From: Streptomyces sp.
GTDB taxonomy: Bacteria > Actinomycetota > Actinomycetes > Streptomycetales > Streptomycetaceae
Direction: 5' to 3'
DNA length: 55,367 bases
Assembly (NCBI RefSeq): GCF_031181705.1
Contig: NZ_JAPSKN010000020.1
Span: 1 to 55,367, forward strand
The notes beneath the pieces are model-generated. The model was not told the DNA's origin. It saw nothing but the letters and a program-made list of their open reading frames with translations, and did not search any database. This document shows positions 1 to 55,367 of this stretch, in pieces. How positions within the stretch are numbered: position 1 is the stretch's first letter; the number at the start of each line of letters is the position of its first letter. The position numbers were made by a program, and so were the translations under genes.

Positions 1-1
1 G

Positions 2-352
<351 letters not shown>

Positions 353-360
353 GTGCGAAG

Positions 361-1650
361 GTGCGACTGGGAGAGGTCGTCGTCGACGTCACACCCCTGC
401 GGTCCGGGAGGGACTTCCGGCTGCTGTTCGCCACCCAGGCCATCTCCATGCTGGGCACGCACCTCACCTCGGTCGCGGCCGGCCTCCAGGTCTACGCGCT
501 GACCGGTTCCTCGGTCCAAGTGGGTCTGATGAGCCTGTCGTTGGGGCTGTCGCTGCTGGTCGGGCTGGTCGCCGGCGGGGTGCTCGCCGACCGCGTGGAC
601 CGGCGCCGGATCGTGCTCGTGACCCGGGCCGCGACCGCGGTGGTCATCACCGGTCTCGCGGTGAACGCGGCCCTGCCGGACCCGCGGGTGTGGTTCGTGT
701 TCGTGGCCGCCGTCCTCGCGGGCGGCACCGCCGGGCTGGGTGGACCGGCCCTGATGGCCGCGACACCGGCCCTGGTGGCGCCGGGCCAACTGGCCGCCGC
801 CGGGGCGCTGATGACCCTCACCGCCCAGCTCGGCGCCATGGCCGGGCCCTCCCTCGCGGGCGTGATCGCGGCCGGGCCCGGGATCGCGCTGTGCTTCGCG
901 ATCGACGCCGTCATCTACGTCGTCGGTCTCGCCCTGCTCGCCCCGCTGCCCCGCCTCGCGCCCGAAGGGGGCGGGGAGCCGCAGCACCCGCTGCGGGCCA
1001 TGGGGGAGGGACTGCGGTTCCTGCGCGGCAACCAGGTCGTGGCCGGACTGCTGCTCATCGACGTGTGCGCCGTGGTCTTCGCCATGCCGTACGCGCTCTT
1101 CCCGGAGCTCGGCACCGAGCACTTCGGCGGCGGCCCGTCCACCGTGGGCCTGCTGTACACCGCCCCCGCCGTCGGCTCCTTCCTCGGGGCCCTGACCAGC
1201 GGCTGGACGGGCCGCATCCACCACACCGGCCGGGCCCTGATCGGCGCGGTCGCGCTGTGGGGCGTGGCGATCACCTGCTTCGGCCTCAGCCCCGGCCTGT
1301 GGACCGCGCTGGCCTTCCTGGCGCTGGCCGGCCTCGGCGACACCGTCTCCGAGATCCTGCGCCGGGCGCTGCTTCAGCACTACACGCCCGACCGCCTCCA
1401 GGGCCGGGTCGGCAGCCTGTGGCTGGCCCAGGCCACGGCCGGACCCTCCGTCGGGAACGTGGAGGCCGGTCTGGTCGCGCGCGGGCTCGGCTCCGCGGCC
1501 GGTGCCGCCGCCGTCGGCGGACTGGTCTGCCTGGCCGGTGTCGCGGCGGTCGCCGTCGCCCTGCCGGGGCTGCGCAAGGCGACCCTGCAGGGGCCGCCCG
1601 CCGACGAAGGACGGACGGCGCCCGCCGAGCCGTCACCGGCCGCCGACTGA
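361..1650 (+). CDS. MFS transporter, EntS-like siderophore exporter
   Basis: 429-residue polytopic protein starting at GTG, 8 bp after the salicylate synthase stop. The N-terminus (PLRSGRDFRLLFATQ) and the VLADRVDRRRI loop between the second and third helices match the EntS-like branch of the major facilitator superfamily, which exports siderophores across the inner membrane by proton antiport. About twelve hydrophobic stretches can be picked out. A short Pro/Ala-rich cytoplasmic tail follows. Its place between salicylate synthase and the hydrolase, just upstream of the NRPS operon, makes export of the cluster product the likely role. The substrate itself is inferred from context only. Confidence 0.85.
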   Translation: MRLGEVVVDVTPLRSGRDFRLLFATQAISMLGTHLTSVAAGLQVYALTGSSVQVGLMSLSLGLSLLVGLVAGGVLADRVDRRRIVLVTRAATAVVITGLAVNAALPDPRVWFVFVAAVLAGGTAGLGGPALMAATPALVAPGQLAAAGALMTLTAQLGAMAGPSLAGVIAAGPGIALCFAIDAVIYVVGLALLAPLPRLAPEGGGEPQHPLRAMGEGLRFLRGNQVVAGLLLIDVCAVVFAMPYALFPELGTEHFGGGPSTVGLLYTAPAVGSFLGALTSGWTGRIHHTGRALIGAVALWGVAITCFGLSPGLWTALAFLALAGLGDTVSEILRRALLQHYTPDRLQGRVGSLWLAQATAGPSVGNVEAGLVARGLGSAAGAAAVGGLVCLAGVAAVAVALPGLRKATLQGPPADEGRTAPAEPSPAAD

Positions 1651-1672
1651 CCGAGCGCCCGCGAGGAGAGCC

Positions 1673-2485
1673 ATGCCCAGCGCGATCGTCAACAAGGTCC
1701 GGATCCACTATGACGTGACCGGCCGGGGCGAACCCGTGGTCCTGGTCATGGGCCGGGGCGCCCGCGGCCGCGCCTGGCACCTCCACCAGGTGCCGGCGCT
1801 GGTCGACGCCGGGTACCGCGTGGTCACCTTCGACAACCGGGGCGTCCCGCCGAGCGAGGAGTGCCCCGGCGGCTTCACCGTGGACGACCTCGTCGACGAC
1901 ACCGCGGGCCTCGTCGAACACCTGGGGCTCGCTCCCTGCCGCCTGGTCGGCGTCTCCCTGGGCGCCTACGTCGTCCAGGAGCTGATGCTGCGCCGGCCCC
2001 GGCTGGTGCGGCAGGGCGTGCTGATGGCCACCCGGGGCCGGACCGACGCCCTGCGCTCCGCCATGGCCGCGGCCGAACGCGCCCTGTACGACGGCGCGGT
2101 CACCCTGCCGCCGGCCTACGCGGCGTGGGTGCGGGCGCTGGCGAACCTCTCGCCCGCCACCCTCGACGACGAACAGCGGGTGCGCGACTGGCTGGACCTC
2201 TTCGAGATGTCCCCCGAGCCCGCCGGGCCGGGCGTGCGCGCCCAGCTCGGCCTGGAGGTCCCCGAGGGGCGGCTGCGGGCCTACCGGCAGATCGACGTGC
2301 CCTGCCTGGTGATCGGCTTCGCGGACGACGTCGTGCTGCCGCCGCGCCTGGGGCGCGAGGTCGCCGAGGCCGTTCCCGGCGCCCTCTACCAGGAGATCAA
2401 GGGCTGCGGCCACTACGGCTACCTGGAGCGCCCGGACGAAGTGAACCGCGTGCTGCTGGAGTTCTTCCGGAACTCTTCCGCGTAG
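1673..2485 (+). CDS. alpha/beta-fold hydrolase, possible trans-acting thioesterase of the siderophore cluster
   Basis: 270 residues from ATG 1673, which has GAGGAG at 1663-1668. The frame is open further upstream, but that part overlaps the exporter gene. The nucleophile elbow reads GVSLGAY. The oxyanion region carries GRGARGRAWH, and the C-terminus carries GCGHYGYLERPDEV with the probable catalytic His. The overall pattern is that of 3-oxoadipate enol-lactonase-like hydrolases. None of the four NRPS proteins in the window ends in a thioesterase domain. A discrete hydrolase transcribed with the exporter is therefore a candidate for releasing or editing the peptide, or for hydrolysing the ferric siderophore. 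The fold is clear; the role is inference. Confidence 0.75.
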   Translation: MPSAIVNKVRIHYDVTGRGEPVVLVMGRGARGRAWHLHQVPALVDAGYRVVTFDNRGVPPSEECPGGFTVDDLVDDTAGLVEHLGLAPCRLVGVSLGAYVVQELMLRRPRLVRQGVLMATRGRTDALRSAMAAAERALYDGAVTLPPAYAAWVRALANLSPATLDDEQRVRDWLDLFEMSPEPAGPGVRAQLGLEVPEGRLRAYRQIDVPCLVIGFADDVVLPPRLGREVAEAVPGALYQEIKGCGHYGYLERPDEVNRVLLEFFRNSSA

Positions 2486-2513
2486 CCGTTCTTCCGGACA
2501 CGGCGATGTTGAT

Positions 2514-2532
2514 TTAGGTTAGCCTCACCTAA
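2514..2532. promoter_or_regulatory. iron box (DmdR/IdeR-type operator) of the NRPS operon
   Basis: TTAGGTTAGCCTCACCTAA is an essentially perfect 19-bp dyad of the actinobacterial iron-box class. It ends 20 bp before the panD ATG at 2553, with AGGGGG at 2545-2550 as ribosome binding site. TTGATT at 2509-2514 could be a -35 with a poor -10 near 2530-2535, so repressor binding would cover the promoter. Ferrous-loaded DmdR1/IdeR would repress panD, mbtH and the NRPS genes when iron is plentiful. Confidence 0.9.
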
Positions 2533-2552
2533 GTGCTACTCCTCAGGGGGTC

Positions 2553-2984
2553 ATGGTGCAGCGCACCTTGCTCAACGGCAAGATCCACCGAGCCACCGTC
2601 ACCCAGGCCGATCTGCACTACGTAGGGTCCCTGACGATCGATCAGGACCTGATGGACGCCGCCGACATCACCGAGGGCGAGCAGGTCCACGTGGTCGACA
2701 TCGACAACGGCGCCCGGCTCACCACCTACGCCATCACCGGCGCACGCGGCACCGGCGTCATCGGCGTCAACGGGGCCGCCGCCCACCTCGTCCACCCCGG
2801 CCACCTCGTGATCATCATGTCGTTCGCCGCGCTCGACGAGGCCGAACGGGCCCTCCACCGGCCCCGCGTCGTCCACGTCGACAGGGCCAACCGGATCCTC
2901 GCGCTCGGCGCGGACCCGGCCGAGCCGGTGCCCGGGGCGCCGGAGCAGTACTCGGGAGCCGTCACCCAGCAGAAGGGGAACTGA
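2553..2984 (+). CDS. panD: aspartate 1-decarboxylase (pyruvoyl-dependent)
   Basis: 143 residues, about the usual length for bacterial PanD. It aligns throughout with the family: [21 protein letters not shown] near the start contains the Gly-Ser self-processing site (Ser26), whose Ser becomes the pyruvoyl group. TTYAI and the [11 protein letters not shown] block follow. The enzyme makes beta-alanine from L-aspartate. It is the first gene after a perfect iron box and is followed 3 bp later by mbtH. It is therefore very likely a dedicated supply of beta-alanine for the peptide rather than the pantothenate-pathway copy. The first NRPS adenylation domain in the operon has a beta-Ala-like specificity code, which supports this. 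Confidence 0.93.
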
Positions 2985-2987
2985 GCC

Positions 2988-3206
2988 ATGGCCAACCCGT
3001 TCGACGACGACAGCGGCACCTTCCGCGTACTGGTCAACGACGAGGGCCAGTACTCGCTGTGGCCCGACTTCGCGCCCGTACCGGCCGGCTGGGAGAGCGT
3101 GCACGGCCCGGACACCCGGGCCGCCTGCCTGGAGCACATCGAGCGGCACTGGACGGACATGCGCCCGCGCAGCCTGGCCGAGGCCATGCGCGGAGCCGGC
3201 GACTGA
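2988..3206 (+). CDS. MbtH-like NRPS accessory protein
   Basis: 72 residues with the family signature almost intact: [32 protein letters not shown], and [10 protein letters not shown] at the end. MbtH proteins bind and activate adenylation domains of partner NRPSs. This is the only copy in the window, so it probably serves several adenylation domains here. Its TGA overlaps the ATG of the first NRPS (TGATG at 3204-3208), which suggests translational coupling. Confidence 0.95.
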
Positions 3207-6200
3207 TGGCGCCCCGCCCGGCCGTGGAGGACGTCCTCCCCCTGTCCCCGACCCAGGAGGGCATGGTCTTCCACGCCCTGTACGACGAGCACGCCCCGGA
3301 CGTCTACACCGGCCGGCTCGTCATCCGGCTCGAAGGGCCCCTGGATTCGGGCCGGTTGCGCGCGGCCGCGGACGCCCTGCTGGCCCGGCACGCCAACCTC
3401 CGGGCCGCCTTCCGCACCCAGCGGTCCGGCCGGCCGGTCCAGGTGATCGCCCGCGGCGTGCGCACCCCGTGGCGCCACACGGACCTGTCCGGCCTGCCGC
3501 CCGCCGAGCGGCAGGAGGCGTTCGAGGACCTGCTCGCCCGGGACCGGGAGGCCCGCTTCGACCTGGCCCGCCCGCCGCTGCTGCGCGTCCGGCTGGTGGC
3601 CTTCGGGGACCAGGACCACCGGCTGCTGATCTCCTCCCACCACCTGCTCTGGGACGGCTGGTCCGCGCCCGTGCTGGTCCGCGAGCTGTTCCGCCTCTAC
3701 ACCTCGGGTGGTGACCCGGCCGTCCTGCCCCCGGTACGGCCCTACCGCGACTACCTCGCGTGGCTGGCCCGCCAGGACCGCGCGGCCGCCGAACAGGCCT
3801 GGCGGGACGCCCTCCAGGACCTCGACGAGCCGTGCCTCCTCGCCCCCGCGGCCCGCGACCTGCCCGCCGAACAGCCCGGGCGGCACGTCGTGGAACTGCC
3901 CGAGCGGGAGACCGAGGCCCTCACCGCCACCGCCCGCGCGCACGGCGTGACCGTCAGCACGGTGCTGCAGGGCCTGTGGGCGGTGCTGCTCGCCCGGCAC
4001 ACCGGCCGGCTCGACGTGGTCCTCGGCGCCACGGTGTCCGGCCGCGACGCCGACGTGCCCGGCATCGAGTCGATGGTCGGCCTGTTCATCACCACCCTGC
4101 CGGTCCGCGTGCGGTTACGCCCCGCCGAACCGCTCAGCGGCCTGCTCCGGCGGATCCAGGCCGAGCGGTCGGCCCTGCTCGGCCACGAGCACCTCGGCCT
4201 GGCCGGCATCCAGCGGGCCGCCGGGCACGACCTGCTCTTCGACACGCTGCTGGTGTTCGAGAGCTACCCCATCGACGACGACGGCATCGCCGACGCCCTC
4301 GGCCCCGACGGCCCCCGCATGACCGAGGTGTCGGCCCACGACGCCACGCACTATCCACTGACCCTCACCGCACTGCCCGGCGACCGGCTCACCCTCACCT
4401 TCAGCCACCGCCCCACGGCGCTCGACGAGGCGACGGTGACCGGCATCGCGGCCGGCCTGCACCGGCTCGTCCGGACGTTCACAAAGGAGCCCGACCAGTT
4501 GGTGGGGCGGCTCGACACCGCCCCGGCCGACGCGCTGCGCGCCGCCGCGGGGGAACGCCCCGACCAGGAGGGGAGCTTCGCCGCACACGAGGCGCACGGC
4601 CGGTACGCGCGGCACACCACCGTCCGCGACCTCTTCGAGGACCAGGCCGCCCGCACGCCCCACGCCTGCGCCGTCCACCACGGTGACACCACCCTCACCT
4701 TCGCCGAACTCGACGATGCCGCCGACGTGCTGGCCGCCTCCCTGCTCGTCCGCGGCGCCGGACCCGAGACGATCGTGGCCGTCGCCCTGCCACGCGGAGC
4801 GGACCTCGTCATCGCCCTGCTCGCCGTCCTCAAGGCCGGGGCGGCCTGCATGCCCCTCGACCCGGCCTACCCGCCCGGGCGCATCGCCCTCATGCTCGAA
4901 GACGCCCGGCCCCCGCTCGTGGTGAGCGACCCGGACACGGCCCGGCGCCTCGCCCTCGACCCCGAGTCGGTCTGCCATCCCGGGGAGAGCGGCGAGCGGG
5001 CCACCGCGACACCGCGCCCGCCGCTGTCACCCGACCACCCTGCCTACGTCGTCTTCACCTCCGGCTCCACCGGCCGCCCCAAGGGCGTGCTCGGCACCCA
5101 GCGCGCCCTGGCCAACCGGCTCGCCTGGGGAAGGGAACTGACGGACGGTCCGGGCGGGGCGCGCGTCGCCAAGAGCCCGATCAGCTTCATCGACGGACTG
5201 ACCGAACTGCTCGGCGCGCTGGTCGCGGGCGAGGCCGTGGCCCTCGCCGACGACGCGTCGTCCGGCGACCCGACCGCGCTGGCCGCGCTGGCCGACCGGC
5301 ACGGGGCCACCGTGCTCACCGCGGTGCCCAGCCTCCACGGCACCCTGGTGGAGTCCACCCCGCCGGGCGGCTTCGCCTCGGTGCGCACCTGGATCTCCAG
5401 CGGCGAACCCCTCACCACCGACCTGGCCCGCCGGCTCACCGCCCGCTGGCCCGGCTCCCGCCTCGTCAACCTCTACGGCTGCTCGGAAGCGGCGGGCGAC
5501 AGCCTGGCCCACGTGTACACCCCCGAGGACGGCACGACACCCCAGCCGACCGGGGAAGCACGGACACCGCCGCGCCAGGACCCCCGCACCGCCTCACTGA
5601 GCGGACCTCGCCAGGACGCCACGGCGCTGAGCGGGCCTCGCTCCGACGCCGTCTCGCCGGGTGACCCGGGCCGAGGGGGTGTTTCGCCGGTCGGGCCGGG
5701 TGCTGACGCCGCCCTGCCGGGCGGGCCGGCCGTCGGCACCGCCCTGCCGGGCGGGCCGGCCGTCGGCGCCGTCTCGCCGGGTGGGCCCGTCACCCACGTC
5801 GCGTCACCTGGCCGGCCGGCCACCGGTTCCGTCCCGCTCGGGCGGCCCATCGCCGGTACCCGGGTGTACGTGCTGGACCCGTTCCTGCGCCCGGCGCCCG
5901 TCGGCGCGGCCGGGGAGTTGTACCTCGCCGGGGACGGGCTCGCCCGTGGGTACCTCGGTCAGCCCGGGCGTACCGCCGAACGGTTCGTCGCCGACCCCTT
6001 CGGTCCGCCCGGCAGCCGCCTCTACCGCACCGGCGACCTCGCCCGGCTCCGGCCCGACGGCACGGTCGAGTTCCTGGGCCGGGCCGACCAGCAGGTCAAG
6101 ATCCGCGGCTTCCGCGTCGAGCCCGGAGAGGTCGAGGCCGTGGCCCGTGCCCTGCCGGGCGTGCGCCGGGCCGCGGTCGTGGCCCGCCAGGACGGCACGG

Positions 6201-6732
6201 CGCCGCGGCGGCTCGTGGCGTACGTCGAGCCCGAGCCGGACGGCGACGACGTACCGGACCCGGCCGCTCTGCGGCACGCGCTCGCCGAGCGTCTCCCCGC
6301 GCCCTGCGTCCCGGCCGCCGTGGTGGTCCTGCCGGCGCTGCCGCACACCCCGAGCGGCAAGCTCGACCGCCGCGCGCTGCCCGCCCCCGACTTCACCCGG
6401 GCGAGCACCTTCGACCCGCCGCGCACCGAGCCGGAGAAGGTGCTGTGCGCACTGTTCGCCGAGATCCTCGGCATCGAACGGGTGGGCGTCCACGACGACT
6501 TCTTCACCCTCGGCGGCGACAGCGTCGTCTCGGTCCGGCTGGCCGACCGCGCCCGCAGGGCGGGACTCGCCCTGTCCCCCCGGGACGTTTTCACCCACCG
6601 CACCCCGGCAGGTCTCGCCCGCGCACGGCCGGACGGCGCCGCACCGCAGGAGCAGTTCACCGCGACCGCTGCGCCGCTGGTGTCGCTCAGCCCGTCGCAG
6701 CTCGACAACGTCAAGGCGAGGTGGAGGAGCCG

Positions 6733-6736
<4 letters not shown>
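3206..6736 (+). CDS. NRPS, C-A-T module, predicted beta-alanine
   Basis: 1176 residues from the ATG overlapping the mbtH stop. Condensation domain about 8-440 with HHLLWDG near 145. Adenylation domain about 470-1060 with A3 [11 protein letters not shown] and A10 TPSGKLDR. Carrier domain about 1070-1140 with phosphopantetheine Ser1106 in GGDSVVS. The ten-residue code read by aligning to GrsA PheA is I-D-T-T-I-S-L-G-D-K. It lacks Asp235 and has Asp236, like known beta-Ala codes (V-D-W-V-I-S-L-A-D-K), and panD sits two genes upstream. Odd features: a Pro/Gly-rich decapeptide-repeat insertion at about 775-880 between motifs A5 and A6, and a single TTA leucine codon at 4115-4117. No epimerase or thioesterase domain. 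Substrate is inferred, domains are clear. Confidence 0.92.
4115..4117 (+). promoter_or_regulatory. in-frame TTA leucine codon (bldA-dependence candidate)
   Basis: Leu304 of the first NRPS, in the condensation domain, is encoded by TTA (CGG TTA CGC). TTA is very rare in Streptomyces and is read only by the bldA tRNA, whose level rises with development. I saw no other in-frame TTA codon in the siderophore genes when scanning by eye. It would add a developmental check on an otherwise iron-controlled operon. Confidence 0.8.
5590..5860 (+). repeat. 30-bp tandem repeats coding a decapeptide-repeat insertion in an adenylation domain
   Basis: Within the first NRPS the DNA repeats with a 30-bp period. 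Units 5711-5740 and 5741-5770 differ at one base. The flanking units 5771-5800, 5801-5830 and 5831-5860 are more degenerate, and weaker copies extend back to about 5600. Each unit encodes ten residues, for example ALPGGPAVGT, ASPGRPATGS and finally VPLGRPIAGT. The last is the normal conserved segment before motif A6 of adenylation domains. The array therefore looks like repeated duplication and drift of that native segment, in frame. Confidence 0.85.
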
Positions 6737-19247
<12,511 letters not shown>

Positions 19248-19265
19248 GGGACAGCGGAGGAACCG

Positions 19266-22200
19266 GTGACGCAGCACCCCCCGACCGCGGACGAGCTGCT
19301 CCGTACGGTCACCGACACATTGGGCCCGGGCACCCCGCCGGGCGACGACGACAGCCTCATCGCCTGGGGCCTGGACTCCATCACGCTGATGAGGATCGCC
19401 GGCTCCTGGCGCAGGCGGGGCGTCAAGGTCGGCTTCGCCGAACTCGCGCGCGAACCCACCCTGCGCGCCTGGCGATCCCTGCTCGCGTCCCGGGCCCCCG
19501 CCTCGGCCGAGCCGGCCACCGAGGCCCGGGCCGAAGTCCCGCCCGAGGCCCCGGCCCCCGAACCGGGCGAGCCCTTCCCGCTCGCCGTGATGCAGCACGC
19601 CTACTGGATCGGCCGCGGCGACGACACCACCCTCGGCTCCGTCGCCGCCCATCTGTACGTCGAGTTCGACGGCTTGGGTGTCGACCCGGAACGGCTCGAC
19701 ACCGCCGTACGGGCCCTGGCCCGGCGGCACGGCATGCTCCGGGCCCGGTTCACCGACGACGGCCGCCAGCAGATCCTGCCCGAACTCACCCGCCCGGCCA
19801 CGGCCGTCAACGACCTGCGGGACCTGGACGACGAGACCGCTGCGGCCGAACTGGAGGACGTCCGGCACTCCTCCTCGCACGCTCGCCTCGACGTCGCCGC
19901 CGGCGAGGTGTTCTCCGTGCGACTCTCCCTGCTCCCCGAGGGCCGCAGCCGGCTGCACGTGGACGTCGACATGCTCGCCGCGGACGCCCTCAGCTACCGC
20001 GTCCTGCTCTCCGACCTCGCGCAGCTCTACCGCGACCCCGGCGCCGCCCTGCCACCGATCCGCACCAGCTACCCCGCCTACCTGGCGGAGCGGGCCGAGC
20101 TGCGGCGGCTGAGCCGGGAGCAGGCGCAGCAGTGGTGGCGCAGGCGGGTGCCCGAGCTGCCCAGCGCGCCGGACCTGCCGCTGGTGCCCGAGGCGGAACG
20201 GGCCGACCCGACCCGGGTGACGCGCCGGCACCACTGGCTGCCGCCGGAGGAGAAGCGGCGCCTGGCCGCCCGCGCCCACCAGCACGGGCTGACCCCCGCC
20301 ATGGCCGTCGCGACCGCCTTCTCGGAGGTGCTGGCCGCCCACAGCGGTCAGCCGCGCTTCCTGCTGAACGTCCCGATGTTCGACCGTCGCGGCGCCCACC
20401 CCGACACCGACCTGCTCGTCGGCGACTTCACCAGTTCGGTCCTGCTCGACGTGGACCTGGCCGAGCCGGCCTCGTTCACCGAGCACGCCCGCCGGCTCCA
20501 GGACCGGATGCACACCGATGCCGCGCACGCCGACTACTCCGGGGTGGAGGTGCTGCGCGACCTGACCCGGCAGCGCGGTGAACAGGTCCTCGCGCCCGTG
20601 GTGTTCACCAGCGCCCTCAACCTGGGAGAGCTGTTCGACGCGGATGTGCGCGACTCCTTCGGCACCCCGGTGTGGATCGTCTCGCAGGGCCCGCAGGTGC
20701 TGCTCGACGCCCAGGTCACCGAGGTCGACGGCGGACTGCTCGTCAACTGGGACGTACGCGAGGACGCCTTCCCCGCGGGGCTGGTCGACGCGATGTTCGC
20801 CGCGTTCCACGGACTCGTCACCCGGCTCGGCACCGAGGACGACGTCTGGGACCGGCCGGTCCCCGCCCTGCTGCCCGTGCAGCAGTCGGCGGTGCGCAGG
20901 GCGGTGAACGCCACCGACGCCCCCCGCAGCCACCGCCTCCTGCACGAGGGCTTCTTCGCCCGCGCGGCCGAGCGGCCCGACGCGCCGGCCCTGCTGTGGG
21001 GAACGGAAGGCGCCCTGACCTACGGTCAGCTGGCGGACCGGGCCCTGCGCTGCGCCGCCGCCCTCGCGGCGCGGGGAGTTCGGCCGGGCGACACCGTCGC
21101 GGTCAGCCTCCCCAAGGGACCCGGCCAGATCACCGCCGTCCTCGGCGTGCTGGCCGCCGGGGCCGCGTACGTACCGGTCGGCGTCGAGCAGCCCCCCGCC
21201 CGCCGCGACCGCATCCGCGCCACCGCCGGCCACCGCCTCACCCTCACCGACAGGTCCACCGACCGGCCCCCGGGCGACCCCGCGGCCGGGGACCGCCTGG
21301 CCGTCCCGGACGCGCTCCGTCACGACCCGCTGCCCGCACCCGTCCCGGTGGACGAGGAACAGGTCGCCTACGTCCTGTTCACCTCCGGCTCCACGGGCGA
21401 GCCCAAGGGCGTCGAGGTGCCGCACCGGGCGGCCATGAACACCATCGACGACCTCGACGCGCGCTTCGCCGTGGGCCCCGCCGACCGCTGCCTCGCCCTG
21501 TCCGCGCTCGACTTCGACCTCTCCGTCTACGACGTGTTCGGGCTGCTGAGCGCGGGCGGCGCGGTGGTGCTGGTCGACGAGGCCGACCGCCGTGAGGCCC
21601 GGCCGTGGGCCGAGCTGGTGCGCCGGCACCGGGTGACGCTCCTCAACTGCGTCCCGCCGCTGCTGGACATGCTGCTCCTGGCCACCGGCCCCGGTGAACT
21701 CGCCGGACTGCGCGCGGTGCTGCTGGGCGGGGACCGGGTGGGCACCGACCTGCCCGGGCGGCTCGCCGAGCGGGCACCCGGCTGCCGGTTCGCCGGCCTC
21801 GGCGGCACCACCGAGACCGCCATCCACTCCACCGTCTGCGAGGTCGCGGACGCCCGGGTGCCCGCGCGCTGGCGGGCCGTGCCGTACGGCACCCCGCTGC
21901 GCAACGTGCGCTGCCGGGTCGTCGACCCGCGCGGCCGGGACTGCCCCGACTGGGTGCCGGGCGAGCTGTGGATCGGCGGGGACGGCCTGGCGCTCGGCTA
22001 CCGGGGCGACCCGGAGCGCACGGCCGCGAAGTTCACCGAGGCCGACGGCGTGCGCTGGTACCGCACCGGCGACCTCGCCCGCTACTGGCCGGACGGCACG
22101 CTGGAGTTCCTCGGCCGCCGCGACCACCAGGTGAAACTGCGCGGCTTCCGCATCGAACTCGGCGAGGTGGAGACGGGACTCGCCGGGCACCCGGCGGTGC

Positions 22201-22769
22201 GGCGCGCCGTCGCGGGCCTGACGGACGGCCCCGGAGTCCAGCTGGCGGCCGCGGTGGCCGCCGGTCCGGGCACGACGGAGGAGGAGCTGCGGCGGTGGGC
22301 GCGCGCGGTGCTGCCGCCGCACATGGTCCCGGCCCGGATCGCCGTCGCCGCGGAGCTGCCGCTCACCGCCAACGGCAAACTGGACCGCCGGGCCGTCCGG
22401 GCGCTGTGGGAGACGCGCGGGCCGGGGGAGGAGGGGCACCGGGCACCCGGCAGCGCCCTGGAGACGGTCGTCGCCCGGGTGTGGGCCGACGTCCTCGGCG
22501 CCGCACACGTGGGCCTCGACGACGGGTTCTTCGCCCTCGGCGGGGACTCGGTGCTCGCCACCGTGATCGTGAGCCGGCTGCGGGAGGCCCTGGACACCTC
22601 CGAGGTGTCGGTGCGCGCCCTGTTCGCGACCCTCACGCCGGGCGGCATGGCCAAGCGGCTGGCCGCCGAGGAGCACGTCCCGGGGCGCCTGGAACAGGTC
22701 GCCGCGTTCCACCTGGAGATCGAGGGCATGTCGGCGGAGGAGGTCGACTCGGCGCTGCGCGACACCTGA
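19266..22769 (+). CDS. NRPS, ArCP-Cy-A-T, aryl-oxazoline (salicyl-Ser/Thr) starter synthetase
   Basis: 1167 residues from GTG 19266, with GGAGG at 19256-19260 and 18 bp after the previous gene. The N-terminal aryl carrier domain has Ser38 in GLDSITLM. A cyclisation domain at about 95-520 carries the DMLAADALS signature (Asp235, Asp240) in place of HHxxxDG. The adenylation domain at about 560-1060 has code D-L-Y-N-L-G-L-I-H-K. It resembles Cys codes of Cy-linked A domains but has Gly301 and His331 as in Thr codes, so Ser or Thr is favoured over Cys. Carrier Ser1095 in GGDSVLA follows. Architecture matches MbtB: salicylate from a separate ligase is loaded on the ArCP, then condensed and cyclised to a hydroxyphenyl-oxazoline. 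It is the starter but is encoded last in the operon. Confidence 0.93.
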   Translation: MTQHPPTADELLRTVTDTLGPGTPPGDDDSLIAWGLDSITLMRIAGSWRRRGVKVGFAELAREPTLRAWRSLLASRAPASAEPATEARAEVPPEAPAPEPGEPFPLAVMQHAYWIGRGDDTTLGSVAAHLYVEFDGLGVDPERLDTAVRALARRHGMLRARFTDDGRQQILPELTRPATAVNDLRDLDDETAAAELEDVRHSSSHARLDVAAGEVFSVRLSLLPEGRSRLHVDVDMLAADALSYRVLLSDLAQLYRDPGAALPPIRTSYPAYLAERAELRRLSREQAQQWWRRRVPELPSAPDLPLVPEAERADPTRVTRRHHWLPPEEKRRLAARAHQHGLTPAMAVATAFSEVLAAHSGQPRFLLNVPMFDRRGAHPDTDLLVGDFTSSVLLDVDLAEPASFTEHARRLQDRMHTDAAHADYSGVEVLRDLTRQRGEQVLAPVVFTSALNLGELFDADVRDSFGTPVWIVSQGPQVLLDAQVTEVDGGLLVNWDVREDAFPAGLVDAMFAAFHGLVTRLGTEDDVWDRPVPALLPVQQSAVRRAVNATDAPRSHRLLHEGFFARAAERPDAPALLWGTEGALTYGQLADRALRCAAALAARGVRPGDTVAVSLPKGPGQITAVLGVLAAGAAYVPVGVEQPPARRDRIRATAGHRLTLTDRSTDRPPGDPAAGDRLAVPDALRHDPLPAPVPVDEEQVAYVLFTSGSTGEPKGVEVPHRAAMNTIDDLDARFAVGPADRCLALSALDFDLSVYDVFGLLSAGGAVVLVDEADRREARPWAELVRRHRVTLLNCVPPLLDMLLLATGPGELAGLRAVLLGGDRVGTDLPGRLAERAPGCRFAGLGGTTETAIHSTVCEVADARVPARWRAVPYGTPLRNVRCRVVDPRGRDCPDWVPGELWIGGDGLALGYRGDPERTAAKFTEADGVRWYRTGDLARYWPDGTLEFLGRRDHQVKLRGFRIELGEVETGLAGHPAVRRAVAGLTDGPGVQLAAAVAAGPGTTEEELRRWARAVLPPHMVPARIAVAAELPLTANGKLDRRAVRALWETRGPGEEGHRAPGSALETVVARVWADVLGAAHVGLDDGFFALGGDSVLATVIVSRLREALDTSEVSVRALFATLTPGGMAKRLAAEEHVPGRLEQVAAFHLEIEGMSAEEVDSALRDT

Positions 22770-22775
22770 CGGAGG

Positions 22776-22814
22776 CCGGAGCGGCGGGGCGCGTGAGGCA
22801 CCCTGCCGCTCCGA
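22776..22814. terminator. hairpin between convergent NRPS and binding-protein genes
   Basis: CGGAGCGGC at 22777-22785 pairs perfectly with GCCGCTCCG at 22805-22813, a 9-bp GC stem with a 19-nt loop. It sits in the 69-bp space between two convergent stops, as expected for a bidirectional terminator. There is no U-tract, which is common in Streptomyces. Confidence 0.65.
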
Positions 22815-22838
22815 TCCCCCCGCGGGACACCGCCCGGA

Positions 22839-23849
22839 CTACTCGTCCAGCTTGGCGAAGCCGGTCTCCAGGTTGTCCAGCGCCCACGGGATGCCCAGCA
22901 CGGACGGGCTGCGCAGCTGGCTGATGGTCGCCACGTCGGTCACGACGTAGCGGTCCTTCTTCACCGCGGACATGTTCTTCACCAGTGCGCTGGACTCGAA
23001 GGCCTTCCTCAGCTCCGGTGTGGTGAAGGCGATGACGACCAGGTCCGCGTCGAGCTTGTCGAGCTGCTCGAAGGACAGCTCACCGGTGGGGCTGCCGCTG
23101 ACCGTCTTGATGTTCTTCACCGACGGGGTGAGGCTCAGCCCGACCTCGCTCATCAGCTTCGCCGCGAAGTCGTCCTCCGAGGCGATGGTGTAGATCCTGG
23201 CCGGGGTGTTGCCGATGGACAGGCTGTAGGTCCTGCCCGCCAGCCCGGGGTGCTCCGCCTTGACCTCGGCGATGCTGTCCTCGGTCTCCCTGACGGCCTT
23301 GTCCGCCTGCTCCTGTCTGCCGACGGCCTTCGCCACCACCCGGACGTGCTCCTGCCAGGTCTGCTTGCCCCACGCCGTCTCGTAGCCGATGGTCGGCGCC
23401 ACCGCGGAGAGCTTCTCGTAGTTCTTGTCCAGGGTGAAGTCGGAGGTGGCGAGGATCAGATCGGGGCGGAGCGCCGCGACCTCCTCGAAGTCCACCCCGT
23501 TCATGGTGTTCAGCAGCCTGGTCTTCTCGGTGTCGACCCGGTCCTTCAGCCAGGGGTGGACCCCGTCGGCGGCGAAGGCGTCCTTGGAGACGGCGATCGG
23601 CGTGACCCCCAGCGCGTACAGGGCGTCGACGTCGTCGGTGCCGCCGTCGCCGATCACCACGATCCGCTCGGGCTCCTTGGTGATCTTCGTGCTGCCGAAC
23701 TTGTGCTTGACGGTGACGGGGAAGGCGGACGAGGCGTCCGCCTTCGCGTCGCCGGAGGACGGGGCGGAGTCGTCCTCGACGGAACCGCAGGCTGCCAACC
23801 CGGCGGCCAGGGTGACGGTGAGAAGGGTGGTGAGGAACTTTCTCGGCAT
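22839..23849 (-). CDS. iron-siderophore ABC transporter substrate-binding lipoprotein
   Basis: 336 residues from ATG 23849, preceded by AAGGGA; an upstream in-frame ATG at 23885 is less likely. The N-terminus is a lipoprotein signal with lipobox LAACGS. The body is a FecB/FhuD-type periplasmic-binding-protein-3 domain: EPERIVVIGDGGTDDVDALYALG near the start, FEEVAALRPDLILA mid-protein, and FEQLDKLDADLVVIAF towards the end. It should capture the ferric siderophore outside the membrane and deliver it to a permease. No permease or ATPase genes are in the window, so they are either upstream of it or shared with another system. It has its own iron box and is convergent with the NRPS operon. Confidence 0.92.
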   Translation of the reverse strand: MPRKFLTTLLTVTLAAGLAACGSVEDDSAPSSGDAKADASSAFPVTVKHKFGSTKITKEPERIVVIGDGGTDDVDALYALGVTPIAVSKDAFAADGVHPWLKDRVDTEKTRLLNTMNGVDFEEVAALRPDLILATSDFTLDKNYEKLSAVAPTIGYETAWGKQTWQEHVRVVAKAVGRQEQADKAVRETEDSIAEVKAEHPGLAGRTYSLSIGNTPARIYTIASEDDFAAKLMSEVGLSLTPSVKNIKTVSGSPTGELSFEQLDKLDADLVVIAFTTPELRKAFESSALVKNMSAVKKDRYVVTDVATISQLRSPSVLGIPWALDNLETGFAKLDE

Positions 23850-23901
23850 GTGCGTCCCTTGTCGCCGGGTACAGGCAGGAGTCATACGGCCGCCAGTAAA
23901 G

Positions 23902-23920
23902 CAAGGTAAGCCTTACCTCA
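23902..23920. promoter_or_regulatory. iron box of the binding-protein gene
   Basis: CAAGGTAAGCCTTACCTCA contains the perfect dyad AGGTAAG-C-CTTACCT at 23904-23918. It matches the DmdR/IdeR iron-box core and lies 52 bp upstream of the binding-protein start, past the 3' end of the formyltransferase gene. The import lipoprotein therefore has a separate iron-repressed promoter rather than relying on read-through. Confidence 0.85.
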
Positions 23921-23974
23921 GCAACGCTTTCCGGACAATCTCCGTTCGTCCGCCCCTGTATGAGGGAGCGTCAG

Positions 23975-24928
23975 TTACGGACGCGCCGTCAGATACCCCC
24001 CCATCGCGCGGAAGTAGTCGTTCGCCGCGCACTCCGTGCCGTCCTGCGTGCGCAGCCGCCGGACGACGAGCCCCGGGCAGCGGCCGGTGTGCGCCTCGGG
24101 GCCGGCCACGATGACCACGCCGTCGCCCTCACGGATGAAGATCCGCCCGGGTGTGCCGCCGTAGCGGCCCTCGGACACGGCGGCCGAGGTGATCCGCAGG
24201 CGCTGCCCGCGGTGGAAGGTGTAGGCGTTCGGATAGGGGTCCGACTGGGCGCGCACCAGCCGTTCCAGCCGTTCGGCGGGCCAGGTCCAGTCGATGCGGC
24301 TGTCCTCCTCGGAGCGCTTGTGGAAGAAGCTGGCCCGGGCGCGGTCCTGGGGCAGCCACCGCCCGGCGTCCCGCCCGGAGGCGATCAGGCCGAGGGACTC
24401 GCGCACGATCGGGGCGATGAGGTCGACGGTGCGGTGGAACAGGTCGGTCGCGGTGTCCTGCGGCCCGACGGGCACCGCGCGCTGCACCAGGATGTCTCCG
24501 GCGTCGAGTTCGCCGTTCATGCGGTGCGCGGTCACGCCCACGCGCTCCTCGCCGTTGAGGAGTGCCCAGATGATCGGCGAGAAGCCGGCGTAGGACGGCA
24601 GCAGCGAGTCGTGGATGTTCAGGGTGCCGTGCGGAGGGAGGTCGAAGACCTCCGGGGGCAGCCAGGTGCGCCAGTTGTTGGCCACGATGAGGTCCGGGCG
24701 GGCCGCCCGCAGCGCGTCGAGGAGTTCGGGGTCGTCCGGCCGGTTGCGCAGGAGGACGGGGACGTCGTGCTTCGCGGCGAGTTCGGCGACGGAGTCGTCC
24801 CAGATCTTCTCGTAGGCGTGGTCGCTCTTGGGGTGGGTGACGACGAGGGTGACCTCGTGGTCGGAGTCCAGCAGGGCCTGGAGCGTGCGGTGACCCCAGG
24901 TCTGATAGCCGAACATGGCGACGCGCAT
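23975..24928 (-). CDS. N5-hydroxyornithine formyltransferase (CchA-like)
   Basis: 317 residues from ATG 24928, with GAGAGGGAG upstream; an in-frame ATG at 24955 would run back towards the iron box. It belongs to the methionyl-tRNA formyltransferase fold: VAMFGYQTWGHRTLQALL start, LIVANNWRTWLPPEVF, then the conserved HGTLNIHDSLLPSYAGFSP with the catalytic Asn-His-Asp region. A formyltransferase C-terminal domain begins near residue 205. In coelichelin-type clusters this enzyme transfers formyl from 10-formyl-tetrahydrofolate to N5-hydroxyornithine. It is divergent from the ornithine monooxygenase and shares an iron box with it. An NRPS module in the window has the exact formyl-hydroxyornithine code. 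The three observations agree. Confidence 0.9.
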   Translation of the reverse strand: MRVAMFGYQTWGHRTLQALLDSDHEVTLVVTHPKSDHAYEKIWDDSVAELAAKHDVPVLLRNRPDDPELLDALRAARPDLIVANNWRTWLPPEVFDLPPHGTLNIHDSLLPSYAGFSPIIWALLNGEERVGVTAHRMNGELDAGDILVQRAVPVGPQDTATDLFHRTVDLIAPIVRESLGLIASGRDAGRWLPQDRARASFFHKRSEEDSRIDWTWPAERLERLVRAQSDPYPNAYTFHRGQRLRITSAAVSEGRYGGTPGRIFIREGDGVVIVAGPEAHTGRCPGLVVRRLRTQDGTECAANDYFRAMGGYLTARP

Positions 24929-24957
24929 GCGGTTCTCCCTCTCCGGCGGCTCCATTG

Positions 24958-24976
24958 CAAGGTAAGGCTAACCTTA
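24958..24976. promoter_or_regulatory. shared iron box between divergent formyltransferase and monooxygenase genes
   Basis: CAAGGTAAGGCTAACCTTA differs from the consensus core AGGTTAGGCTAACCT at one position (24960-24974). It is 29 bp from the formyltransferase ATG and 36 bp from the GTG of the monooxygenase. One DmdR/IdeR site could therefore control both tailoring enzymes. Confidence 0.88.
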
Positions 24977-25012
24977 TCTAACATGTGGCTGCCTGAGGGA
25001 GGCGATGCCACG

Positions 25013-26356
25013 GTGAACTCACCGCTCACGGGATCGGACACCACGGACACCACCTACGACGTCCTCGGAGTAGGCTTCGGGCCGTCAAATCTCGCCCTGG
25101 CCATAGCGATCGAGGAACACAACGCGGGAGTCCCGCCGGAGCGCCGGCTCAACGCCCTCTTCCTGGAACGCCAGCCGGGCTTCGGCTGGCACCGGGGCAT
25201 GCTCATCGACGACGCCACGATGCAGGTGTCGTTCCTCAAGGACCTCGTCACCCTGCGCGATCCGGCCAGCGACTACAGCTTCCTGTGCTTCCTGCGCGAA
25301 CGCGGCCGGCTCATCGACTTCCTGAACCAGAAGACGCTCTTCCCACTGCGGGTGGAGTTCCACGAGTACTTCGAGTGGGCCGCCGCCCGCGTGCGGCATC
25401 TGGTGGCCTACGACCGCGAGGTGACCGCCGTCGACCCGGTGCGCGACGCGTCGGGCACCGTGACCGGCTTCGACGTGGTCTGCGGCCACTCCGGCGTGAG
25501 GTACCGCGCCGGCGACCTCAGCGTCGCCGTCGGCCTGGAGCCGCACGTGCCGCCCGGGGTCGAGCTGTCCGAACGGGTCTGGCACAACAGCCAGTTGATG
25601 CCCCGGGTTGCCGAACTGCGGGGCCGCCGCACGCCGGTGCGCCGCGCCGTCGTCCTGGGCGCGGGCCAGAGCGCCGCCGAGACGGTCGACTACCTGCACC
25701 GCTCCTTCCCCGAGGCCGAGGTCTGCTCGGTCTTCGCCAAGTACGGCTACACCCCGGCCGACGACAGCCCGTTCGCCAACCGCATCTTCGACCCGCAGGC
25801 GGTGGACGTGTACTTCGGCGCACCCTCCGAGGTCAAACAGTCCCTCTTCGACTACCACCGCTCCACCAACTACTCCGTCGTCGACATGGACCTCATCGAG
25901 GCCCTGTACGCGACCTCCTACCAGGAGAAGGTCACCGGCCGGGAGCGGCTGCGGTTCCTCAACGTCTCCCGCATCCGGGACGTCCGCACGCGTGACGACG
26001 GCTCCCTGGACGTCGTGGTGGAGTTCCTGCCGACCGGGGAGCAGCGGGTGCTGGAGGCCGACGTGCTCGTGCACGCGACCGGCTACCGCCCCCGGGACCT
26101 CACCACGCTGCTCGGTGAGGCGGCGAAGGTCTGCCTGCGCGACGACGAGGACGCCATCCGCGTCCGACGCGACCACCGCGCCGAGACCGCCCCGGACGTG
26201 ACGGCCGGCATCTACCTCCAGGGCGGCACGGAACACACCCACGGCCTGACCTCGACCCTGCTGTCGACGACGGCGATCCGCGCGGGGGAGATCCACCGCT
26301 CCCTGCTGGACCGGCACGGCGGCCGATCGCGCCCCTGTGCCGAACCGGGGGCATGA
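25013..26356 (+). CDS. L-ornithine N5-monooxygenase (CchB/SidA family)
   Basis: 447 residues from GTG 25013, chosen because GGGAGG lies at 24997-25002. An in-frame ATG at 24983 has no ribosome binding site and lies 6 bp from the iron box. FAD-binding GVGFGPSNLALAIA is at about 20, then WHRGMLIDDATMQVSFLKDL, the NADPH-binding VVLGAGQSAAE near 210, and the C-terminal HATGYRP and GLTSTLLSTTAIRAGEI. All are hallmarks of flavin N-hydroxylases acting on the ornithine side chain. It makes N5-hydroxyornithine, which the neighbouring formyltransferase converts to the substrate of the last NRPS module. Its TGA overlaps the next ATG. Confidence 0.94.
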   Translation: MNSPLTGSDTTDTTYDVLGVGFGPSNLALAIAIEEHNAGVPPERRLNALFLERQPGFGWHRGMLIDDATMQVSFLKDLVTLRDPASDYSFLCFLRERGRLIDFLNQKTLFPLRVEFHEYFEWAAARVRHLVAYDREVTAVDPVRDASGTVTGFDVVCGHSGVRYRAGDLSVAVGLEPHVPPGVELSERVWHNSQLMPRVAELRGRRTPVRRAVVLGAGQSAAETVDYLHRSFPEAEVCSVFAKYGYTPADDSPFANRIFDPQAVDVYFGAPSEVKQSLFDYHRSTNYSVVDMDLIEALYATSYQEKVTGRERLRFLNVSRIRDVRTRDDGSLDVVVEFLPTGEQRVLEADVLVHATGYRPRDLTTLLGEAAKVCLRDDEDAIRVRRDHRAETAPDVTAGIYLQGGTEHTHGLTSTLLSTTAIRAGEIHRSLLDRHGGRSRPCAEPGA

Positions 26357-27117
26357 CCTTCCCGCCTCACCGGGTCCTGCGCGCCCTCGACCGATTCCAC
26401 GCAGCCCGCCCCTGGGACCACAACGCCCGCTTCCATTCCTGGATCCTGCGGCACCTCCCCGCGCGGGTGGACAGCGCCCTGGACGTGGGGTGCGGCAGCG
26501 GCGACCTCGTCCGGCTGCTGGCCGCCCGGGCCGGGCGCGTACACGGGATCGACGCCGACCCGGCGATCACGGCCCGGGCACGCCAACTGACGTGCGCGGC
26601 GGCCCCGGTGACGTACACGGTGGCGGACGCGCCGGCCGGGCTTCCCGACCGGTCCTTCGACGTCATCACCTGCGTCGCCGCGCTCCACCATCTGCCGTTC
26701 ACCGAAGCCCTGGAAGCCTTCCGGGACCGCCTGGCCCCCGGCGGCACCCTGGTGGTCGTCGGTCTGCACAGGGCGCGGACCCCGGTCGACCACCTGCTGG
26801 GTTTCGCGTCGGTGCCGCTCAACGTCGTCATGGCGCTGCTGCGGAACCGGGGCCGCCGGGCACCGCGCCCCGTCGCGCTGTCCGCTCCCACCCGGCCGGC
26901 GGACATGACCTTCCCCGAGATCGCCCGCGAGGCGCGCGCCGTCCTGCCCGGCGCGCGCCTGCGCCGCCGTCTGTTCTGGCGCTACACGCTGGTGTGGCAC
27001 CGCCCGTTGACCGGCCTCCGCGTCAGCTCGCGGCGCGGAAGGTGCGCAGCCGCAGGGAATTGCCGACCACGAAGACCGAGGAGAAGGCCATCGCCGCCCC
27101 GGCGATCATCGGGGTGA
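26353..27117 (+). CDS. class I SAM-dependent methyltransferase, coupled to the monooxygenase
   Basis: 254 residues, ATG overlapping the monooxygenase stop (ATGA at 26353-26356). SAM-binding motif I reads [15 protein letters not shown], motif II ends with VHGIDAD, and post-I carries [13 protein letters not shown], so it is a Methyltransf_11-type enzyme. The natural end of the fold is near [11 protein letters not shown]. The frame then runs another 30 or so Arg/Pro-rich residues, antisense to the end of copA, overlapping it by 95 bp. This looks like a lost stop codon. Translational coupling suggests it acts in siderophore maturation, for example N-methylation, or is simply co-expressed. The acceptor is not recognisable. 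Confidence 0.75.
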
Positions 27118-29266
27118 GCAGGCCGGCCGCGGCCAGGGGCAGGGCGGCCACGTTGTAGGCGAAGGCCCAGAACAGGTTCGAGCGGATGGTGCCGAGGGTG
27201 CGGCGGGCGAGCCGGATGGCGTCAGCGGCGGCCCGCAGGTCGCCCCGGACGAGGGTCAGGTCGCCGGCCTCGATCGCGGCGTCCGTGCCGGTGCCCAGGG
27301 CGAGCCCGAGGTCGGCCTGGGCGAGGGCCGCCGCGTCGTTGACCCCGTCACCGACCATGGCGACCGAACGGCCCTCGGCCTGCAGCCGCCTGACGACCTC
27401 GACCTTGTCCTGCGGCAGCACCTCGGCGATGACCTCACCGATGCCCACCTCGCGGGCGACCGACTCGGCGACGGCCCTGTTGTCGCCGGTCAGCAGCAGG
27501 GGCGTGAGCCCCAGCGCACGCAGCCGCCGCACCGCCTCCGCACTCGTCTCCTTCACCGCGTCGGCGACCTCCAGCACCGCCCGCGCCTCGCCGTCCCAGG
27601 CGACCGCGACGGCGGTGCGCCCGGCGTCCTCGGCCGCCGCCCGGGCCCGCGCCAGTCCTCCGGGCAGCTCCATCGCCCATTCGGCCAGCAGCCGCTCCCG
27701 CCCGACCAGCACCGCGTGGCCGTCGACGACGCCCTGGACGCCCAGTCCGGGGAGGTTCGCGAAGTCCTCGGGCACGGGCAGGGTGCCCAGCTTCTGCAGC
27801 GCCCCGTCGGCGACGGCCCGGGCGATCGGGTGCTCGGAGGAGTGCTCCAGCGCCCCGGCCAGCCGCAGCACCTCGGCCGCGTCGGTGCCGTCGGCGGTGT
27901 GCACGGCCAGCAGGGTCATCCGGCCGGTGGTGACGGTGCCGGTCTTGTCGAGGACGACGGTGTCGACGCGGCGGGTGGACTCCAGCACCTCCGGGCCCTT
28001 GATCAGGATGCCGAGCTGGGCGCCCCGCCCGGTGCCGACCATCAGCGCGGTCGGGGTGGCCAGGCCCAGGGCGCACGGGCAGGCGATGACGAGGACGGCG
28101 ACCGCGGCGGTGAAGGCGGCCGTGAGCCCGGCGCCGTTGCCGAGCCAGAAGCCCAGCGTGCCCAGCGCCAGGGCGATCACGACCGGCACGAACACGGCCG
28201 AGATCCGGTCCGCGAGGCGCTGCGCGGCGGCCTTGCCGTTCTGTGCGTCCTCCACCAGCCGGGCCATCCGGGCCAGTTGGGTGTCGGCCCCGACGCGCGT
28301 CGCGCGCACGACGAGCCGGCCGCCGACGTTGATCGTGGCACCCGTGACCGGGTCCCCGGTGCCCACCTCCACCGGCACGGACTCGCCGGTGAGCATGGAC
28401 GCGTCCACGGCCGAGGACCCCTCGACCACCGTCCCGTCGGTGGCGATCTTCTCCCCGGGCCGGACCAGGAACCGGTCGCCGACCCGCAACTCGCCCACCG
28501 CGACGGTCTGTTCACGGCCGTCGTCCCGCAGGACGGTGACGTCCTTCGCGCCCAGCTCCAGCAGCGCCCGCAGCGCCGCGCCCGCCTTGCGCTTCGCGCG
28601 GGCCTCGAAGTACCGCCCGGCCAGGAGGAAGGCGGTCACGCCCGCGGCGGCCTCCAGATAGATGTTCCCGGCGCCGTCCGTGCGCTCGACGGTCAGCTCG
28701 AAGGGGTGCGTCATGCCCGGTGCGCCCGCGGTGCCGAAGAACAGGGCCCACAGCGACCACAGGAAAGCGGCCGACGTGCCGACCGAGATCAGGGTGTCCA
28801 TGGTGGCCGCGCCGTGCCGGGCGTTGACGAAGGCCGCCTTGTGGAAGGGCCACGCCGCGTACGTCACGACGGGCGCGGCCAGTGTGAGCGACAGCCACTG
28901 CCAGTACTCGAACTGCAGGGCCGGAATCATGGCCATGGCCACGACGGGCACCGCCAGGACCACGGCCGTGACCAACCGCTCGCGCAGCGGCCGGAGTTCG
29001 TCGGTCCCGGCGGCCGGTTCGCCGGGCGGCTCCTCGGGCGCGGGTTGCTGCGCGGTGTACCCGGTCGCCTCGACCGTGGCGATCAGATCGCCGACGGACA
29101 CCTCACCGGAGTAGCTGACCTTCGCCTTCTCGGTGGCGTAGTTGACGGTGGCGCTCACCCCCTCCATGCGGTTGAGCTTCCTCTCGATGCGCGCCGCGCA
29201 GGAGGCGCAGGTCATGCCGCCGATGGCGAGTTCCACCTCGGTGCCGGTCGTCGTGCCCGTACTCAT
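27023..29266 (-). CDS. copA: copper-exporting P1B-type ATPase
   Basis: 747 residues. An N-terminal heavy-metal-associated domain has [13 protein letters not shown]. About eight membrane helices follow, with the Cu-specific CPC motif in [16 protein letters not shown]. The phosphorylation site is [11 protein letters not shown] and the hinge is [13 protein letters not shown]. It pumps Cu(I) out of the cytoplasm at the expense of ATP. It starts 3 bp after the copZ stop, so the two form an operon. The upstream region carries CsoR-like palindromes, consistent with copper induction. Its last 95 bp overlap the convergent methyltransferase frame. Confidence 0.95.
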
Positions 29267-29269
29267 GGC

Positions 29270-29482
29270 TCAGGCCCTCCCGGTGAGCTCGTAGCCGGCC
29301 TCGTCGACGACCTCCGCGATCGCGGCGTCGTCGGGCTCGGCGGCGCTGGTGACGGTCACGCGGCCGGTGCCGAGATCGACCTCGACGCCGCTGACGCCGT
29401 CCAGCTCGCCGATGACCTTGGTGAGCGTGGCCTCGCAGTGGCCGCAGGACATTCCGGACACGGCGTAGGTGGTGGCGGGCAT
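29270..29482 (-). CDS. copZ: copper chaperone, heavy-metal-associated domain
   Basis: 70 residues, a single HMA fold with the Cu(I)-binding GMSCGHCE loop at residues 10-17 and the usual beta-alpha-beta-beta-alpha-beta spacing. GGGAGG precedes the ATG. It should carry Cu(I) to the HMA domain of CopA, which is encoded 3 bp downstream. The small size, tandem position and shared CsoR-like operator support CopZ over a mercury-binding protein. Confidence 0.92.
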   Translation of the reverse strand: MPATTYAVSGMSCGHCEATLTKVIGELDGVSGVEVDLGTGRVTVTSAAEPDDAAIAEVVDEAGYELTGRA

Positions 29483-29504
29483 GGGAGCCTCCCGGGGGAT
29501 CGGT

Positions 29505-29568
29505 GAATACGGGGCGGGGGTATTCCCGCACCGACTTCAGATATACCCCCTAGGGGTATAGGATGCAA
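29505..29568 (-). promoter_or_regulatory. copZ-copA promoter with CsoR-like operators
   Basis: On the minus strand TTGCAT (29568-29563) and TATATC (29545-29540) are 17 bp apart, a good sigma-70-like promoter. The spacer is occupied by TATACCCCCTAGGGGTATA (29542-29560, plus-strand reading), a near-perfect dyad of the CsoR operator class. A second dyad, GAATAC-N9-GTATTC at 29505-29525, lies just downstream of the promoter and may be an additional site. CsoR would leave the DNA when it binds Cu(I). Confidence 0.75.
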
Positions 29569-29581
29569 GCGGGAGAACGAC

Positions 29582-29609
29582 TTGACTTGGTACCCCCCGG
29601 GGGTATTGT
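29582..29609 (+). promoter_or_regulatory. promoter of the His-rich protein gene with CsoR-like operator in the spacer
   Basis: TTGACT (29582-29587) and TATTGT (29604-29609) are 16 bp apart. The spacer contains TACCCCCCGGGGGTA (29591-29605), a perfect 15-bp palindrome apart from the central C run. It has the same arrangement as the divergent copZ promoter, so both directions appear to be controlled by the same copper sensor. Confidence 0.75.
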
Positions 29610-29669
29610 GAACTGCGTGAAGGCCCCGCGTCCGAGCGGGAGGCCCGGTACCCGAAGGAGCCGAAGGCC

Positions 29670-30632
29670 ATGAACACCGGACTGAAGATCACCACCTTCG
29701 CCGCCGCCCTGGCCGCCACGTTCGGCACGGCCTACGGCGTCGGCCAGGGCGTCGGCCCCGTAGTCGCCGACGACCCGCCGAAGCACGAGGACGCGCACGC
29801 CCGGCCCTCGTCCCCGTCCGCGGAAGGCGACGGGCACGCGGGGCACGGCGCGCCCCCGGCCGGCGGGCTGCAGATCTCCGAGGACGGCTACACCCTCGAC
29901 CTGAAGACCCCGAGTGTCACCGCCGGGCAGCGAGCCGACCTGCGCTTCACCGTCCGGGACAGCGGTGGCCGCGCGGTCACCGCCTACCAGCGCGAACACG
30001 ACAAGGAACTCCACCTCATCGTCGCCTCACGCGACCTGACCACCTACCGTCACCTGCACCCCACCCGTGCCGCCGACGGCACCTGGAGCACCCCCGTCGA
30101 CCTGCCCCGAGCGGGTGGCTACCGCGTCTTCGCCGACTTCACCCCGGCGAAGAAGGACGCGAAGAACCTCACCCTCGGCGCGGACCTCGCCGCCTCCGGC
30201 CCGTACCGGCCGCAGGAACTGCCCGCACCGAGCACCACCGCCGGGACCAACGGCTACGAGGTCGAACTGGCCGGCGCCCTGCGCCCCGGCAGGGCGAGCG
30301 ACCTGAGACTGAAGGTCTCCCGCGACGGCAAGCCCGTCACCGACCTCCAGCCCTACCTCGGTGCCTACGGCCACCTGGTCGCCCTGCGCTCCGGAGACCT
30401 CGCGTACCTGCACGTCCATCCGAACGGCGAACCCGGCGACGGCAAGACCCGGCCCGGCCCGGACATCTCGTTCACGGCCACGGCCCCCAGCGCCGGCTCC
30501 TACCGCCTGTTCCTCGACTTCCGGCACGACGGCGAGGTCCACACGGCGGCGTTCACCGTCCGGGCCGGGGGAGCCCCAGCCGGGGGCCCCGCTACCCCCG
30601 AGGGGCACACGGACGACGGCCACGGACACTGA
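29670..30632 (+). CDS. secreted His-rich protein of the copper locus (YtkA-like domains)
   Basis: 320 residues from ATG with GAAGGAG upstream. The N-terminus has a signal or anchor helix (ITTFAAALAATFGTAYGVG). A His-rich linker follows (HAGHG). Two Ig-like, YtkA-type segments each carry a histidine pair motif: HLHP near 130 and HVHP near 250. The C-terminus is HTDDGHGH. No catalytic motif was seen. The divergent CsoR-like operator and CopZ/CopA neighbours suggest extracytoplasmic copper binding. Similar proteins are common next to copA in Streptomyces. Function is inferred from context. Confidence 0.75.
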   Translation: MNTGLKITTFAAALAATFGTAYGVGQGVGPVVADDPPKHEDAHARPSSPSAEGDGHAGHGAPPAGGLQISEDGYTLDLKTPSVTAGQRADLRFTVRDSGGRAVTAYQREHDKELHLIVASRDLTTYRHLHPTRAADGTWSTPVDLPRAGGYRVFADFTPAKKDAKNLTLGADLAASGPYRPQELPAPSTTAGTNGYEVELAGALRPGRASDLRLKVSRDGKPVTDLQPYLGAYGHLVALRSGDLAYLHVHPNGEPGDGKTRPGPDISFTATAPSAGSYRLFLDFRHDGEVHTAAFTVRAGGAPAGGPATPEGHTDDGHGH

Positions 30633-30635
30633 GCC

Positions 30636-32471
30636 TCACCCGAGGGCCCGGTCCAGGTTGAAGGCCGCGCTGATGAGCGCGAGGTGCGTGAAGGCCTGCG
30701 GGAAGTTGCCCTGCTGCTCCCCGGTGTGGCTGATCTCCTCGGCGTACAGGCCGAGATGGTTGGCGTAGGTCAGCATCTTCTCGAAGGCGAGACGCGCCTC
30801 GTCGATCCGGCCGGCGTGCACCAACGCCTCGACGTACCAGAACGAGCAGATGGAGAACGTCCCCTCGTCGCCGCGCAGTCCGTCGGGGCTGGAGCGCGGG
30901 TCGTAGCGGTAGACGAGCGAGTCGGACACCAGCTCCTCGGTCAGGGCGTCCAGCGTCGACAGCCACTTCGGGTCGGTCGGGGCGATGAACTTCGTCAGCG
31001 GCATCATCAGCACGGCCGCGTCCAGCACGTCACCGTCCTCGTGCTGCACGAAGGCCCGGCGCCGCTCGGACCACCCCCGGCTCATGATCCGCCGGTAGAT
31101 CGTGTCGCGGCACTCCCGCCAGCGGGGCAGGTCGGCGGGCAGCCCGCGCCGGTTGGCCATCCGGATGGCCCGCTCGATCGCCACCCAGCACATCAGCCGT
31201 GAGTACAGGAAGTTCCTGCGGCCACCCCGGGTCTCCCAGATGCCCTCGTCGGGCTGGTCCCAGTGCGTGCACACCCAGTCCACCAGGGCGCACACGTCGT
31301 CCCACTGGTCGCTGGAGACGGGCTGGGCCCACTTGTCGTAGAGGTAGATCGAGTCGATCAGCGCGCCGTAGATGTCGAGCTGCAGCTGGTCGGCCGCCGC
31401 GTTGCCGACCCGGACCGGCGCCGAACCGTGGTGGCCCTCCAGGTGGTCCAGCTCCCGCTCGGGCAGTTCCGTGCGCCCGTCGATGCCGTACATGATCTGC
31501 AGCGGACCGGAGTGCGTGCCGTCCCCGGGGCTGATGTGCCGGGACACGAACCGCATGAACGCCTCGGCCTCCCCGGTGAAGCCCAGCCTGAGCAGGGCGT
31601 AGACACAGAAGGCCGCGTCCCGCACCCACACGTAGCGGTAGTCCCAGTTGCGTTCGCCGCCGAGCCGCTCCGGCAGACTCGTCGTGGGCGCGGCGACGAT
31701 CGCCCCGGTCGGCGCGTAGGTGAGCAGCTTCAGGGTCAGCGCCGAGCGGTGCACCATCTCCCGCCAGCGGCCCTTGTACCGGGACGCCGACAGCCAGCGC
31801 CGCCAGTAGGCCACGGTCGCAGTGAACTGCTCCTCGGCCTCCGTGTGCGCGCACCGGCGGGGCGTCACGTCGCCGCCGACCTTGTCCAGCGCGAACACCG
31901 CCGACTCGCCCTCGGAGAGCTTGAAGTCCCCGCGCACGTCCGGCCCGTCGGCCTCCAGCGGCACGGTCGCGGTCAGCGCGAGCGACAGCCGCCCGGCCTG
32001 GAAGACGGCCGCCTCGCCGGTCAGCCGTACGGTGTGCGGCCGGGTGCCGTAGTCGAACCGCGGCGCCACACGCGTACGGAACGGGATCGAGCCGCGCACG
32101 CACACCACCCGTCGGATCAGCCGGTGCCGCTCGGCCTCGGCCCGCCCGCCGCCGACCGGCATGAAGTCCTGCACCTCGCCGACGCCGTCCTCGGTGAAGA
32201 ACCGGGTGATCAGCACGTTCGTGTCGGGGAAGTAGAACTGCTTGGTCCGGGCCGGCACGGCCGCCGCCAGCTCGAAGCAGCCGCCGCGCTCGGCGTCCAG
32301 GATCGCGGCGAAGACGCTCGGAGCGTCGAAGGAGGGGCAGCAGTACCAGTCGATCGTGCCGTCGGTCCCCACCAGGGCCACGCTGCGCAGATCGCCGATC
32401 AGCCCGTGCTCCGCGATCGGCACGTACCGCCGCCCGCCCGGCCCGCCCCGGTCCTGTGCCGTTCCGCCCAT
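30636..32471 (-). CDS. glycoside hydrolase family 15 protein (glucoamylase/trehalase-like)
   Basis: 611 residues, ATG at 32471. The N-terminal beta-sandwich carries IAEHGLIGDLRSVALVGTDGTIDWYCCP, the standard start of bacterial GH15-like proteins. The (alpha/alpha)6 barrel has NWDYRYVWVRDAAF and EGIWETRGGRRNFLYSRLMCWVAIERA, the latter with the probable catalytic Glu. C-terminal EGTFSICSFWYVEAL holds the second acid. No signal peptide was seen, so it is probably cytoplasmic. In actinobacteria such proteins include trehalases as well as glucoamylases; the substrate cannot be fixed. It converges on the His-rich protein gene with a 3-bp gap and no clear terminator. Confidence 0.88.
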   Translation of the reverse strand: MGGTAQDRGGPGGRRYVPIAEHGLIGDLRSVALVGTDGTIDWYCCPSFDAPSVFAAILDAERGGCFELAAAVPARTKQFYFPDTNVLITRFFTEDGVGEVQDFMPVGGGRAEAERHRLIRRVVCVRGSIPFRTRVAPRFDYGTRPHTVRLTGEAAVFQAGRLSLALTATVPLEADGPDVRGDFKLSEGESAVFALDKVGGDVTPRRCAHTEAEEQFTATVAYWRRWLSASRYKGRWREMVHRSALTLKLLTYAPTGAIVAAPTTSLPERLGGERNWDYRYVWVRDAAFCVYALLRLGFTGEAEAFMRFVSRHISPGDGTHSGPLQIMYGIDGRTELPERELDHLEGHHGSAPVRVGNAAADQLQLDIYGALIDSIYLYDKWAQPVSSDQWDDVCALVDWVCTHWDQPDEGIWETRGGRRNFLYSRLMCWVAIERAIRMANRRGLPADLPRWRECRDTIYRRIMSRGWSERRRAFVQHEDGDVLDAAVLMMPLTKFIAPTDPKWLSTLDALTEELVSDSLVYRYDPRSSPDGLRGDEGTFSICSFWYVEALVHAGRIDEARLAFEKMLTYANHLGLYAEEISHTGEQQGNFPQAFTHLALISAAFNLDRALG

Positions 32472-32778
32472 GACAGCCTCCCTGCCCCGGTACGCGCCTC
32501 AGCCCCAGCGTAGGACGGCCGGCCCGGCACCGCCGTCGCGCCGTGGGGACCGGGGGACGGCCCCCGGGGTCGTGGTCACTCGGTGGGGACCGGTGTCGGC
32601 CTGCTGGGGGACGCGGACATCCCGTGGGGCCGGCGGATGGCCCGCCGGGCCCCGCGGTCGCAGTGTGGGCACCCGCCGACGGCCCGCCGGGCCCCGCGGT
32701 CGCACCGTCAGCACGGCGAACGACCCGCCGGGCCCGCTCACTCCGTGAGCACGGCGAACGACCCGCCGCGACCCGCGG
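32472..32778. repeat. intergenic region with imperfect tandem GC-rich repeats
   Basis: No gene is supported in these 307 bp. From about 32638 the sequence repeats a unit of roughly 38-46 bp built on CCCGCCGGGCCCCGCGGTC followed by a CACCGT(G/C)AGCACGGCGAACG segment: near 32640, 32680, 32722 and 32758. The last copy runs into the final codons and stop of the DeoR gene. A looser GTGGGGACCGG repeat lies at 32542 and 32582. It looks like duplication of the 3' end of the regulator gene. Confidence 0.65.
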
Positions 32779-33558
32779 TCACACCGTGAGCACCCGCAGC
32801 CCGGCCTCCTCGAATCCCCGTACCGTCTCCGGGGCGGCCGCCGTGTCCGTGACCAGCGTGTCCACCGCCTCCGCCGCGCAGATCCGGGCGAACGCCCGCT
32901 GCCCCAGCTTGCTGGAGTCGGCCGCCACGACCACCCGCTCGGCCCGTTCGCACAGCAACCGGTTGATCGCGGCCTCCGCCTCGTCGTGCGCCGCGGCACC
33001 GTGCGTGACGTCGAAGGCGACGACGCCGAGCACCGCCACGTCGACCGTGACCTGCCCGAGCACCCCGTCCGCGAGCGGCCCCACCAGCTCGTACGACTGC
33101 GCCCGCGCGACACCGCCGGTCAGCACGATCTTGAACTGGGGACGCACGGCCAGCTCGCAGGCGATGTTCAGCGCGTTCGTCACCACGGTCAGCGCCGGCG
33201 AGCCGGACGCCAGGTCCCCGCGCACGGCCAGGGCCCGGGCCACCTCCGTGGTGGTCGTGCCGCCGGTCAGCCCGACCGCCTCCCCGGGCGCGACCAGATC
33301 CGCGACGGCCTTGGCGATCCGCTGCTTCTCGCAGGCGCGCCGGGCCGTCTTGTAGCGCAGCGGCAGCTCGTAGGACACGCCGTGCACGACCGCGCCGCCC
33401 CGCGTGCGCACCAGCATCTGCTGCTCGGCCAGCCCGTCGAAGTCACGGCGGATCGTCGCCGCCGACACCCCCAGCTCCCGGGCCGCGTCCTCGACGTCCA
33501 GCCGGCCGCGCTCCACGAGCAGTTCCAGCAGCGCCTTCCAGCGGGCGTCACGCGACAT
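32779..33558 (-). CDS. DeoR/GlpR-family transcriptional regulator
   Basis: 259 residues from ATG 33558, preceded by GGTGGAGG. The longer in-frame start at 33663 would run into the divergent promoter. N-terminal DeoR-type helix-turn-helix: LDVEDAARELGVSAATIRRDFDGL, then RGGAV. The C-terminal sugar-phosphate sensor domain (DeoRC) has LTGGTTTTEVARAL, TNALNIA and LTGG. It is divergent from the SIS-domain and aldolase genes, so it probably represses them and responds to a phosphorylated sugar of that pathway. The 3' end lies inside a tandem repeat. Confidence 0.88.
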   Translation of the reverse strand: MSRDARWKALLELLVERGRLDVEDAARELGVSAATIRRDFDGLAEQQMLVRTRGGAVVHGVSYELPLRYKTARRACEKQRIAKAVADLVAPGEAVGLTGGTTTTEVARALAVRGDLASGSPALTVVTNALNIACELAVRPQFKIVLTGGVARAQSYELVGPLADGVLGQVTVDVAVLGVVAFDVTHGAAAHDEAEAAINRLLCERAERVVVAADSSKLGQRAFARICAAEAVDTLVTDTAAAPETVRGFEEAGLRVLTV

Positions 33559-33616
33559 CCGCACCTCCACCTCTCGATCTCCGGGCGACCTTAACTCAGC
33601 CGATGCGCCCGCATGC

Positions 33617-33644
33617 TTGATGATGCTCGAAAGCTGGCGATATC
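33617..33644 (+). promoter_or_regulatory. probable promoter of the SIS/aldolase operon
   Basis: TTGATG (33617-33622) and GATATC (33639-33644) are 16 bp apart, 49 bp before the SIS gene ATG in the divergent intergenic region. The spacer, with GATGCTCGAAAGC, is the natural place for a DeoR-type operator, but I see no clear symmetric site. Assignment rests on spacing and position only. Confidence 0.4.
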
Positions 33645-33692
33645 TTGCAACAACGATCAGCACCGGGTTGAGATCACCGCGGAGGGTGCGGC

Positions 33693-34574
33693 ATGACGCA
33701 TGTCGAGGACGAACTGACCAGTCAGCCCGAGTGCTGGACCCGGGCCGCCTCGGAGGCGGCGGATCACGCGGGGGCGCTGCCGGCCCCGGGCGAGCGGGTG
33801 GCGCTCGTCGGCTGCGGCACCTCGTACTTCATGGCGCAGGCGGCCGCCGCCCTGCGCGAGGGCGCGGGCCAGGGCGAGACCGACGCGTTCGCCGCCTCCG
33901 AGTTCCCGGACGGCCGTCCCTACGACCGGGTCGTCGCCCTCACCCGCTCGGGCACCACGACCGAGGTCCTCGACCTGCTCGGCCGGCTGAAGGGCCGCAT
34001 CCGCACCACCGCGATCACCGCCGACCCGGACACCCCCGTCCGGACGGCCGCCGACGACCTCGCCGTCCTCGCCTACGCGGACGAACGGTCCGTCGTCCAG
34101 ACCCGGTTCGCCACCACCGCCCTCACCCTCCTGCGCGCCCACCTCGGCCTCCACCCCCACGCCGCGGTCACCGACGCGCGAACCGCCCTGGCCGAGCCCC
34201 TGCCCGAAGGGACGGTGGGCCGCGGGCAGTTCACCTTCCTCGGACGCGGCTGGACCGTCGGCCTGGCGAACGAGGCCGCGCTGAAGATGCGCGAGGCCGC
34301 CCTGGCCTGGGCGGAGGCGTACCCGGCGATGGAGTACCGGCACGGCCCGATCAGCGTCAGCACCACCGGCACCGTCACCTGGATGCTCGGCGACGCGCCG
34401 GACGGGCTCGCCGAACAGGTGGGCGCCACCGGGGCGCTGTGGATCGCAGGCGACCTGGACCCGCTCGCCGAACTGGTCCGGGCCCAGCGCCTCGCGGTCG
34501 CCGTCGCCGCGTCCCGCGGACTGGACCCCGACCGCCCGCGCCACCTCACCCGCTCGGTGATCCTCGCGCCCTGA
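33693..34574 (+). CDS. SIS-domain sugar isomerase/deaminase-like protein
   Basis: 293 residues with GGAGGG before the ATG. Two SIS (sugar isomerase) folds are visible. The first has VALVGCGTSYFMAQAAAALRE and ALTRSGTTTEVLDLL; the second has FTFLGRGWTVGLANEAALKMREAALAWAEAYPAMEYRHGPIS. The pattern matches the isomerase half of GlmS and AgaS-like proteins. These bind phosphosugars and isomerise or deaminate amino sugars. Followed 13 bp later by a class II aldolase and preceded by a divergent DeoR regulator, it probably belongs to amino-sugar or galactosamine-type catabolism. The substrate is not determined by sequence. Confidence 0.82.
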   Translation: MTHVEDELTSQPECWTRAASEAADHAGALPAPGERVALVGCGTSYFMAQAAAALREGAGQGETDAFAASEFPDGRPYDRVVALTRSGTTTEVLDLLGRLKGRIRTTAITADPDTPVRTAADDLAVLAYADERSVVQTRFATTALTLLRAHLGLHPHAAVTDARTALAEPLPEGTVGRGQFTFLGRGWTVGLANEAALKMREAALAWAEAYPAMEYRHGPISVSTTGTVTWMLGDAPDGLAEQVGATGALWIAGDLDPLAELVRAQRLAVAVAASRGLDPDRPRHLTRSVILAP

Positions 34575-34587
34575 CCCTGGAGACCCC

Positions 34588-35448
34588 GTGCCCCTTGCCA
34601 CCACCGGCGAACTCGTCGGCCGCGCCGCCGCCGCCCGCCGCGCCGTCGCCTCGTTCAACATCATCACCCTCGAGCACGTCGAGGCCGTCGTCGCGGGCGC
34701 CGAGTCCGCGCGGGCCCCCGTCGTCCTCCAGGTCAGCGAGAACGCGGTCCGGTTCCGCGGCGGACAGTTGCTGCCGCTCGCCCGCGCCGCCGCCGCGGCC
34801 GCCGAACAGGCCGCCGTACCCGTCGCCCTCCACCTCGACCACGTGCAGAGCGACGCCCTGCTGCACCAGGCCGTGGACGCCGGCTTCAGCTCCGTGATGT
34901 ACGACGCGGCCCGGCTGCCCTACGAGGAGAACCTCGCCGCGACCCGGGCGGCGGTCGACTGGGCCCACTCCCAAGGCCTCTGGATCGAGGCCGAGTTGGG
35001 CCAGATCGGCGGCAAGAACGGCAGACCCCCGCTGGACGCCCACGCCCCGGGCGCCCGCACCGACCCCGAGGAGGCCCGCGCCTTCGTCGCCGACTCGGGC
35101 GTGGACGCCCTGGCCGTCGCCGTCGGCAGCGCCCACGCCATGACCACCCGCACGGCGGCCCTCGACCACGCACTCCTCAAGCGCCTGTCGGCCGCCCTGG
35201 ACGTCCCGCTGGTCCTGCACGGCTCCTCCGGCGTCCCGGACGGCGAACTCACCGCCGCGGTCGCGGGCGGCATCACCAAGGTCAACATCGGCACGGCCCT
35301 GAACATCGCGCTGACCGGCGCGGTCCGGGAGTTCCTCACCGACCGCCCGGAAGCGGTCGACCCGCGCGGCTACCTCACGGCCGCCCGGGAGGCGATGACC
35401 CGGACCGTGGCCCGGACCCTCGGGACACTCGGCGCGCCTACCGCTTGA
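34588..35448 (+). CDS. class II fructose/tagatose-bisphosphate aldolase family protein
   Basis: 286 residues from GTG 34588. Motifs of zinc-dependent class II aldolases are present: AVASFNIITLEHVEAVV, VALHLDHVQSDALLHQAVDAGFSSVMYD with zinc-binding His residues, EAELGQIGG, VAVGSAHA, LVLHGSSGVPD, and the final GGITKVNIGTAL. It would cleave ketose-bisphosphates to dihydroxyacetone phosphate plus an aldehyde. In this operon tagatose-bisphosphate (KbaY/GatY-like) is as likely as fructose-bisphosphate. Its last 11 bp overlap the convergent rlmG gene. Confidence 0.87.
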   Translation: MPLATTGELVGRAAAARRAVASFNIITLEHVEAVVAGAESARAPVVLQVSENAVRFRGGQLLPLARAAAAAAEQAAVPVALHLDHVQSDALLHQAVDAGFSSVMYDAARLPYEENLAATRAAVDWAHSQGLWIEAELGQIGGKNGRPPLDAHAPGARTDPEEARAFVADSGVDALAVAVGSAHAMTTRTAALDHALLKRLSAALDVPLVLHGSSGVPDGELTAAVAGGITKVNIGTALNIALTGAVREFLTDRPEAVDPRGYLTAAREAMTRTVARTLGTLGAPTA

Positions 35449-36580
35449 CGGCCTTCAGCACCACGAACTTCGGGTCGCTCGCTACGACCCGGCTGTTGCC
35501 GAACAGCTTCCGCAGCTTGACGTGGTAGCCCAGGTGCCGGTTGCCGATCACCCACAGCTCCCCGCCGGGCCGCAGCGCGCGCCGCGCCCCGCTGAACATC
35601 CGCCAGGCCGTGGCGTCCGTCGTCGCCTGGTGGGAGTGGAAGGGCGGGTTGTTGAGGACCAGGTCGACACTGTCCGGCGGCACCCCGTCCAGCCCGTCGC
35701 CCACCCGGAACTCGGCATGCCCGGACAGGCCGTTCACCCGGTACGTGGCCTCTGCCGACGCCACGGCCTGGAACGACTCGTCGACGAACAGCACGTCGGC
35801 GTCCGGGTCGGCCAGCGCCACCGCCGTCCCCACGACCCCGTTGCCGCACCCGAGGTCCACCACCCGGCCGCCCCGGCCCTGTGGCAGGTGCCGCAGGAAG
35901 AACCGGGTGCCGATGTCGAGCCGGTCCGCGCAGAAGACCCCCGCGTGATTGACCACCGTGCGCCCGGAGACGCTGCCGATCCCGTCCGGCAGCGTGTAGA
36001 CGTACGGCCACGGACGGGCCGGCCGCTCCCGTGCCGGATCCGGCGTGCAGAGGATCAGCCGGGCCTTCTTCTCGGCCAGGGAGGTGCGGGTCGGGCCGAG
36101 GATCCGCTCGAACAACCGGAGCGTCGAGGTGTGGATCTCCTTCACCATCCCCGTGCCCACGACCACCGTCCCGGCGTGCACCGCGGGCGCCAGCCGCAGC
36201 AACTGGTCCTCCAGCAGCGCCAGGCTCTTCGGCACCCGCACCAGCAGCACGTCGATCCGCTCCGGGGGCGGGTCCTGGGTGGTGAGCAGCCGTACCCCGC
36301 CCGGTTCGGCCCCGGCCCGCGCCAGGTTCGCGCGCGTCGCCTCCTGCGTCAGGTACGAGTCGGTGATCTGCACCGGCCGGTGCTCCGCGAGCGCCGTGAC
36401 CAGCGCGCCCCAGCGGTCCCCGACCACCACGACCGTGCCCGACAGCGGGACGTCCTCCGCGGCCAGATGCCGCAGCAGGTACTCGTCGGAGGCGTCCCAG
36501 GCGCGCAGCGTCTCGCGCGGGTCCTCGGGGAAACGGGTCAGCGCGAGCGCGCCCCACGGGGTCGTCATACGGTCGTTCAT
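35438..36580 (-). CDS. rlmG: 23S rRNA guanine-N2 methyltransferase, RlmG-like
   Basis: 380 residues. Two tandem methyltransferase-like domains: a degenerate N-terminal one and a catalytic C-terminal one with VVDLGCGNGVVGTAVALADP and the NPPFH catalytic motif typical of RsmC/RlmG N2-guanine methyltransferases. It also has FCADRLDIGTRFFLRHLP. E. coli RlmG modifies G1835 of 23S rRNA. RsmC (16S) is the close alternative. Two possible starts (residues 1 and 5) are close together. Convergent with the aldolase gene with 11 bp overlap. Confidence 0.82.
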   Translation of the reverse strand: MNDRMTTPWGALALTRFPEDPRETLRAWDASDEYLLRHLAAEDVPLSGTVVVVGDRWGALVTALAEHRPVQITDSYLTQEATRANLARAGAEPGGVRLLTTQDPPPERIDVLLVRVPKSLALLEDQLLRLAPAVHAGTVVVGTGMVKEIHTSTLRLFERILGPTRTSLAEKKARLILCTPDPARERPARPWPYVYTLPDGIGSVSGRTVVNHAGVFCADRLDIGTRFFLRHLPQGRGGRVVDLGCGNGVVGTAVALADPDADVLFVDESFQAVASAEATYRVNGLSGHAEFRVGDGLDGVPPDSVDLVLNNPPFHSHQATTDATAWRMFSGARRALRPGGELWVIGNRHLGYHVKLRKLFGNSRVVASDPKFVVLKAVKR

Positions 36581-36627
36581 CGTGCGTCCAGGCTAGCCGA
36601 GCCGCAGCTCAGTCCCGGTCGGGCAGG

Positions 36628-37278
36628 ATGGAGGGCATGGACGGCGAGCTGTTCCCCAGGGCCCGTGCCGAGGTCGCGCCCGGCGCGGTGCACGTGCCGG
36701 ACTGGCTGGGCGCCGAGGAGCAGCGGGCCCTGCTCGGCGCGTGTCGCGAGTGGGCCCGGCCGCCCGCCGGACTGCGCACGGTCCGCACCCCCGGCGGCGG
36801 CACCATGACCGCCCGGCAGGTGTGCCTGGGCTGGCACTGGTACCCCTACGGCTACGCCCGCACGGTCACCGACGGGGACGGCGCCCCGGTCAAGCCCTTC
36901 CCGCACTGGCTGGGCGACCTGGGCCGCCGGGCCGTCCGTGACACCCTCGGGGGCCCGGCGCCCGCCTACGACATCGCGCTGATCAACTTCTACGGCGCCG
37001 ACGCCCGCATGGGCATGCACCGCGACAGCGACGAGCAGTCGGACGCGCCGGTGGTGTCACTGAGCCTCGGCGACACCTGCGTCTTCCGCTTCGGCAACAC
37101 CGAGACCCGCACCCGGCCCTGGACCGACGTCGAGCTGCGCAGCGGCGACCTGTTCGTCTTCGGCGGCCCCTCCCGGCTCGCCCACCACGGGGTGCCCCGG
37201 GTGCACGCGGGCACGGCACCGCCCGGGCTCGGCCTGACCGGACGGCTCAACATCACGCTCCGGGTCAGCGGCCGGTAG
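36628..37278 (+). CDS. AlkB-like 2-oxoglutarate/Fe(II) dioxygenase
   Basis: 216 residues; an alternative ATG lies 9 bp downstream at 36637. Motifs of the AlkB family: LINFYGADARMGMHRDSDE gives the iron-binding His-x-Asp, RLAHHGVPRV supplies the distal His, and RLNITLRVSG supplies the 2-oxoglutarate-binding Arg. This family oxidatively demethylates alkylated bases in DNA or RNA. It is a stand-alone gene between rlmG and a ROK regulator, so the context adds nothing to the substrate. Confidence 0.9.
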   Translation: MEGMDGELFPRARAEVAPGAVHVPDWLGAEEQRALLGACREWARPPAGLRTVRTPGGGTMTARQVCLGWHWYPYGYARTVTDGDGAPVKPFPHWLGDLGRRAVRDTLGGPAPAYDIALINFYGADARMGMHRDSDEQSDAPVVSLSLGDTCVFRFGNTETRTRPWTDVELRSGDLFVFGGPSRLAHHGVPRVHAGTAPPGLGLTGRLNITLRVSGR

Positions 37279-37314
37279 GACGCCGCTCCGGCGGATCATG
37301 ACAGACTCGCCCTC

Positions 37315-38559
37315 ATGAGCGGGAAGGCGGACCCCCGGCCGGGGGACGGGAGCACGTCGAGGACACGGCTGGACCGGGGGCGCACGGCCCTCGGACCCGC
37401 GCTGGAGCTCGTGCACACCGGACGCGCCCCGACCCGGGCCGTGCTCACCGCCGAGCTGGGTGTGACCCGGGCGACGGCCGGCGCGGTCGCCGCCGAGCTG
37501 GAGGCGCTGGGGCTGATCCGGGTCGACGCCCGGCCCGGCGCGGCGGCCGGCTCGCAGGGCCGGCCCTCGCACCGGCTCGCCGTCGCCGAGGACGGGCCCG
37601 TCGCCCTCGCCGCGCAGGTCCACACCGACGGGTTCCGGGCGGCGCTGGTCGGGCTGGGCGGCCGGATCGTCGCCACCGCGCCCGGGTGCGAGACGGTCGA
37701 CGCCGACCCGGCGAAGGTCCTCGCCTCCGTCGTCACGGCCGGTGCCGAGCTGCTGCGCGAGACCGGGCGCAGATGCGTCGGCGCGGGCCTGGCCGTACCG
37801 TCCGCCGTCGCCGAACCCGAGGGCCTGGCCCTCAACCCGCTGCACCTGGCCTGGCCCGCGGGCGCACCCGTGCGGGACATCTTCGCCGAGCAGGTGCGCG
37901 CGGCCGGCATCGAGGGACCCGCCTTCGCCGCCAACGACGTCAACCTCGCCGCGCTCGCCGAGCACCGGCACGGCGCCGGACGCGGTTCCCGCGACCTGCT
38001 GTGCGTGGCCACCGGCCACCGGGGTGTCGGCGGCGCGCTCGTCCTCGACGGCCGCCTGCACCGGGGCAGTTCGGGCCTCGCCCTGGAAGTCGGCCACCTC
38101 ACCGTGCACCCCGAGGGCCGCCCCTGCCACTGCGGCAGCCGCGGCTGCCTCGACGTGGAGACCGACCCGCTGGCCTTCCTCACCGAGGCCGGACGCGAGC
38201 CCGGCCCCGAGGTGTCCCTGCTCCAGCAGTCCATCGACCTCGTGCGCCACCACTACGACGACCCGGGCGTGCGCACCGCCACCGAGGCCCTCATCGACCG
38301 GCTCGGCCTCGGACTGGCCGGCCTGGTCAACATCCTCAACCCGGACCGGATCATCCTCGGCGGCCTGCACCGCACGCTCCTGGAGGCGGACCCGGGCCGC
38401 CTGCGCGCGGTCGTCGCCGACCGCAGCCTGTGGGGCCAGAGCGGCGGCGTCCCCATCCTGGCGTGCACCCTCGACCACAACAGCCTGGTCGGCGCGGCCG
38501 AACTGGCCTGGCAGCCGGTCCTCGACGATCCGCTGGGAGCCCTGACGGACCGCCACTGA
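37315..38559 (+). CDS. ROK-family transcriptional regulator
   Basis: 414 residues. An N-terminal winged helix-turn-helix (RAVLTAELGVTRATAGAVAAELEALGLI) is followed by an actin-like ROK fold. It has the zinc-type motif CHCGSRGCLDVE in place of the usual CxCGxxGCxE, EVGHLTVHPEGRPC, and NPDRIILGG. The ATP-binding DxGxT motif is not obvious, which suits a regulator of the NagC/XylR type rather than a sugar kinase. It lies about 2 kb from the SIS/aldolase genes and may belong to sugar control more broadly. Its target is unknown. Confidence 0.85.
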   Translation: MSGKADPRPGDGSTSRTRLDRGRTALGPALELVHTGRAPTRAVLTAELGVTRATAGAVAAELEALGLIRVDARPGAAAGSQGRPSHRLAVAEDGPVALAAQVHTDGFRAALVGLGGRIVATAPGCETVDADPAKVLASVVTAGAELLRETGRRCVGAGLAVPSAVAEPEGLALNPLHLAWPAGAPVRDIFAEQVRAAGIEGPAFAANDVNLAALAEHRHGAGRGSRDLLCVATGHRGVGGALVLDGRLHRGSSGLALEVGHLTVHPEGRPCHCGSRGCLDVETDPLAFLTEAGREPGPEVSLLQQSIDLVRHHYDDPGVRTATEALIDRLGLGLAGLVNILNPDRIILGGLHRTLLEADPGRLRAVVADRSLWGQSGGVPILACTLDHNSLVGAAELAWQPVLDDPLGALTDRH

Positions 38560-38718
38560 CCCGGAGTCACCCGTCCGCCGGGCACTCACGGCCGAACCGG
38601 AACCTGACCCCACTGGTATCAGGCTTGACCCGGTCGCTTCCGGGAAGGCGAGCCGCCGAGCGGGCAGGCTGGTGGGCAGACAGCAGGCCCGCACCGCACC
38701 ACCGAGGAAGTGGACGCA

Positions 38719-39609
38719 ATGACCGACCAGCTCACCGTGAGCGTTCTGGGCACCGGCATCATGGGCGCCGCGATGGCCCGCAACCTCGCCCGCGCCGGGC
38801 ACACCGTCCGGGCCTGGAACCGCACCCGCGCCAAGGCCGAACCCCTGGCCGCCGAGGGCGTCCACATCGCCGGCACGCCCGCCGAGGCGGTCCGGGGCGC
38901 CGACGTCGTCCTGACCATGCTCCACGACGGTCCCGCCGCCCTGGACACCGTGCGCGAGGCCGCCCCCGCCCTGCGCCCCGGCACCCCGTGGGTGCAGTCC
39001 AGCACCGCCGGCATCGAGGACGTCGCCGCGCTGGCCGCCTTCGCCCGCGAGCACGACCTGGTCTTCTACGACGCCCCCGTCCTGGGCACCCGGCAGCCCG
39101 CCGAGGCCGGGAAGCTGACCGTGCTCGCCGCCGGGCCGGCCGAGGGCAGGGACCGGGTGACGCCCGTCTTCGAGGCCGTCGGCGTGCGCACCGTGTGGAC
39201 CGGCGAGGACGGCGCCACGGGCGCCGCCACCCGGCTGAAGCTGGTCGCCAACAGCTGGGTCCTCGCCGTCACGGCCGCCGCGGGGGAGACCCTCGCCCTG
39301 GCGAAGGCCCTCGACGTGGATCCGCGCGACTTCTTCGACCTCGTCTCGGGCGGCCCGCTCGACATGGGCTATCTGCGCGCCAAGTCCGACCTGGTCCTCG
39401 CCGGCAGGCTCACCCCGCCCCAGTTCGCGGTGAGCACCGCCGCCAAGGACGCCCACCTGATCGTCCGGGCCGGCGCCGAACACGGCGTCCGCCTGGACGT
39501 GGCCGAGGCCGCCGCCGCCCGCATGGAGCGCGCCGCCGCCCGGGGCCACGGAGACGAGGACATGGCCGCCGCCTACTTCGCCAGCTTCGACGACGGCCCG
39601 TCCGCCTGA
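38719..39609 (+). CDS. NAD(P)-dependent beta-hydroxyacid dehydrogenase family protein
   Basis: 296 residues from ATG 38719, which has GAGGAAG at 38704-38710; GTG 38710 is in frame but sits on that site. The Rossmann motif reads VLGTGIMGAAMARNLARAG. Catalytic-region blocks of the 3-hydroxyisobutyrate/6-phosphogluconate dehydrogenase superfamily follow: FYDAPVLGTRQPAEAGKLTVLAAG and LKLVANSWVL with the probable catalytic Lys. Its substrate is unknown. It is followed 29 bp later by an F420/FMN-type gene, and both may be co-transcribed. Confidence 0.87.
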   Translation: MTDQLTVSVLGTGIMGAAMARNLARAGHTVRAWNRTRAKAEPLAAEGVHIAGTPAEAVRGADVVLTMLHDGPAALDTVREAAPALRPGTPWVQSSTAGIEDVAALAAFAREHDLVFYDAPVLGTRQPAEAGKLTVLAAGPAEGRDRVTPVFEAVGVRTVWTGEDGATGAATRLKLVANSWVLAVTAAAGETLALAKALDVDPRDFFDLVSGGPLDMGYLRAKSDLVLAGRLTPPQFAVSTAAKDAHLIVRAGAEHGVRLDVAEAAAARMERAAARGHGDEDMAAAYFASFDDGPSA

Positions 39610-39638
39610 ACACCCCTCGACACCCAGGAGGTTCCACC

Positions 39639-40061
39639 ATGTCCAAGCCGCCGCTGCCGCCCGAGGCCGAGGCCCTGCTGAGCCGGCCCAACCCGTGCGT
39701 CATGGCCACCCTGCGCTCCGACGGCGCCCCGGTCTCGACCGCCACCTGGTACGTGTGGAAGGACGGCCGGGTGCTGATCAACCTCGACGCGGGCCGCGTC
39801 CGCCTGAAGCACCTGCGCCGCGACCCGCGCGTGACCCTCACCGTCCTCGCCGGCGACGACTGGTACACCCACGTCACCCTCATCGGCCGCGTCACCGAGA
39901 TGTACGACGACGAGGGCCTGACCGACATCGACCTGCTCTCCCGCCACTACACGGGCAAGCCCTACCCGGAGCGGGCCCGGCCCCGGGTCAGCGCCTGGGT
40001 GGAGGTCGACCGCTGGCACGGCTGGGGCGCGATGAAGGACAACGACCAGGCCTCCGGCTGA
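39639..40061 (+). CDS. PPOX-class F420/FMN-dependent oxidoreductase-like protein
   Basis: 140 residues from ATG 39639 with AGGAGG at 39626-39631. Split-barrel flavin-binding fold: PNPCVMATLRSDGAPVSTATWYVWKDGRVLINL, then HLRRDPRVTLTVL and YTHVTLIGRV. These are typical of the PPOX-type F420-dependent proteins abundant in actinobacteria. It probably binds F420 or FMN to reduce a small molecule. The C-terminal RWHGWG segment also fits. No partner is implied except the dehydrogenase just upstream. Confidence 0.85.
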   Translation: MSKPPLPPEAEALLSRPNPCVMATLRSDGAPVSTATWYVWKDGRVLINLDAGRVRLKHLRRDPRVTLTVLAGDDWYTHVTLIGRVTEMYDDEGLTDIDLLSRHYTGKPYPERARPRVSAWVEVDRWHGWGAMKDNDQASG

Positions 40062-40067
40062 GGCGGC

Positions 40068-40978
40068 TCAGCACCGCCACTCGGCCCCGAAGGCCCGGCC
40101 CGGGTTCTCCGTGAGGATCCGCCGCGCCGGCTCCTCGCCCACGGCCCGGACGAGGCGGGGCCGCACCCCGGCGCGGCGGACAGGGCATCCCGGGGCCGCC
40201 GTCACCGAGCGGGCGGCGGCCGTGGCGGTGTCCGCGCCCAGCAGCAGCCGGTCGCCGGACCCGGCGTCGGCCAGGGCCCGCACGGCGTCCGGCATCCGCC
40301 GGTCCGTGGCGTGACGCGCGAGGGACGGGCCGTCGAACGCGAGAGGCCAGCCGGACTCCGCGGCCTGCCGGTGCGTCACGAGGTCGGGGGAGCGGTTCGG
40401 GTGCCCGAGCACCACCCGGTGCGACGGCACCCCCGACTCCCCGCACGGCACGTCCAGGACGTCGAGGGCACCGGCGCCCAGCTCCAGGTGCACGGCGATC
40501 GGCGCCCCCGTGGCGCGATGCGCCTCGGCTGCGGCCGCCGACGTCCACCGGGCGGGCGCGTCCAGGGACGTGGAAGCCGCCCGCGACCTTCACGAGCCCG
40601 GCCCGCACCCCCGACGTGCCGATGCCGTCGGTGAGTTCGGAGACGAGGAGGCCGGCGAGCCGGCCGCGCAGCCGGGCGAGGGTGTCCTCGTCGTAGTGCG
40701 CGGCCTGGTGCGGCCCGGTCGCCGCCACCACCTGCACGCCGGTCCCGTGACAGCGGCGGCAGATCCGCGGCCCGCCGCCCGAGCGCGTACGGCGTCCACT
40801 GCACCACGGCCCCGCCGCCCTGCCCGCGGAACGCGGTCAGCTCCGCCCGGCCGGCCGCCACGCTGTTCAGCTCCTGACCGGGCAGCCGGGGACTGCCGAA
40901 GAACAGGTGGTCGTGGGCGTCGCGCACGCCCAGCTCCCCGGGGGCGGACGCCCCCGGCACCGTGCGGACCGCGCTCAC
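40068..40978 (-). pseudogene. phosphotriesterase-family amidohydrolase broken by two frameshifts
   Basis: Three reading frames in series give one recognisable protein. From GTG 40978 frame one reads GVRDAHDHLFFGSPRLPG (metal-binding HDH) to VVQWTPYALGRRAADLPPLSR near 40745. The next frame gives VQVVAATGPHQAAHYDEDTL up to KVAGGFHVP near 40570. The third gives ARWTSAAAAEAHRATGAPIAVH, ending with HRVVLGHPNRSP, LLLGADTA and a stop at 40068. The metal-site pieces are all present but cannot be translated as one chain. The start overlaps the stop of the DUF4865 gene (GTGA). Either a real decay or two assembly errors in GC-rich sequence. Confidence 0.82.
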
Positions 40979-41553
40979 CACAGGCGCCCCCGGCGTATCC
41001 GGTCCCGGCCCGGTGCCGACAGGTGCAGCACCTCGAAGAGGTCCCCCTCGGCAGCAGCCGTCTCGTGCTCCCAGAGGGAGAACGTCACCAGCTCCCAGCG
41101 GCTCGTGTCGACGGCGGCCGCGGCCAGCAGTGCGCCGTCCTCCGTCGCCAACCGCCGCGCCCGGCCGGACGCGTCCAGCGCGACGTCCGCCAACAACCCC
41201 TCGGAAGCGAGCTGTTGCCTCCCCCTCACTGCGAACCTCGGCTGCCCGCCCGCTCCTTCCTCGTACGCCAGACCCGTCCACTGCCGTGCGGACGGGCGCC
41301 CGAAGTCGTCGACGACACCCTGGAAACCGCCGCCCCAGAGGAAGGCGTTCATGCCCTCCACGGTGTTCCACAGGTAGAACGGCGCGTAGGCGTTGACCGG
41401 CGAGCCGCACAGGCCGCGCTCGCGCACGAGATAGGCCTTGAGGCCGAGCCCGTCCCAGTCGTCGAGCAGATGCCCCCGGCGGGCCACCCGGTCGCGGATG
41501 ACGCCCATGTCGTAGTCGGCGGGCAGGGTGATCTCGTACTGCAGGGCGTGCAT
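40975..41553 (-). CDS. DUF4865 family protein
   Basis: 192 residues from ATG 41553 with GAGGAG upstream. It carries the family pattern MHALQYEITLPADYDMGVIRDRVARRGHLLDD, followed by FLWGGGFQGVVDDFGRP and WTGLAYE. It looks like an antibiotic-biosynthesis-monooxygenase-like ferredoxin fold, and no catalytic residue can be named. It is 11 bp downstream of a TetR gene and overlaps the broken phosphotriesterase gene. The trio is probably one TetR-controlled operon for a small-molecule hydrolase or oxidase pathway. Confidence 0.8.
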   Translation of the reverse strand: MHALQYEITLPADYDMGVIRDRVARRGHLLDDWDGLGLKAYLVRERGLCGSPVNAYAPFYLWNTVEGMNAFLWGGGFQGVVDDFGRPSARQWTGLAYEEGAGGQPRFAVRGRQQLASEGLLADVALDASGRARRLATEDGALLAAAAVDTSRWELVTFSLWEHETAAAEGDLFEVLHLSAPGRDRIRRGRLW

Positions 41554-41564
41554 CGGAGGTCTCC

Positions 41565-42128
41565 TCAGGGGGTGCGGGGCGCCAGCAGGGAGAGCAGCCC
41601 CCGCACGCCCGCGTCGAACGCGGCGGGGGAGCCGGAGGCGCGGGCGAGCACGTACCCGCCCTGGACGGTCGCGACGATCGCGGCAGCGATCTCCCCGCCG
41701 TCCAGTGCGGGGTCGAACTGCCCCTGCCCCCGGCCCTCTTCGACGAGCGCGGCGATCCGCCCGCGGAGCCAGTCGAGCGTCTCGTCCACCGGGGCGCGCA
41801 GCTCGGCGCTCGCGATCACGTCCGGGTCCATGGTCAGCCGGCCGACCGGGCAGCCCCGCAGTACGTCCCGCTCGCGCCGCAGATACGCCTCGATGCGCTC
41901 GTACGGAGTCCCCGGCCCGTCGAGCACGCTCGCGGCGGTGGCGCGCATCTCCTCGGCGGTCCGCCGGATCGCGGCGAGCGCGAGGTCCGGCTTGCCCTTG
42001 AAGTGGTGGTACATGCTGCCCTGCCCGGCGCCCGACCGCTCCAGGATCGCCTTGGGGCTCGTGCCCACGTAGCCGCGCTCCCACAGCAGTTCGCGGGTCG
42101 ACTCGATCAGCCGTTCCGAGGTGCTCAT
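41565..42128 (-). CDS. TetR-family transcriptional regulator
   Basis: 187 residues from ATG 42128. The N-terminal helix-turn-helix reads LIESTRELLWERGYVGTSPKAILERSGAGQGSMYHHFKGKPDLALAAI, the classical TetR DNA-binding pattern. The C-terminal ligand-binding part (GCPVGRLTMD, DETLDWLRGRIAALVEEGRGQGQF) resembles the TetR_C_15/LmrA-YxaF-like group. First gene of a three-gene unit with DUF4865 and the phosphotriesterase remnant, so it probably autoregulates them. An imperfect dyad lies at 42138-42155, directly upstream. Confidence 0.88.
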   Translation of the reverse strand: MSTSERLIESTRELLWERGYVGTSPKAILERSGAGQGSMYHHFKGKPDLALAAIRRTAEEMRATAASVLDGPGTPYERIEAYLRRERDVLRGCPVGRLTMDPDVIASAELRAPVDETLDWLRGRIAALVEEGRGQGQFDPALDGGEIAAAIVATVQGGYVLARASGSPAAFDAGVRGLLSLLAPRTP

Positions 42129-42137
42129 GCCCTCAGT

Positions 42138-42155
42138 GTACATACCAGTAGTTAC
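42138..42155. promoter_or_regulatory. possible TetR operator
   Basis: GTACATACC and AGTAGTTAC form an imperfect 9+9 inverted repeat, 6 of 9 positions matching, starting 10 bp upstream of the TetR ATG. The position suits autoregulation. Symmetry is modest and the call is tentative. Confidence 0.35.
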
Positions 42156-42282
42156 AGCACGGGGGCACGTACTCCGGGCGAGGTACGCGCAGTGCCGCTG
42201 ACCGTACGACGACCGAGGGCCCCTGGCGGGGCGATGCTCGGGACGACACGGATTCCGGCACGCGAACGAGGAGATGGACGAC

Positions 42283-42546
42283 ATGCAGACCCTGGCGCAC
42301 TTCGGCGGCGGCGGGCCCGGCCCGTGGATCCTGCTCTTCCCGGTGATCTGGGCGCTGGTGATCGGCGGCGGCGTCACACTGCTGCGCCGCGCCGCGGGCC
42401 GCGGCCGCCGGTTCGCGGTGGCCGAGCACTCACCCATCGCGGTGCTCGGCCACCGCTTCGCCTCCGGCGAGATCGACGAGGAGGAGTACTGGCGCCGCCT
42501 GTCCGTCCTGAACGAGGAGTTCGGCCACACCAGGGGCAGGGCCTGA
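42283..42546 (+). CDS. small SHOCT-domain membrane protein
   Basis: 87 residues from ATG 42283, chosen because GAGGAG at 42268-42273 has proper spacing to it but touches the alternative ATG 42274. One transmembrane helix (WILLFPVIWALVIGGGVTLL) is followed by a basic stretch and a C-terminal SHOCT motif: LGHRFASGEIDEEEYWRRLSVL. SHOCT segments are short C-terminal helices of unknown, probably oligomerising, role. Common in Streptomyces. No functional link to neighbours was seen. Confidence 0.8.
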   Translation: MQTLAHFGGGGPGPWILLFPVIWALVIGGGVTLLRRAAGRGRRFAVAEHSPIAVLGHRFASGEIDEEEYWRRLSVLNEEFGHTRGRA

Positions 42547-42662
42547 CACGGCGATCATCGCCCGCGGCCGACCTCGACGACTCGACGGGCCGTCACAGGC
42601 GGCGCGTGGGTGGGTGAAGGTCCGCGTGGCGCGACCCCGCGAGGACGATGGTCACCGCCCGG

Positions 42663-43196
42663 TCAACCGGCAACGGCGGACCGGGCGGGAGCATGTTCGG
42701 GCCGGAGCACCTCGGCGGAGTGCCCGACCTCGGCGAACCGGCGCGCGGGATTCTCCTGGGCCGCGCGCCGCCGGCGCGTCGGCGCAGCCGCCACCGCCGG
42801 AGCGGACGTCGGCAGGGTGAACCACACGACCTTGCCCGACTCGCCGTCCGGCCGCACGCCCCAGCTCTCGCTCATGGCGGCCACCATCGCCAGCCCGCGA
42901 CCACAGGTCGCCAGTGGCTCGGCGTCGTCGACCACGGGCATCCGTGGATCGCCGTCGCGCACGGAGACCGTGAGCCGGTCGAGCAGCAGCTCTATCTCCA
43001 CGGTGCATGTCTTGTCGGGCTGGGCGTGCCGGTGGACGTTGGACAACAGCTCCGTCACGCCGAGCGAGGCCCGGTCGATCAGGGCGTCCAGATGCCAGTA
43101 GCGCAATTGCGCAGATACGATTCTGCGGACCTGGCCGATCCGCGACGGCAGGGCTTGGAGCTCCACCGTGCAGTGCCTGCTTGGGTAACTGATCAC
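42663..43196 (-). CDS. anti-sigma-factor-like ATP-binding protein (RsbW/SpoIIAB type)
   Basis: 177 residues from GTG 43196 (GGGGAG upstream); this start gives the conserved ISYPSRHCTVELQALPSRIGQVRRIV opening. GHKL/HATPase_c_2 fold: LGVTELLSNVHRHA carries the N-box Asn, VSVRDGDPRMP the G1 Asp-Gly, and CGRGLAMVAAMSESWGV the G2 box. Such stand-alone kinases bind sigma factors or phosphorylate anti-anti-sigma factors. Streptomyces has dozens. An Arg/Ala-rich tail of about 30 residues follows the domain. No partner sigma factor is nearby. Confidence 0.82.
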   Translation of the reverse strand: MISYPSRHCTVELQALPSRIGQVRRIVSAQLRYWHLDALIDRASLGVTELLSNVHRHAQPDKTCTVEIELLLDRLTVSVRDGDPRMPVVDDAEPLATCGRGLAMVAAMSESWGVRPDGESGKVVWFTLPTSAPAVAAAPTRRRRAAQENPARRFAEVGHSAEVLRPEHAPARSAVAG

Positions 43197-43379
43197 GGCT
43201 GCGACTCCCCGACGTGAGGTCCGGAAGAACACGGAGTTCGGATCCAGCAGGGCGCCTTCGTGACGCTGCCGCCCGCTGTCGTGGCCGGCGGGCTGGTTCG
43301 CAGCGTTATCGCCGGTAAACCCAGAGTGACGTGAGACCAGAGTGACGTAGGGGGTGGGGGAGCGCAACTCGCGGACATC

Positions 43380-43703
43380 TCAGTCGTCACGCCCCGCCGC
43401 CCGGCGCACGGCCTCGATGAAGCGCCGCGCGGCCGGCGGCCCCGGCTCGCCCGGGGCTGGATCGCGCTCGCCCAGGGTGAGCAGGTACCGCTTGCCGTTC
43501 AGGTCGGCCGTCGCCCGGTCCTCGGTGCCGAACCAGGGCCTGGACGCCCGCACGGCCTGCACCGGGGCGCTGTCGATCTCACTGCCGTAGCTGGTCAGCA
43601 GTTCGAGCCGGCCGCCGCTGATCCGGACCTGTCCGGCCCGGGTGAGTGAACGCAGCCGCTTCCCGATCCGCACGCCCGTGGCCCTGAACTCCGGCTCCGC
43701 CAT
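43380..43703 (-). CDS. hypothetical protein, 107 residues
   Basis: Starts at ATG 43703 with GGGGGCGGG upstream. The sequence has an even hydrophilic composition without signal, membrane helix or known motif. It is regular (VRIGKRLRSLTRAGQVRISGGRLELLTSYGSEID), suggesting a small beta-rich fold. It resembles conserved Streptomyces proteins of unknown function. A real gene is supported by codon use and length, but no role is proposed. Confidence 0.65.
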   Translation of the reverse strand: MAEPEFRATGVRIGKRLRSLTRAGQVRISGGRLELLTSYGSEIDSAPVQAVRASRPWFGTEDRATADLNGKRYLLTLGERDPAPGEPGPPAARRFIEAVRRAAGRDD

Positions 43704-44126
43704 GCCACCCGCCCCCTTGTGCGTGTCGGTGTACCGGCGCTCCCCGCGGCGCCCGGTACGGGCTCGTGTCCTGACCCAGTGTGCCCCGTCCGAGGACTGC
43801 TGTTGTCCTCCGACGACGGCACCGGCTGCGTCGTGCCCTGCCGGGAGCCTCGGCCCGGCACGTACCGGGCCTCGGTCCCGCGGTGCAGTCTGCCCCCACC
43901 CGGCGTCGAGCACCAGGGGATGCGGACCCCTCGCCCGGGGGCGCCCGCAGCACGCTCGCGGATGCGCCCCCGACAACGCGCGCCCCCTTGCACCGGCTCT
44001 GCCCCAGGGGGCGCTTTGGGGGGCTCAAAGGTGCGTTTATGCAGGTGAGAAGCGTGCGCCGGGTGCTTATGATCGGGGTGTCGGCCGTGCGATCCGTCGT
44101 CGGCGCGCAGCGTTAGGAGCCCCCTC
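43704..44126. other. 423-bp intergenic region with a strong hairpin
   Basis: No gene is supported between the divergent hypothetical and Cds1-like genes. GCGCCCCCT at 43980-43988 pairs perfectly with AGGGGGCGC at 44006-44014 (17-nt loop), about 110 bp upstream of the Cds1-like start. TATGAT at 44068-44073 could be a -10 element, with no convincing -35. The segment 44027-44073 repeats a GTGC-TTATG pattern twice. The hairpin may be a terminator for upstream transcription or part of a leader. Confidence 0.5.
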
Positions 44127-45251
44127 GTGAGCACTCCCCAGCAGACCCGGACCGGCGTGACCCTCGACGTCGACCACAGTGACACCGGTTACCGCGCGTG
44201 GCTGAAAGAGGCCGTCCGCAGGGTCCAGGCCGACGCCAACCGCTCGGCCGACACGCACCTGCTGCCGTTCCCGCTGCCGGAGCGCTGGGGCATCGACCTG
44301 TATCTGAAGGACGAGTCGACCCACCCCACCGGCAGCCTCAAGCACCGGCTCGCCCGCTCCCTGTTCCTGTACGGCCTGTGCAATGGCTGGATCCGGCCGG
44401 ACAGACCGGTGATCGAGGCCTCCAGCGGCTCGACGGCCGTCTCCGAGGCGTACTTCGCGAAGCTGATCGGCGTGCCCTTCATCGCCGTCATGCCGCGCAC
44501 GACGAGCGCCGAGAAGATCCGCCTCATCGAATTCCACTCCGGCCGCTGTCACTTCGTGGACGATCCCCGCACCATGTACGAGGAGTCCGCCCGCCTCGCG
44601 GCCGAGACCGGCGGCCACTACATGGACCAGTTCACCTACGCCGAACGCGCCACGGACTGGCGCGGGAACAACAACATCGCCGAGTCCATCTTCCGCCAGC
44701 TGCGCATGGAGCGGTTCCCCGAGCCGGCCTGGATCGTCGCCACGGCGGGCACCGGCGGCACCTCAGCGACCCTCGCGCGCTACGTGCACTACATGCAGTA
44801 CGACACCCGCGTCTGCGTGGCCGACCCCGAGAACTCCTGCTTCTTCGACGGCTGGACCACCGGCGATCCGGACGTCACGTGCGACTGCGGATCCCGTATC
44901 GAGGGCATCGGGCGGCCCCGCATGGAACCGAGCTTCGTGCCCGGCGCGATCGACCGCATGATGAAGGTGCCCGACGCGGCCAGCGTCGCCGCCGTCCGGG
45001 CCCTGGAGCGCGCCATCGGCCGCAAGGCGGGCGGCTCGACGGGCACGGGCCTGTGGAGCGCGCTGAAGATCGTCGCGGAGATGGTGTCCGAGGGGCGGCA
45101 GGGCAGTGTCGTGACCCTGCTGTGCGACCCAGGGGACCGGTATCTCGACAAGTACTACTCGGACACCTGGCTGGCCGGTCAGGGCCTGGACATCGCGCCC
45201 TACACGGCCGCGATCGACACGTTCCTGCGGACGGGCACCTGGCCCTGCTGA
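44127..45251 (+). CDS. PLP-dependent cysteine desulfhydrase, Cds1-like
   Basis: 374 residues from GTG 44127, with AGGAG at 44115-44119. Fold-type II PLP enzyme: [22 protein letters not shown] carries the Schiff-base lysine Lys72, [21 protein letters not shown] binds substrate, and [16 protein letters not shown] binds the phosphate. The overall layout, including [14 protein letters not shown] and the GGSTGTGLW block, matches actinobacterial Cds1 rather than classical CysK. Cds1 degrades L-cysteine to H2S, pyruvate and ammonia and helps redox balance. No partner gene sits next to it. Confidence 0.85.
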
Positions 45252-45256
45252 GACCC

Positions 45257-45284
45257 GGCCCGCGGGCTTCGGCCGCCGCGGGAC
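45257..45284. terminator. hairpin after the Cds1-like gene
   Basis: CCCGCGG at 45259-45265 pairs with CCGCGGG at 45276-45282, with an inner GC-TTCG-GC mini-stem in the loop. It starts 6 bp after the stop codon, and the next gene is convergent. No U-tract. A plausible intrinsic terminator for a high-GC actinobacterium. Confidence 0.5.
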
Positions 45285-45358
45285 CGCAACTCGCGCGGGG
45301 GTGGCTCCCGCGGCACCGGCGGTGAGCGAATGAGGACGCCACCCCGGCTGGCGCCCTG

Positions 45359-46195
45359 TCAGATGCCCGCGGCCTCGTCGGGCTCCGGCTCCCCGGCCAC
45401 CACCAGCCGCCGCAGATGCTCCGCGACCACCCCGCGCGCCTCGTCCGGCAGACCGGCGTCGGTCACCAGCGTGTCGATCCGCTCCAGCGCGGCGAACGAA
45501 CTCAGGCCCACCTTGCCCCACTTGGTGTGATCGGCGACGACCACGACCCGCCGCGCCGACTGCACCAGCCGCCGGTTGGTCTCGGCCTCCGCGAGGTTCG
45601 GCGTCGACAGCCCGGCCTCCACCGATATGCCGTGCACCCCGAGGAACAGCAGATCGAAGTGGAGCGCCGCGATCGCCTGGTCGGCCACCGGCCCCACCAG
45701 CGAGTCGGACGGCGTGCGCACGCCCCCGGTCAGCACGACCGTGGCCGCGCCCTGCCGGGGGCCCGAGGTGCGCTGGGCGGCGTGGAAGACGTCGGCGACC
45801 CGCACCGAGTTGGTGACCACCGTGAGGTCGGGCACGTCCAGCAGCTGGTGCGCCAGCGCGTAGGTCGTCGTGCCGCCGGAGAGGGCGATCGCCGCGCCCG
45901 GTGCGACCAGTCTGGCCGCGGCCCGGGCGATGTCCTCCTTGGCGGTCAGCTCCAGCCCCGACTTGGCCTCGAAGCCGGGCTCGTGCGTACTCGCCTCGAC
46001 CACCGGGACCGCGCCGCCGTGCACCTTCTCCAGAACGCCCTGGCGGGCGAGCGCGTCGAGGTCGCGGCGGACCGTCATGTCCGACACGCCGAGCTTGCGC
46101 GTCAGCTCGTTGACCCGGACCCCGCCCCGGCGGCGGACCTCGTCGAGGATCAGGGATCGCCGCTGCTCCGCGAGGAGGTTCTGATTCTCGCTCAC
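45359..46195 (-). CDS. DeoR/GlpR-family transcriptional regulator
   Basis: 278 residues from GTG 46195. The N-terminal helix-turn-helix reads RRSLILDEVRRRGGVRVNELTRKLGVSDMTVRRDLDALARQG, then KVHGGAV, a textbook DeoR start. The sensor domain has ALSGGTTTYALAHQL, VVTNSVRVADVF, VLTGGVRTPSDSLVGP and VADHTKWGKVGLSSFA. It regulates a sugar-phosphate pathway whose genes are not adjacent. It is distinct from the other DeoR protein at 32779-33558. Convergent with the Cds1-like gene. Confidence 0.88.
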   Translation of the reverse strand: MSENQNLLAEQRRSLILDEVRRRGGVRVNELTRKLGVSDMTVRRDLDALARQGVLEKVHGGAVPVVEASTHEPGFEAKSGLELTAKEDIARAAARLVAPGAAIALSGGTTTYALAHQLLDVPDLTVVTNSVRVADVFHAAQRTSGPRQGAATVVLTGGVRTPSDSLVGPVADQAIAALHFDLLFLGVHGISVEAGLSTPNLAEAETNRRLVQSARRVVVVADHTKWGKVGLSSFAALERIDTLVTDAGLPDEARGVVAEHLRRLVVAGEPEPDEAAGI

Positions 46196-46480
46196 GTACG
46201 CTCCGGTCCTTTCGCCTCAATGCCGTCCGACACGCCCGGCGCACCCTTCCCGACCGGGACATTTCCCCCGGGCACCGGTGCGCGGACGTCCCATCCTCGC
46301 ATGTCGCGTCATGGAGGGGGCCACCCGCCCGCTCGTCGCGCACATGCCACCGATGGCTCCTCCCGGGCGCGTCACGGATCGGGGAGATTCCGTGACAGCA
46401 GGTGTGGGGCGCCCCGGAAGTGGAGATCCTGTGCCCGCACGGGCGGAGCCGACGGCGTGTCACGGGGGAAGTGCGAATCA

Positions 46481-48826
46481 GTGGAACGTGCGCAGGAACA
46501 TGTGTCGACCGGCGGATCCGACGGTCCCGCCGCACGGGCGGGCGAGACCGGGACCGCCCTGGAACTCCTGGTCCACGGCGTGGGCGGCACCACGCCCCAG
46601 GACATGCTGGGCGATCCGCGGACGGTACGGATCACCGGCGACGACACCGCGGCCGTCTTCCGACGCGCCGACGACGTCGACGCGGAGCACAGCCCCGGCG
46701 CCGCGCACCGCGACGGGCCGGTGCCCGAGGCCTACGTCTGGTGCAACCTCACCTCCGGCAACGGCACCCGGGCCCTGTGGCTGTTGCTGCTGCCCTTCAT
46801 GGTCGTCAACCTCGCCCACTGGATGCGCCCCAGCGCCCACGGCCGCCGCCGCACCGTGCGCCTGTACGGCCTGCTGGTACGGCTCACCGGACTCACCCTG
46901 ACCGTGCTGCTCGTCGCCGCAGCGTGCGAGGTCGCCCTCGACCTGACCGCCTGGCAGTGCGCGGGCACGCACGCGTGCGCCGACCGCCATTCCTGGCTCG
47001 GTTTCCTCTCACCCACCGTCTCGGACGGCGGCTGGTGGAGCGCCCCGGGCCGCAGGCTCGCCCTCGCCGCCCTCGTCCCCACCGCCCTGACCGGCCTCCT
47101 GTGGTACCTCTCCCGGCGCACCTGGAGCGACTACGAGTCACAGCAGCCCATCGCCCGCGACCCCGAACCCGACGAGGACGCCGGGCCGACCGCGCTCGGC
47201 CGCCCCGGGTTCTGGTACGGGCGCCGGCTGGTGGCCCGGCTGCGTGCCGCGCACACCGCCGCCGGGCTGCTGACCGTCGCCGCGGCGGTCGGCGGCGCCG
47301 CCGCCCGCCAGGACCGTATGCCCGGCGGCCCGGCCGTCCTGGACACCCTCGGTCTGCTCCTGGAGGCGGCCCTCGCGGCCTGCGCGGTCGCCGTCGTATG
47401 GGTGGTGTGCCGCAGGGGCCGCAGCGAGAAGCGCGTCGACCGGGAACTCGACGAGCGGTACGTACGGCGCCTGCCGGCCATCGCGCTCGTCCTGCTCGCC
47501 CTCACCCTGCTGTACGCGGGGTGGGACCGCCCCGGCTGGGAGTCGGACGGACGGCTGCCGGGCGACCCGGCCTTCGGGGGGATCACCCTGGTCCAGGGCC
47601 TGCTCGTGGTGGTCCTGGCGGTCGTCGCCCACACCCTCCACCGCACCGACCCCGACCGGCGGGCGGTGCTGCGGGGCCTGGGCGGACCGGCCGTCGCCAT
47701 GCTGGCCTGCGCCCTCGGCGGGGTGATGTCCGGCGGCGTCGCGCAGCGCGTCTCCGACTGGCTGGACGGCACGGGGGCGTCGCTCGACGGGCCTCCGGTC
47801 CTGCTGACCTGGCAGGCGTCCGTGATCCCGCCCCTGCTGGTGGTGCTGCTGGGGCTCTTCGGCTGGCTGGCCCACCGGGCCTTGACCCTCGCCCGCGCCG
47901 AGCGCGACGCGGTGGCCCGCGACTACCCGGAGGAGACCCTGGACCGGGCCCGCACCCGCCGCATCGCCTCCACCCGCGCCATGGCCTCCCTCACCGACCG
48001 GGGGCCCCGGGTCGTCGCCGTCACCTCCGGCGCCACCCTGCTGCTCGGCGCCGGAGCCCTCGTGGGCGCCCTCGTCACCGACCGGACACCGGGGGAGGCC
48101 GCCCGGGGCGCCACCCCCCTCGTCCACGGCGCCGCCGAGACCGCCCAGGCCCTCGGCTCCTGGCTGATCGGCCTCGGCTTCATACTCTTCGTCACCTGGG
48201 GCCGCCGCGCCTACAAGGACGCCGCCGCCCGCCGCACCATCGGCATCCTGTGGGACGTCGGCACCTTCTGGCCCCGCGCCGCCCACCCGTTCGCCCCGCC
48301 CTGCTACGCCGAGCGCGCCGTGCCCGACCTGACCTGGCGGATGGCGACCTGGACCCGCGCCACCGGCGGACGGCTGGTCATCTCCGGGCACTCCCAGGGC
48401 AGCGTCCTCGCCGCCGCCGCGGCCTGGCAGCTCGCGCCGTCCGCCCGCAGGCGCGTCGCCCTGCTCACCTACGGCTCCCCGCTGGAGCGCCTCTACGGCC
48501 GCTGGTTCCCGGCGCACTTCGGACCCGCCGCGCTCAGCGCCCTGCACCGCGAGGTCGACTGCTGGCGCAACCTGTACCGGCTCACCGACCCCATCGGCGG
48601 CCCGATGCGCCTGCCCGGCGACCGCGGCCCCCAGGTCGACCACCCGCCCCTGCGGGACCCCCTCGCCTACGGCCGCACCGACCTGCTCCCCCTGCCCGCG
48701 CCGATCCTCGGCCACTCCGACTACCAGGCGGACCCGGTGTTCGCCGAGGAACGGCGCCTGCTGCTGGCCCGGCTGCGGCCCGGGGTGCCCGCGCCCCGCG
48801 ACACACCCGAGCCGCCCGCCGCGTAG
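46481..48826 (+). CDS. polytopic membrane protein with split alpha/beta-hydrolase motifs
   Basis: 781 residues from GTG 46481 with GGGGAAG about 10 bp upstream; the frame is open far upstream. The N-terminus holds a hydrolase-like strand and oxyanion motif, LELLVHGVGG at 28-36. Roughly eleven hydrophobic helices follow between residues 90 and 580. Only then does the nucleophile elbow appear, ISGHSQGSVLAAAAAW with Ser638, then YGSPLERLY and a late His (ILGHSDY near 745). Lipase-type chemistry at or in the membrane is likely. Asp is ambiguous (LTDPIGG is a candidate). Conserved in Streptomyces as an uncharacterised integral membrane protein. Substrate unknown. Confidence 0.75.
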   Translation: MERAQEHVSTGGSDGPAARAGETGTALELLVHGVGGTTPQDMLGDPRTVRITGDDTAAVFRRADDVDAEHSPGAAHRDGPVPEAYVWCNLTSGNGTRALWLLLLPFMVVNLAHWMRPSAHGRRRTVRLYGLLVRLTGLTLTVLLVAAACEVALDLTAWQCAGTHACADRHSWLGFLSPTVSDGGWWSAPGRRLALAALVPTALTGLLWYLSRRTWSDYESQQPIARDPEPDEDAGPTALGRPGFWYGRRLVARLRAAHTAAGLLTVAAAVGGAAARQDRMPGGPAVLDTLGLLLEAALAACAVAVVWVVCRRGRSEKRVDRELDERYVRRLPAIALVLLALTLLYAGWDRPGWESDGRLPGDPAFGGITLVQGLLVVVLAVVAHTLHRTDPDRRAVLRGLGGPAVAMLACALGGVMSGGVAQRVSDWLDGTGASLDGPPVLLTWQASVIPPLLVVLLGLFGWLAHRALTLARAERDAVARDYPEETLDRARTRRIASTRAMASLTDRGPRVVAVTSGATLLLGAGALVGALVTDRTPGEAARGATPLVHGAAETAQALGSWLIGLGFILFVTWGRRAYKDAAARRTIGILWDVGTFWPRAAHPFAPPCYAERAVPDLTWRMATWTRATGGRLVISGHSQGSVLAAAAAWQLAPSARRRVALLTYGSPLERLYGRWFPAHFGPAALSALHREVDCWRNLYRLTDPIGGPMRLPGDRGPQVDHPPLRDPLAYGRTDLLPLPAPILGHSDYQADPVFAEERRLLLARLRPGVPAPRDTPEPPAA

Positions 48827-48832
48827 CCGATC

Positions 48833-51274
48833 TCAGAGCAGCTCGGGGAGGTCCTCGGCGTAGAGCAGCGTCAGGTCGTCCGTGCTCGGCTCGGCGAGCT
48901 GGGCGACCCGGCTCGCGTGCCGCTCCACCATCGCCTCGAACGTCTGCCGCGCGGTGCGGCCGTTGCCGAACGCCGGGCCCTTCGGGAGCTGCGTGAAGTA
49001 CGTCCGCAACGCCTCCGCCGCGCCCGGCGCCAGCCGGTACTCGTGCTCCTCGGCCTGCTGCTCCACGATCCGCAGCAGGTCCTCGGGGCCGTAGTCGCTG
49101 AAGGTGATGGTCCGTGAGAAGCGGGACGCCACACCGGGGTTGACCGACAGGAAGCGCTCCATCTCCGCGGTGTAGCCGGCGACGATCACCACGACGGCGT
49201 CCCGGTGGTCCTCCATCAGCTTCACCAGCGTGTCGATGGCCTCCTTGCCGAAGTCGCGGCCCGCGTCCTCCGGGGACAGCGCGTACGCCTCGTCGATGAA
49301 CAGCACACCGCCGCGCGCCTTCTCGAACGCCTCCTGCGTGCGGATCGCGGTCGAGCCGATGTGCTCGCCCACCAGGTCGACCCGGGACACCTCCACCAGG
49401 TGGCCCTTCTCCAGCACCCCGAGGGAGGCGAGGATCTCGCCGTACAGCCGCGCGACCGTCGTCTTGCCGGTGCCGGGGGAGCCCGTGAAGACCAGGTGCC
49501 GCTTGACCGACGCCGCCTTCAGGCCCGCCTGCTGCCGCCGCCGGCCCACCTCGATCATGTCGGTGAGGGCGCGCACCTCCCGCTTGACGCTCTCCAGGCC
49601 CACCAGCGCGTCCAGTTCGCCGAGGACGTCCTTGGAGCTTCGGGCCGGCGGCGCGGGCTCCGCGACCGGTGCGGAGGGCTCCGCCTCGGTGCGCTGCCCC
49701 GGGATCGCGCCCAGCAGCCCGGCGGAGTGGCTCACCGTCTGCACGGCCGCCTCCGGCGCCGCCGCTGGCGCCCGCAGCCCCACGCTCTCGTCGCTGGTGC
49801 AGTCCTCGACGACGGGCCCCGTCCCGGACGCCGCGTCCGCCCCGCCGTCCGCGAACTCGTAGCCCCCGCGCGCGCACCGCTCCGTACGGCACTTGCGCAG
49901 CGTCGTGCGGCTGCCGTCGATCACGTGGAAGCCGTAGCCGCCGCTGCCCGTCACACGGCAGTTCAGGAAGCTGCCGCGGCCTCCGGCCGAGACGTAGACG
50001 CCCGCCTCCGCCGGGGAGTCGACCGTGCAGCGCTCCACCGTCGGGTCGGCGCCCTTGGTGACGATCACGCCCGTCTGGGTGCCGTCCAGCGTGCAGTTGC
50101 TCAGCGTGCCGCCGCTGCCGTGGTCGCGGAACCAGGCGCCCGTGGCCGCGTCGCGGATCCGGCAGTCGTCGAGCTGTGCGGTGGCGCCGTCGCTCACCGA
50201 CACGGCCGTGTTGCGCACCTGCGACAGATCACTGTCCACGACGTCCGCCCGCGAGCCCCGGTCGAGCACGAACAGGGCGTCGGGCACGTCGTGCACCCGG
50301 CAGGAGTCCAGGACGGCGGTGGCGCCGTCGCTGACCCACACCGCCGGGTAGTCGCCCGTGCTGTCGAAGATCTCGCACTGGTTGGCGTCCACGCGCGTGC
50401 CCGGGTCCCACACCGACAGGCCGTTGCGCCCGAACTGCCGCACCGTCGTGCGCGTCAGCGTGAGGACCGAGCGGGAACGCAGGTCGATCGCGTTCTCCGG
50501 GATGTCGTGGATACGGCAGTCGGCGAGCGTGAGCACCGCGTCCGTGTCGAGCGTGACCCCGTCGGCCGTCGTGCGGTGCACATCGCAGTCGGTGAGGTGC
50601 GCGGTGGCGCGGCCGGTGATGTGCACGCCGCTGCCCCGCACCTCGTAGATCTCGCAGCCCACCGCCTCCAGCGCCGAGTTCTCCCCGGTCGCCGACAGGC
50701 CCGAACCCGACGCGTGGTGCACCTTGCAGCGCTCCAGGCGGGGGTGGGCGCCGCCGCGCACCGCCACGCCCGCCTGGCCGGCCGCGACGACCTCGCACTC
50801 CTCGAACACCCCGCCCGCGCCGTCCAGTACGGCGATGCCGACGCCCGCCGGGTTGTCGACCGCGCAGCGCCGGACCGTGGGCCGGGCACTACTGCCGCGC
50901 ACCTCGATCCCGGCCGCCGACCGCGTCACCACCCGCACGTCCCGCAGCTCCGGGGTGCCCTCCTCCACCAGCACGGCCGGGGAGGCCGCGTCCTGGCCCT
51001 CCACGTGCAGGTCGTGGACCACCGCCGAGGCGCGCACGGTCAGCGGCACCCCGTCCACGGGGGCGATCCGCACCGAGCCGGGCGCGTTCTCCGGGCCGCG
51101 CAGGGTCACCGCCCGCTCCACGACGAGGTTCTCCCGGTAGGTGCCGGGGGCGACGGTGAGGACGTCGCCGTCGGCCGCGGCCTCCAGGGCGGCGGCGAGC
51201 GATGCGTACTCACCCGTGCGGCGCCGCCACCGCGACGTGCCGGTGTGCGTCACCTGGACCGTGCCCTGTGCCAT
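48833..51274 (-). CDS. parallel beta-helix / AAA+ ATPase fusion (CbbX/EccA-like)
   Basis: 813 residues. Residues about 20-490 are a right-handed parallel beta-helix of about twenty imperfect turns of roughly 22 residues (units like TVRRCAVDNPAGVGIAV, HLTDCDVHRTTADGVTL), as in pectate lyase-like and NosD/CASH proteins. A Pro/Ala linker (about 500-555) leads to an AAA+ domain of the CbbX/SpoVK/EccA type: LDALVGLESVKREVRAL, Walker A GSPGTGKT near 597-604, Walker B GVLFIDEAYAL, sensor VVVIVAGYTAEMERFL, arginine region SRFSRTITF. EccA ATPases support type VII secretion. A beta-helix in front of one suggests a recognition or scaffold role. Function is inferred. Confidence 0.88.
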   Translation of the reverse strand: MAQGTVQVTHTGTSRWRRRTGEYASLAAALEAAADGDVLTVAPGTYRENLVVERAVTLRGPENAPGSVRIAPVDGVPLTVRASAVVHDLHVEGQDAASPAVLVEEGTPELRDVRVVTRSAAGIEVRGSSARPTVRRCAVDNPAGVGIAVLDGAGGVFEECEVVAAGQAGVAVRGGAHPRLERCKVHHASGSGLSATGENSALEAVGCEIYEVRGSGVHITGRATAHLTDCDVHRTTADGVTLDTDAVLTLADCRIHDIPENAIDLRSRSVLTLTRTTVRQFGRNGLSVWDPGTRVDANQCEIFDSTGDYPAVWVSDGATAVLDSCRVHDVPDALFVLDRGSRADVVDSDLSQVRNTAVSVSDGATAQLDDCRIRDAATGAWFRDHGSGGTLSNCTLDGTQTGVIVTKGADPTVERCTVDSPAEAGVYVSAGGRGSFLNCRVTGSGGYGFHVIDGSRTTLRKCRTERCARGGYEFADGGADAASGTGPVVEDCTSDESVGLRAPAAAPEAAVQTVSHSAGLLGAIPGQRTEAEPSAPVAEPAPPARSSKDVLGELDALVGLESVKREVRALTDMIEVGRRRQQAGLKAASVKRHLVFTGSPGTGKTTVARLYGEILASLGVLEKGHLVEVSRVDLVGEHIGSTAIRTQEAFEKARGGVLFIDEAYALSPEDAGRDFGKEAIDTLVKLMEDHRDAVVVIVAGYTAEMERFLSVNPGVASRFSRTITFSDYGPEDLLRIVEQQAEEHEYRLAPGAAEALRTYFTQLPKGPAFGNGRTARQTFEAMVERHASRVAQLAEPSTDDLTLLYAEDLPELL

Positions 51275-51500
51275 GGTGTAGCTGTGCCCCCACCTCGGTC
51301 GTACTGATGGCTCGTTCGCCCTCGGGGCGGGCCGGGCGGTGCCGGGACCGCGGCGGTGCCCGGCCCGGCGGGCCGGTCGCGCGCGGCGTCGACACCCGGC
51401 GCGCCCCTCCTGCTCGCTCGCACGCGGGTTGTGCCGAACGGTTCGGCCGGACCACCGTAGCGTGCGCGCGGGTGCTGGGTTGACCAGAGGCGGAAGGCCG

Positions 51501-52106
51501 TCAGCTGCCGGTGCCCGTCCTGCCCCAGTCCGGGCCCGCCTTGTCCCATGCCTGGTCCCAACGGGCGTACCGGCGGCGGACCATGCGCCAGACGATCAGC
51601 CGTCTGCCGCCCTCGACGAGGCCGCCGGTCACCAGGGCCGCACCGAACCCGGCGAGGACCGCGTGCGTCGACGCCGTGGCGGAGTCCAGCGGGCGGGCCA
51701 CCAGCCGGCCGTGCCGGTCGGTCCATATGCGGAACTCGTCGCCCTGCCGCGGGTCCTTCAGGCCCGCCAGCACCGGGCCCTGGTGGGCGGTGCCGTCCGG
51801 GGCGGTCCAGTCGGCGAGGACCCGCGCGCGCAGGTCCCGGCCGGTCGACGTCTCGGGGTCGGCGTCCAGCGGGGAGCGGTCCAGCTTGCGGACCACGGTG
51901 GCCGTCACCAGGTGGCGCGCCTGGTGCTGCTCGCGGACGGAGCGCTGGAGGGCGTCCTGCGCCGCGCCGCCGACGAGGGCGCCGGCCAGCGGGGCGGCCG
52001 ACAGGACGAGCAGCAGGGCGGCCAGCGCCAGCCAGGCCTCGGCCAGGTCGGTCGCGCGGCACAGCGGGTTGCGCCGCCAGCGCCAGAGTCCGCTGATCGC
52101 TCGCAC
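51501..52106 (-). CDS. Rv1733c-like two-helix membrane protein
   Basis: 201 residues from GTG 52106 (AAGGGGG upstream); the frame is open to 52226 and GTG 52115 is an alternative. Two membrane helices: LALAALLLVLSAAPLAGALVGG near 25 and a second at about 145-165 (AVLAGFGAALVTGGLV). An extracytoplasmic loop between them carries VTATVVRKLD and WTAPDGTAHQGPVLAG. The RNPLCRATDLAEAW start matches the Rv1733c family, conserved actinobacterial proteins of unknown function. No enzymatic motif was seen. Confidence 0.8.
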   Translation of the reverse strand: MRAISGLWRWRRNPLCRATDLAEAWLALAALLLVLSAAPLAGALVGGAAQDALQRSVREQHQARHLVTATVVRKLDRSPLDADPETSTGRDLRARVLADWTAPDGTAHQGPVLAGLKDPRQGDEFRIWTDRHGRLVARPLDSATASTHAVLAGFGAALVTGGLVEGGRRLIVWRMVRRRYARWDQAWDKAGPDWGRTGTGS

Positions 52107-52283
52107 CGCCCGCACCCCCTTCCCGCTCTGTGATAGCCCCCCGGCGGAGCCGTCCACGCGCGATACCTGGGGAGAGAGAGCGAAATCACCTCTCGCCGGG
52201 GCCTCGCGCGAACGTCCCCCCCTCACGCAAACGCCCGGTCCGGCGGACCGGTTCCCACCCGGCCCGCGACGGCGGCGCCCGCG

Positions 52284-53111
52284 TCATTCGAGGATCGTGA
52301 CCGGGTCCCCGAGCCGGATCGTGCCCCGCGACAGCGGGACCAGGTTCTGCCCGAAGACCAGCTTCCCCTCCAGTCGCCGGTGCCGCCCCAGGCTGTGCAG
52401 GGGCTCACGGCCGCGCTCGCTCGTGCCCTGGTCGGTGGTGGTCACCACGCACCGGCCGCACGGCTTGGCCACGCGGAAGGTCACCTCTCCGACGGCGAGG
52501 CGCGACCAGTGGTCCTCGGCCCAGGCGTCGGTGCCCGCCACGACCACGTTGGGCCGGAAGCGGTCCATCGGCAGCGGGCCCTCGTCCGCGTGGTCCCCTT
52601 GCGCGATCAGGGTGTTGAGGGCTTCGAGCGAGGCCGTCGTGGTGAGCAGCAGCGGGAAGCCGTCGGCGAAGGAGACCGTCTCGCCGGGCCGGGCGTACCG
52701 CGGGTCGACCGGCCGGCGCGTGGCCGGGGCGTCGAGGTACGCCAGGCGCACGCCGATGCCCAGGTAGCCGCTCCACCAGGCGTGCGCCGCCTCGTCCTCG
52801 GCCGGGACCGCGTCGACCTTGTCGCGGAAGATCTGCACCGGCACCGTGCCGATCGGCCGGGGCACGGGCACCGTCAGCGGTTCCCTGCCGGGGGCGGACA
52901 CCCGGACGCCGCCGTCCGGCAGGAGTTCGGCGGCGGCCAGCGCGAGGCGCGGCTGCTGGCGCTGCGTGACGGCCTTTCCCGCGTCGTCGACCAGCAGCCA
53001 GCGCCGGTCTCCGGCCAGCCCCCAGGGCTCCACGGCGGCCTCCCGGGGCGCGAGGCCCCGGACCGCCTTGACCGGATGGACGTGAATCGCGTGCAGGTGT
53101 GCGTTCCCCAT
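52284..53111 (-). CDS. MOSC-domain protein
   Basis: 275 residues from ATG 53111. An N-terminal MOSC_N beta-barrel (HLHAIHVHPVKAVRGLAPREAAVEPWGLAGDRRWLLVD) precedes the MOSC domain: FADGFPLLLTTTASLEALN, FRPNVVVAGTDAWAEDHW, then KPCGRCVVTTTDQGT with the conserved cysteine, and FGQNLVPL. This layout is like YcbX and mitochondrial amidoxime reducing components, which bind molybdenum cofactor and carry out reduction of N-hydroxylated compounds. The presence of both MOSC halves makes a Moco-binding role likely; a substrate cannot be named. Confidence 0.88.
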   Translation of the reverse strand: MGNAHLHAIHVHPVKAVRGLAPREAAVEPWGLAGDRRWLLVDDAGKAVTQRQQPRLALAAAELLPDGGVRVSAPGREPLTVPVPRPIGTVPVQIFRDKVDAVPAEDEAAHAWWSGYLGIGVRLAYLDAPATRRPVDPRYARPGETVSFADGFPLLLTTTASLEALNTLIAQGDHADEGPLPMDRFRPNVVVAGTDAWAEDHWSRLAVGEVTFRVAKPCGRCVVTTTDQGTSERGREPLHSLGRHRRLEGKLVFGQNLVPLSRGTIRLGDPVTILE

Positions 53112-53154
53112 GGGGCCATCGTGCCAGCCGGCGCCGACGGCCCGCGGGTGCGGC

Positions 53155-53583
53155 TCAGTACCCGCGGTACTGCTGGTTGTTGTACGGGTCCTGGTAGGGA
53201 GCCGGGGCCGGCCGGGGAGCCGCGGGGCGCATCGCCTCGTAACCCGCGGGTGCCGCCGGGCGGGGCTGCTGCGGCTGGGGGCCGGGGTAGCCGCGCGGAG
53301 CGGTGGCCTGCTGTGGGATGTACGCCGCGGGCGCCTGCTGGAGCGGGGCCGGCTGCTGGGCCTGCGGATAGCCGTAGGTGGACTGGGAGGGCGCCGCCGG
53401 CAGCGCGGGAAGCGCCGACGGGAGGGCGGGCAGGTGGCTGCCCGGCATGTCGTACTGCGCGGGGACCCGGATCGGGGCGATCTGCGGGGTGCCCCGCTCG
53501 GCGACGAGCTTGTCGTAGATCGGGGTGTCCGGGAAGGAGGCGGAGTAGTAGCCGCCGCCATAGGTGGAGCGGGGGGAGGTCAT
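53155..53583 (-). CDS. Pro/Gln/Tyr-rich DUF6643-like protein
   Basis: 142 residues from ATG 53583. The N-terminal part is conserved-looking: MTSPRSTYGGGYYSASFPDTP, then LVAERGTPQIAPIRVP. The rest is low-complexity Pro, Ala, Gln and Tyr (YGYPQAQQPAPLQQAPAAYIP), ending YNNQQYRGY. It is probably disordered. It resembles a Streptomyces family of unknown function and lies divergent from a TerD-family gene, with which it may share a promoter region. No catalytic motif. Confidence 0.7.
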   Translation of the reverse strand: MTSPRSTYGGGYYSASFPDTPIYDKLVAERGTPQIAPIRVPAQYDMPGSHLPALPSALPALPAAPSQSTYGYPQAQQPAPLQQAPAAYIPQQATAPRGYPGPQPQQPRPAAPAGYEAMRPAAPRPAPAPYQDPYNNQQYRGY

Positions 53584-53893
53584 GGCACATAAGTTAAGCC
53601 CACGATGTGCTGGTTGGGGAGACCGATAAGAGGGTTGTTTTCCGTTCCCGCAGTGACCTGGGATCCCCAATCCGAGCGAATTCGGCAAAAAGGGGCGCCG
53701 GACCCGTTCCTGATCGTGTAAAGGCCGAGTTCCGGGCGGGTTACCGGCGGTTGGCCATCGATCTTCCGGCGACCGGTGCATGGGCGTTCGCGGCCGGGAG
53801 GAATAGGTTGTGCCGACGGACTCGACGTGACGCGGCGGATCCGGACGGACGGCCGGGGCGGTCCCGGCCCGGTGCCAGGCGATGGGGGCGGAC
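53584..53893. other. 310-bp divergent intergenic region
   Basis: It lies between the DUF6643-like gene and the TerD-family gene. It has lower GC than its surroundings, with runs such as GGCAAAAAGGGG near 53681 and TGTAAAGG near 53717. These suggest promoters for both directions, but no -10/-35 pair is convincing. Short frames here lack codon bias and are not called. Confidence 0.5.
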
Positions 53894-55174
53894 ATGCACA
53901 TGCTGAAAGGGTCGAACACCGCGGTGCCCGCGGCGGCACTGCGCGTGGAAGTGGGCTGGCGCGGCGGACCGGGCGTGCCGGACGCCGACGCCTCCGCCTT
54001 GCTGCTCGTCGCGGGAAAGGTCCGCTCCGACGCGGACTTCGTCTTCTACAACCAGCCCGCCCACTCCTCCGGCGCGATCCGGCACGAGGGCAAGCGCGAC
54101 GCCGGCGGCCGCATCACCGACACGCTCCTGGTCGATCTCGCGCGCGTGGAGCCCGCCGTCGACACGGTCGTCCTCGCCGCCTCCGCCGACGGAGGCACGT
54201 TCGGGCAGGTCCCGGACCTGTACATCGAGGTCCGGGACGACCGGGGCACACCGGTCGCGCGCTTCGAGAACCCCGGCGCCACCACCGAAACCGCCTTCGT
54301 GCTCGGTGAGTTCTACCGTCGCCAGGGCGCCTGGAAGTTCCGCGCCGTCGGGCAGGGCTACAGCAGCGGCCTCACAGGGCTGGCCACGGACTACGGCATC
54401 ACGGTCGACGAACCGCAGCAGGCGGCCCCGGCACCCGCCGCGCCCCCGGCGCCTCCCGCCGCTGCGGCGTACACCCGCCCGCCGGTGACGCCCCCGGTGG
54501 CTCCGCCCGCGCCCGCCGCGCCCCCTGCGGCGCCCGTCCGCCTCACCAAGGTGACGCTCACCAAGGCGGCCCCCTCCGTCTCGCTGACCAAGCAGGGCGG
54601 CACCTCCGGCGCGCTGCACGTGAACCTCAACTGGGAGGTCCGCAAGCAGTTCTCGGGGTGGAGCAGCAAGTTCGGGCGCCCCACCGCGCTGCACTCCGAC
54701 CTCGACCTCGACCTGTGCGCGCTGTACGAACTCACCGACGGCAGCAAGGGCGTCGTACAGGCACTCGGCAACGCCTTCGGGGCGCTGCACCAGCCCCCGT
54801 ACATCCACCTCGACGGCGACGACCGCACCGGAGCCGTGGCGTCCGGTGAGAACCTCACCGTCAACCTCGACCACAAGCGCGTCTTCCGGCGCATCCTCGT
54901 CTTCGTCACCATCTACGAGGGCGCCCGCTCGTTCGCCGAGCTCAACGCGACGGTCACCCTCCGGCCGCAGCACGGGGCGCCGATCGAGTTCTCCCTCGAC
55001 GAGTGCACGGTCCCCTCCCTCGTGTGCGCCCTGGCGCTGATCACCAACACGGGTGACGACCTGGTCGTCCAGCGCGAGGCGCGGTACCTGGTGCCCGAGC
55101 GCGGGGTGAGCCCTCAGCGCACCGTCGACTACGCCTACGGGTGGGGCATGAACTGGACCCCCGGCAGGAAGTGA
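53894..55174 (+). CDS. TerD-family (tellurium-resistance/stress) protein, two domains
   Basis: 426 residues from ATG 53894 (an in-frame ATG 53882 is also possible). The first TerD domain at about 1-175 has [26 protein letters not shown] and [15 protein letters not shown], with acidic calcium-binding loops. A Pro/Ala-rich linker of about 45 residues follows ([14 protein letters not shown]). The second, TerA-like domain at about 220-426 starts with [20 protein letters not shown], then [29 protein letters not shown] and [15 protein letters not shown]. TerD proteins bind calcium and act in stress or phage-defence-linked complexes. Other ter genes are not seen here. Confidence 0.88.
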
Positions 55175-55189
55175 CCCCCGCGACGGCCG

Positions 55190-55366
55190 TCAGCCCTCGT
55201 CGGGCACGGCCTCCGGGCGCGCGTAGGTGCGGCCCTTCCAGGCCGCACCGCGTCCCCGGTAGTGCTGCACGGCCGAATCGACGGTCATCAGCAGGTAGAG
55301 GAACGCGGTGAACGGCAGCAGGGGGGCGAGCCACGGCGGCTGGCGGTAGTAGCGGAGCATCGGCAG
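55190..55366 (-). CDS. glycosyltransferase, C-terminal fragment at the right edge
   Basis: The last 58 residues of a minus-strand gene that continues beyond the window. The fragment has a hydrophobic stretch (WLAPLLPFTAFLYLLMTVDSAV), then HYRGRGAAWKGRTYARP. The RGRG-WKGR pattern at the end of a membrane helix is typical of family 2 glycosyltransferases related to carotenoid and hopanoid-associated enzymes. Too short to assign a substrate. Convergent with the TerD-family gene, 15 bp after its stop. Confidence 0.6.
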   Translation of the reverse strand: MPMLRYYRQPPWLAPLLPFTAFLYLLMTVDSAVQHYRGRGAAWKGRTYARPEAVPDEG

Positions 55367-55367
55367 G

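Follow-up and report, generated by a model that had tools for sequence, protein, structure and literature searches.

The adenylation (A) domain of the first nonribosomal peptide synthetase (NRPS) in this stretch of Streptomyces DNA (the window, 55,367 nucleotides) carries a tandem array of ten-residue units, which is likely an in-frame 30-bp minisatellite, hypervariable in length and mostly neutral, lying within a permissive, predicted surface loop of a normally folded domain. A domains are a heavily studied and engineered class, in which the spacing between motifs A5 and A6 is nearly fixed. In the course of events that we favor, duplication of the DNA for SVPLGRPIAG would have seeded the array in the ancestor of one clade, and units may since have been gained and lost through replication slippage or unequal recombination. 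The reading frame would survive such changes because the unit length is a multiple of three bases, and selection would hold the frame and the last copy, which is part of the fold, while the upstream copies drift. The features on which the analysis rests are as follows.

2553..2984, plus strand: aspartate decarboxylase (PanD family), the likely supplier of beta-alanine for the module (putative role)
2985..3206, plus strand: MbtH-like protein gene, its stop sharing one base with the NRPS start
3206..6736, plus strand: first NRPS gene, condensation-adenylation-carrier (C-A-T), 1176 aa
5507..5830, plus strand: whole expanded loop, 108 residues from GDSL to VPLGRP (4-12 residues in unexpanded orthologues)
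5588..5827, plus strand: tandem array of eight degenerate 30-bp / 10-residue units, TASLSGPRQD to VASPGRPATG, from sequence and translation
5708..5767, plus strand: closest pair of units, AALPGGPAVG and TALPGGPAVG, with one mismatch in 30 bases
5828..5857, plus strand: conserved (mother) copy SVPLGRPIAG, present whether or not an orthologue has the array
6721-11298, plus strand: second NRPS gene, start uncertain
11295-19247, plus strand: third NRPS gene
19266-22769, plus strand: fourth NRPS gene
22839-23849, minus strand: periplasmic binding protein of iron-siderophore type
23975-24955, minus strand: formyltransferase
25013-26356, plus strand: lysine/ornithine N-monooxygenase

The array and its host module

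The Pfam order of the first NRPS gene (condensation, AMP-binding, AMP-binding C-terminal, PP-binding) is that of a C-A-T module, and its core motifs C HHxxxDG, A3, A5, A7, A8, A10 and T are all intact, reading HHLLWDG, TSGSTGRPKG, NLYGCSE, YRTGD, GRADQQVKIRGFRVEPGE, PHTPSGKLD and GGDSV, respectively. The minus-strand frames 6022-11634 (1870 aa) and 11019-18830 (2603 aa) lie opposite the NRPS genes and were rejected as genes, being typical of GC-rich mirror frames, and minus-strand frames over the array were dismissed because codon use ranks the plus-strand NRPS genes first, under a score whose training set was the downstream NRPS genes. In the frame of the gene at 3206-6736, the array falls between YGCSEAAGDSL (A5) and GELYLAG (A6), where the distance from NLYG to the end of GELYLAG reaches 155 residues. 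Its units read, in order, TASLSGPRQD, ATALSGPRSD, AVSPGDPGRG, GVSPVGPGAD, AALPGGPAVG, TALPGGPAVG, AVSPGGPVTH and VASPGRPATG, followed by the conserved SVPLGRPIAG. The original prediction of about eight or nine 30-bp copies, expanded in frame between A5 and A6 and ending on an ordinary conserved segment, thus agrees, in its coordinates too, with the translation, which gives eight units plus the conserved copy.

Sequence identity at a lag of 30 bases is 0.57 in the array, compared with a mean of 0.349 and a maximum of 0.436 in 2,000 codon shuffles, and the values at lags of 60, 90 and 120 bases (0.536, 0.525 and 0.519) all exceed the best value at any lag in 300 shuffles (0.467). The window array is made up of head-to-tail tandem units above chance, as an intragenic variable-number tandem repeat (VNTR) or minisatellite is. 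A single base of 30 separates the unit at 5708 from that at 5738, in keeping with the earlier expectation that the array is partly recent; the remaining neighbor pairs match at only 14-21 of 30 bases, so most of the array appears to be old. A mostly old array with a younger core is also indicated by Tandem Repeats Finder (TRF), since its detection is confined to the stretch with the least degeneracy (5686-5787, 3.4 copies, 83% matches). When the eight units are set in register against the conserved copy, a mean of 16.0 of 30 bases match, compared with 10.8 for codon-shuffled versions of that copy, of which 11 in 5,000 reach 16.0; shifting the register by 3 bases still leaves a match of 14.7 of 30, and values of 7.9-10.9 are obtained with the other eight in-frame shifts. 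The conserved SVPLGRPIAG segment probably seeded the array by duplication, which the register comparison, as one test of one array, backs but does not prove.

The window copy number is given as assembled, in a draft of 247 contigs that is 81% complete, and repeat-assembly error is an obvious alternative source of the array or of its copy number. We regard this as very improbable, given that arrays are found in independent genomes, e.g. on the 8.1-Mb contig of P0010 and the 0.72-Mb contig of P0015 (L009), and that most of the units are distinct enough to be assembled one by one.

Length variation and origin of the loop

The expanded loop stands out against A domains at large. A regular-expression scan, which is blind to A domains with unusual motifs, covered 89 records (80 loci, the window itself, and eight pieces of its own genome that in part duplicate it) and measured 188 A5-A6 stretches from YG, of which 183 span 49-62 residues. 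The five outlying stretches, of 73 (L010), 85 (L020), 153 (the window and its own-genome piece L001) and 243 residues (L009), all belong to one orthologue. Among the best 120 of 1,711 proteins, 132 A5-A6 stretches were measured and 16 exceed 66 residues; 14 of these are the window orthologue, and the long spans of the other two (P0075 and P0117) were judged by eye to be regular-expression artefacts and were not counted as expansions.

A tree was built from 58 single-module orthologues chosen from the same best 120 of 1,711 proteins, multi-module proteins being excluded, by a quick LG+G4 analysis with loop columns removed and SH-aLRT as the only support measure; the five most distant orthologues (56-57% identical) served as the outgroup, some of whose branches are long. 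These orthologues do not all share one conserved insert lacking a period, the pattern that would have spoken against the original prediction: the loop is 4-12 residues long in 44 of the 58, which lack the insert, and 28-251 residues in the other 14, and the carriers differ from one another (28 residues in four proteins, 40, 68, 108 in the window, 140, 160, 164, 193 in two proteins, 198 and 251). Thirteen of the 14 long loops, including that of the window, form one clade (SH-aLRT 100), the sister rows of which (P0042 and P0049) carry 10 residues. Two changes in loop length suffice on this tree and two are forced, one for the 13-member clade and one for P0043. From this topology, the long loop probably has a single origin in the clade's ancestor, and the arrays within it may be partly separate in origin, since the period differs across the clade (best lag 10, 20, 31 or 40 residues). 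P0043 (S. spinosisporus) has independently expanded a 21-bp / 7-residue unit (best lag 7) among neighbors that carry 8-10 residues; in the corresponding species locus (L020, 12257-12355) a 21-bp array of 4.7 copies encodes GGGKRDD / GDGKRDD units in the same A5-A6 loop. Because a different 7-residue repeat (GDGKRDD-like) expanded there separately, the A5-A6 loop appears to be a permissive site of this A domain.

Nine of the ten complete loops of at least 40 residues (P0043 included), plus that of P0016, a metagenomic sequence left out of the tree as its open frame stops within the array, show a periodicity that none of 300 shuffles reaches; the 68-residue loop of P0004 is not periodic, its value being matched by 174 of 300 shuffles. 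Loop alignments between species are unsure. P0010 and P0011, with flanks 98.8% identical, differ by a single 58-residue indel, and P0005 and P0006, with flanks 99.0% identical, by a single 20-residue indel; the loops of P0007 and P0010 (98.2% identical) are of the same length. P0016 is 96.5% identical to the window upstream and shares its first units, with three copies of ATALSGPR[PS]D to the window's one, the two extra copies being ATALSGPRPD. It comes from a JGI contig of 5,420 bases; the character of its sequence changes within the array and the frame then stops there, which may be due to a genuine frameshift or to an error of assembly. Length therefore differs between close relatives in three pairs (flanks 96.5-99.0% identical), as is characteristic of a VNTR, and the proposal that the array is length-variable holds true between relatives in the form of these indels and extra copies. 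Against P0004, the nearest complete relative (92.3%), the window shows gaps of 23, 11 and 6 residues, which are not whole units.

The expansion is a minority state among carriers of the gene. With E 1e-150 as the cut-off for calling an orthologue, 16 of 392 genus genomes taken in an even draw contain it (window genome counted), as do 12 of 394 drawn from the family; the two draws overlap and together give 22 carriers, of which 18 have A5-A6 spans of 55-57 residues, the other four measuring 73, 85, 153 (window) and 243.

Repeats elsewhere in the same clusters provide a further yardstick. TRF (score at least 50) over the window and the orthologous loci L009-L029 returned 108 rows, corresponding to 92 separate arrays; 51 of these were assigned to NRPS frames by a heuristic, and 11 of the 51 score above 90. 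Three of these 11 are the A5-A6 arrays of L009, L020 and the window, protein ends account for six, and the remaining two fall between the C-domain motif and A3, a segment that includes the C-A linker. In the other parts of the A3-A10 interval no array scores above 65. From these positions and scores, short repeats in NRPS tails are ordinary in these clusters and a large one in the A core is not. The heuristic had wrongly placed the window array in an overlapping frame ('Nterm'), and it is the translation that puts it at A5-A6. Among the other repeats seen, a 9-bp repeat (CGACGACTT) at window positions 19208-19244 encodes DDFDDFDDNDG at the C terminus of the third NRPS, and related clusters have NRPS proteins that terminate in AEL / ELAER-type repeats (L012, 16355-16469; L016, 16382-16453). 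Outside the NRPS genes, an array with a period of ~41 bp and 3.8 copies (window 32641-32793) lies between a GH15-type gene (30636-32423, minus strand) and a DeoR-type regulator gene (32779-33570, minus strand), overlapping the 3' end of the latter, and in S. curacoi (L029, 9048-9249) a 30-bp (or 15-bp) array of 6.8 copies stands just 5' of panD.

Predicted fold, codon use and selection

The AlphaFold2 model of the window A domain, based on a 59-row alignment, has a mean pLDDT of 79.9, with 327 of 596 residues at or above 90 and a further 137 at 70-90, and loop residues 315-407 fall below 50. In a Foldseek search of the PDB this model matches the A domains of Txo2, DhbF, EntF, PheA of GrsA, and FscH. 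The model of the S. lomondensis (L009) A domain, from a 53-row alignment, is weaker (mean 68.2); residues 310-392 and 394-499 fall below 50, and it is also low at 294-298, 540-556 and 559-562, outside the array. The models suggest a disordered coil on an ordinary A-domain core, with the reservation that low pLDDT does not prove disorder, and the flexible loop envisaged in the original prediction is borne out to this extent by low-pLDDT loops in both of them. The Pfam A-domain match is split by the array, a caution for annotation wherever domain calling is applied to such genes, and an insert of this position, within the A domain, might be thought a small folded domain of its own, or the mark of an interrupted A domain of a known type. 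Such a reading is scarcely credible here, as the insert consists of low-complexity repeats of low pLDDT and has no Pfam match at E 0.001, and its A5-A6 location is neither of those, a2-a3 and a8-a9, given in the sections of PMC11355689 consulted.

Codon use in the loop departs from that of its gene, GC content at codon positions 1/2/3 being 0.815/0.750/0.833 in the window loop and 0.793/0.543/0.948 in the rest of the gene. The L009 loop behaves likewise (0.833/0.753/0.813), the shift is smaller in the 28-residue loop of L010 (0.821/0.643/0.893), and the L020 repeat has no such shift (0.775/0.525/0.950). Ratios of nonsynonymous to synonymous change (pN/pS) were calculated for the window, L009 and L010 as Nei-Gojobori proportions, uncorrected for multiple hits; together with L020, whose codon use is given above, the DNA covered is that of four of the 14 long-loop orthologues. 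Pooled over the window units the ratio is 0.88; the L009 units give 0.81 as a full set, 0.67 and 0.50 inside each of two alternating classes, and 0.58 when compared as 60-bp dimers. Between loci, the loop gives 0.90 for window-L009 and 0.64 for window-L010, on an unsure alignment, compared with flank values of 0.39 and 0.24 (window-L009) and 0.43 and 0.21 (window-L010). Since the window, L009 and L010 all carry the long loop and their flanks give 0.21-0.43, enzymes with long loops are still constrained.

These values bear on two alternatives. A slightly deleterious expansion on its way to loss of function would account for the frame of P0016 that ends in the array, a case in which assembly error is possible on so short a contig; we consider such a course improbable, in view of the constrained flanks of the long-loop genes, the intact state of the tested motifs, the open downstream NRPS genes, and the lack of any internal stop in the window, L009, L010 and L020. 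An adaptive array, in which the module would be tuned by how long the loop is or what it is made of (through domain movement, solubility, or contact with a partner or MbtH) and which would be kept and varied for that reason, we judge unlikely. None of the 13 complete clade members has a loop shorter than 28 residues, those of the window and L009 are rich in P, G and A, and the values of 0.67 and 0.50 within the L009 unit classes make weak constraint on the loop possible; set against this are lengths that range from 28 to 251 residues with differing sub-repeats, the near-neutral divergence of the window units, and the relaxed codon bias. Because units diverge near-neutrally while the flanks are constrained, tolerance of a mostly neutral minisatellite is favored over a tuned role.

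The siderophore cluster and known systems

Each of 21 orthologous loci (L009-L029) has, upstream, genes like the panD, mbtH, MFS and alpha/beta-hydrolase genes of the window, and with such upstream genes throughout, this appears to be one conserved cluster, with or without the array. Specificity positions 235, 236, 239, 278, 299, 301, 322 and 330 of the A domain read IDTTISLG against a GrsA segment as the reference, and position 331 is A by way of an alignment gap, or D when read ungapped by eye; for the beta-alanine comparison code we take that of bleomycin BlmIV. From these residues together with panD, mbtH and the tailoring genes, the module probably activates beta-alanine within a hydroxamate siderophore cluster, and analogy suggests a formyl-hydroxyornithine siderophore with beta-alanine, similar to exochelin MS, a beta-alanine-containing siderophore made by NRPS. 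Exochelin MS and the kasichelins have in common with the window cluster a probable beta-alanine module and a hydroxyornithine-type tailoring gene. The main text of the kasichelin paper (PMC12305651) has no occurrence of 'aspartate decarboxylase' or of 'formyltransferase'. Among titles and abstract starts in the literature, we found no siderophore product that fits the cluster.

With regard to the array itself, the closest precedents for extra sequence in an A domain are the interrupted A domains (e.g. TioS, TioN, KtzH, MarQ), which, in the sections of PMC11355689 consulted, have a methylase, oxidase or ketoreductase domain inserted, as a rule at a8-a9 and sometimes at a2-a3. The window resembles them in having extra sequence with the fold kept (in the window, as predicted), and differs from them in that its insert, between A5 and A6, is repeat sequence with no recognized domain, no catalytic domain being inserted and the site being neither a2-a3 nor a8-a9. 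The window array is thus an intragenic VNTR at an unusual place and not an interrupted A domain in the accepted sense, as given in the portions of PMC11355689 and PMC11253843 consulted. A bolder idea, which we hold to be rather doubtful, is that the A5-A6 loop is a third insertion site and a natural length dial, where Streptomyces lineages would repeatedly grow and shrink a disordered repeat and so alter core motion or partner contacts. Loops of 10 to 251 residues in related enzymes would offer engineers a candidate permissive site with ready length variants.

Titles and abstract starts in the open literature, subscription journals aside, yielded no account of repeats inside A domains. The short terminal arrays of NRPSs in the orthologous clusters (AEL / ELAER type, DDF) lie at N- or C-termini and not, as the window array does, in a folded domain. 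With bacterial intragenic VNTRs in general the window array has in common head-to-tail, in-frame units whose number varies between relatives; the repeat proteins of which PMC2996958 speaks are at surfaces, whereas the window array is inside an NRPS adenylation core, and repeat expansion can thus occupy a catalytic domain while the rest of the gene stays under selection.
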